NCBI GenBank assembly: GCA_016650125.1
Contig: JAENWT010000007.1
Span: 1 to 32,296, forward strand
Length of the DNA stretch: 32,296 nt
From: Thermoleophilia bacterium
GTDB taxonomy: Bacteria; Actinomycetota; Thermoleophilia; Solirubrobacterales; 70-9
Direction of reading: 5' to 3'
Shown: in pieces, positions 1-32,296 of the stretch
Numbering within the stretch: position 1 is the first letter of the stretch
Layout of the letters: each line of letters opens with the position of its first letter
Program-made: the position numbers and the translations under genes
Notes under the pieces: model-generated
Seen by the model: the letters and a program-made list of their open reading frames with translations, nothing else
Told to the model about the DNA's origin: nothing
The model's database searches: none

Positions 1-377
1 GTGCAGTAGAGGAGGAAGACGATCAGGAAGCTGACCAGGGTCGGCTCGTCCCAGACCCACCAGTGTCCCCACGAGGCCTTGGCCCAGATCGCGCCGGTCA
101 CCAGGACGGCTACGCCGAAAACGACCGAAAGGTGGATGAAGACGTAAGAATTCGCGTCGTGGCGGCGGTCGCCGCTGCGCAGATGACGGAAGCCTTCGAT
201 CCCGCCGGCGACGAAGCCGATCAACGCGACGATCGCCAGCGGCACGTGGAGATAGAAGATCTTCTGCTTGAAGCCCTGGTCGGCATCGAGCGGCGCCCAG
301 AAGATGGCCAAGGCAAAGCCGGCGATGAGAATCACCACCGTGGCTATCGAGAGTGCTTTGAGGCCGCGACCAGACAT
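1..377 (-). CDS. ccmC: Heme exporter protein CcmC (3' end beyond window)
   Basis: Membrane protein of cytochrome c maturation System I. CcmC takes heme from the membrane and hands it to the heme chaperone CcmE on the outer face. The frame opens with ATG at 377 and runs off the left edge after about 125 codons, so only the N-terminal half is present. Visible are a first membrane segment (residues about 7-27), a second (about 45-60) and a third (about 84-100). They are followed by a tryptophan-rich motif, WGHWWVWDEPTL, which matches the WWD heme-handling signature of this family (commonly WGxWWxWDxRLT). The PTL in place of RLT is a small deviation. It lies 25 nt after ccmB on the same strand, in the order ccmA-ccmB-ccmC. 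The family call is firm; CcmC rather than a CcsA-type WWD protein rests mainly on the neighbours. Confidence 0.85.
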   Translation of the reverse strand, partial: MSGRGLKALSIATVVILIAGFALAIFWAPLDADQGFKQKIFYLHVPLAIVALIGFVAGGIEGFRHLRSGDRRHDANSYVFIHLSVVFGVAVLVTGAIWAKASWGHWWVWDEPTLVSFLIVFLLYC

Positions 378-402
378 CTTGATTAGTCCCCTGGCGCCCG
401 TC

Positions 403-1083
403 TCAATCTTCAAGGAGGAAGTCGAATACGGCATAACCAACGAGGCAGAAGATCCCATCGTATAGACCCATGACCAGCAGCCAAGTGCCGAACTTGTCGT
501 ACCCGGGTCCACCCGGCTCCAGGAGCGGAGCCGACGCCCCCGTGGCGGCGATCATCAACGGCACCACCAGCGGCAGCAGCAGCAGCGGCACCAGCAGGTC
601 CCGCGCCCTTGAATTGACCGCCATCGAGGAGATCAGCGTGCCAAGCGCGGCAAAACCGAGGTTCGCCCCGGCCAGGACGGGAATCAGCGGGATCAATCCG
701 CTCCACTGCGGCAGGAAGAAGACGGCGAAGGTCGGCACCACGACCAGCTCGAGGACCGAGAGGTAGATGAACAGCGCCGCGGCCTTGGCGGTGAACAGCA
801 CCGTGCGGTCTACCGGCGCCAGCCGGAACCCGTCGAAGCCGCCCTCCTCTTGCTCCGAGACGAACACCCGGTTGATTCCAAGGATCGCGGCGAAGAGCAG
901 GGTCGTCCAGAGCACGCCACCGGCCAGGCTGCCGGAGAGCGAGGTCCGATCGAGGCCGTACCGGAAGATGATGAAAGTGGTGATCGCGAACAGCACCATC
1001 GCCGGCAATGAGCGCATGGTGCGCAGCTCGGTCCGCAGGTCCTTGCCGAGGATCGCCGCGAAGGCGGTGCGGCTGGGTGTCAT
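403..1083 (-). CDS. ccmB: Heme exporter protein CcmB, ABC transporter permease
   Basis: Integral membrane subunit of the CcmABC(D) complex, whose ATPase activity releases holo-CcmE during cytochrome c maturation. The protein is 226 residues, the usual length for CcmB, with about six hydrophobic segments. The first starts near residue 27, and glycine- and proline-rich helices follow. The N-terminal cytoplasmic part (AILGKDLRTELRTM) resembles the KDLxxExR region of CcmB proteins. The ATG at 1083 overlaps the ccmA stop by 4 bp (ATGA), so translation is probably coupled. The position between an ATPase gene and a WWD-motif gene supports the name. A generic ABC-2 type permease is the alternative, but length and context favour CcmB. 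Confidence 0.85.
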   Translation of the reverse strand: MTPSRTAFAAILGKDLRTELRTMRSLPAMVLFAITTFIIFRYGLDRTSLSGSLAGGVLWTTLLFAAILGINRVFVSEQEEGGFDGFRLAPVDRTVLFTAKAAALFIYLSVLELVVVPTFAVFFLPQWSGLIPLIPVLAGANLGFAALGTLISSMAVNSRARDLLVPLLLLPLVVPLMIAATGASAPLLEPGGPGYDKFGTWLLVMGLYDGIFCLVGYAVFDFLLED

Positions 1084-1775
1084 GAGATCAACTCCACTGC
1101 GCGACCGCTGCGGCCGAGGGTCAGCACGGCGTCGGCTTCGGCCTTGGCGCGCTCCGGTTCGTGCGAGACCAGCACCCGGGTCCGCCCCGGCGACGGTCCG
1201 ATCAGGTCATGCGCCAGCTCGCGGCCCTCGGGGTCGAGGTTCGAGTCGGGCTCGTCGAGCAGCAGGAGCGAGGGCTGGTGGAGCACGGCCCGGCAGATCG
1301 CGATCCGCTGCCGCATGCCGGCCGAGTACTCGCTGACCCGGCCGTCGGCCCGCCGGCTCATCTCCATCGCTTCGAGGCCGGCGTCGATCCGGCGGCCGGC
1401 TTCATCCGCTTTCAGCCCGTGGAGCTTCGCCTGGAGTTCGAGGTTCTCGCGGCCGGTCAGGTCCTTGTAGAGCAGCGGCTCGTGTCCGAGGTAACCGATC
1501 TGGCCGCGCAGCTTCCAGCTCTCCTTCGGCAGCTTGTTGCCGAGCACCGTCGCCTCGCCCCGGGTCGGGCGCAGCAGGGTGGCGACGATGCGCAGCAGGG
1601 TGCTCTTGCCGGAACCGTTCGGACCGAGCACGACCAGCGAGGCGCCGGCCGGCAGGTCGAGGTCGAGGTCCTGAAGCGCGGGCCGGTCGCCATAGTCACG
1701 GCAGAGGCCGCGCAGGCGAATCGCAATTTCGTCTTCTCGGGAACCCGCTTCCATCCGGGGGATTGTCCCAGTCAC
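1080..1775 (-). CDS. ccmA: Heme exporter ATP-binding protein CcmA
   Basis: ATPase subunit of the CcmAB complex on the cytoplasmic side. Visible motifs are Walker A GPNGSGKST (residues 51-59), a Q-loop region GYLGHEPLLYKDLT typical of CcmA, the ABC signature around YSAGMRQR (150-157), Walker B LLLLDEP (170-176) and a switch histidine in SHEPERA near 205. Length (231) fits the family. The frame opens with GTG at 1775. An ATG seven codons further in (1754) gives an equally good N-terminus, and neither has a strong Shine-Dalgarno. It is the first gene of ccmABC and is separated from the upstream membrane-protein gene by two hairpins (1812-1921), so the ccm operon probably has its own promoter. 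Confidence 0.88.
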   Translation of the reverse strand: MTGTIPRMEAGSREDEIAIRLRGLCRDYGDRPALQDLDLDLPAGASLVVLGPNGSGKSTLLRIVATLLRPTRGEATVLGNKLPKESWKLRGQIGYLGHEPLLYKDLTGRENLELQAKLHGLKADEAGRRIDAGLEAMEMSRRADGRVSEYSAGMRQRIAICRAVLHQPSLLLLDEPDSNLDPEGRELAHDLIGPSPGRTRVLVSHEPERAKAEADAVLTLGRSGRAVELIS

Positions 1776-1811
1776 AAGCGGTTCGACCCCTCTTCGACCA
1801 GCTCCGGCAAA

Positions 1812-1860
1812 GAAGTGACCCGGATCAGGGCCACCAGGCGGCCTCGATCCCGGTCACTTC
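1812..1860 (-). terminator. Strong hairpin, probable terminator downstream of the 1917-2414 gene
   Basis: GAAGTGACC (1812-1820) pairs perfectly with GGTCACTTC (1852-1860). After a C-C mismatch, GGATC (1822-1826) pairs with GATCC (1846-1850). After a further mismatch, 1828-1832 pairs with 1840-1844 (one G-U pair), leaving a 7-nt loop. In the minus direction it is followed by TCTTTG, only a weak T-tract, and preceded by TTTT. It lies between the membrane-anchored protein gene and ccmA. Confidence 0.6.
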
Positions 1861-1877
1861 AAAACAACTGGGACGGA

Positions 1878-1921
1878 AATGATCGCGATCGCAACGTAAT
1901 CCAATGGAGATCGCAATCATT
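1878..1921 (-). repeat. Imperfect 13-bp inverted repeat at the 3' end of the 1917-2414 gene
   Basis: AATGATCGCGATC (1878-1890) and GATCGCAATCATT (1909-1921) are inverted copies with one mismatch, separated by 18 nt. The right arm covers the stop codon at 1917-1919. With the hairpin at 1812-1860 it forms a tandem pair, so it may be the first of two terminators or a 3'-end stabilising structure. Confidence 0.5.
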
Positions 1922-2414
1922 CCCTATGCGCAACGTGGAATTCGATCACTTCCATCTGCTTCTGCCCGGCGTGCCCGGGAAAGACCGGTCCGGCTCCGCC
2001 GACCAGATCACCGACACCGGGCAGTGGATCCGGCCTCAGGTCAGTTCTGACGTCGAAGATCGTGATCCCGGGGCCGGTGATGCTGTCGGTGCTCGCCGTG
2101 ACGAAATGCGCGTCGCCGTCGCCGTCGGGGTCGACCTTCTCCTCGTAGATGACCCGGCCGGATGCGACCACGCAGTTCGAGCCGACGTCCGACGGGCAAG
2201 TCGACTCGGTGAGGACCTTCTCCGGTTCCTTCGATTCGGCCGGCTTGCTTTCGAGCTCGGCCGAGGGCTCCGGATTCGAAGCTGACTTGGTTGGTTGCTC
2301 CGGCGGTTCGGACTTGTCTTCGTCGGTGCCCCGGTTCATGAAAACGAGGACGCCCAATCCGACCGCCATGAAGGCCAGGATGAGCAGCGGCAGCCTGAGG
2401 CTCCCGGTCCTCAG
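1917..2414 (-). CDS. Membrane-anchored protein of unknown function, probable CTG start
   Basis: I do not recognise a family. The only ATG in frame (2369) lies inside the hydrophobic segment, leaving 11 residues of it. Upstream in the same frame the sequence continues as RTGSLRLPLLILAF, which completes a normal signal anchor, but no ATG, GTG or TTG precedes it before a stop at 2465. A CTG at 2414, six bases after GGGGAG, gives a 165-residue protein with a basic N-terminus and a full membrane helix; I prefer it. The helix is followed by a Pro/Glu/Lys-rich low-complexity stalk (about residues 30-70) and an outer domain of about 90 residues with two cysteines (CPSDVGSNC). The gene begins 13 nt after the dacB stop, so it is the last member of that operon. 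Confidence 0.6.
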   Translation of the reverse strand: MRTGSLRLPLLILAFMAVGLGVLVFMNRGTDEDKSEPPEQPTKSASNPEPSAELESKPAESKEPEKVLTESTCPSDVGSNCVVASGRVIYEEKVDPDGDGDAHFVTASTDSITGPGITIFDVRTDLRPDPLPGVGDLVGGAGPVFPGHAGQKQMEVIEFHVAHRE

Positions 2415-2427
2415 CTGCTGCTCCCCA

Positions 2428-4008
2428 TCAGTACCCCTGCTGGATGGCGGTCTCCATCGTCGTCATGTCGGTATCGATCCCGAAGATCACGAGCGGCGTG
2501 GTGAACGGGACGTTGTTGACCAGGTCGGCGTAGACCAGGTTGCGACCGCTCTTGGTGGTCATGTAGCCGATCCGCGTCTGGGCGCCGACGATGCCGTAAT
2601 CACTCGTGATCCCGCCGGCGCGGTTACCCGACTTTGCCCGAATCATCCCCTTCGCGGGTGAGTCCAGTCCGGTTTCACGGAACGTCCCGTCGACCCCGAG
2701 GATCGGCAAGCCGTCGTAGATGTCGGTGCCATACGAAGTACCGAGGACGTTGTCGAGCAGCGCCACCGCGCCCGTCGGGGACGTACGGTCCATGTCATTG
2801 GACCCGGCACCGTCGAAGGCGAAAGTCGTGTTCGGCGGTACACCCAGCGCACCGTTGTTCTCAACGATGCCGGCCAGTCCATCCTCACAGTCCGTGCTGC
2901 CGGACTCAACCGCCAGCAGGCAGGCGAGCAGGTCGGCGCCGCGGTTGGCACTTACCTTGAGGATCGCCTTGACCGTCTGAGAGAGCGGGTCGGAGGTGTA
3001 AACACCTACCTGCTTTCCCGACTTCAACACAGTCTTGCCGGGAAGCAGGCGACGCGGGTTGCCGCCGACCGCCCGGACCGAAACCTTGATTCCCTGCCGG
3101 CGCAGCGCGCCGATCATCGCCGACCTCATGAGCGCCGATGGACCCGGCACCTGGGCGTTGCTGAGGATCGGCCCGGAGCCGAGAGGAATCCGCCCGCTCA
3201 GGATCAGCTGACCGTTCTTCGGGACGCTAAGAGCGAGGGTGCTGCTCGATCCCTTGGGACCGGTCCGAGTACGGTTGACCACCTTGTACAAGGCGGTCTT
3301 CGGCCGCCAAACGACCTTGGCCGGCTTACCGATGCTGGTCGGGAAAGCCTGGGCGTCGATCAGGTTCTCGTTCACCCATGCGGGGCTGATCTCACCGTCG
3401 GGCCAGCCGTCGTAGTCCTGGAAGAGACGGTCATCGACGACGACGTTTCCGTTCACCTTCTTGATACCCGACTTCTTGATCTGTGCAGCAATCTGATTGA
3501 CCGCCCGCAGGGGGTTCGAGCCCGCGAGAAGGGTCGGACCGGGCAAGCCCGTATCGGCGTAGCTGTGGTCTATATCCGGAGTGCTGTTGTAGCCCATGGT
3601 GTTTCCGGGTTGGTCGCGCAGGCCAAACGCGTAGTCACCCGAAGCGACCATGACCAGGTTGCCCTTGAGGGTCCCCCTGGAAACCTTCCCCCGTCGGTAG
3701 ACCGGAGTACGGAACTGGTAGTCGGGGCTCAGCTTGGACATCAGGGCCGAAGCCGTGAAGGTCTTCATGATCGAGCCGGTGGTGAACAGCTTTTCGGTGT
3801 TCTGGCTGAGCAGCACCTCGTCGGTGTCCCGGTCCATCACCAACAGACCGAAGGTCGTGTGTTCGTATGCCGGCTTGGCCTGAAAAGTATCGATCGCACT
3901 CTGCACTGCCGGCGGGATTGGCGTCGCGGCTTGAGCGGCGGTGGGTACGACCATCGCTGCCGCCGCTGCCGCGGTCCCGAGGACCAGTTTCATTGAACGG
4001 TGGCGCAC
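2428..4008 (-). CDS. dacB: D-alanyl-D-alanine carboxypeptidase, PBP4/peptidase S13 family
   Basis: Exported penicillin-binding protein that trims or cleaves D-Ala-containing peptide cross-links of peptidoglycan. The 526-residue protein starts with a signal peptide (hydrophobic 8-25, cleavage after AQA near 27). The three serine beta-lactam-binding motifs are present: SxxK as SIMK (79-82), SxN as SAN (near 353) and KTG as KSG (near 457). The long insertion between SxxK and SxN is typical of the S13 family. The frame starts with GTG at 4008, one base after the TGA of the aldehyde dehydrogenase gene. AGAGGGG at the end of that gene serves as ribosome site; an ATG at 3993 is a weaker alternative. 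KSG for KTG is a conservative change and the enzyme should be active. Confidence 0.9.
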   Translation of the reverse strand: MRHRSMKLVLGTAAAAAAMVVPTAAQAATPIPPAVQSAIDTFQAKPAYEHTTFGLLVMDRDTDEVLLSQNTEKLFTTGSIMKTFTASALMSKLSPDYQFRTPVYRRGKVSRGTLKGNLVMVASGDYAFGLRDQPGNTMGYNSTPDIDHSYADTGLPGPTLLAGSNPLRAVNQIAAQIKKSGIKKVNGNVVVDDRLFQDYDGWPDGEISPAWVNENLIDAQAFPTSIGKPAKVVWRPKTALYKVVNRTRTGPKGSSSTLALSVPKNGQLILSGRIPLGSGPILSNAQVPGPSALMRSAMIGALRRQGIKVSVRAVGGNPRRLLPGKTVLKSGKQVGVYTSDPLSQTVKAILKVSANRGADLLACLLAVESGSTDCEDGLAGIVENNGALGVPPNTTFAFDGAGSNDMDRTSPTGAVALLDNVLGTSYGTDIYDGLPILGVDGTFRETGLDSPAKGMIRAKSGNRAGGITSDYGIVGAQTRIGYMTTKSGRNLVYADLVNNVPFTTPLVIFGIDTDMTTMETAIQQGY

Positions 4009-4009
4009 T

Positions 4010-5617
4010 TCAGTTGCCCCTCTTGGTGATGCGCTTGCCGATCTTGAGCAGCGGCCCGGCGCCGGACTTGAGGGCCTCGACCCGTTCGCCGCCCTTGCCG
4101 TAGAGGAGCTTGGCCGAAGCCTTCATCGCGTCGGACAGGGTCTCGTCGTATGGATGCCACCAGAAGTTCCGGGTCAGTCCCGGTTCGTAGGTGATCAGCT
4201 TGATGTCGACGCACTCGTAGAAGCCGAACTTCGAGTGCGAGTGGCCGAGACCGGAATCCTTGACCCCGCCCCAGTTGCACTGGCAGGCGCCGTGGGTGAA
4301 CATGTGGTCGTTGATCCAGACCATGCCGGAATCGATGCGACCGGCGATGCGTTCGCCGCGCTGGCGGTCCCTGGTCCAGACCGAAGCGCCCAGCCCGAAC
4401 TCGGAATCGTTGGCCAGGTCGAGCGCCTCCTGCTCGGAGTCGACCACCATGATCGGCAGCACCGGTCCGAAGATCTCCTCTTTCATGATGCGCATGTCGT
4501 GGGTGACTCCGGTCAGCACGGTCGGTGCGATGAAGTTTCCGGACGAGAAGCCTTCGATCTCGACCGGACCGCCACAGTGCCGCTCGGCGCCGTTGGCGAT
4601 CGCGTCTTCGACCAGCTCGTTGACCAGGTCGTACTGGTCCCTGGAGACCATCGGGCCGATCTCGGTATCGACCTGGGACGGGTCGCCCACCTTGAGCGCA
4701 CTGGCACCCTTGACCACGCCTTCGATGAACCCGTCGCTGACGCTGCGCATCGCGTAGGCACGCTCGATCCCGGCACAGGTCTGGCCGGCGTTGGCGAAGC
4801 CGCCCCAGACGGCGCCCGAGATCGCAAAGTCGAGCTTGGCGTCGCCGAGCACGATCATCGGGTCCTTGCCGCCGAGCTCGAGCACGCAGCCCTTCATCAG
4901 CTTGGCGCACTCCTCGCCGACCTTGTACCCGACCGGCACCGAGCCGGTGAAGAAGATCTTGCCGGCGCTCGACTTGGTCAGCGCGTCTCCGATCCGGCCG
5001 CCACCGTGGACGGTGCGAATCAGGCCCTCGGGCAGGCCGGCGTCTTCGAAGACTGAACGGATCGCCTCGCCGAGCAGCGGCGTGAGGCTGGCCGGCTTGA
5101 GGACGACGCCGTTGCCGCACATCAGGGCGATCGCAATCTCCTGCATCGGGATCGTGAAGGGGTAGTTCCAGGGGGCGATGACGCCGACCACGCCGATCGG
5201 CTGGTAGTGGAACTTGGAGCGCTTGGTCTTGAAGAACGGCTGCGGGTAGCTGATCTTCTCGTCCTTGAGGATCTTCGGACCCTCCTTGGCGCACCACCGC
5301 AGGGCGTCGATCGACGGGATCAGTTCCATCGTGTAGCACTCGGAGATCGGCTTGCCCTGCTCGGATGAGAGCAGCTCCGCGATCTCGTCGAGGCGGTCGA
5401 GCAGCACCGACGCGGCGCGCTTCAGGTAGACGGCGCGGTCGCTCGGCCTGAGTTCCGCCCAGGCGGGCTGGATCGCTGCGACGTCATCGACGATTCCCTG
5501 TACCTGGTCGGGTGTGATCGTCGGCACGGTGCCGACGACTTCACCCGTGGCCGGGTTGAAGGAATCGAGCGTCTGGGTGTCGGTGGACGGCTTCGGGGCG
5601 AGGGTCTCGGTAGGCAT
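4010..5617 (-). CDS. NAD(P)-dependent aldehyde dehydrogenase family protein
   Basis: Oxidises an aldehyde to the acid with NAD(P)+. Catalytic features are intact: N151 in PWNYPF, K174 in KPASLTP, E247 in LELGGKDP and C281 in GQTCAG, with the EEIFGPV motif further on. The 535 residues are about 40 longer than most members. The extra length is a C-terminal tail after the CVDIKLI segment, rich in Lys and Gly (to KRGN), as seen in some long-tailed succinate-semialdehyde or benzaldehyde type members. The substrate cannot be read from the sequence. Start ATG at 5617 has no Shine-Dalgarno, but a TAGACT box ends 6 nt before it, so the transcript may be leaderless. It heads an operon with dacB (1-nt gap) and the membrane-anchored protein. 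Confidence 0.88.
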   Translation of the reverse strand: MPTETLAPKPSTDTQTLDSFNPATGEVVGTVPTITPDQVQGIVDDVAAIQPAWAELRPSDRAVYLKRAASVLLDRLDEIAELLSSEQGKPISECYTMELIPSIDALRWCAKEGPKILKDEKISYPQPFFKTKRSKFHYQPIGVVGVIAPWNYPFTIPMQEIAIALMCGNGVVLKPASLTPLLGEAIRSVFEDAGLPEGLIRTVHGGGRIGDALTKSSAGKIFFTGSVPVGYKVGEECAKLMKGCVLELGGKDPMIVLGDAKLDFAISGAVWGGFANAGQTCAGIERAYAMRSVSDGFIEGVVKGASALKVGDPSQVDTEIGPMVSRDQYDLVNELVEDAIANGAERHCGGPVEIEGFSSGNFIAPTVLTGVTHDMRIMKEEIFGPVLPIMVVDSEQEALDLANDSEFGLGASVWTRDRQRGERIAGRIDSGMVWINDHMFTHGACQCNWGGVKDSGLGHSHSKFGFYECVDIKLITYEPGLTRNFWWHPYDETLSDAMKASAKLLYGKGGERVEALKSGAGPLLKIGKRITKRGN

Positions 5618-5623
5618 GAGACA

Positions 5624-5629
5624 AGTCTA
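5624..5629 (-). promoter_or_regulatory. Candidate -10 box TAGACT for the 4010-5617 gene
   Basis: TAGACT on the minus strand ends six bases before the ATG at 5617. TAnnnT is the actinobacterial -10 form. Transcription would begin at or next to the start codon, fitting the lack of a ribosome site. Confidence 0.45.
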
Positions 5630-5685
5630 GGACCTCGCGGCCGGTCTGGAAACGATGGTTCGATCCGACTCTTTAAAGAACTCGA

Positions 5686-5712
5686 CCGGAGACCCCCAGT
5701 CCGGGTCTCCGG
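5686..5712 (-). terminator. Perfect 10-bp hairpin, probable terminator of rarA
   Basis: CCGGAGACCC (5686-5695) and GGGTCTCCGG (5703-5712) form a perfect stem with a 7-nt loop. It lies 95 nt past the rarA stop. On the minus strand it is followed by TCGAGTTCTTTAAAG, a weak T-rich stretch. The rest of the 190-nt gap (5618-5807) shows nothing else I can name. Confidence 0.5.
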
Positions 5713-5807
5713 CCGACACAGCACCCTTGCGAGTAAATACTCAACGCGGGTCTGACACTGAAACCCTTCAAGCCGCCGGTAGTTGTGGCGGGGTCCCTTA
5801 AGGTTGT

Positions 5808-7169
5808 CTAAGGATTCGGCTCGGGTTCTGGCTTTGATGCCCCGCCCTTGCCGCGGATGCGATCGGCGGCGTCACGACGGCGCTTGAGCTCGGCTTCGAA
5901 GCCGTACTCGGTCGGCTCGTAGAAGCGCCGGTCCTCGAGCCCTTCCGGCATCAGGGTCTGGTCGGTCACGCCGCCCTTGATGTCGTGCGGGTACGAGTAG
6001 CCGATGCCGCGGCCGAGCTTCTCCGCGCCGGCGTAGTGGCCGTCGCGCAGGTGGTCGGGCGGCAGCTTGGGACCGTTCTGCTTGACCTCTTCCCGGGCCC
6101 GGTTGAGCGCGGCGTAAGAAGCGTTCGACTTCGGCGCCAGGGCGAGGTAGGTCGCGGCCTGGGCGAGGTTGAGCGCCGCCTCGGGCAGGCCGACCCGGTC
6201 GACCGCGGCCCCGGCGGCGGTGGCGACGAGCAGAGCCTGCGGGTCGGCGTTGCCGATGTCCTCCGAGGCGAGGATGACCATGCGCCGTGCGATGAACCGG
6301 GCGTCCTCACCAGCCTCGAGCATCACCGCCAGGTAGTAGAGCGAGGCGTCGGGATCGGAGCCGCGGGTTGCCTTGATCCAGGCGGAGATGTAGTCAAAGT
6401 GATGGTCGCCGTCGCGGTCGTAGGCGATCGCCTGCGCCTGGAGCGCGTCCTCGGCGGCGGCGAGGTCGGCGGTGCCACCGGCCGCGGCGAGCCGTTCGAG
6501 CGCGGCCAATGCGGCCCGGGCGTCGCCGCCGGCCCGCTCGGCCAGCAGTTCGAGCGCCGGTCCTTCGACCTCCACCTGGCCTCCGACCCCGTGCTCGGAA
6601 TCGGCCAGGGCGCGGTCAAGGAGGATCCTGATCTCCTCCGGACCCAGCTTCTTCAGTTCGTAGACCTGGCAGCGGGAGATCAGGGCCGAGTTGACTTCGA
6701 AGTACGGGTTCTCGGTGGTCGCCCCGATCAGGGTCAGGATGCCGCTCTCGACCGCGGGAAGCAGCGCGTCCTGCTGGGCTTTGTTGAAGCGGTGGATCTC
6801 GTCGAGGAAGAGCACCGTGCGCCGGCCGGAGTTCTGCTGGCGCTGCTCGGCCCGACTGATCACCTCACGGATCTGCGCCCGGCCGGCGTTGACCGCCGAT
6901 TCCTCCTCGAAGGCACCGTCGGACATCGCCGCGATGATCCGGGCCAGCGTGGTCTTGCCGGTACCCGGCGGTCCGTAGAGGATGGCACTGTGGGGCCGGC
7001 CGGCCAAGACCGCCTTCTGGAGCGTCGTGCCCTCGCCCAGGATGTGTTGCTGACCGACGACTTCGTCCAGCTTGACCGGCCGCATCCGGGCCGCAAGCGG
7101 GGCGTCCGGCCCGGGCCGCGCGTTCGGCGGCGGGGCGTGCTCGTCGGAGTCGAAAAGCTGGTCTGCCAT
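5808..7169 (-). CDS. rarA: Replication-associated recombination protein A (AAA+ ATPase)
   Basis: Cytoplasmic clamp-loader-like AAA+ ATPase (RarA/MgsA, relative of eukaryotic WRNIP1) that acts at stalled replication forks. Motifs are Walker A GPPGTGKTT (about 66-74), Walker B with the family-specific FLDEIHRFNKAQQDALLP (about 120-137), sensor 1 GATTENPYFEVN and an arginine-finger region ALISRCQVY. The C-terminal half has the MgsA tetramerisation region with SASYAALNRA-like and LPPDHLRDGHY sequences. Length 453 is close to E. coli RarA (447). The N-terminal PARPGPDAPLAARMRP-like stretch is the normal family opening. ATG at 7169 lacks a Shine-Dalgarno; CATACT ends 8 nt before it. It is divergent from the TSUP gene and appears to be monocistronic. 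Confidence 0.95.
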   Translation of the reverse strand: MADQLFDSDEHAPPPNARPGPDAPLAARMRPVKLDEVVGQQHILGEGTTLQKAVLAGRPHSAILYGPPGTGKTTLARIIAAMSDGAFEEESAVNAGRAQIREVISRAEQRQQNSGRRTVLFLDEIHRFNKAQQDALLPAVESGILTLIGATTENPYFEVNSALISRCQVYELKKLGPEEIRILLDRALADSEHGVGGQVEVEGPALELLAERAGGDARAALAALERLAAAGGTADLAAAEDALQAQAIAYDRDGDHHFDYISAWIKATRGSDPDASLYYLAVMLEAGEDARFIARRMVILASEDIGNADPQALLVATAAGAAVDRVGLPEAALNLAQAATYLALAPKSNASYAALNRAREEVKQNGPKLPPDHLRDGHYAGAEKLGRGIGYSYPHDIKGGVTDQTLMPEGLEDRRFYEPTEYGFEAELKRRRDAADRIRGKGGASKPEPEPNP

Positions 7170-7177
7170 CGGCTACG

Positions 7178-7183
7178 AGTATG
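7178..7183 (-). promoter_or_regulatory. Candidate -10 box CATACT for rarA
   Basis: CATACT on the minus strand matches TATAAT at four of six positions and ends 8 nt before the rarA ATG, which has no ribosome site. It fits the window-wide pattern of boxes close to start codons. Confidence 0.3.
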
Positions 7184-7248
7184 AAGGCCGCCGCGGTTGA
7201 TCACGGGATGGCAACCATTCACTACTGGATTAGTAGAGAATCCCCCAG

Positions 7249-8010
7249 GTGAGTCCGGTCGAAATCACAGTCCTCCTCGTCTGGTCGTTCACCGTCTCCT
7301 TTGCCGGTGGAATGATCGGTCTCGTACTCGGCAACCTGCGCCTCCCGGTCGTGGTGCTGATCGGCAGCTCGGCTGCAGCGGCCTCAGGGGCGAACGTCGC
7401 GATCTCGGGCGCGGCCGCGCTCACCTCGGCGATCGTCCACTGGCGAAACGGCCGTGTGAACGTGAAGCTCTTCCTCTGGATGGCGCCGAGCTCGTTCCTC
7501 GGTGCGGCGGCCGGCGGCCTCCTCGCCGGTGTCCTGCCCGAGCGGCTCCTGCTTGGGGCGATCTCCCTGGTGGTGCTCTACGGAGCGGTCGAGGTCTGGC
7601 GCTACCGCAAGCCGAAGGCCGAGGCCAAACCCGGCGAGGTCCAGACGAAGAACCTGATCATCGAAGCGGTCCTGATCGGGTTCGGGGTCGGACTGCTGGG
7701 CGGCTTCGTCGGTCTGATCCTTGGCTCGCTGCGGCTGCCGGCGATGCTCAAGTACATGGGGCTGAGCCCCTACGGAGCGGTCGGGACCAACGCTGCGGTC
7801 GGTGTGGTGGTCGGCATCGGCGGGCTGGTTGGCCACCTGCCCGGCGGCATCGACTGGACCATCTTCTTCATCGGCAGTGCTGCCGCCGTCCCGGGTGCCT
7901 GGCTCGGCTCACGGTTCACCGGCCGGCTCAACGAGGACACCCTCGTGAAGGCGATGGCCGTTGTTCTGGTCATCACCGGACTGGCGATGGCGGTCCAGGC
8001 CGTGACCTGA
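7249..8010 (+). CDS. TSUP family (TauE/SafE, DUF81) membrane permease
   Basis: Polytopic transporter of the sulfite/sulfonate exporter type. The 253-residue protein has about eight hydrophobic segments and a clear internal duplication. The motif GGMIGLVLGNLRLP near residue 20 recurs as GGFVGLILGSLRLP near residue 152; this repeat is the family hallmark. A basic loop with KPKAEAKPGE (about 123-132) separates the halves. Members move sulfite, sulfoacetate, thiosulfate or other small organic anions, and the substrate here cannot be told. The GTG at 7249 lies 79 bp from the divergent rarA start. GAGAAT sits 7 nt upstream and there is no good Shine-Dalgarno. The downstream M20 gene starts 40 nt later. 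Confidence 0.85.
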   Translation: MSPVEITVLLVWSFTVSFAGGMIGLVLGNLRLPVVVLIGSSAAAASGANVAISGAAALTSAIVHWRNGRVNVKLFLWMAPSSFLGAAAGGLLAGVLPERLLLGAISLVVLYGAVEVWRYRKPKAEAKPGEVQTKNLIIEAVLIGFGVGLLGGFVGLILGSLRLPAMLKYMGLSPYGAVGTNAAVGVVVGIGGLVGHLPGGIDWTIFFIGSAAAVPGAWLGSRFTGRLNEDTLVKAMAVVLVITGLAMAVQAVT

Positions 8011-8050
8011 CTATGGGCCGGCCCGCCCGACGCGGTGGAATACTGGCGGC

Positions 8051-9343
8051 ATGAAGGCACCCGAATTGCTTCAACGCCTGATCCGGTTCAACACCGTAAA
8101 TCCGCCCGGGAATGAGGGCGAGGCCCTGGAGTTCCTCAAGGGCATGCTGGACGAGGCGGGCTGGCAGACCGAGCTGCTGGCAAAGGTGCCGGAACGACCG
8201 AACCTGGTGGCCCGCCTGAAGGGCGTCGAGCCCGGTCCGAACCTCGCCCTGATCAGCCACGTTGACACCGTCCCCGCCAAGCCGGAAGAGTGGACGCACG
8301 ACCCCTGGTCCGGCGATCTCGAAGACGGCTACATCTGGGGCCGCGGCGCGCTCGACATGAAGGACCAGGTCGCCGCCGAGACGGCGGCCTGCCTCGCCCT
8401 CGCCCAGTCGGGCTGGCGCCCGGCGACCGGTGACCTGCTGCTGGTCGTGACCGCCGACGAGGAGACCGGCGCCCACTTCGGCGCGCAGTGGCTCTGCTCG
8501 GAGGTGCCGGAAAAGGTTCGCTGCGACTGGGTCGTCAATGAAGGCGCCGGCGAGATGGTCGACGTCGACGGACAGAAGTTCTTCACGCTTTCGGTCGGCG
8601 AGAAAGGCACGCACCGGTTCACGATCATCAGTGACGGCGTGGCCGGGCACGGCTCGATCCCGGGAGTCGGTGACAACGCCCTGCTCAAGCTGGCTCCTGC
8701 CCTGTCGCGCCTCCACGACCAGCCGCCTCGCGAGTCCACCCCCGACACCGACCGCTTCCTCGAGCGCCTGGTCGGCCACGTACCGGATGACCTCGACGCC
8801 GCCCTGACCGAGGTGGCCGCGGCGGATCCGCTGCTGGCCAAGCTGCTGGCCGACCCGATGCTCGGCGTCACCCTGGCACCGACGATGGCGTCGGCTTCGA
8901 ACCGGGAGAACGTGATTCCTTCACGGGCCGAACTGTTGGTCGACTGCCGGACCCCGCCTGGCATGACCGGCGAAGAGGCGCTCGAGCGCATCAACGCGGT
9001 GATCGGCGAAGGCGACTGGCGGATCGAATTCAACGACCCCGTCGTCGGCAACCGTTCCGACTACGAAGGGCCGCTGGCCGAGGCGATCGAGGAATGGGCC
9101 GACCTGACCGAGCCGGGCGCGAAGGTGCTGCCGATGGTGATGCCCGGCTTCTCCGACAGCCACTGGTTCCGCGAGGCCTTCGGCGCGACCGTATTCGGCT
9201 TCTGCCCGCAACGCATGAGCCTCGCCGAAACGAAACCACTGGTCCATGGGGCCGACGAGCGGGTGACCGTCGCCGACATCGAGTGCATGGAGAACCTCTT
9301 CACCTGGTTGCCGCCCCGGTTGCTGGGAACTGCGGGTCGCTAG
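8051..9343 (+). CDS. M20 family metallopeptidase
   Basis: Cytoplasmic zinc amidohydrolase of the ArgE/DapE/ACY1/CPG2 group, cleaving amide bonds of N-acyl amino acids or small peptides. Metal and catalytic residues are visible: H70 and D72 in SHVDTVP, D102 in GRGALDMKDQ, the EE pair at 137-138 in TADEETG, E in NEGAGE near 165, and a late histidine in FSDSHWF near 372. The dimerisation (lid) domain lies between, with its usual HGS motif (VAGHGSIPG). Length 430 is normal. The exact substrate is uncertain; succinyl-diaminopimelate and N-acetyl-ornithine hydrolases are close relatives. ATG at 8051 has AATACT ending 6 nt upstream, preceded by TGG (extended -10 like). mce follows 11 nt after its stop. 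Confidence 0.9.
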   Translation: MKAPELLQRLIRFNTVNPPGNEGEALEFLKGMLDEAGWQTELLAKVPERPNLVARLKGVEPGPNLALISHVDTVPAKPEEWTHDPWSGDLEDGYIWGRGALDMKDQVAAETAACLALAQSGWRPATGDLLLVVTADEETGAHFGAQWLCSEVPEKVRCDWVVNEGAGEMVDVDGQKFFTLSVGEKGTHRFTIISDGVAGHGSIPGVGDNALLKLAPALSRLHDQPPRESTPDTDRFLERLVGHVPDDLDAALTEVAAADPLLAKLLADPMLGVTLAPTMASASNRENVIPSRAELLVDCRTPPGMTGEEALERINAVIGEGDWRIEFNDPVVGNRSDYEGPLAEAIEEWADLTEPGAKVLPMVMPGFSDSHWFREAFGATVFGFCPQRMSLAETKPLVHGADERVTVADIECMENLFTWLPPRLLGTAGR

Positions 9344-9346
9344 CAT
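9341..9346 (+). promoter_or_regulatory. Candidate -10 box TAGCAT for mce
   Basis: TAGCAT ends 8 nt before the mce ATG and shares its TAG with the stop codon of the M20 gene. mce may thus have its own leaderless transcript besides read-through. Confidence 0.4.
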
Positions 9347-9354
9347 TCCGGCTC

Positions 9355-9768
9355 ATGTTCACTCGCATAGACCACATCGGCGTGGCGGTGACCGACCTCG
9401 ACGCCGCAATCAAGCTTTACGAGCGCAGCTTCGAGATGGAGCTCGTTCATCGCGAAACCGTTGAATCCCAGGGAGTCGAGGCGGTCCTGCTCGATGTCGG
9501 GGACGGTCACGTCGAACTGCTCTGCCCGCTCGGCGACGACACACCCGTCGGCAAGTTCATCGCCAAGAAGGGCGAGGGGATCCACCACGTCGCCTACGCC
9601 GTCGAAGACATCGAAGCGGCGCTGGTCCAGGTCGAGGCCGCCGGAATCAAACTGATCGACAAGGAGCCGCGCACCGGCATCCGCGGCAGCCGGGTCGCGT
9701 TCGCCCATCCGGCAACCACCGGTTCGGTGCTCACCGAGATCGTCGAACCTTCCAAGGAGGCCCACTGA
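9355..9768 (+). CDS. mce: Methylmalonyl-CoA epimerase
   Basis: Interconverts (2S)- and (2R)-methylmalonyl-CoA in propionyl-CoA metabolism, upstream of methylmalonyl-CoA mutase. It is a vicinal-oxygen-chelate fold protein of 137 residues, the usual length. The two beta-alpha-beta-beta-beta modules each start with their metal histidine: H7 in RIDHIGVAV and a second in GIHHVAYAV (77-78). The last ligand is E128 in LTEIVEP, and E54 in HVELLCPL is in the place of the fourth ligand. The fit to bacterial epimerases is good along the whole length. No mutase or carboxylase gene is in the window. The gene ends in TGATG, overlapping the next start by one base. Confidence 0.93.
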   Translation: MFTRIDHIGVAVTDLDAAIKLYERSFEMELVHRETVESQGVEAVLLDVGDGHVELLCPLGDDTPVGKFIAKKGEGIHHVAYAVEDIEAALVQVEAAGIKLIDKEPRTGIRGSRVAFAHPATTGSVLTEIVEPSKEAH

Positions 9769-9980
9769 TGGCATCGCTCCACAAGATTGAAATCGGTTTC
9801 GAAGGCGGACAGGTCGTGCCGGTCCGCATCGACGACGACCAGCTTGCCCTGCTGCGCTCTTCGCTCACCGGCGAGGCCAAGGCCCACGAAGTGACTTATG
9901 AAGAGGGAATCCTGATCCTCGACCTGAGCAAGGTCATCTTCCTGCGCGTTACGTCGAGTGCCCAGAAGATCGGCTTCTGA
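9768..9980 (+). CDS. Small protein of unknown function coupled to mce
   Basis: 70 residues, family not recognised. It starts at the ATG in TGATG, sharing one base with the mce stop, with AAGGAGG 9-15 nt upstream inside mce, so it is clearly translated together with mce. The sequence has alternating hydrophobic strands (KIEIGF, VVPVRI, GILILDLSKVIFLRV) with a central acidic helix DDDQLALLRSSL, suggesting a small beta-rich soluble protein without membrane segment or signal. Its last 32 bp overlap tail to tail with the end of the membrane-protein gene on the other strand. The coupling suggests a role near propionyl-CoA or acyl-CoA metabolism, but that is only context. Confidence 0.75.
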   Translation: MASLHKIEIGFEGGQVVPVRIDDDQLALLRSSLTGEAKAHEVTYEEGILILDLSKVIFLRVTSSAQKIGF

Positions 9981-11031
9981 GCGCCAGGTAGTCCGCGCGT
10001 TTCTTGAAGGTCACCTTCATCTCGTCGGTGATCTGACTCAGGAACTCCCGTCTGTACAAGTCATCGGTGAGCATCGAGATCGCGAAGTAGAGCCCGGTGA
10101 ACGCAGCGATCGCCCCGGCGACCCGCAACAGTTCGGTGGTCACCTGGGCGTCGCGTTCGCCGATGTGGAACCCGAACAGCACGTCGGGCGTCTCCTCGAT
10201 CCAGCCGCTGAGCAACTCGGCGTTGATCGTCAGCAGCCCGAACAGGACGAAGAACGCCGCGACCGCCAGGGCCACCAGCAGCACCTGGAGCGACTGGCTG
10301 ACGAAGAGCACCAGCCCGACGTTGAAACGCTGACGGGAGTTCAGCTCCGGACCGTCCCCGCCGGCTGACTTCTCGAGGCTTTCGACCTCGCCCGGCAGGC
10401 GCGCGATCAGAAAGGCCGAGCCGAGCGCCACGAACATCCCGACCAGCAGCGCCAGCGAGAGGTCGTCGAGCTGGCCGAAGACCTGCCAGAGCTCCGGCGT
10501 GAGAAAGAGGATCAGCGAGAAGATCATCAGCAGCGGCACCGCCTTGACCAGCAGTCCGAGCGAACGCGAGAGCTCTCCCAGCAACCGGGAGATCGCCCAG
10601 CCGATGATCGAGAGCAGGCCGAAGCCGACCACGCCGAAGATCAGCGCGAGCAGCACCAGGTTGGCGAGCGCCGTCGAGAGCGCGATGCCCCAGTGGCCGG
10701 AGATGAGGCCCGGCAGCAGCGCCGGCAGGATCACGAACCCGGCCAGCTCCGCCTTGCCGACCCGCTGCACACGGGAGAAGAACGACCGTCCGCGCAGCCG
10801 GTTGGTGATCCCCATCGCGGCCAGGATCACCCCGAGGCTCGCCACCACCGCGACCAGGTTCTGCCAGGCCGACCAGTCGGAGTTGAGCGGACCGAGGATC
10901 TCGAGCAGCAGGACGAGGCCGAGCAGCGGCACGGCCCGGTTGAAGATGTCCGAGCTCGCCGAGTACTCCTCGGTGAAGAGCGGCAGACCGGCCTTGCGGA
11001 AGTCGCGCTCGTACTCGGCTTCGGTCGTCAC
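9949..11031 (-). CDS. Polytopic membrane protein of unknown function
   Basis: 360 residues with eight or nine hydrophobic helices and no recognised family motif. The N-terminal 30 residues are charged and cytoplasmic (TEAEYERDFRKAG). Helices fill about 35-240, and a hydrophilic loop near SAGGDGPELNSRQRFN separates a second helical group. The C-terminus is basic (FKKRADYLALRSRS). I place the start at GTG 11031: it leaves 30 bp to the divergent PAP2 start, whereas a longer reading would run through the PAP2 gene. GATGAT ends 6 nt before this GTG. The 3' end overlaps the small mce-linked gene by 32 bp. Shared divergent promoter space with PAP2 hints at a membrane or lipid role, no more than that. 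Confidence 0.7.
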   Translation of the reverse strand: MTTEAEYERDFRKAGLPLFTEEYSASSDIFNRAVPLLGLVLLLEILGPLNSDWSAWQNLVAVVASLGVILAAMGITNRLRGRSFFSRVQRVGKAELAGFVILPALLPGLISGHWGIALSTALANLVLLALIFGVVGFGLLSIIGWAISRLLGELSRSLGLLVKAVPLLMIFSLILFLTPELWQVFGQLDDLSLALLVGMFVALGSAFLIARLPGEVESLEKSAGGDGPELNSRQRFNVGLVLFVSQSLQVLLVALAVAAFFVLFGLLTINAELLSGWIEETPDVLFGFHIGERDAQVTTELLRVAGAIAAFTGLYFAISMLTDDLYRREFLSQITDEMKVTFKKRADYLALRSRSSGHST

Positions 11032-11046
11032 AGGCGAATCATCCCC

Positions 11047-11052
11047 TAGTCT
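11047..11052 (+). promoter_or_regulatory. Candidate -10 box TAGTCT for the PAP2 gene
   Basis: TAGTCT ends 9 nt before the ATG at 11062 in the 30-bp divergent gap. No Shine-Dalgarno is present, consistent with a very short leader or none. Confidence 0.4.
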
Positions 11053-11061
11053 GCGGCGCTC

Positions 11062-11562
11062 ATGAAGAACGCCGACCTCAAGCTCCTGAGATTCATGCGA
11101 ACCCGCGGGCACACGCCCGCGGTCGAAAAGGCCGCGCAGCTGATCGCCAAGACCGGCGAGAACGGTTACCTGTGGTTCGGCATCGGCCTGGCCGGGGCCG
11201 CCTTCGACCCGCCGCGCCGGCGGCAGTGGCTTTTCGCGGCCGCAATCGGACCGGTCGCGATCGGCCTCAACTTCGGCATCAAGCTGGTCGTGAGGCGGCC
11301 GCGCCCGGCCCTCGATGGACTGCCTCCCCTCGGAGGCGCGCCGTCCTCGCTTTCTTTCCCCTCGGCCCACGCCACCGCTTCTTTCGCCGCGGCGACCGCG
11401 ATGTCACGCTTCGCGCCCGAGCTGAAGCTGGCCCTGTTCGGCGCCGCGGCCACGATGGCCGTCACCCGCCCCTATCTGGGCATGCACTACCCCTCGGACG
11501 TGGTTGCCGGAGCGGTGCTCGGCACGCTGCTTGGCAAATCGGTGCCCATTCCACACCACTGA
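11062..11562 (+). CDS. PAP2 superfamily membrane phosphatase
   Basis: Acid phosphatase of the phosphatidic acid phosphatase 2 type, acting on lipid phosphates or undecaprenyl pyrophosphate at the membrane. The three-part active site is complete: KX6RP (K74 to R81-P82), PSxH as PSAH (100-103) and (S/T)RX5HX3D with R136, H142 and D146. PSAH instead of the commoner PSGH, and TR instead of SR, are mild variants known in the superfamily. Membrane helices lie around 36-47, 55-72, 102-113, 122-135 and 143-158. The protein is short (166 residues), so it is a compact single-domain member. Whether it recycles the C55 carrier or acts on phospholipid cannot be decided. Confidence 0.88.
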   Translation: MKNADLKLLRFMRTRGHTPAVEKAAQLIAKTGENGYLWFGIGLAGAAFDPPRRRQWLFAAAIGPVAIGLNFGIKLVVRRPRPALDGLPPLGGAPSSLSFPSAHATASFAAATAMSRFAPELKLALFGAAATMAVTRPYLGMHYPSDVVAGAVLGTLLGKSVPIPHH

Positions 11563-11573
11563 CCCCAATCCCG

Positions 11574-11594
11574 CAGCTCAGTTCAGGTGAGCTG
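11574..11594. terminator. 7-bp hairpin between convergent PAP2 and hepT genes
   Basis: CAGCTCA (11574-11580) and TGAGCTG (11588-11594) pair with a 7-nt loop in the 41-nt gap between two convergent genes. There is no T-tract, so a bidirectional terminator role rests on position. Confidence 0.35.
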
Positions 11595-11603
11595 AAGGCC
11601 TGG

Positions 11604-12152
11604 TCACTTCTCGGGATCTCTATTCATCGCTTTGGCGAAACTCTGCTTTACCCACGCTCCGTAGCTCCTGATGAACGGTCGAAACTCCTGGGAGACCAAA
11701 ACGGCGGCTTCGTGAACCTGGGCCGCAGAAATCCCTGGGTACTCATGGACAAGGTTTCTTCGGAGCTCTCTCAGGCTCTGGAGACGTGCTTCCTGCATAC
11801 CAGTGATCACACCGATATCCCGCAAGGTCACAAAGTCTCGCCTCGCATTCATTTCATCACTCGGTTCTCGATTGGTTGACAGCTCGAGTCCGAATCGGGT
11901 CAGCTCGGCGATGTAGTTGTACAGCTGCTCGCTGCCCCTCTCGACGGCCTTCACGGAATTCAGCTGGTCCGGATCCTTCGAATCGAAAGCGGCGCGAAAC
12001 TCCACCAGATCAAAGCCGGAACCGAAACCGCTCATCGCTACGCCCAGCGCATCCAGGTGGCGACCTGCATCGTCAAGCCGATCCTTGATTTTTCCCTTGA
12101 GGGACTTCGCACGTCCCGGGTCAACGGCATCAAGTGGTGAACTACCCGCCAT
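11604..12152 (-). CDS. hepT: HepT-like HEPN ribonuclease toxin
   Basis: HEPN-domain protein, 182 residues, predicted toxin of an MntA/HepT pair. The catalytic RX4HXY motif is perfect: R131, H136 and Y138 in RRNLVHEY, at the expected place near the start of the last long helices. In characterised HepT toxins this R/H pair cleaves RNA in a dimer, and the motif tyrosine is AMPylated by the MntA antitoxin; Y138 is the predicted target. The protein is helical throughout, with an N-terminal extension of about 25 residues before the HEPN fold, and is longer than typical HepT (about 130-140). ATG at 12152 lies inside mntA (11-bp overlap), with GGAAAG about 9 nt upstream. The local base composition is visibly less GC-rich than in flanking genes. 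Confidence 0.85.
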   Translation of the reverse strand: MAGSSPLDAVDPGRAKSLKGKIKDRLDDAGRHLDALGVAMSGFGSGFDLVEFRAAFDSKDPDQLNSVKAVERGSEQLYNYIAELTRFGLELSTNREPSDEMNARRDFVTLRDIGVITGMQEARLQSLRELRRNLVHEYPGISAAQVHEAAVLVSQEFRPFIRSYGAWVKQSFAKAMNRDPEK

Positions 12153-12708
12153 GGACCCAACTTTCCATTATGTCCCCGCTGATCTCGCCTTTGCCTGCTT
12201 TGCGCTGCCACTTGCCCAGCGAGTCACGGAGTTCGGGCCAACGGTGCCCCCTGTCAACGAGTACGCGTCCCTCCTCGATGATGTTGACCATCAACGGGGC
12301 TGAGGATTCAGCGGATTCGCGTGGCACGATCTGTACATCCTTGTTGACCCTGCCCCGAATTCTCATCGAAAGCTGCCGGTAACCTACGGAAGATCCGGTC
12401 TTTGTCTCGACCATGAGGTCGACGTCTGAATCCTGGCGGGACGTGCCCCTGGCAAAGGACCCGAAAAGCAGTGCCAATCTGACATTTGGTTCCGTGCGCA
12501 GGGCATTCCTCATTTCGGAAAGGAACGGCCAGTTGCGCCTCAAATAGACCTCTTCCTCGATGGGAACCAGGAACTTTCGTTGACTGACCCGCTCGCCCTT
12601 GACCAAGCCCTCATTCGCCGCCCGGCGCATCGTCCGCTCGGGAACATCGAGGTGACGAGCGACCTCCGAGATCGGAAAACTCAGGCGATTGGTTCCGGGT
12701 TCCTTCAT
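12142..12708 (-). CDS. mntA: MntA-type nucleotidyltransferase antitoxin with N-terminal HTH domain
   Basis: Minimal nucleotidyltransferase, predicted antitoxin that AMPylates the HepT partner. The 188 residues hold two parts. Residues about 10-58 look like a MerR/excisionase-type helix-turn-helix with a short wing (SEVARHLDVPERTMRR, then FLVPIEEEVYLRR). Residues about 66-150 are the nucleotidyltransferase with GSX10DXD complete (G83-S84, D95, D97 in GSFARGTSRQDSDVD) and a third acidic residue D124 in NKDVQIV. Classical MntA proteins lack the HTH, so this antitoxin should itself bind DNA. The ATG at 12708 sits in the first of three 22-bp-spaced repeats. The order antitoxin then toxin with 11-bp overlap ensures antitoxin is made first. 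The C-terminal 40 residues (KWQRKAGKGEISGD) are unassigned. Confidence 0.85.
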   Translation of the reverse strand: MKEPGTNRLSFPISEVARHLDVPERTMRRAANEGLVKGERVSQRKFLVPIEEEVYLRRNWPFLSEMRNALRTEPNVRLALLFGSFARGTSRQDSDVDLMVETKTGSSVGYRQLSMRIRGRVNKDVQIVPRESAESSAPLMVNIIEEGRVLVDRGHRWPELRDSLGKWQRKAGKGEISGDIMESWVHGG

Positions 12709-12762
12709 ATGGCCGTTATATCACCTCCGTATGGCCGTTACTTCTCCCTGGTGTGGCCGCTA
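12708..12762 (-). repeat. Three direct repeats with 22-bp period over the mntA start: probable operator
   Basis: TATGGCCGTTA occurs at 12708-12718 and again at 12730-12740. A third, diverged copy, TGTGGCCGCTA (9 of 11 identical), is at 12752-12762. Start-to-start distance is 22 bp both times, about two helix turns, so all copies face the same side of the DNA. The sequence between copies is not conserved. Copy 1 includes the mntA start codon and most of a TATAAC box; copies 2 and 3 cover the -15 to -50 region. No further copy follows on either side. The asymmetric, same-face layout is what a tandem-binding winged HTH would use, and MntA carries such a domain. Confidence 0.7.
12715..12720 (-). 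promoter_or_regulatory. Candidate -10 box TATAAC for mntA-hepT
   Basis: TATAAC matches TATAAT at five of six positions and ends six bases before the mntA ATG, overlapping repeat copy 1. If used, the transcript is leaderless. A strong ribosome-site-like GGAGGTGAT (12720-12728) lies just upstream, but its GGAGG is 15 nt from the ATG, rather far. Which of the two acts would follow from the 5' end of the RNA. Confidence 0.45.
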
Positions 12763-12803
12763 AGCAATATTCACGGCATTGCCACAGGAGTTCAGAGGGG
12801 AAG

Positions 12804-14033
12804 TCAGGGATGCGACAACGAACTGGTACCCATAGGCGCCACGGTGCCGCTGCCGGCGCCCGGCGGCAGCATCTCGGCCGGCTGAGATGCGGTCGTCTTG
12901 TCCAGCGTCCGGCTGCCGCGCTTGATGCTGAAGACCAGCCGGTCCATCAGCCCGAGCGCGTACTGGAACGAGTCGCCCCTGATCTTGCTCTGGCCGGCGG
13001 TCCCGTAGAGCCGGGCCCAGATGACCCGCTTGGAGACGCCATAACGGGTGATCTTAATCTTCTTGAGGCGTCCGCTGACGTAACCGCCGAGCCGCGCGTT
13101 CATGTCGGCGTTGGAGAAGTTGACGGTCCACCGGTAGTACGGCGAGACGGAGTCGTACGGATCCTTCACACCCTTGAGGTAAGGCACCGAGCCACCGAAA
13201 AAGACGTTCTCGGCGTTTTCGGTGTGGCCGCCGGAACTGGCCGAGAAGACGGTCAGTGCCGGTTCGCCCTTGTAAGAAACGATCTGGTTCGAAGTCTGCG
13301 AAGCGGCCCGGTTGGTGCGTCCGTACTCGGTGCCGATGTCTCCGTAGACCTGGCTGCGGGTGTCGTTGTAGAGGTCGTAGCCCCTGCCGTCGACTCCGCC
13401 GGACAGGGCGAAGGTGCGAGAAGCGACCGCCTGCGTTCTCAGAGCCTTCATCGGCCAGGACGGGATCGACTCATTGGGGATGACGCCCTTGACGTAGGCA
13501 TTGATGCCGACCCGGTTGACCACGTTCAGCCCTCCGGAGCCGGATGGAACCACGACCACGCCGCCCCGGTAACGGCCGATGCCCTTGAAGATCACCTTGC
13601 CATCAGTCTCGGTCCTCAGCTTGCGTTTGCAGTTGGCGAGCTTCTTGCCGCTGCGCCGGATCAGCATGATCTTGCTGCCCTTCAATTTCGCGCCATAGGT
13701 GCGCTTCCCGTTCAGCTTGACCCCGCAGGCCCGCCCGGCGCCCGAGAAGTAGGCGTTGCCGCCATCGACGTTGAGCAGGACTTTCACGTCGTGCGCCTTG
13801 CGGACCTCGTGAATTCGCGTGCCTGAGTAGTAGTGGCGGAGGATTCGTTTATGGCTGAAGCCGGCTTTGGCCATGCCATAGGCGCCATAGGCGCTCATGC
13901 CGACACCGTGGCCGAAGCCGCCGCCCTTGACGGTCCAGGTCGCATCGGCCCGGGAAGCGGGAACGAGCAGCACGACCGCCGCGAGCAGGGTGGTGGTCAG
14001 GGCGGCGAGGATCTGGTTGCGGGAAAGGCGCAT
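12804..14033 (-). CDS. Exported SpoIID/LytB domain protein
   Basis: 409-residue exported protein related to SpoIID, a lytic transglycosylase acting on peptidoglycan without stem peptides, and to the amidase enhancer LytB. I start it at ATG 14033, where a signal peptide begins (basic MRLSRNQ, hydrophobic to about 25, then SRADA). Just after the signal comes GGGFGHGVGMSAYGAYG (about 36-52), the motif usually near the C-terminus of SpoIID proteins but N-terminal in many actinobacterial members. The SpoIID core has NAYVKGVIPNESIPSWP and ALRTQAVASRTFAL (about 205-240), with the catalytic glutamate in NES. A HTENAENVFF motif follows. No other sporulation gene is nearby, so a cell-wall remodelling role is likely. 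It is divergent from an aldehyde dehydrogenase and 95 bp upstream of mntA. Confidence 0.85.
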   Translation of the reverse strand: MRLSRNQILAALTTTLLAAVVLLVPASRADATWTVKGGGFGHGVGMSAYGAYGMAKAGFSHKRILRHYYSGTRIHEVRKAHDVKVLLNVDGGNAYFSGAGRACGVKLNGKRTYGAKLKGSKIMLIRRSGKKLANCKRKLRTETDGKVIFKGIGRYRGGVVVVPSGSGGLNVVNRVGINAYVKGVIPNESIPSWPMKALRTQAVASRTFALSGGVDGRGYDLYNDTRSQVYGDIGTEYGRTNRAASQTSNQIVSYKGEPALTVFSASSGGHTENAENVFFGGSVPYLKGVKDPYDSVSPYYRWTVNFSNADMNARLGGYVSGRLKKIKITRYGVSKRVIWARLYGTAGQSKIRGDSFQYALGLMDRLVFSIKRGSRTLDKTTASQPAEMLPPGAGSGTVAPMGTSSLSHP

Positions 14034-14110
14034 GTCAGTAAGGAACAGTTTCAACGCACGAATGTTCCGCCCTGCCCGGAACCTTGCAAAGTGCGGCAAG
14101 TCCGATCAAC

Positions 14111-14116
14111 TAATCT
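14111..14116 (+). promoter_or_regulatory. Candidate -10 box TAATCT for the 14123 aldehyde dehydrogenase
   Basis: TAATCT ends exactly six bases before the ATG at 14123, which has no Shine-Dalgarno. A loose TTGCAA lies at 14084-14089, 21 bp upstream, too far to be a convincing -35. Confidence 0.45.
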
Positions 14117-14122
14117 GGATTC

Positions 14123-15547
14123 ATGGACCACAAACTCTTCTTGGCAGGCGAATGGATCGAAACCGGCGAGTGGGCGGAAGTGAACAGCCCTTACGACGAG
14201 AGCCCGATCGGGCGGGTTGCCCAGGGCGATGAAGAACTGGTCGACCGCGCCGTCAAAGCGGCCCACCAGGTCTTCTCCGAAGGCGGGCTGCCGCAGTTCG
14301 AGCGGGCCGCGATCCTCGACCGCGCGGCCGACCTCGTCCGCGAGCGCCGGGATGACCTCGCCCAGACCATCAGCCAGGAGGCCGGCAAGCCGATCAAGAC
14401 GGCGACCGTCGAAGCGACCCGCACCGTCGACACCCTCAAGTTCGCCGCGACCGAAGCCCGCAAGCTGACCGGCGGCACGATCCCGATGGAGGCCTCTGAA
14501 TCCGGCGTCGGCAAGCTCGGCGTGATGCTGCGCGTGCCTTACGGCGTGGTCGGCGCGATCAGCCCCTTCAACTTTCCGCTCAACCTCGTCGCCCACAAGC
14601 TCGGCCCGGCGATCGCCGCCGGCAACGCGGTCGTGCTGAAGCCGGCCGGGCAGACCCCGATCTCTTCGCTCAAGCTCGCCCAGGTCCTGATCGACGCCGG
14701 CCTGCCGAACGGCTGGCTCAGCGTGATCCCCGGCGGCGGCAGGGAAGTCGGAAACGCGATCGTCGAACACGAACTGACCAGGGCGATCACCTTCACCGGG
14801 TCGGTCCCGGTCGGCTGGGGCATCGCCGCCAAGGTGCCGCACAAGAAGGTCAACCTCGAGCTCGGTTCGAATGCGCCGCTGATCGTGAACGACGACGGCG
14901 ACTGGCAGACCGCGGCCGACAAAGCGCAGATCCACGCCTTCTCGCACGCCGGCCAGAGCTGCATCTCGATCCAGCGCATCCTGGTCCACGAGGCGATCGC
15001 CGACCAGTTCATCGAGCGAATGGTGACCAACATGGAGAGCCTCGTCGTGGGCGACCCCTCGGACGAGAACACCGACGTCGGCCCGCTGATCACCCGTGGC
15101 GACCGCGACCGGGTGAAGGTTTGGATCGAAGAGGCGGTGGCCGGCGGCGGCAAGCTGCTGACCGGCGGCGAGCTGGTCGACGAGGACCGCTGCCTCGCCC
15201 CGACCCTGATCGAGCATCCCGATCCCGAGGCCAAGGTCTGGTGCGAGGAGATCTTCGGCCCGGTGGCCACGGTCGACCGCTTCTCCGACTTCGACGAGGC
15301 GCTGCGCCGGGCCAACGACTCCAAGTTCGGCCTGCAGGCCGGTGTTTTCACCCGCGACATCGGCAACGGCCTCAAAGCCGGCAACACGCTCGAGTTCGGT
15401 GGCGTACTGATCAACGAGGTGCCGACTTTCCGGGCCGACCAGCAGCCTTACGGCGGCATCAAGGACTCGGGCAACACCCGTGAAGGACCCGCCTATTCGG
15501 TCATCGAGCTGACCGAGGAGCGTATGGTCACCTTCCAGGCGGGCTGA
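14123..15547 (+). CDS. NAD(P)-dependent aldehyde dehydrogenase family protein
   Basis: 474-residue aldehyde dehydrogenase with all catalytic residues: N150 in SPFNFPL, K173 in KPAGQTP, E246 in LELGSNAP and C280 in GQSCIS, with EEIFGPV later. LELGSNAP and GQSCISIQR resemble the branch holding lactaldehyde, phosphonoacetaldehyde and some succinate-semialdehyde dehydrogenases, rather than betaine-aldehyde enzymes (LELGGKSP, GQVC). The substrate is therefore open. It is only distantly similar to the enzyme at 4010-5617, so this is not a recent duplicate. It appears monocistronic: 124 nt separate it from the next gene, with a weak CCCCTCGGGG hairpin after the stop. It could oxidise the aldehyde from the decarboxylase at 20691, but the genes are 5 kb apart. 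Confidence 0.88.
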   Translation: MDHKLFLAGEWIETGEWAEVNSPYDESPIGRVAQGDEELVDRAVKAAHQVFSEGGLPQFERAAILDRAADLVRERRDDLAQTISQEAGKPIKTATVEATRTVDTLKFAATEARKLTGGTIPMEASESGVGKLGVMLRVPYGVVGAISPFNFPLNLVAHKLGPAIAAGNAVVLKPAGQTPISSLKLAQVLIDAGLPNGWLSVIPGGGREVGNAIVEHELTRAITFTGSVPVGWGIAAKVPHKKVNLELGSNAPLIVNDDGDWQTAADKAQIHAFSHAGQSCISIQRILVHEAIADQFIERMVTNMESLVVGDPSDENTDVGPLITRGDRDRVKVWIEEAVAGGGKLLTGGELVDEDRCLAPTLIEHPDPEAKVWCEEIFGPVATVDRFSDFDEALRRANDSKFGLQAGVFTRDIGNGLKAGNTLEFGGVLINEVPTFRADQQPYGGIKDSGNTREGPAYSVIELTEERMVTFQAG

Positions 15548-15608
15548 ACTCCGGCCCCTCGGGGTTCCCGCTTGTCTAGTACCAAAGCGCAACTCTCGGG
15601 TGTGCGGC

Positions 15609-15614
15609 TACTCT
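15609..15614 (+). promoter_or_regulatory. Candidate -10 box TACTCT for the metallophosphoesterase
   Basis: TACTCT lies 57 nt before the ATG at 15672 and would leave a leader of about 50 nt containing GGAGG at spacing 6 (15661-15665). This differs from the leaderless-looking starts elsewhere. No -35 is obvious. Confidence 0.35.
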
Positions 15615-15671
15615 CTTAGAGGAGAGCGGGGACCATCGGTGCCTGCGAACAGGGACTAACGGAGGGTGGAG

Positions 15672-17939
15672 ATGTCGAAGCTGAAGGTTGGAGTAGTTGC
15701 GTGTTCGATCGTGATCGCGGGCATTGTGGCCACGGTCGCCCAGGCGGCACCGGGAGACACTCTTGGCGTATCGACGCTCGTGCAGCGGATCCTTCCTTCG
15801 GGAGATCCCGGCTATAACACCCTGACCACTGGTGTCGGTGAGGACTACATCGTCCGTGACGGCACCGAAGAGGGCGGCGTCGCCCTCGGAACCGCCGGAG
15901 CCGACCGCGCGACCAAGCGCACCTCCGTGTCCTACTTCGGACAGCTCACAGACTTCCAGCTCGCTGACGAAGAGAGCCCGGCCCGGGTCGAGTTCCTCGA
16001 TTCACAGGGTGGACCCTTCACCTCCGCCTGGCGGACCGCCGAGGCCCTGAATCCGCAGGAAGAGAACGCGATGATCGAGCAAATGAACGCGTTCGCCGCC
16101 AACGCCCCGACCGCCAACGGTGACGGCAGCAAGCCCGGCATGGAATTCGTAGTCAACACCGGTGACATCTCCGACAGCCAGCAGTACAACGAGACGCTTT
16201 GGAACCGCCAGCTGGTCGAGGGTGACATGGTCGACCCCGGCAGTGGTGAGACTCCGCCGGCCCTCGGAACCAACCCGCTCTGCCCGAACTCCCTGACTAT
16301 CGCCGACACCGGCAGCCCGTCTTCCTACACGGGCGTCCAGGACCGTGACGACTGGCCCGCCGCCATCCAGCAGGGCTACTTCTACGACCCCGACGATCCG
16401 ACTTACACGCCGCCCACGGCCACTCCGCTCGTCCCCTACGCCGATGCGCCGGAGTACCCGGGACTCATGAACCGGGCGCAGCAGGCCTTCCAGGCGACCG
16501 GCCTCGACGTGCCGTCCTACATGGTCTTCGGTAACCACGACGGCCTCGTCCAGGGCAATGCCTACGCCAGCGAGCTCTTCAACGAGTTCGCGACAGGCTG
16601 CATGAAGCCGGTGGCTGATGCCGAAGACAACGGCGGCGAGTCAGTGACCTCGCTGTACGCGCTGCTGCTCGACCCCGACCTGACCCAGGCCGACTTCCTG
16701 CAGCTCTACGTCGACAACCCGGATCTCTTCATGGGTGTTCCGCCCGATCCGGACCGTCGCCTGATCAACAAGAAGCAGTACATGGACATTTTCAAGGCCA
16801 ACGGCAAGGACGACGGTCACGGTTTCGACTTCGTCGATGCCGCCACGGCCACCGCCTCGAACGGTTCCGCCGGTTACTACAGCTGGAGCCCGAAGCCGGG
16901 AGTCCGGTACATCACGCTCGATACCCATTCCGAAGGCGGGAAGATCCTCGTCTCCGACAAGGGCAACCTCGACACGCCGCAGTTCAACTGGTACGAAGAC
17001 GAGCTGCAGAAGGCAACCGACAACAACGAAGTTGTCGTGACCTTCTCGCACCACGCCGTCGGCAGCCTGAGCGCCGACGTGCTCGATGAGAACGCGCCCC
17101 AATGCGCCGACGTCGACCCGACCAAGGTGATCGGCTGCGATGCCGACCCGCGCAGCTCGGCACCGATCAAGCTCGAGAACGCGATCAGAGACATGATCCT
17201 CAAGTATCCGAACATGATCGCTTGGGTTGCCGGCCACAGCCACGTCAACGACGTGACTCCGTACAAGAACCCGAACGGTGAAGGTGGCTTCTGGAGCATC
17301 CGCACCGCCGCCCTGGCCGACTGGCCCAAGCAGAACCGCCTGGTCCAGATCTTCGACAACGAGGACGGCAACCTGTCGATCTTCGGCACGCTGATCGATG
17401 AAGCGTCGCCGGTTCCGACTCCCGCCCCCGGCACCAACGCGGCCAGCTTCACTACGGATCAGCTCGCGTCGATCTCACGCGAGGTGGGATACAACGACAG
17501 CCAGAGCGGTGGCCGCGCCTGCGGTGACAATCCCTGCGGGGAAGGCACCGCCGCGGATCGCAACGTCGAGCTCCTGATCAAAGACCCGCGTCGTGACGAG
17601 CCGAACCCGCCGGTCCTCACGGCCAAGATCTCCAAGGTCAAGATCTCGCCGAAGAAGAAGACGCTCAAGGCCGGAAAGAAGACCAAGCTGACCGTCAAGG
17701 TGACGAACTCGGGCACCGCGGCGAAGAAGAACGCCAAGCTCTTCGTGAAGTCTTCGAACGAGCGGGTCAAAGTCAGGAAGAAGATCACGATCAAGTCGAT
17801 CGGCGCCCGCAAGACGGTGAAGATCAAGATCACCGTGCGTGCGAAGTCCAGGGCCAGGGGCAAGGCGAAGATCACCGCCAGCGTCTCCGGCAAGAAGGGC
17901 AGCGCCATCCTGAAGATCAAGGCGAAGAAGAAGCGTTAG
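15672..17939 (+). CDS. Exported metallophosphoesterase, TIGR03767 (PPA1498-like) type, with Lys-rich C-terminal domain
   Basis: 755-residue exported calcineurin-like phosphoesterase. ATG 15672 is preceded by GGAGG at spacing 6, so I prefer it to the GTG two codons upstream. A signal peptide runs to AQA (about 25). Metal motifs are QLTDFQLADEESPAR (D-x-Q in place of the usual D-x-H, as I recall for this subfamily), NTGDISDSQQYNE, GNHD near 288, FSHHAVG near 460 and AGHSHVND near 520. The last about 105 residues (DNA 17620-17936) form a separate beta-rich, lysine-rich domain with KAGKKTKLTVKV and KSSN, also found at the end of the GDPD protein at 25348. The substrate is unknown. Retention in the wall by the cationic tail is inference. 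Confidence 0.85.
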   Translation: MSKLKVGVVACSIVIAGIVATVAQAAPGDTLGVSTLVQRILPSGDPGYNTLTTGVGEDYIVRDGTEEGGVALGTAGADRATKRTSVSYFGQLTDFQLADEESPARVEFLDSQGGPFTSAWRTAEALNPQEENAMIEQMNAFAANAPTANGDGSKPGMEFVVNTGDISDSQQYNETLWNRQLVEGDMVDPGSGETPPALGTNPLCPNSLTIADTGSPSSYTGVQDRDDWPAAIQQGYFYDPDDPTYTPPTATPLVPYADAPEYPGLMNRAQQAFQATGLDVPSYMVFGNHDGLVQGNAYASELFNEFATGCMKPVADAEDNGGESVTSLYALLLDPDLTQADFLQLYVDNPDLFMGVPPDPDRRLINKKQYMDIFKANGKDDGHGFDFVDAATATASNGSAGYYSWSPKPGVRYITLDTHSEGGKILVSDKGNLDTPQFNWYEDELQKATDNNEVVVTFSHHAVGSLSADVLDENAPQCADVDPTKVIGCDADPRSSAPIKLENAIRDMILKYPNMIAWVAGHSHVNDVTPYKNPNGEGGFWSIRTAALADWPKQNRLVQIFDNEDGNLSIFGTLIDEASPVPTPAPGTNAASFTTDQLASISREVGYNDSQSGGRACGDNPCGEGTAADRNVELLIKDPRRDEPNPPVLTAKISKVKISPKKKTLKAGKKTKLTVKVTNSGTAAKKNAKLFVKSSNERVKVRKKITIKSIGARKTVKIKITVRAKSRARGKAKITASVSGKKGSAILKIKAKKKR

Positions 17940-17956
17940 CCGGGAAACCCTGGTCT

Positions 17957-17995
17957 GGCAGTGAAATTGCCCGCTCAGGGACTAATTTCACTGCC
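17957..17995. repeat. Perfect 12-bp inverted repeat between the metallophosphoesterase and HXXEE genes
   Basis: GGCAGTGAAATT (17957-17968) and AATTTCACTGCC (17984-17995) pair perfectly over a 15-nt loop that itself can form CCC/GGG (17970-17972 with 17978-17980). There is no T-tract after it. It ends 31 nt before the next -10 box, so both a terminator and an operator for the HXXEE gene are possible. Confidence 0.55.
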
Positions 17996-18026
17996 GGTCC
18001 GGCGCAGGTCGGTTCGGTCGCGTGAA

Positions 18027-18032
18027 TAGGAT
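18027..18032 (+). promoter_or_regulatory. Candidate -10 box TAGGAT for the HXXEE gene
   Basis: TAGGAT ends six bases before the ATG at 18039, with no ribosome site between, as at several other genes of the window. Confidence 0.42.
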
Positions 18033-18038
18033 CACCCG

Positions 18039-18755
18039 ATGGACATCGACAGTCACTCCTGGGTTCTCTGGGTCGGCGTCATCGCGGCCGCCCTTCATGT
18101 CATCGAGGAGTACTCGGAAGGCTGGATCGCCTGGGCCAACTTCGAGATCGGGCCACGCCTCGGCATCACCTTCACCGAGGGCGACTTTTTCGTCACCAAC
18201 GCGGCGCTGATCTTCATCGCCCTGGCCGGCGCGGCGATCGGCTGGTGGGCACCCGCGGTCAGTCTTGCGGTCCCGGCGCTCTTCGTCATCAACGCCGTCT
18301 TCTTCCACATGCTGCCCAGTGCCCGCGGTGATCGCCTCACACCGGGCACGCTCAGTGCCGTCTTCATCTACCTGCCGGTCGCCGCCTGGATGTTCTGGGC
18401 GGCATCTGAGGACGGCCGGCTCGACTTCGCCACCTTCGTCGGCGCCTTCATCATCGGCGCGGCGATCATGGCCTACCCGCTGGTGGTCCTTGTGCTCAAG
18501 ACGAAGATCGGCTGGGACGAAGCGACAGTCACCGCCGCGACCGGGGAGCGGGATGCGGAAACTGCCCGGAAGGAAGCGTTGGCAGAGATGCGCGCGGCCC
18601 AGGAGCTGCGCGCCGCGACCCCGCCGATGGAAGAACCTGCCGGCGCTGAGGAAGAGGCGCCGCCCGAGCCAGCCGATGACGCCGGAGATGAACCGCACGA
18701 CGACTCAGACGACGAGCCCGGCGAAGACGAAACCGCGGTACTTCCGCACGGCTGA
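18039..18755 (+). CDS. HXXEE domain membrane protein with acidic tail
   Basis: 238 residues with five or six membrane helices up to about residue 155. The defining motif is LHVIEEY (H20, E23, E24) at the end of the first helix, together with NAVFFHMLPS near 90, which matches the conserved His of HXXEE-domain proteins. Function of the family is not established; the conserved His and Glu could bind metal or act catalytically. The last 80 residues are a cytoplasmic coil with Ala/Glu (ETARKEALAEMRAAQELRAA), then a strongly acidic tail (DDSDDEPGEDE) not usual for the family. The stop lies 3 nt from the convergent fumC stop. A 12-bp inverted repeat precedes the promoter. Confidence 0.8.
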   Translation: MDIDSHSWVLWVGVIAAALHVIEEYSEGWIAWANFEIGPRLGITFTEGDFFVTNAALIFIALAGAAIGWWAPAVSLAVPALFVINAVFFHMLPSARGDRLTPGTLSAVFIYLPVAAWMFWAASEDGRLDFATFVGAFIIGAAIMAYPLVVLVLKTKIGWDEATVTAATGERDAETARKEALAEMRAAQELRAATPPMEEPAGAEEEAPPEPADDAGDEPHDDSDDEPGEDETAVLPHG

Positions 18756-18758
18756 CCC

Positions 18759-20084
18759 TCAGGCCTGGTCGTCCCCGTGGGGCCGCGCCATCCTGTTGTG
18801 GTCGAGCGCCTCGGTCAGGATCTCTTCCTCGACGCCGAGCTCGATCGCGACTTCGCGGAGTGCCCGGCCGGAACGAGCCGCTTCGGTGACGATCTCGGTG
18901 GCGCGGTCGTAACCGATGTACGGATTGAGCGCGGTGGCCGTGGCCAGCGTGACCTCGGCGTGGAGCTCGTTGGCCGCGACGTTCGCTTCGATCCCGGAGA
19001 CGCACTTCTCGTCGAGCATGCGGGAGGCCGAAGCAAGGATGTGGATCGAGCCGAGCAGATTGCGGGCGATCAGCGGAACCCGAACATTGAGTTCGAACTG
19101 ACCCTGCGATCCGGCCATGGTGATCGCGGCGTCGTTGCCGACTACCTGGGCGGCGACCTGGATCACGACCTCGGGGATTACCGGGTTGACCTTGCCCGGC
19201 ATGATCGAGGAACCCTTCTGCAGTTCCGGCAGCTGGATCTCGGCGAGCCCGGCGCGCGGGCCCGAGCCCATCAGCGCGAGGTCGTTGGCGATCTTGTTGA
19301 GCGACACGGCGTAGACCTTGAGCGCACCCGAGAGCTCGACCAGCGCGTCGCGGTTGGCCTGGGCCTCGAAGGGGTCGTGCGGCGCCGAGATGCTGAGCCC
19401 GGACTGGTCTTCGAGCAGCTGGCGCACACCGGCGGCGAAGTCGGGGTGGGTGTTGAGGCCCGTGCCGGTGGCGGTGCCGCCCAGCGGGATCTGTCCGACC
19501 CGCTCGAGCGTGGCCGCGATGCGGTCGATGCCGTGGCGGACCTGCGAGGCGTAACCGCCGAACTCCTGCCCCAGGGTGACCGGGACGGCGTCCATCAAGT
19601 GGGTGCGGCCGGCCTTGACGACGTTGCGGAACTCTTCGGCCTTGGCGTCGAGGGCAAGAGCGAGCCCTTGCATCGCCGGGATCAGATCGTTGGTCACTTC
19701 GTCAAGCGCAGCGAGGTGGACCGCGGAAGGGAAAACGTCGTTCGAGGACTGACCCATATTTACGTGGTCGCTGGCGTGGACGCCTTCGCCGGCCAGGTTG
19801 CCGATCACTTCGTTGGTGTTCGTGTGAGAAGAGGTCCCTGAACCGGTCTGGAAGACGTCGACCGGGAACTGCTTGTCGTGTCGGCCGGCGCCGATCTCAT
19901 CGCCGGCCCGGGCGATCTTTTCGGCGATCCCCTCGTCGAGCAGGCCGAGGGCGCCGTTGGTCCGGGCGGCGTTTGCCTTGATCCGTCCCAGCCAGTGGAT
20001 GACCGGCGCCGGGATCGTTTCCCCGGAAACGGGAAAGTTGTCAACGGCCTTGGTGGTCTCAGAACCCCACAGCTGGTCAGTCAA
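18759..20084 (-). CDS. fumC: Class II fumarate hydratase
   Basis: Hydrates fumarate to L-malate in the TCA cycle; iron-independent homotetramer. The 441 residues show the superfamily signature GSSIMPGKVNP (291-301, with catalytic Ser and K298/N300), QTGSGTSS (79-86), SSNDVFPSA (113-121) and GRTHLMDAVPVTLGQEF (159-175). These read like mycobacterial Fum proteins and not like aspartase (MPAKVNP) or argininosuccinate lyase. One deviation is HTNTNEV where NMNTNEV is usual, next to the active site. The frame begins with TTG at 20084, preceded by GAGAGG at spacing 5; an ATG at 20097 is out of frame. Slightly short at the N-terminus. The upstream gap contains a 14-bp inverted repeat. Confidence 0.93.
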   Translation of the reverse strand: MTDQLWGSETTKAVDNFPVSGETIPAPVIHWLGRIKANAARTNGALGLLDEGIAEKIARAGDEIGAGRHDKQFPVDVFQTGSGTSSHTNTNEVIGNLAGEGVHASDHVNMGQSSNDVFPSAVHLAALDEVTNDLIPAMQGLALALDAKAEEFRNVVKAGRTHLMDAVPVTLGQEFGGYASQVRHGIDRIAATLERVGQIPLGGTATGTGLNTHPDFAAGVRQLLEDQSGLSISAPHDPFEAQANRDALVELSGALKVYAVSLNKIANDLALMGSGPRAGLAEIQLPELQKGSSIMPGKVNPVIPEVVIQVAAQVVGNDAAITMAGSQGQFELNVRVPLIARNLLGSIHILASASRMLDEKCVSGIEANVAANELHAEVTLATATALNPYIGYDRATEIVTEAARSGRALREVAIELGVEEEILTEALDHNRMARPHGDDQA

Positions 20085-20133
20085 AGGAGCCTCTCATCGG
20101 TTGATCACGTAAGCAAAGTCTCTCAACAACACG

Positions 20134-20180
20134 TTCTGGAAAGCATTACCCGTCCCATTACCTTGAAATGCTTTCCAGAA
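20134..20180. repeat. Perfect 14-bp inverted repeat between the lipoprotein gene and fumC
   Basis: TTCTGGAAAGCATT (20134-20147) and AATGCTTTCCAGAA (20167-20180) are perfect inverted copies separated by 19 nt. The element lies 6 nt past the lipoprotein stop and 50 nt before the fumC start, both on the minus strand. The following minus-strand bases (CGTGTTGTTGAG) are not a T-run. It is either a terminator for the lipoprotein gene or an operator of fumC. Confidence 0.6.
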
Positions 20181-20186
20181 TGGTCT

Positions 20187-20654
20187 CTAGCCGGATTTGC
20201 TTCCGGCTTCATAACCGGCCTGGTAATGGGCTCGCTTCAGTTCGGAGGCCCGGGACAGCCCGTTTGTGGCGGCCGACTTGACCCGTTCGACGAGGGTCGC
20301 GTGGATGCCGTCGCTGTCTTCGGCGCCCTTCTCGATCGCACCGACCAGGTAGCCGGCGTCGATCGCCGCCTTGACGCCGGCGGGGCCGGGCCGGGAGACG
20401 TCGCCGCCGAGCCCGGTCGCGACTTCGGTGATGTTGGTCCCGAAATTCACGAGGTCGCCCTCGGACTGGTTCCGGACGAGGCAGTCGCTGATCACCGTGC
20501 CGCCGTCGAGCGCCACCGGCTCGGGCGCGTTCCTCAGGGCCGCCGTGATCGAGGCCGGGCTCTCGAGGCAGACGTCCGGAGTGTCGACCTCGGTCTCCGA
20601 GCAACCGAGCAGGAGGACGGCGGAGGCAAAGGTCATGGCGAGGGTGGTGCGCAC
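20187..20654 (-). CDS. Putative lipoprotein of unknown function
   Basis: 155 residues, no family recognised. GTG at 20654 gives VRTTLAMTFASAVLLLGC, a lipoprotein signal peptide with lipobox LLGC and the lipidated cysteine at 18. The GTG is 36 bp from the divergent decarboxylase ATG, and a longer reading would cross that gene. The mature part has a further cysteine pair (VCLES and DCLV) that could form a disulfide, a TALRNAPEPVALDGG stretch and a helical C-terminal half ending in AHYQAGYEAGSKSG. The downstream inverted repeat probably ends the transcript. An outer-face accessory protein is likely, with nothing to suggest its ligand. Confidence 0.75.
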   Translation of the reverse strand: MRTTLAMTFASAVLLLGCSETEVDTPDVCLESPASITAALRNAPEPVALDGGTVISDCLVRNQSEGDLVNFGTNITEVATGLGGDVSRPGPAGVKAAIDAGYLVGAIEKGAEDSDGIHATLVERVKSAATNGLSRASELKRAHYQAGYEAGSKSG

Positions 20655-20678
20655 ATCTGAATCTTCCCACTCATCCCA

Positions 20679-20684
20679 TAGGCT
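20679..20684 (+). promoter_or_regulatory. Candidate -10 box TAGGCT for the decarboxylase operon
   Basis: TAGGCT, a common mycobacterial-type -10 sequence, ends six bases before the ATG at 20691. No Shine-Dalgarno exists in the 36-bp divergent gap. Confidence 0.45.
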
Positions 20685-20690
20685 GCCGCC

Positions 20691-22289
20691 ATGCCTACCG
20701 TGCGCGACGTGACTTACGACCTTTTCCGCAAGCAGGGACTGACGACGATGTTCGGCAATCCCGGTTCGACCGAGCTGCCGATGCTCAAGGATTTCCCGGA
20801 CGACTTCGAGTATGTGCTCGGTCTGCAGGAAGCGGCCGTCGTCGCCATGGCCGACGGCTACGCGCAGATGACCGGCCGACCTGCCCTGGTCAACCTCCAC
20901 ACCGCCCCGGGGCTCGGCAACGCGATGGGCGCGATCTTCAACGCCCAGGCCAACCACTCGCCGGTCGTGATCACGGTCGGCCAGCAGGCCCGCTCGATGG
21001 TGACCATGCAGTCGAACCTGACCAACCGTGACGCGATCCGCGTCCCGCACCCTTACGTCAAGTTCGCTTACGAGCCGCCGCGCGCCGAAGACGTGCCGCT
21101 GGCGATCGCCCACGCGATCCACCTCGCCTCGCTGCCGCCGATGGGCCCGGTCATGGTCTCGCTGCCGATGGACGACTGGGACGTCGAGATGGACGCCTCC
21201 GACGCGCAGAACGTGATCAACCGCAAAGTGACCGGACGGGCGACCGCCGATCCCGAGCAGGTCAAGGGGCTTGCCGAACGCATCAAGTCCGCGAAGAACC
21301 CGATCGCCGTCGCCGGCCCCGACATCGACGCCGCCGACGCCTGGGAAGAGATGGTCGCGCTCTCCGAGAACCAGAACCTCGGCGTCTGGGCCGCACCCGC
21401 CACCGGCGGTGGCCGCCTCGGCTTCCCCGAGAACCATCCTCACTGGCGCGGCGTGCTGCCGCCCGCGGTCGGCCCGGTCGGTGAGACCCTGAAGGACCAC
21501 GACCTGGTGATCGTCGTCGGCTCCTCCGTCTTCGCTTACTACCCGAACATCGCCGGGCCCTTCCTCGCCGAAGGGACCTCGCTGGTCGCGATCACTTCAG
21601 ATCCGGACGAAGCGGCTCGCGCGCCGATGGGCGACGCGATCGTCGCCGACGTCAAGCTGACCCTGACCGCGCTGCTCGAGCACCTCGACGGCACCGAACG
21701 CGACGCGCCGCCGGCCTGGCCGGATCCGACCCGCGTCGAGGACGCCGACCCGCTCAACGCGTCGACGATCCACTCGATCCTGAAAGAAGAGCTGCCGGAG
21801 AACGGCGTGATCGTGCTCGAATCGCCTTCTGGCACCCTGGCCCTGCGCAACCAGCTGCGGATCTCGAGGCCGAGGAGTTACTTCTTCGGCGCCGGTGGCG
21901 GCCTGGGCTTCGGGCTCGGCTCTTCGGTCGGCATCCAGCTCGCCGAGCCCGACCGCCCGGTCGTCTGCGTGCTCGGCGAAGGCTCGGTCCAGTACGCGGT
22001 GGTCGCCTTCTGGACCGCCGTCGCTTACGACGTGCCGGTCACCTTCCTGGTGCTGCGCAACGAGGAGTACGCGATCCTCAAGTGGTTCGCCGAGATCGAA
22101 GGGGTCACCGGCTCCCCTGGCCTCGACCTGCCCGCGCTCGAGTCGGCCAAGATCGCCTCCGGCTACGGCGTCGAGAGCACGATGGTCAAGACCGCTGACG
22201 AGGTCCAGGCGGCCCTGAAAGAAGCGATCGCCGATCCGAAGCCGCGCCTGATCGAAGTCCCGATCCAACCGGGAATGTCACTCTTCTAA
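20691..22289 (+). CDS. Thiamine-diphosphate decarboxylase, benzoylformate decarboxylase-like
   Basis: 532-residue ThDP enzyme, close to benzoylformate decarboxylase (phenylglyoxylate to benzaldehyde and CO2) over its full length. Numbering matches the Pseudomonas enzyme in the first domain: S26 in FGNPGS, E47 in LQEAA (ThDP activation) and H70 in NLHTAPG. Two key sites differ. The position of catalytic His281 is tyrosine (Y284 in VFAYYPN, where the Pseudomonas enzyme has VFRYHQ). The Mg-binding GDGS is GEGS (429-432), and its partner NNGTY is RNEEY with N457 kept. The substrate may therefore be another 2-keto acid. The AARAPMGDAIVAD block is conserved. It is the first gene of an operon with a large FAD/Fe-S dehydrogenase 16 nt downstream. 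Confidence 0.82.
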   Translation: MPTVRDVTYDLFRKQGLTTMFGNPGSTELPMLKDFPDDFEYVLGLQEAAVVAMADGYAQMTGRPALVNLHTAPGLGNAMGAIFNAQANHSPVVITVGQQARSMVTMQSNLTNRDAIRVPHPYVKFAYEPPRAEDVPLAIAHAIHLASLPPMGPVMVSLPMDDWDVEMDASDAQNVINRKVTGRATADPEQVKGLAERIKSAKNPIAVAGPDIDAADAWEEMVALSENQNLGVWAAPATGGGRLGFPENHPHWRGVLPPAVGPVGETLKDHDLVIVVGSSVFAYYPNIAGPFLAEGTSLVAITSDPDEAARAPMGDAIVADVKLTLTALLEHLDGTERDAPPAWPDPTRVEDADPLNASTIHSILKEELPENGVIVLESPSGTLALRNQLRISRPRSYFFGAGGGLGFGLGSSVGIQLAEPDRPVVCVLGEGSVQYAVVAFWTAVAYDVPVTFLVLRNEEYAILKWFAEIEGVTGSPGLDLPALESAKIASGYGVESTMVKTADEVQAALKEAIADPKPRLIEVPIQPGMSLF

Positions 22290-22305
22290 GGCCCAGGAGC
22301 CCGCG

Positions 22306-25233
22306 ATGCCACTGCTCGAGCCCGATGTTCTGAAGATCACGCCGGAGCCGAGCGAACCCTCGGGCGACCGGGCGCCGGAATGGGTCGCGGGCGGCACTCC
22401 GGAGCCGCTGCGCTCCGACCTGATCAGCCTGCTGGGCGAGGACCGCGTCCTGGCCCGCGCGACCGACATCATCCGGTACGCCTCCGACGCGAGCCCGTAC
22501 CGCAAGCTGCCGCAGGTCGTGATCATGGCCCACGACGCCGATGACGTCTCCAAGGTCGTCAAGTTCGGCCGGGAGAACGGGCTGGGCGTCACCTTCCGTT
22601 CCGGCGGGACCAGCCTCAACGGGCAGGGACAGACCGACGGCATCCTCGTCGACACTCGCCGCCACTTCGGCGGCATCGAAGTCCTCGACGGCGGCAAGGC
22701 GGCTTCGATCGGCCCCGGCACCGTGCTCGGCGACGCCAACAAGGTGCTCGCCCCCACCGGCTACAAACTCGGACCCGATCCGGCCTCGACCGACATCGCC
22801 ACGGTCGGCGGCGTGGTCGCCAACAACTCCGGCGGCATGCGCTGTGGCACGAAGTTCGATTCGTATTCGACCGTGACCGCGATGGAGTTCGTTCTCGCCT
22901 CCGGCACCGTCGTCGATTCCTCTGCCGCCGACGCCGAGGAGAAGTTTGCCGACGCCGAGCCGGAACTGGCCGGGGGTCTGATGGAGATCCGCCGCCAGAT
23001 CCTGGCCGACCCCGCTCTCGAGTCCCGGATCCGGCACAAGTTCGAGATCAAGAACACCACCGGCTACCGGCTCTGCGCGTTCCTCGACGGAGACACCCCG
23101 GTCGAGATCATGCGCCGGCTGATGGTCGGCTCCGAAGGCACGCTCGGCTTCATCTCGCGGGTCACTTTCCAGACGGTGAAGCTACCCGTCCGCACCACGC
23201 TCGCCTGGCTCCACTTCCCCGACATCCCGACCGCGGTCGACCCGGTCCCGGACCTGGTCGCGGCAGGCGCGACGGCGGTCGAGCTGATGGTCGCCCCGGC
23301 CCTGATCGTCGCTTCCTGGAACATGCCCGGCGCGCCGCAACAGTGGAAGGAACTCGACCCGGACTCCGCCGCGTTGCTGGTCGAGTTCGGCGGCGACACG
23401 GACGCCGACCTCGACGCTTCCGAAGCCAAGGTCGCGGCGATCCTCGAAGGGCGCGAGCTGATTCGCGAGGTCGCCTTCAGCCGCGACGAAGAAGTGATTG
23501 AACTGAACTGGCGGGTGCGCGAAGGCCTGCACGGCCTGGTCGGCAAGATGAGGCTGCCCGGTACGGCACTGATCGTCGAAGACGTCTGTGTCCCGCCCTC
23601 GCGGATCGCCGAAGGAGCGGTGGAACTGCGTGAGCTGCTGACCGAGCACGGTTTCCTCGGCGGAGTCGCCGGCCACGCCTCCGCCGGCAACCTGCACTTC
23701 ATGCTCACGCCCGACTTCGCGAAGCAGGAGGACCTCGACCGTTACGAAGCCTTCATGACAAAGCTGGTCGACCTCATCTGCAACAAGTACGACGGGTCGC
23801 TCAAGGCCGAGCATGGCACCGGCATCAACATGGCGCCGTACGTCGAGCTCGAGTGGGGCGAGGAGTTGACCGGCCTGATGTGGAAGGTGAAGGAGCTGGC
23901 CGATCCGGACAACGCGCTGAACCCCGGGGTCGTGCTCAACCGCGATCCAGAAGTGCACCTCCAGGACCTGAAGACTACGCCCCAGATCGAAGAGACGGGC
24001 GGCGCCAACACCTGCGTCGAGTGCGGCTTCTGCGAGCCGGTCTGCCCGAGCCGCCACCTGACGACAACGCCGCGCCAGCGGATCGTGCTGCGCCGGGAGA
24101 TGGTCCGACAGGGCGAGGACACCGAACTGCGAAAAGTCCTGCTCGAGGAGTACGAGTACGACGCGCTCCAGACCTGCGCCGTCGACGGCTCGTGCCTGCT
24201 CGTCTGCCCGGTCGGGATCGACACCGGCGCCTTCGTCAAGGGATTCCGCGCCGAGCAGAACACTCCGGCCGCCGAGAAGATGGCCCTGCGTGCCGCGAGC
24301 CGATGGGACCGGGTCGAAAAGCTTTCCCGCTCGGGCCTCAGGCTCGGCAACGCGATTTCGAAGGTCGTCTCCGACGGCCCGATGCGCGGGCTGACCAAGG
24401 CCGCCCGCGCGGTCGCCAGCAAGGATCTGGTCCCCGAGTGGGGCGACAAGATGCCGCCGGCCGCCTCACCCAAGCTTCCCGAGACGACCTCCCACGGAGC
24501 CGCCGCGGTCTACATGCCGGCCTGTATCAACCGCATGTTGGGCCGCTCGAAAGGTGACGACGGCGACCTGTCGCTGCCCGAAGCGATGGTCGCGGTCTCG
24601 GCCCGCGCCGGGGTGCCGGTCTGGATCCCGGAAGACGTGGAGGGCACCTGCTGTTCGGTGCCGTGGAGCTCGAAGGGCTTCAAGGACGCGCACGCCTTCA
24701 AGGCCAACCAGACGGTCGAGCGTCTCTGGCGCTGGACCGGTGGCGGCACCCTGCCGCTGGTGATCGACGCCTCATCCTGCGGCCACGGCCTCACCGACTT
24801 CGGGCCGGGCGTCCTGACCGAGGAGAACGAAGCCCGCCACCAGGAGATCGAAGTGATCGACTCGATCGCCTGGGCCGAGCAGCATCTGCTGCCCGGACTC
24901 GACATCAAGAAGAAGACCGACTCGGTCACGGTCCACCCGACCTGCTCCGGACGCCACATGGGCCTCGACCGCGCACTCACCCGGATCGCCAACGAGCTGG
25001 CCGATGACGTCCACGTCCCCGACACCGCCACCTGCTGCGGCTTCGCCGGCGACCGCGGCTTCCTCCACCCGGAACTGACCGCGAGCGCGACCAGCCAGGA
25101 AGCGATCGAGGTCAGGGCCAATCCGACGACCAGCCACATCTCCTCCAACCGCACCTGCGAGGTCGGCATGGAGCGAGCAACCGGCGAGCCCTACGGATCA
25201 TTCATCTACCTGCTGGAAGAACTCAGCCGCTAG
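22306..25233 (+). CDS. FAD-linked oxidase / Fe-S fusion, D-2-hydroxyacid (lactate/glycolate type) dehydrogenase
   Basis: 975-residue fusion of a GlcD/D-lactate-dehydrogenase-like flavoprotein with a GlcF-like iron-sulfur protein. It should oxidise a D-2-hydroxy acid to the 2-keto acid and pass electrons to the respiratory chain. The FAD (PCMH) domain spans about 60-260 with FRSGGTSLNGQ near 98-108, DPASTDIATVGGVVANNSGG and GSEGTLGF. The FAD-oxidase C-terminal domain runs to about 545 (HGTGINMAP, NPGVVLN). Two cysteine clusters follow, CVECGFCEPVCPS (about 567-580) and CAVDGSCLLVCPVG (about 624-637). Paired CCG-type segments come after (TCCSVPW, HPTCSGRH, TCCGFAGDRG, about 780-915). YdiJ-type D-2-hydroxyglutarate or Dld-II-type lactate dehydrogenases are built this way. 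The operon with the decarboxylase suggests a substrate such as mandelate. Confidence 0.88.
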   Translation: MPLLEPDVLKITPEPSEPSGDRAPEWVAGGTPEPLRSDLISLLGEDRVLARATDIIRYASDASPYRKLPQVVIMAHDADDVSKVVKFGRENGLGVTFRSGGTSLNGQGQTDGILVDTRRHFGGIEVLDGGKAASIGPGTVLGDANKVLAPTGYKLGPDPASTDIATVGGVVANNSGGMRCGTKFDSYSTVTAMEFVLASGTVVDSSAADAEEKFADAEPELAGGLMEIRRQILADPALESRIRHKFEIKNTTGYRLCAFLDGDTPVEIMRRLMVGSEGTLGFISRVTFQTVKLPVRTTLAWLHFPDIPTAVDPVPDLVAAGATAVELMVAPALIVASWNMPGAPQQWKELDPDSAALLVEFGGDTDADLDASEAKVAAILEGRELIREVAFSRDEEVIELNWRVREGLHGLVGKMRLPGTALIVEDVCVPPSRIAEGAVELRELLTEHGFLGGVAGHASAGNLHFMLTPDFAKQEDLDRYEAFMTKLVDLICNKYDGSLKAEHGTGINMAPYVELEWGEELTGLMWKVKELADPDNALNPGVVLNRDPEVHLQDLKTTPQIEETGGANTCVECGFCEPVCPSRHLTTTPRQRIVLRREMVRQGEDTELRKVLLEEYEYDALQTCAVDGSCLLVCPVGIDTGAFVKGFRAEQNTPAAEKMALRAASRWDRVEKLSRSGLRLGNAISKVVSDGPMRGLTKAARAVASKDLVPEWGDKMPPAASPKLPETTSHGAAAVYMPACINRMLGRSKGDDGDLSLPEAMVAVSARAGVPVWIPEDVEGTCCSVPWSSKGFKDAHAFKANQTVERLWRWTGGGTLPLVIDASSCGHGLTDFGPGVLTEENEARHQEIEVIDSIAWAEQHLLPGLDIKKKTDSVTVHPTCSGRHMGLDRALTRIANELADDVHVPDTATCCGFAGDRGFLHPELTASATSQEAIEVRANPTTSHISSNRTCEVGMERATGEPYGSFIYLLEELSR

Positions 25234-25262
25234 CGCATCGATTCGGGTTTACGGGTTTTTCA

Positions 25263-25291
25263 TCTACAGACCCACGTCGAGTCCCTACAAT
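25263..25291 (+). promoter_or_regulatory. Candidate promoter of the GDPD-like gene
   Basis: TCTACA (25263-25268, four of six to TTGACA) and TACAAT (25286-25291, five of six to TATAAT) are 17 bp apart. The start would leave a leader of about 50 nt with AAGGGG shortly before the ATG at 25348. Confidence 0.45.
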
Positions 25292-25347
25292 CCGACGACT
25301 GGGGATTCTTGTCATTTCGATCCCGCCAAAGGGAACAAGGGGAATAA

Positions 25348-26724
25348 ATGAGGAACCGCATCACCATCGCCACCTTCTTCGCACTGCTCGTCGGCCTATT
25401 TGCCGTAAGCACCGCTTCCGCCGCGTCACCTTCGGACCGCGCGCCGATTCCGCCGCCGACCGACTACTGGCAGGACCAGGGCTTCATCCTGATGGCCCAT
25501 CAGGGTGGCGAGTGGGACTTCCCGCCGAACACGATGTTCGCTTACAAGTCAGCGATGGCGCTCGGCACCGACATGATCGATATGGACGCCTACGTAACCC
25601 AGGACGGTCACATCGTGCTTTCTCACGACCTTGATGCGAATAACAATTCTGAAGCGCCCGACGACACTCCAATCAATGAGCAAACCCTGGCCCAGCTCAA
25701 AGCCCTTGATTTCGCGTTCAAGTGGAGTCCGCACGACGGATCGAGCACCACGCCCTTCAAGGGCGTGGCCACGGGCAACGTTCCTCCTCCCTACGGTTTC
25801 ACCGCCGAGGACTTCCAGATCCCGACCTTCGACGAGGTTCTCGACGAGTTTCCGAACACGCCGATCAACATCGAGCTGAAGGCTGTCGATGGCGTTGACG
25901 AGCTGGACACTGCAGCAAAGATGGATGAAATCCTCGGAGCGCACCCCGGTCGCGAAGAGGACGTCATCATCAACTCCTTCGGCCAGTCAATGCTTGAGAA
26001 GATGCACGCCGCCCGGCCCGAGCACCTCGCCTTCGGCGGCAGCCTTGACGGCACCGTCGACTACATCAGCGGCGAGCCGATCGTGCCCACCCCGGTAGCA
26101 GTCGAGCCGCCAGATCAGGTCAAGGTCATCGATAACCCTGACCCGCAAGAAGATGTATGGCTGCGTTCGGTTCCTGTCCTCAAGCCATGGGCCGACCACG
26201 ACGGCTACAAGATCTTCGTCTGGGGATCGGATCACGATCCGATGCAGGACACGCCCGGGTTCTACGAGACGCTGATCAACGAAGGAGCGGATTCGTACAA
26301 CACCCCGGACCCGATCGCCCTCGCCGCGTACCTCTGTACGGCAGGCATCGCCAGGCCCGACGGCAGCGCCAGGTGCAATGCGCAAAAGGCAGCAGTGAGC
26401 AAGGTGGCCTTTGGCGCCAAAAAGGGCCAGATCAAGGCCGGCAAGAAGACCAAGGTGACAATCAAGGTCTCCGCAAAGAACGACGGCTTCACTAACAAGG
26501 TGAAGGTCTACCTGAAGTCCTCAAACAAGCAGGTCAGGCTCCAGAAGTTCATTGTGCTGGATCTGCGTCCCGGAAAAACAGTACGAAAGACCGTAAGCGT
26601 CAAAGCTACTGGCAAAGCCAAAGGCACGGCAAAGCTGACAGCCACCGTTGGTAAGAAGAAGGCTTACTCAGTACTCAAGGTCAAGGCAAAGAAGGGCAAG
26701 ACCGGCTCGGCTTCCGGCAAGTAG
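25348..26724 (+). CDS. Exported glycerophosphodiester phosphodiesterase-like protein with Lys-rich C-terminal domain
   Basis: 458-residue exported TIM-barrel protein related to GDPD, which splits glycerophosphodiesters to glycerol-3-phosphate and an alcohol. The signal peptide ends at ASA (about 25). The active-site frame is recognisable but altered: H51 is kept but the usual following Arg is Q52, PENT reads PPNT (59-62), the metal ExD is DMD (78-80), H93-D94 is kept in LSHD, and the barrel glutamate and lysine in INIELKAVDG are kept. The catalytic histidines and most ligands therefore remain, while the phosphate-binding Arg is lost, so substrate or activity may differ. About 110 C-terminal residues (from DNA 26390) form a Lys-rich beta domain shared with the metallophosphoesterase at 15672. 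It ends directly against the convergent SDR gene with no gap. Confidence 0.82.
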   Translation: MRNRITIATFFALLVGLFAVSTASAASPSDRAPIPPPTDYWQDQGFILMAHQGGEWDFPPNTMFAYKSAMALGTDMIDMDAYVTQDGHIVLSHDLDANNNSEAPDDTPINEQTLAQLKALDFAFKWSPHDGSSTTPFKGVATGNVPPPYGFTAEDFQIPTFDEVLDEFPNTPINIELKAVDGVDELDTAAKMDEILGAHPGREEDVIINSFGQSMLEKMHAARPEHLAFGGSLDGTVDYISGEPIVPTPVAVEPPDQVKVIDNPDPQEDVWLRSVPVLKPWADHDGYKIFVWGSDHDPMQDTPGFYETLINEGADSYNTPDPIALAAYLCTAGIARPDGSARCNAQKAAVSKVAFGAKKGQIKAGKKTKVTIKVSAKNDGFTNKVKVYLKSSNKQVRLQKFIVLDLRPGKTVRKTVSVKATGKAKGTAKLTATVGKKKAYSVLKVKAKKGKTGSASGK

Positions 26725-27582
26725 CTACTTACCGCGGCGTTCGAGCGTCAGCTTCTCGGCGTCGCGGACGATGCCGGCGACCCGGTCGTCCTTCTCGAAG
26801 TGGCGGTCCATGAGCGGGCCGAGCAGCCCGCGCAGGTAGAAGAAAACAGCGTACTCGGCGGGGACGATCACCCGCGGCGCCCGCCCCTCGATTCCTTCGA
26901 CGACGGCCTCACCGGCCTTGGCGACCGGGATCTGACGGGTGAGGAACCGCGGCGCCAGCTCACGCATCCGGGTGACGATCGGATCGCTGAAAGCTCCGGT
27001 CACCATCTCGGTCGTGATCCAGCCGAAGTAACAGACCGTGGCGCTGGCGCCGAGCGGCATCAGCTCGGCCCGCAGGGATCGCCCGAGTGCTTCGACCCCG
27101 GCCTTGGCAGTGGCGTAGGAGCTGTTCATCGCGCCGTTCATGAAGGCGTAAGAAGAGGAGACGAGGACGAACTGGCCGCCGTTCGCGACCACCTCGGGCA
27201 TGCCGGCCCGCACCGTGTGCCAGACGCCGAAAAGGTTGACCTGGACCACTCGTTCCCAATCGTCGGCGGCGATGCCATGGGCTGTGGTGACCTGAGGCGC
27301 GATGCCGGCGTTGGCGACGACCACATCGATCCGGCCGAAGTGTTCGATCGCCTGGGCGAAAGCCGCCTCGAGCTGGGCGCGGTCCGAGACGTCGGCGCCG
27401 TAACCCATCGCGTCCCCGTTGATCGTGGTCGCGGTTTCAGCGGCGACGTCTTCGTTCAAGTCGATCAGGGCGATCTTCGCCCCGCGGGCGGCCGCCGAGT
27501 TGGCGATCGCCAGACCGATCCCCCGGGCACCGCCGGTGACCAGGACGACTTTGCCGCGGAGGTCGTAAACCGTGTCAGGCAC
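26725..27582 (-). CDS. SDR family NAD(P)-dependent oxidoreductase (copy 1)
   Basis: 285-residue classical short-chain dehydrogenase/reductase. The Rossmann motif TGGARGIG is at 16-23, NAG at 91-93, the active-site serine at about 142-144 and YxxxK at Y156/K160. It is longer than the usual 250 by a C-terminal extension after the PGwvxT-like GWITTEM segment. That part contains IPVAKAGEAVVEGIEGR and FFYLRGLLGPLMDRHFEKDD, a hydrophobic-amphipathic end seen in many actinobacterial SDRs that act on lipid or steroid substrates. It is a paralog of the next gene upstream, with which it overlaps by 8 bp (GTG start at 27582). The extension FYLRGLLGPL is nearly identical in both, pointing to tandem duplication. 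Confidence 0.87.
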   Translation of the reverse strand: MPDTVYDLRGKVVLVTGGARGIGLAIANSAAARGAKIALIDLNEDVAAETATTINGDAMGYGADVSDRAQLEAAFAQAIEHFGRIDVVVANAGIAPQVTTAHGIAADDWERVVQVNLFGVWHTVRAGMPEVVANGGQFVLVSSSYAFMNGAMNSSYATAKAGVEALGRSLRAELMPLGASATVCYFGWITTEMVTGAFSDPIVTRMRELAPRFLTRQIPVAKAGEAVVEGIEGRAPRVIVPAEYAVFFYLRGLLGPLMDRHFEKDDRVAGIVRDAEKLTLERRGK

Positions 27583-28423
27583 CGGGCATGTCCCGTTCCT
27601 CGAACTGGTGGACGAAATCGGCGACTTTCGGATCGTTCTCGAGGCGACGGTCGGACAGCGGGCCGAGCAGGCCGCGCAGGTAGAAGACCGGTTTCCAGCG
27701 GCCTGGTTCGATCACTCGGGCGGCGCGCGCCTCGATGCCTTTGACAAGGGCGGCGGCGGCCTGCGACACCGGGATCTGTTTGGTCAGGAAGTCCGGCGCG
27801 ACATGTTTCCTGAACTGATCAGCCAGGTCGTTCTCGAACACCTCGGAGATCAGGCCGGTTTTGACGTACCCGAAGTACGCGACCAAGGCGCTGGCACCGT
27901 GCGGCGCGAGTTCGCTGCGGAGTGAGCGGCCGAGCGCCTCGACCGCGGCCTTCGAGACCGCGTAAGAGCTGTTCAGCATGCCGTTTGCGTGAGCGGCGTT
28001 AGAAGAGATGATCACGAGCTGTCCTTCGTTCTCGATCACCTGCGGCAGACCGGCGCGGACCGTGCGCCAGACGCCGAGCACGTTGACGTTGACCACGCGC
28101 TCCCAATCCTCGTCCGAGATCGCCCGGGTGGTCGTCTTCGGCGGGGTCACGCCGGCGTTGGCGATAACTACGTCGACCCGGCCGAGTTCGACCCGGGCCC
28201 GCTCGACCGCCGCTTCGATCTGCTGCGCGTCGACCACGTTGGCGCCGATGCCGATCGTCCGCGGGCCGATCGAGGCCGCCGATTCGGCCGCGTCACTTTC
28301 GTCGAGATCGACCAGAGCCACCGCCGCTCCGCGCCGGTAGGCGATCTGCGCGGTCTCGAAGCCGATGCCACGCGCGGCGCCGGTGATCAGGACGACTTTG
28401 CCGGCTAGGTCATACCGAGGCAT
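27575..28423 (-). CDS. SDR family NAD(P)-dependent oxidoreductase (copy 2)
   Basis: 282-residue classical SDR and first gene of a two-gene unit. Motifs are TGAARGIG (14-21), NAG at 89-91, serines at 140-141 and YxxxK at Y154/K158. The start is ATG 28423; a longer reading would run back through ileS on the other strand. The C-terminal extension mirrors that of copy 1 (IPVSQAAAALVKGIEAR, FYLRGLLGPLSDRRLENDP). Substrates are unknown; the pair could form a heteromer or act on successive substrates. TACTAT ends six bases before the ATG, and there is no ribosome site. It is divergent from ileS with 87 bp between starts. Confidence 0.87.
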   Translation of the reverse strand: MPRYDLAGKVVLITGAARGIGFETAQIAYRRGAAVALVDLDESDAAESAASIGPRTIGIGANVVDAQQIEAAVERARVELGRVDVVIANAGVTPPKTTTRAISDEDWERVVNVNVLGVWRTVRAGLPQVIENEGQLVIISSNAAHANGMLNSSYAVSKAAVEALGRSLRSELAPHGASALVAYFGYVKTGLISEVFENDLADQFRKHVAPDFLTKQIPVSQAAAALVKGIEARAARVIEPGRWKPVFYLRGLLGPLSDRRLENDPKVADFVHQFEERDMPGA

Positions 28424-28429
28424 GTGCGG

Positions 28430-28435
28430 ATAGTA
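28430..28435 (-). promoter_or_regulatory. Candidate -10 box TACTAT for the SDR pair
   Basis: On the minus strand TACTAT ends six bases before the ATG at 28423, again without a Shine-Dalgarno. Confidence 0.42.
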
Positions 28436-28495
28436 CGGATTCCTGCATGGTGGAGCGTGTAACCACCGCGACGGGCCACGGGTTCTCGCCCCCGA

Positions 28496-28501
28496 TAGCA
28501 T
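28496..28501 (+). promoter_or_regulatory. Candidate -10 box TAGCAT for ileS
   Basis: TAGCAT ends nine bases before the ileS ATG. The 87-bp divergent gap also holds a GGTGG/CCACC stem (near 28449-28467) of unclear meaning. Confidence 0.4.
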
Positions 28502-28510
28502 CACCCATCC

Positions 28511-31500
28511 ATGGCTTCGTTCCGCCCAGTCGATCCCCGGCAGTCCTTTCCCGAGATGGAAGAGCGGGTCGGCGCGCGCTGGAAGGAAGACCGCGTGTTC
28601 GAGCGTTCGATGGAGCAGAGGGCCGGTGGCGAGGTCTGGAGCTTCTACGAAGGACCGCCGACCGCCAACGGCCGGCCCGGCTCCCACCATGTGCTCTCGC
28701 GAGTCTTCAAGGACATCTACCCGCGCTACCGCTCGATGCAGGGCTATCGCGTGCCGCGCAAAGCGGGCTGGGACTGCCATGGCCTGCCGGTCGAGCTCGA
28801 GGTGGAGAAGGAGCTCGGCCTCTCCTCCAAGCAGGACATCGAGGAGTTCGGGATCGAGGAGTTCAACCAGCGATGCCGGGAGTCGGTCTTCACCTACGTC
28901 GAGGAGTGGAACCGGCTGACCGAGCGCATCGGCTTCTGGATCGACCTCGACGATCCGTACGTCACCCTGGACAACGACTACATCGAGTCGGTCTGGTGGT
29001 CGCTGAAGGAGCTCCACAAGAGCAACCGCCTCTACGAGGGCCACCGCGTCTCGCCCTACTGCCCGCGCTGCGGTACCACGCTTTCTTCGCACGAGGTCGC
29101 CCTCGGCTACAAGGACGTGATCGATCCTTCGGTCTGGGTCCGGTTCCCGCTGCTTGACGACGCGGGTGATCTCACCGGCGAATCACTGCTGGTCTGGACG
29201 ACGACTCCCTGGACCCTGCCCGGCAACTACGCGGTCGCCGTCAACCCGGACGTCAGCTACGCCAGGGTCGACATCGACGGTGAAAACGTGATCGTCGCCG
29301 AGTCCCTGGTCGAGAAGGTACTGGGCGAGGATTCGACGATCTTCGAGCTGGTCGCGGCCGATGACCTGATCGGCCGCAAATACGCCGAACCCTTTCCGGG
29401 CATGAGCGAGACCTCTGGTGTATTCACCGTGATCGCCGGCGATTTCGTCACCACCGACGACGGCACCGGCCTCGTCCACATCGCGCCCGCCTTCGGCGAG
29501 GACGACTATCGCGTCGCGATCGACTGCGGTTTGTACGACCCGGTCGACGGCGAGCACCCGTTGTTCAACCCGGTCGGCCTCGACGGGCACTTCGACGCAA
29601 GGGTCACCGGCTTCGAGGACGAATTCGTCAAGGACCCCGAAGTCACCGAGCGGTTGATCGCTCGGCTCGAGGAGAACGGACGCCTCTTCAGGAAGACCGA
29701 GTACGAACATTCCTACCCCCACTGCTGGCGCTGCTCCACGCCGCTGCTCTATTACGCCAAGGCCAGCTGGTACATCCGGACCTCGGAGGCCAGCGAGCAG
29801 ATGCTGGCCGGCAACGAAACCATCGGCTGGCACCCCGAGCACATCAAGCACGGCCGCTTCGGCAAGTGGCTCGAGAACAACGTCGACTGGGCGCTCTCCC
29901 GGGACCGGTACTGGGGCACGCCCCTGCCGATCTGGGAATGCTCCGACCAAGACTGCGACGAGTCCTTCTGCGCCGGTTCGATCCAGGAGCTGAAGGACCT
30001 CGCCGGCTCGGTTCCGGACGACCTCCACCGCCCCTTCATCGACAGCGTCACCTGGAAGTGTGAAAAGTGCGGCCGCGGCGAGATGGAACGTGTCGCCAGT
30101 GTGATCGACACCTGGTACGACTCGGGCGCGATGCCATTCGCGCAGTTCCACTACCCGTTCGAGAACCAGGTCGAGTTCAGGGAGCGCTTCCCCGCCGACT
30201 ACATCTGCGAAGCGATCGACCAGACCCGCGGCTGGTTCTACACGCTGCTGGCCGAGTCGACCATGCTCTTCGGCGAGCCGAGCTACAGGAACTGCGTCTG
30301 CCTCGGTCTGATCCTCGACAGCGAGGGTCAGAAGATGTCGAAGTCGAAAGGCAACGTGGTCGCCCCGTGGGAGGTGCTCGACGAGTTCGGCGCCGACGCC
30401 TTCCGCTGGTACCTTTTCACCGCGCAGCAGCCCTGGTCCGGATACCGCTTCTCGACCGAAGCGATCTCCGAAGCGATGCGCAGCTTCCTGCTGACCCTCT
30501 GGAACACGTACTCGTTCTGGGTCCTCTACGCCAACGCCGAGGACTTCGATTCGAGCTCCCCGCCGGGACCGCCCGAGAACCCGACCGACCTCGACCGCTG
30601 GGCGATCTCACGCCTGCAGGCCACGATCGAGACAGTTGCCACCCACATGGACGGCTTCGATTGCACCGCCGCCGGCCGGGAGATCACAGATTTCGTCGAG
30701 GAGCTCTCCAACTGGTACGTGCGGCTTTCGCGCCGCCGTTTCTGGGAGGGCGACGAAGCCGCCTTCGCCACGCTGCGTTACTGCCTCGTCGAGGTCTCCG
30801 CCCTGCTGGCCCCGTTCACCCCCTTCATCGCCGACGAGATCCACTCGAACCTGGTCGGCGGCGCCGACGGGAATTTCGGCGAGCTGCCGGACTCGGTCCA
30901 CCTGCGCGACTTCCCGAAACCCGACTTCGATCGCCGCGACTTCGACCTCGAGATGACGATGGCCGCCACCCGCCGCACGGTCGAGCTGGGCCGCGCCAGC
31001 CGGGCCCAGGCCAAGGCCAAGGTGCGCCAGCCGCTGGCCAAGGCCGTGGTTGTCGCGACCGACGCCGAGCGCGCCGCGATCAGCTCCCAGGAAGAACTGA
31101 TCAAGGCCGAGCTGAACGTCAAGGAGATCGAGTTCGTCACCGACCAGTCGGACCTGGTCAGCTACTCGGTCAAACCGAACTACCGCACCCTCGGCCCGCG
31201 CTTCGGCAAGGGCATGCCGCAGGTCGCCGCGGCGGTCGCGGCGCTCGACGCCGAGCACGTCGCCGAGACGATCGAGTCAGGCGGGCAGATCGGCCTCAGC
31301 ATCGACGGCAAGGACCACACCCTCGCCGGTGAGGACCTGCTGCTTTCGATGGAGCCGGTCGAGGGCTACCAGGTGGAATCGGAGTCCGGACACGCCGTTG
31401 CGCTCGCCCTGGAGCTCGACGACAACCTGCTCAAAGAAGGCCTCGCCCGCGAGATCGTTCACGCCGTCCAGCAGCAAAGGAAGAACGCGGGGCTCGAGAT

Positions 31501-31681
31501 CACCGACCGGATCGCTCTCGGACTCGGCGGCGATGACGAGCTGCTCGAAGCCGCGCGCGAGCATCAGGTCTGGCTGAGCGACGAAGTGCTGGCCACTTCA
31601 ACCGGATTCGATGCGACAAATGGCGAGCAGGTCACGATCGACGGCCGGGAACTGACGATCGCGGTGCAGCGCGCCGATTGA
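28511..31681 (+). CDS. ileS: Isoleucyl-tRNA synthetase, type 2 (GXHH signature)
   Basis: Charges tRNA-Ile. The 1056 residues belong to the eukaryote-like IleRS2 branch shared with Thermus and mycobacteria. The class I signature in PPTANGRPGSHHVL reads GSHH (57-60) instead of HxGH, so the first and third positions are exchanged. KMSKS is intact (608-612). The editing domain follows GLPVELEVEKELG. Cysteine pairs typical of this enzyme are present (YCPRCGTTLSSHE, HCWRCSTPLL, KCEKCGRGEME). The anticodon-binding domain has SRRRFWEGDE and the long C-terminal region of type 2. IleRS2 enzymes tolerate mupirocin, and the GXHH form has been reported as hyper-resistant. ATG at 28511 has no ribosome site. 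A terminator follows at 31871. Confidence 0.96.
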   Translation: MASFRPVDPRQSFPEMEERVGARWKEDRVFERSMEQRAGGEVWSFYEGPPTANGRPGSHHVLSRVFKDIYPRYRSMQGYRVPRKAGWDCHGLPVELEVEKELGLSSKQDIEEFGIEEFNQRCRESVFTYVEEWNRLTERIGFWIDLDDPYVTLDNDYIESVWWSLKELHKSNRLYEGHRVSPYCPRCGTTLSSHEVALGYKDVIDPSVWVRFPLLDDAGDLTGESLLVWTTTPWTLPGNYAVAVNPDVSYARVDIDGENVIVAESLVEKVLGEDSTIFELVAADDLIGRKYAEPFPGMSETSGVFTVIAGDFVTTDDGTGLVHIAPAFGEDDYRVAIDCGLYDPVDGEHPLFNPVGLDGHFDARVTGFEDEFVKDPEVTERLIARLEENGRLFRKTEYEHSYPHCWRCSTPLLYYAKASWYIRTSEASEQMLAGNETIGWHPEHIKHGRFGKWLENNVDWALSRDRYWGTPLPIWECSDQDCDESFCAGSIQELKDLAGSVPDDLHRPFIDSVTWKCEKCGRGEMERVASVIDTWYDSGAMPFAQFHYPFENQVEFRERFPADYICEAIDQTRGWFYTLLAESTMLFGEPSYRNCVCLGLILDSEGQKMSKSKGNVVAPWEVLDEFGADAFRWYLFTAQQPWSGYRFSTEAISEAMRSFLLTLWNTYSFWVLYANAEDFDSSSPPGPPENPTDLDRWAISRLQATIETVATHMDGFDCTAAGREITDFVEELSNWYVRLSRRRFWEGDEAAFATLRYCLVEVSALLAPFTPFIADEIHSNLVGGADGNFGELPDSVHLRDFPKPDFDRRDFDLEMTMAATRRTVELGRASRAQAKAKVRQPLAKAVVVATDAERAAISSQEELIKAELNVKEIEFVTDQSDLVSYSVKPNYRTLGPRFGKGMPQVAAAVAALDAEHVAETIESGGQIGLSIDGKDHTLAGEDLLLSMEPVEGYQVESESGHAVALALELDDNLLKEGLAREIVHAVQQQRKNAGLEITDRIALGLGGDDELLEAAREHQVWLSDEVLATSTGFDATNGEQVTIDGRELTIAVQRAD

Positions 31682-31714
31682 TCCGGAACCACTGATTCTG
31701 CGAATTACCCTCAG

Positions 31715-31864
31715 ATGGTTTCCAAAGAACTCCGATATTCAATGCTCGACCGGGCCCTCGGCACCTGGCGGCTGTTCCTCATATCAACAGAGCAGATCTG
31801 GCTCTGGAACCAGGGAGACGACTGGATGGTCAGCCACTACCTCTTCGCCGCGGCCAAGCGCTGA
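31715..31864 (+). CDS. Possible 49-residue small protein
   Basis: ATG 31715 opens 49 codons to TGA at 31862-31864, in the gap after ileS. The product would begin MVSKELRYSMLDRALG and contain a Trp-rich middle (WRLF, IWLWNQGDDW). No Shine-Dalgarno or clear promoter precedes it and no family is recognised. It could be a small gene co-transcribed with ileS or chance coding in a 3' leader. The terminator begins 7 nt after its stop, which slightly favours a real transcript end here. Confidence 0.3.
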   Translation: MVSKELRYSMLDRALGTWRLFLISTEQIWLWNQGDDWMVSHYLFAAAKR

Positions 31865-31870
31865 ACGAAT

Positions 31871-31917
31871 TCGACCGGATCCTCACGGACCCGGTCGAGG
31901 TACTTCTATTCTTTTGA
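31871..31917 (+). terminator. Rho-independent terminator after ileS
   Basis: TCGACCGG (31871-31878) pairs with CCGGTCGA (31891-31898), with an inner CC/GG pair in the loop. It is followed by GGTACTTCTATTCTTTTG, the best T-tract in the window. It serves the plus-strand ileS unit and may also stop the convergent tautomerase transcript. Confidence 0.7.
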
Positions 31918-32082
31918 TTCGCCGATGATGAAGTCCGACTTGCTGGAGTCGTCGAACTTCACCCAGCAATGCTCGGGCGCGGCGCCGGCTACTTCGACCA
32001 GCGCATCCTCGATGCGCTTGGCGATTTCGGCCTTCTGCTCATCCGAGCGGCCTTCGAACCAGTGGACGTGTACGAAAGGCAC
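31906..32082 (-). CDS. 4-oxalocrotonate tautomerase family protein
   Basis: 58-residue member of the 4-OT tautomerase superfamily. It begins with GTG at 32082 followed by proline, so Pro becomes residue 1 after Met removal: the catalytic general base of the family. PFVHVHWFEGRSDEQKAEIA matches the first strand and helix, with the Arg near position 11 kept. The second strand (CWVKFDDSSKSDF) lacks the usual second Arg, so substrate handling may differ. Subunits of this size form hexamers. It starts 5 nt after the thioredoxin stop and is co-transcribed with it. Role in aromatic meta-cleavage cannot be assumed, since no pathway genes are adjacent. Confidence 0.85.
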   Translation of the reverse strand: MPFVHVHWFEGRSDEQKAEIAKRIEDALVEVAGAAPEHCWVKFDDSSKSDFIIGESKE

Positions 32083-32087
32083 AGTCG

Positions 32088-32296
32088 TCAGGCCTGAAGG
32101 GCGGGCTCGAGATCAGCCAGCAGACGCCGCTTGGGCATCGCGCCGACGATCTTCTTGACCATGGCGCCGTCCTTGAACAGGATCATGGTCGGGATCGAGA
32201 GCACGTCGTACTGGGCCGCGGTCTGCGGGTTCTCGTCGATGTTCAGGCTGATGATCTTGACGTCGTCGCGCTCTTCGTTGATCTCTTCGAGGACCG
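32088..32296 (-). CDS. trxA: Thioredoxin, C-terminal part (5' end beyond window)
   Basis: Last 68 residues of a thioredoxin, a cytoplasmic disulfide reductase. The frame enters at the right edge in the helix after the CGPC region (which is off the window) with [14 protein letters not shown]. It continues through [20 protein letters not shown], where the cis-proline IPT faces the active site, then [18 protein letters not shown] and the final helix [12 protein letters not shown]. All of this matches thioredoxin beta3 to alpha4. Since the CxxC motif is not visible, a thioredoxin-like protein with altered active site cannot be excluded. Operon with the tautomerase gene. Confidence 0.88.

What the first reader, a model, noticed from the sequence alone, without database searches (positions are those of the whole stretch)
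15672..26724. Two unrelated exported hydrolases share a Lys-rich C-terminal domain
The metallophosphoesterase (end at 17939) and the GDPD-like protein (end at 26724) have different catalytic domains but the same type of tail of about 105 residues. Both tails contain KAGKKTK followed by a TxKV strand, then a KSSN turn, a GKTV/RKTVK strand, an AKGxAK/ARGKAK turn and a final LKxKAKK. The tail is an Ig-like or CARDB-like module with a very high lysine content. Both genes also have leaders of about 50 nt and good ribosome sites, unlike most of the window. A shared wall-binding module for surface phosphohydrolases is likely.
Basis: partly seen in the sequence, partly recalled or inferred. Interest (0 to 1): 0.55.

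Follow-up and report, generated by a model that had tools for sequence, protein, structure and literature searches.

The report
Cationic C-terminal module on exported proteins
Two unrelated exported enzymes carry the same very positively charged immunoglobulin-like tail, which this bacterial genus has put on the end of many secreted proteins, probably to keep them on the cell surface by charge.

Summary
The metallophosphoesterase (15672-17939) and the GDPD-like protein (25348-26724) share a C-terminal domain of about 110 residues (local score 211, against 58±8.5 in composition-keeping shuffles). It is a CARDB β-sandwich (3idu, Z 12.7) with unusual charge, +38 and +31. It is not special to phosphohydrolases: this genome has 20 strong copies, C-terminal on varied exported heads. 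All 18 genomes of the genus have it; in a phylum sample it rang in 6 of 396, all within the order. CARDB domains elsewhere in the phylum are near neutral or acidic (median -4 per 100 aa, n 29; this genome +24.5, n 18). Orthologous tails keep +31 to +38 while lysine and arginine exchange, so charge looks selected. The genus lacks sortase (0 of 18; order 139 of 232). Best reading: electrostatic retention on the cell surface, working like the cationic wall-binding domain of Lactobacillus S-layer proteins. Ligand unknown; binding untested. New variant of a known kind.

The parts
15661..15665 (+). Shine-Dalgarno-like GGAGG before the ATG at 15672
   Evidence: read
15672..17939 (+). exported metallophosphoesterase, 755 aa: signal peptide, acidic catalytic head (GD, GNHD, GHSH motifs by eye), cationic CARDB tail
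   Evidence: PF00149 25.4 bits, cut-off 21.5; TIGR03767 278.1 bits, below its cut-off of 330.75
15672..15749 (+). N-terminal signal peptide (MSKLKVGVVACSIVIAGIVATVAQAA), cleavage site by eye
   Evidence: sequence; classed exported
17601..17936 (+). tail 1: C-terminal cationic CARDB domain, 112 aa, 32 K, 7 R, 1 acidic residue, net +38
25338..25342 (+). Shine-Dalgarno-like run before the ATG at 25348
   Evidence: read
25348..26724 (+). exported GDPD-like phosphodiesterase, 458 aa: signal peptide, acidic head, cationic CARDB-type tail
   Evidence: PF03009 65.2 bits, cut-off 23.6
25348..25422 (+). N-terminal signal peptide (MRNRITIATFFALLVGLFAVSTASA), cleavage site by eye
   Evidence: sequence; classed exported
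26377..26721 (+). tail 2: C-terminal cationic CARDB-type domain, 115 aa, 30 K, 3 R, 2 acidic residues, net +31
   Evidence: CARDB 15.0-18.5 bits, below the cut-off of 22.7; hit of the tail profile at E 8.7e-24 (tail 2 is one of the 17 rows of that profile) and of tail 1 alone at E 1.3e-14

Best explanation
The tail is a lineage-specific, supercharged CARDB beta-sandwich used as a mobile C-terminal module that holds Sec-exported proteins on the producer's own cell surface by electrostatic attraction to an anionic envelope component. Shown here: one homologous domain with a high-confidence beta-sandwich model; position at the extreme C-terminus; many unrelated exported heads; near absence of acidic residues; net charge kept while K and R exchange; expansion in one genus that lacks sortase. 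Inferred: that the charge binds something, that this is the cell's own envelope, and that it stands in for covalent anchoring. The ligand is open: LCP-type ligases, which attach polymers to the wall (recalled), are present, but no CDP-glycerol-type teichoic-acid polymerase was found, so a classical glycerol-phosphate wall teichoic acid is not supported.
For: 20 strong copies in this genome; C-terminal in every such row printed; 44 of 49 judged ORFs with an N-terminal hydrophobic segment; 44 Pfam families among 55 heads. CARDB elsewhere in the phylum: median -4 per 100 aa, maximum +10, n 29; this genome: median +24.5, n 18; of 14 C-terminal ones 13 are +19 to +37 and the one acidic case (-17, L013) sits on a protein with an N-terminal transmembrane stretch. 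Ten metallophosphoesterase orthologues keep +31 to +38 with K/(K+R) from 0.23 to 0.83. More distant orthologues without this domain include six with a different basic C-terminus. Exported proteins end in +15 or more in 9 of 38 (own) and 10 of 56 (G009), cytoplasmic in 6 of 143 and 2 of 165. Sortase 0 of 18 in the genus, 139 of 232 in the order. LCP in 21 of 21 genomes. Parallel: the teichoic-acid-binding domain of Lactobacillus SlpA has a strongly positive cleft (PMC11181022, passages).
Against: No binding data. The sortase loss is one clade, so it may be coincidence; G022 (12 tails) and G058 (8 tails) have both tail and sortase. No polyglycerol-phosphate polymerase in 13 of 13 genus genomes searched. 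Two CARDB domains near the N-terminus are also moderately basic (+16, +18 per 100 aa). In the own sample 5 of 33 exported proteins have a basic internal window, against 7 of 33 at the C-terminus, so C-terminal placement of charge is weak there (G009: 2 against 10 of 49). The K/R counts come from a profile built on K-rich tails.
Confidence: 0.55

Rival explanations
1. The tail binds anionic material outside the cell (extracellular DNA, exopolysaccharide, other cells), so that enzymes are held in a matrix and not on the producer's own wall.
For: The same charge evidence. Many heads are adhesin-like or repeat proteins (FG-GAP, NHL, Big_13, PKD).
Against: Nothing in the calls separates own surface from outside matrix. 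Intracellular-type metabolic heads are absent, but that fits both.
Confidence: 0.22
2. The tail is an ordinary Ig-like spacer or stability domain, and its charge follows from composition drift and has no binding role.
For: CARDB is a common accessory domain; tails vary a lot in sequence (mean column identity 39%).
Against: Lysine is about 3% in the heads and 26-29% in the tails of the same genes; charge is kept while K and R exchange; CARDB elsewhere in the phylum is not basic.
Confidence: 0.12
3. The tail is a C-terminal sorting signal read by a dedicated export or attachment machine and perhaps cut off, like the CTD of the type IX secretion system.
For: One C-terminal Ig-like domain on many unrelated exported proteins is the same layout; weak NCBIfam matches to a PorU-related protein and to MXAN_5808.
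Against: Those NCBIfam scores are far below cut-off (19.5 of 450 and 21.6 of 661 bits). No nearly invariant feature apart from the NxG turn. A second cationic domain type takes the same place on other proteins, which a specific receptor would hardly accept.
Confidence: 0.08

Closest known systems
CARDB, Pfam PF07705 (solved: PF1109 domain, PDB 3idu / 2kl6)
   Same: Profile match for tail 1, N-x-G turn, fold: Z 12.7, rmsd 2.4, 98 residues
   Different: Strongly cationic and C-terminal here; CARDB elsewhere in the phylum has a median of -4 per 100 aa. The title of 3idu names bound di-metal ions; the tails have almost no acidic residues, so metal binding of that kind is unlikely (inference)
Teichoic-acid-binding (TAB/SLAP-type) domain of Lactobacillus S-layer proteins
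   Same: Works like it, if the reading is right: cationic C-terminal module for non-covalent attachment (PMC11181022, passages)
   Different: No Pfam match to that family at E up to 1; the reported YxY....KxxN motif is not there as a whole (a KxxN occurs in the KSSN tails only); wall-polymer ligand not shown
Other non-covalent surface modules (GW, LysM, SLH, CWB2, choline-binding)
   Same: Surface retention of exported proteins; PMC12445088 also cites a charge interaction between the C-terminal repeats of PspA and the wall (passages)
   Different: None of these matched the tails at E up to 1 in Pfam
Sortase / LPXTG anchoring
   Same: C-terminal address on exported proteins
   Different: No hydrophobic segment or LPXTG at the end of either protein (sequence); no sortase in the genus

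Membership tests
CARDB (PF07705) | Pfam score over the curated cut-off (22.7 bits), tail 1 | tested here: met
   23.3 bits in the whole protein, 28.0 as isolated tail
CARDB (PF07705) | Pfam score over the curated cut-off (22.7 bits), tail 2 | tested here: not met
   15.0 and 18.5 bits. Tail 2 is therefore called CARDB-type only, through its homology to tail 1
CARDB (PF07705) | Ig-like beta-sandwich fold like 3idu / 2kl6 | tested here: met
   model pLDDT 93.5; 3idu Z 12.7, rmsd 2.4, 98 aligned, tied within one unit with other Ig-like domains; TM 0.76
CARDB (PF07705) | Role in adhesion or surface attachment | not testable with these tools
   needs binding experiments
SLAP / TAB domain of Lactobacillus (PF03217) | Pfam profile match | tested here: not met
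   absent from the families listed at E up to 1 for both proteins and both tails
SLAP / TAB domain of Lactobacillus (PF03217) | Cationic module on several exported proteins | tested here: met
SLAP / TAB domain of Lactobacillus (PF03217) | Binding to teichoic acid | not testable with these tools
   PF04464 found in 0 of 13 genus genomes, which makes a classical polymer less likely
Sortase-anchored proteins | Sortase in the genome | tested here: not met
   0 of 18 genus genomes; controls ring as expected
Type IX secretion CTD | Match to the known CTD families | tested here: inconclusive
   only weak NCBIfam matches to other parts of that system; no dedicated search for the machinery was made
TIGR03767 metallophosphoesterase (head 1) | Score over NCBIfam cut-off (330.75 bits) | tested here: not met
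   278.1 bits; a relative, not a member
GDPD, PF03009 (head 2) | Score over Pfam cut-off (23.6 bits) | tested here: met
   65.2 bits

The most novel reading that the evidence does not exclude
The genus of Solirubrobacterales bacterium 67-14 has given up sortase and anchors exported proteins with a fold-independent electrostatic code: whatever beta-sandwich is last in the chain (CARDB, the Pfam-less domain on S15 hydrolases, others) is supercharged to about +20 to +40 with hardly an acidic residue, and that charge, not a motif, is the address.
Probability: 0.3. Interest if true: 0.72.

Novelty: new variant of a known kind. Interest (0 to 1): 0.52.

Why it matters
How monoderm bacteria without sortase keep many different enzymes at the surface is poorly described outside model species (my view; no search was made on this point alone). 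A natural family of supercharged domains, with neutral or acidic homologues in related phyla members as ready controls and with K-rich and R-rich orthologues, makes charge-only anchoring directly testable. It also warns annotators: 'CARDB' on a protein of this genus says something about place, not about the enzyme.

Tried and rejected
Chance similarity of two lysine-rich tails: rejected by composition-keeping shuffles.

A module special to phosphohydrolases: rejected by the heads in the own and related genomes.

A general property of CARDB: rejected, since 29 domains from other genomes of the phylum are near neutral or acidic (these are best-scoring hits, not a random sample, and three of the 29 are from the same order).

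Classical glycerol-phosphate teichoic acid as ligand: not supported (PF04464 in 0 of 13 genus genomes); LCP ligases are there (21 of 21).

Is the second cationic domain (on S15-type hydrolases) a CARDB too? Not settled: with 4 sequences hhalign gave 6%, with 26 it gave 65%, E 6e-5; no Pfam family over its cut-off; best structural Z 8.0, to a GH3 enzyme; no CARDB chain was among the 50 rows shown there.

Gene calling on G040 failed the first time, at high G+C; it was repeated with seeded codon weights and only that result is used. The export call is a crude hydrophobicity rule. Some proteins classed cytoplasmic look exported or spurious when read; counts are given as the rule gave them.

Literature: no paper with CARDB + cell wall + C-terminal domain + lysine-rich, Solirubrobacterales + lysine-rich or Thermoleophilia + sortase; six with CARDB domain + cell surface, of which I read passages of PMC8416519 and only the listing of the rest; five with CARDB + Actinobacteria + lysine, judged off topic from the listing; five with Solirubrobacterales + 67-14 + activated sludge, listing only, not used. 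PMC5817068, PMC11181022 and PMC12445088: passages only. PMC5817068 says evidence for wall binding by the SLAP domain was still needed. Any statement that this is not in print rests on these open-access searches alone. That B. subtilis GlpQ and PhoD degrade wall teichoic acid is recalled; listing only.

Rows dropped: of 26 metallophosphoesterase relatives one could not be read through and was left out; only L060-L068 entered the charge comparison. Of 61 tails, 12 were not judged for signal peptides (7 N-truncated with none seen, 5 with short heads); the 5 judged negative look like fragments. One of the 44 positives (L047) is itself N-truncated and its segment may not be a signal peptide. The printed rows were cut in the middle by the output limit. 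Weaker profile hits (below 25 bits) were left out of the 61; among them are internal DUF11-like domains that are not basic.
Full report
What is there. The window holds two separate genes, each coding for an exported protein: a metallophosphoesterase at 15672-17939 and a GDPD-like phosphodiesterase at 25348-26724. Pfam gives PF00149 and PF03009 for the heads; the first is a relative of TIGR03767 below that model's cut-off. The catalytic parts do not resemble each other (score 38). The last 112 and 115 residues do: 41% identity and local score 211, against a mean of 58.4 and a maximum of 97 in 5000 shuffles that keep composition. The tails carry +38 and +31, the heads -53 and -37.

What the domain is. 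CARDB is the best Pfam match to both tails and passes its cut-off for the first. An alignment of 59 tails has one nearly invariant feature, the N-x-G turn. AlphaFold2 gives an all-beta model with pLDDT 93.5. Among the solved structures compared, the CARDB domain of PF1109 (3idu) ranks first by Z (12.7, rmsd 2.4, 98 residues), tied within one unit with several other Ig-like domains. The best sequence match of the profile is the C-terminal part of a Trueperella GH20 enzyme.

How far it spreads. With a profile of 17 own-genome tails, this genome gives 28 hits at E up to 0.01 and 20 at E up to 1e-10, the 17 among them. The heads differ: FG-GAP, NHL, Calx-beta, a CSLREA-like protein, four tandem paralogues on contig C6 and a protein that reads like a PI-PLC-type phosphodiesterase (my readings; the last has no Pfam match). 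Of 61 genomes around the own one, all 18 of the same genus have 2 to 37 hits, while the other genera of the family have 0 to 3 apart from G022 with 12, and one genome of another family, G058, has 8. In the order 60 of 232 genomes ring at 1e-6; in the phylum sample 6 of 396 at 1e-8, all in the order. Contig C1 of genus member G009 has the same length, 368,491, as MKST01000001.1 of 'Solirubrobacterales bacterium 67-14'; that is how I name the genus. Across 55 heads from the genus, 44 Pfam families match.

When the tail was added. Relatives of the metallophosphoesterase in named genomes split in two. Nine close ones (L060-L068, 57-62% identity) all carry the tail. More distant ones either stop after the catalytic part (for example L070, L075, L076) or end in a different stretch that is also basic (L071 +44, L072 +36, L077 +52, L078 and L079 +29, L081 +36; lengths 102 to 382 aa, so these are not per 100 residues). 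Actinobacterial relatives L082-L084 have no such tail.

Charge, not lysine. In the window's protein and the nine orthologues the tail stays at +31 to +38 although K/(K+R) runs from 0.23 to 0.83; sites that are K or R in the window's protein stay basic in 72% of cells, while other tail sites stay identical in 49%. Over 61 tails, K and R counts are anticorrelated (-0.58 own, -0.67 others) and acidic residues almost absent, with the caveat that the profile that found them was built on K-rich tails. The contrast that does not depend on this profile is CARDB itself: 29 domains found with the Pfam model in other genomes of the phylum have a median of -4 per 100 aa and a maximum of +10, against +24.5 for 18 in this genome. 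The only acidic C-terminal CARDB of this genome (-17 per 100 aa, L013) is on a protein with an N-terminal transmembrane stretch. The counter-example also stands: two CARDB domains near the N-terminus of other exported proteins are moderately basic, +16 and +18.

A wider habit. In samples of about 400 kb, proteins classed as exported end in a basic 100 residues (+15 or more) more often than cytoplasmic ones: own genome 9 of 38 against 6 of 143, G009 10 of 56 against 2 of 165, G040 (another family of the order) 4 of 40 against 1 of 144, G305 (same class, outside the order) 6 of 43 against 4 of 144; not significantly in G020, 3 of 51 against 2 of 156; and none in G242 (same phylum), 0 of 30 against 0 of 187. 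At +20 or more the genus has 17 of 94, the two other genera of the order 4 of 91, and the two genomes outside it 4 of 73. A second C-terminal domain, without a Pfam family over its cut-off and found on S15-type hydrolases, is basic too (+13 to +42, again with K and R exchanging) and rings in 14 of 18 genus genomes. So the CARDB tail is one of several basic ends in use.

How it most likely works. A Sec-exported protein with a folded beta-sandwich at its C-terminus, thirty or more positive charges on that domain and hardly a negative one, joined to an acidic enzyme: the simplest function is to hold the enzyme on an anionic surface. That the genus has no sortase (0 of 18; 139 of 232 in the order; 16 of the 32 other family members whose rows were printed, my count) fits a replacement of covalent anchoring, but it is one clade, and two tail-rich genomes outside it do have sortase. 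LCP ligases are present; the CDP-glycerol polymerase family was found in 0 of 13 genus genomes, so the polymer, if it is one, is not a classical glycerol-phosphate teichoic acid. The nearest worked-out parallel is the teichoic-acid-binding domain of Lactobacillus SlpA with its positively charged cleft (PMC11181022, passages). By sequence the tail is no member of that family.

Verdict. Observation confirmed; interpretation partly supported. CARDB is known and cationic wall-binding modules are known; a CARDB turned into a supercharged, mobile C-terminal module in a sortase-less genus is, in the searches made, not described.

Noticed in passing
window 25348-26724: The GDPD head departs from the usual motifs as I recall them: HQGG where HRG is expected, PPNT for PENT, and IDMD for the usual E-x-D. 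Activity or substrate may differ from a standard glycerophosphodiesterase.
   Followed up: no
L136:1346-9466 (own genome contig C2, minus strand): Four tandem genes for S15/AXE1-type hydrolases end in a cationic domain (+27 to +36 in the last 100 aa) with two invariant cysteines and no Pfam family over its cut-off; 14 of 18 genus genomes have it.
   Followed up: partly
L071, L072, L077, L078, L079, L081 (C-termini): Metallophosphoesterase relatives outside the genus end in other, differing basic C-termini, as if the charge were replaceable in kind.
   Followed up: partly
G009 sample, L190 (gene G009_262): A GDPD relative in the 67-14 genome ends in a different basic stretch (+21) that the tail profile does not match.
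   Followed up: no
own genome C6:123800-128000 (L008, L015, L017, L024): Four tandem paralogues of unknown function, all with the tail; no Pfam match for the one head scanned (L035:682-1497).
   Followed up: no
own genome C4:98639-98884 (L013): A protein with an N-terminal transmembrane stretch carries an acidic CARDB at its C-terminus, a natural control.
   Followed up: partly
L166-L185 (G040), L267-L286 (G305): In very G+C-rich relatives, basic C-termini of exported proteins are arginine-rich and not lysine-rich (seen in G305).
   Followed up: partly
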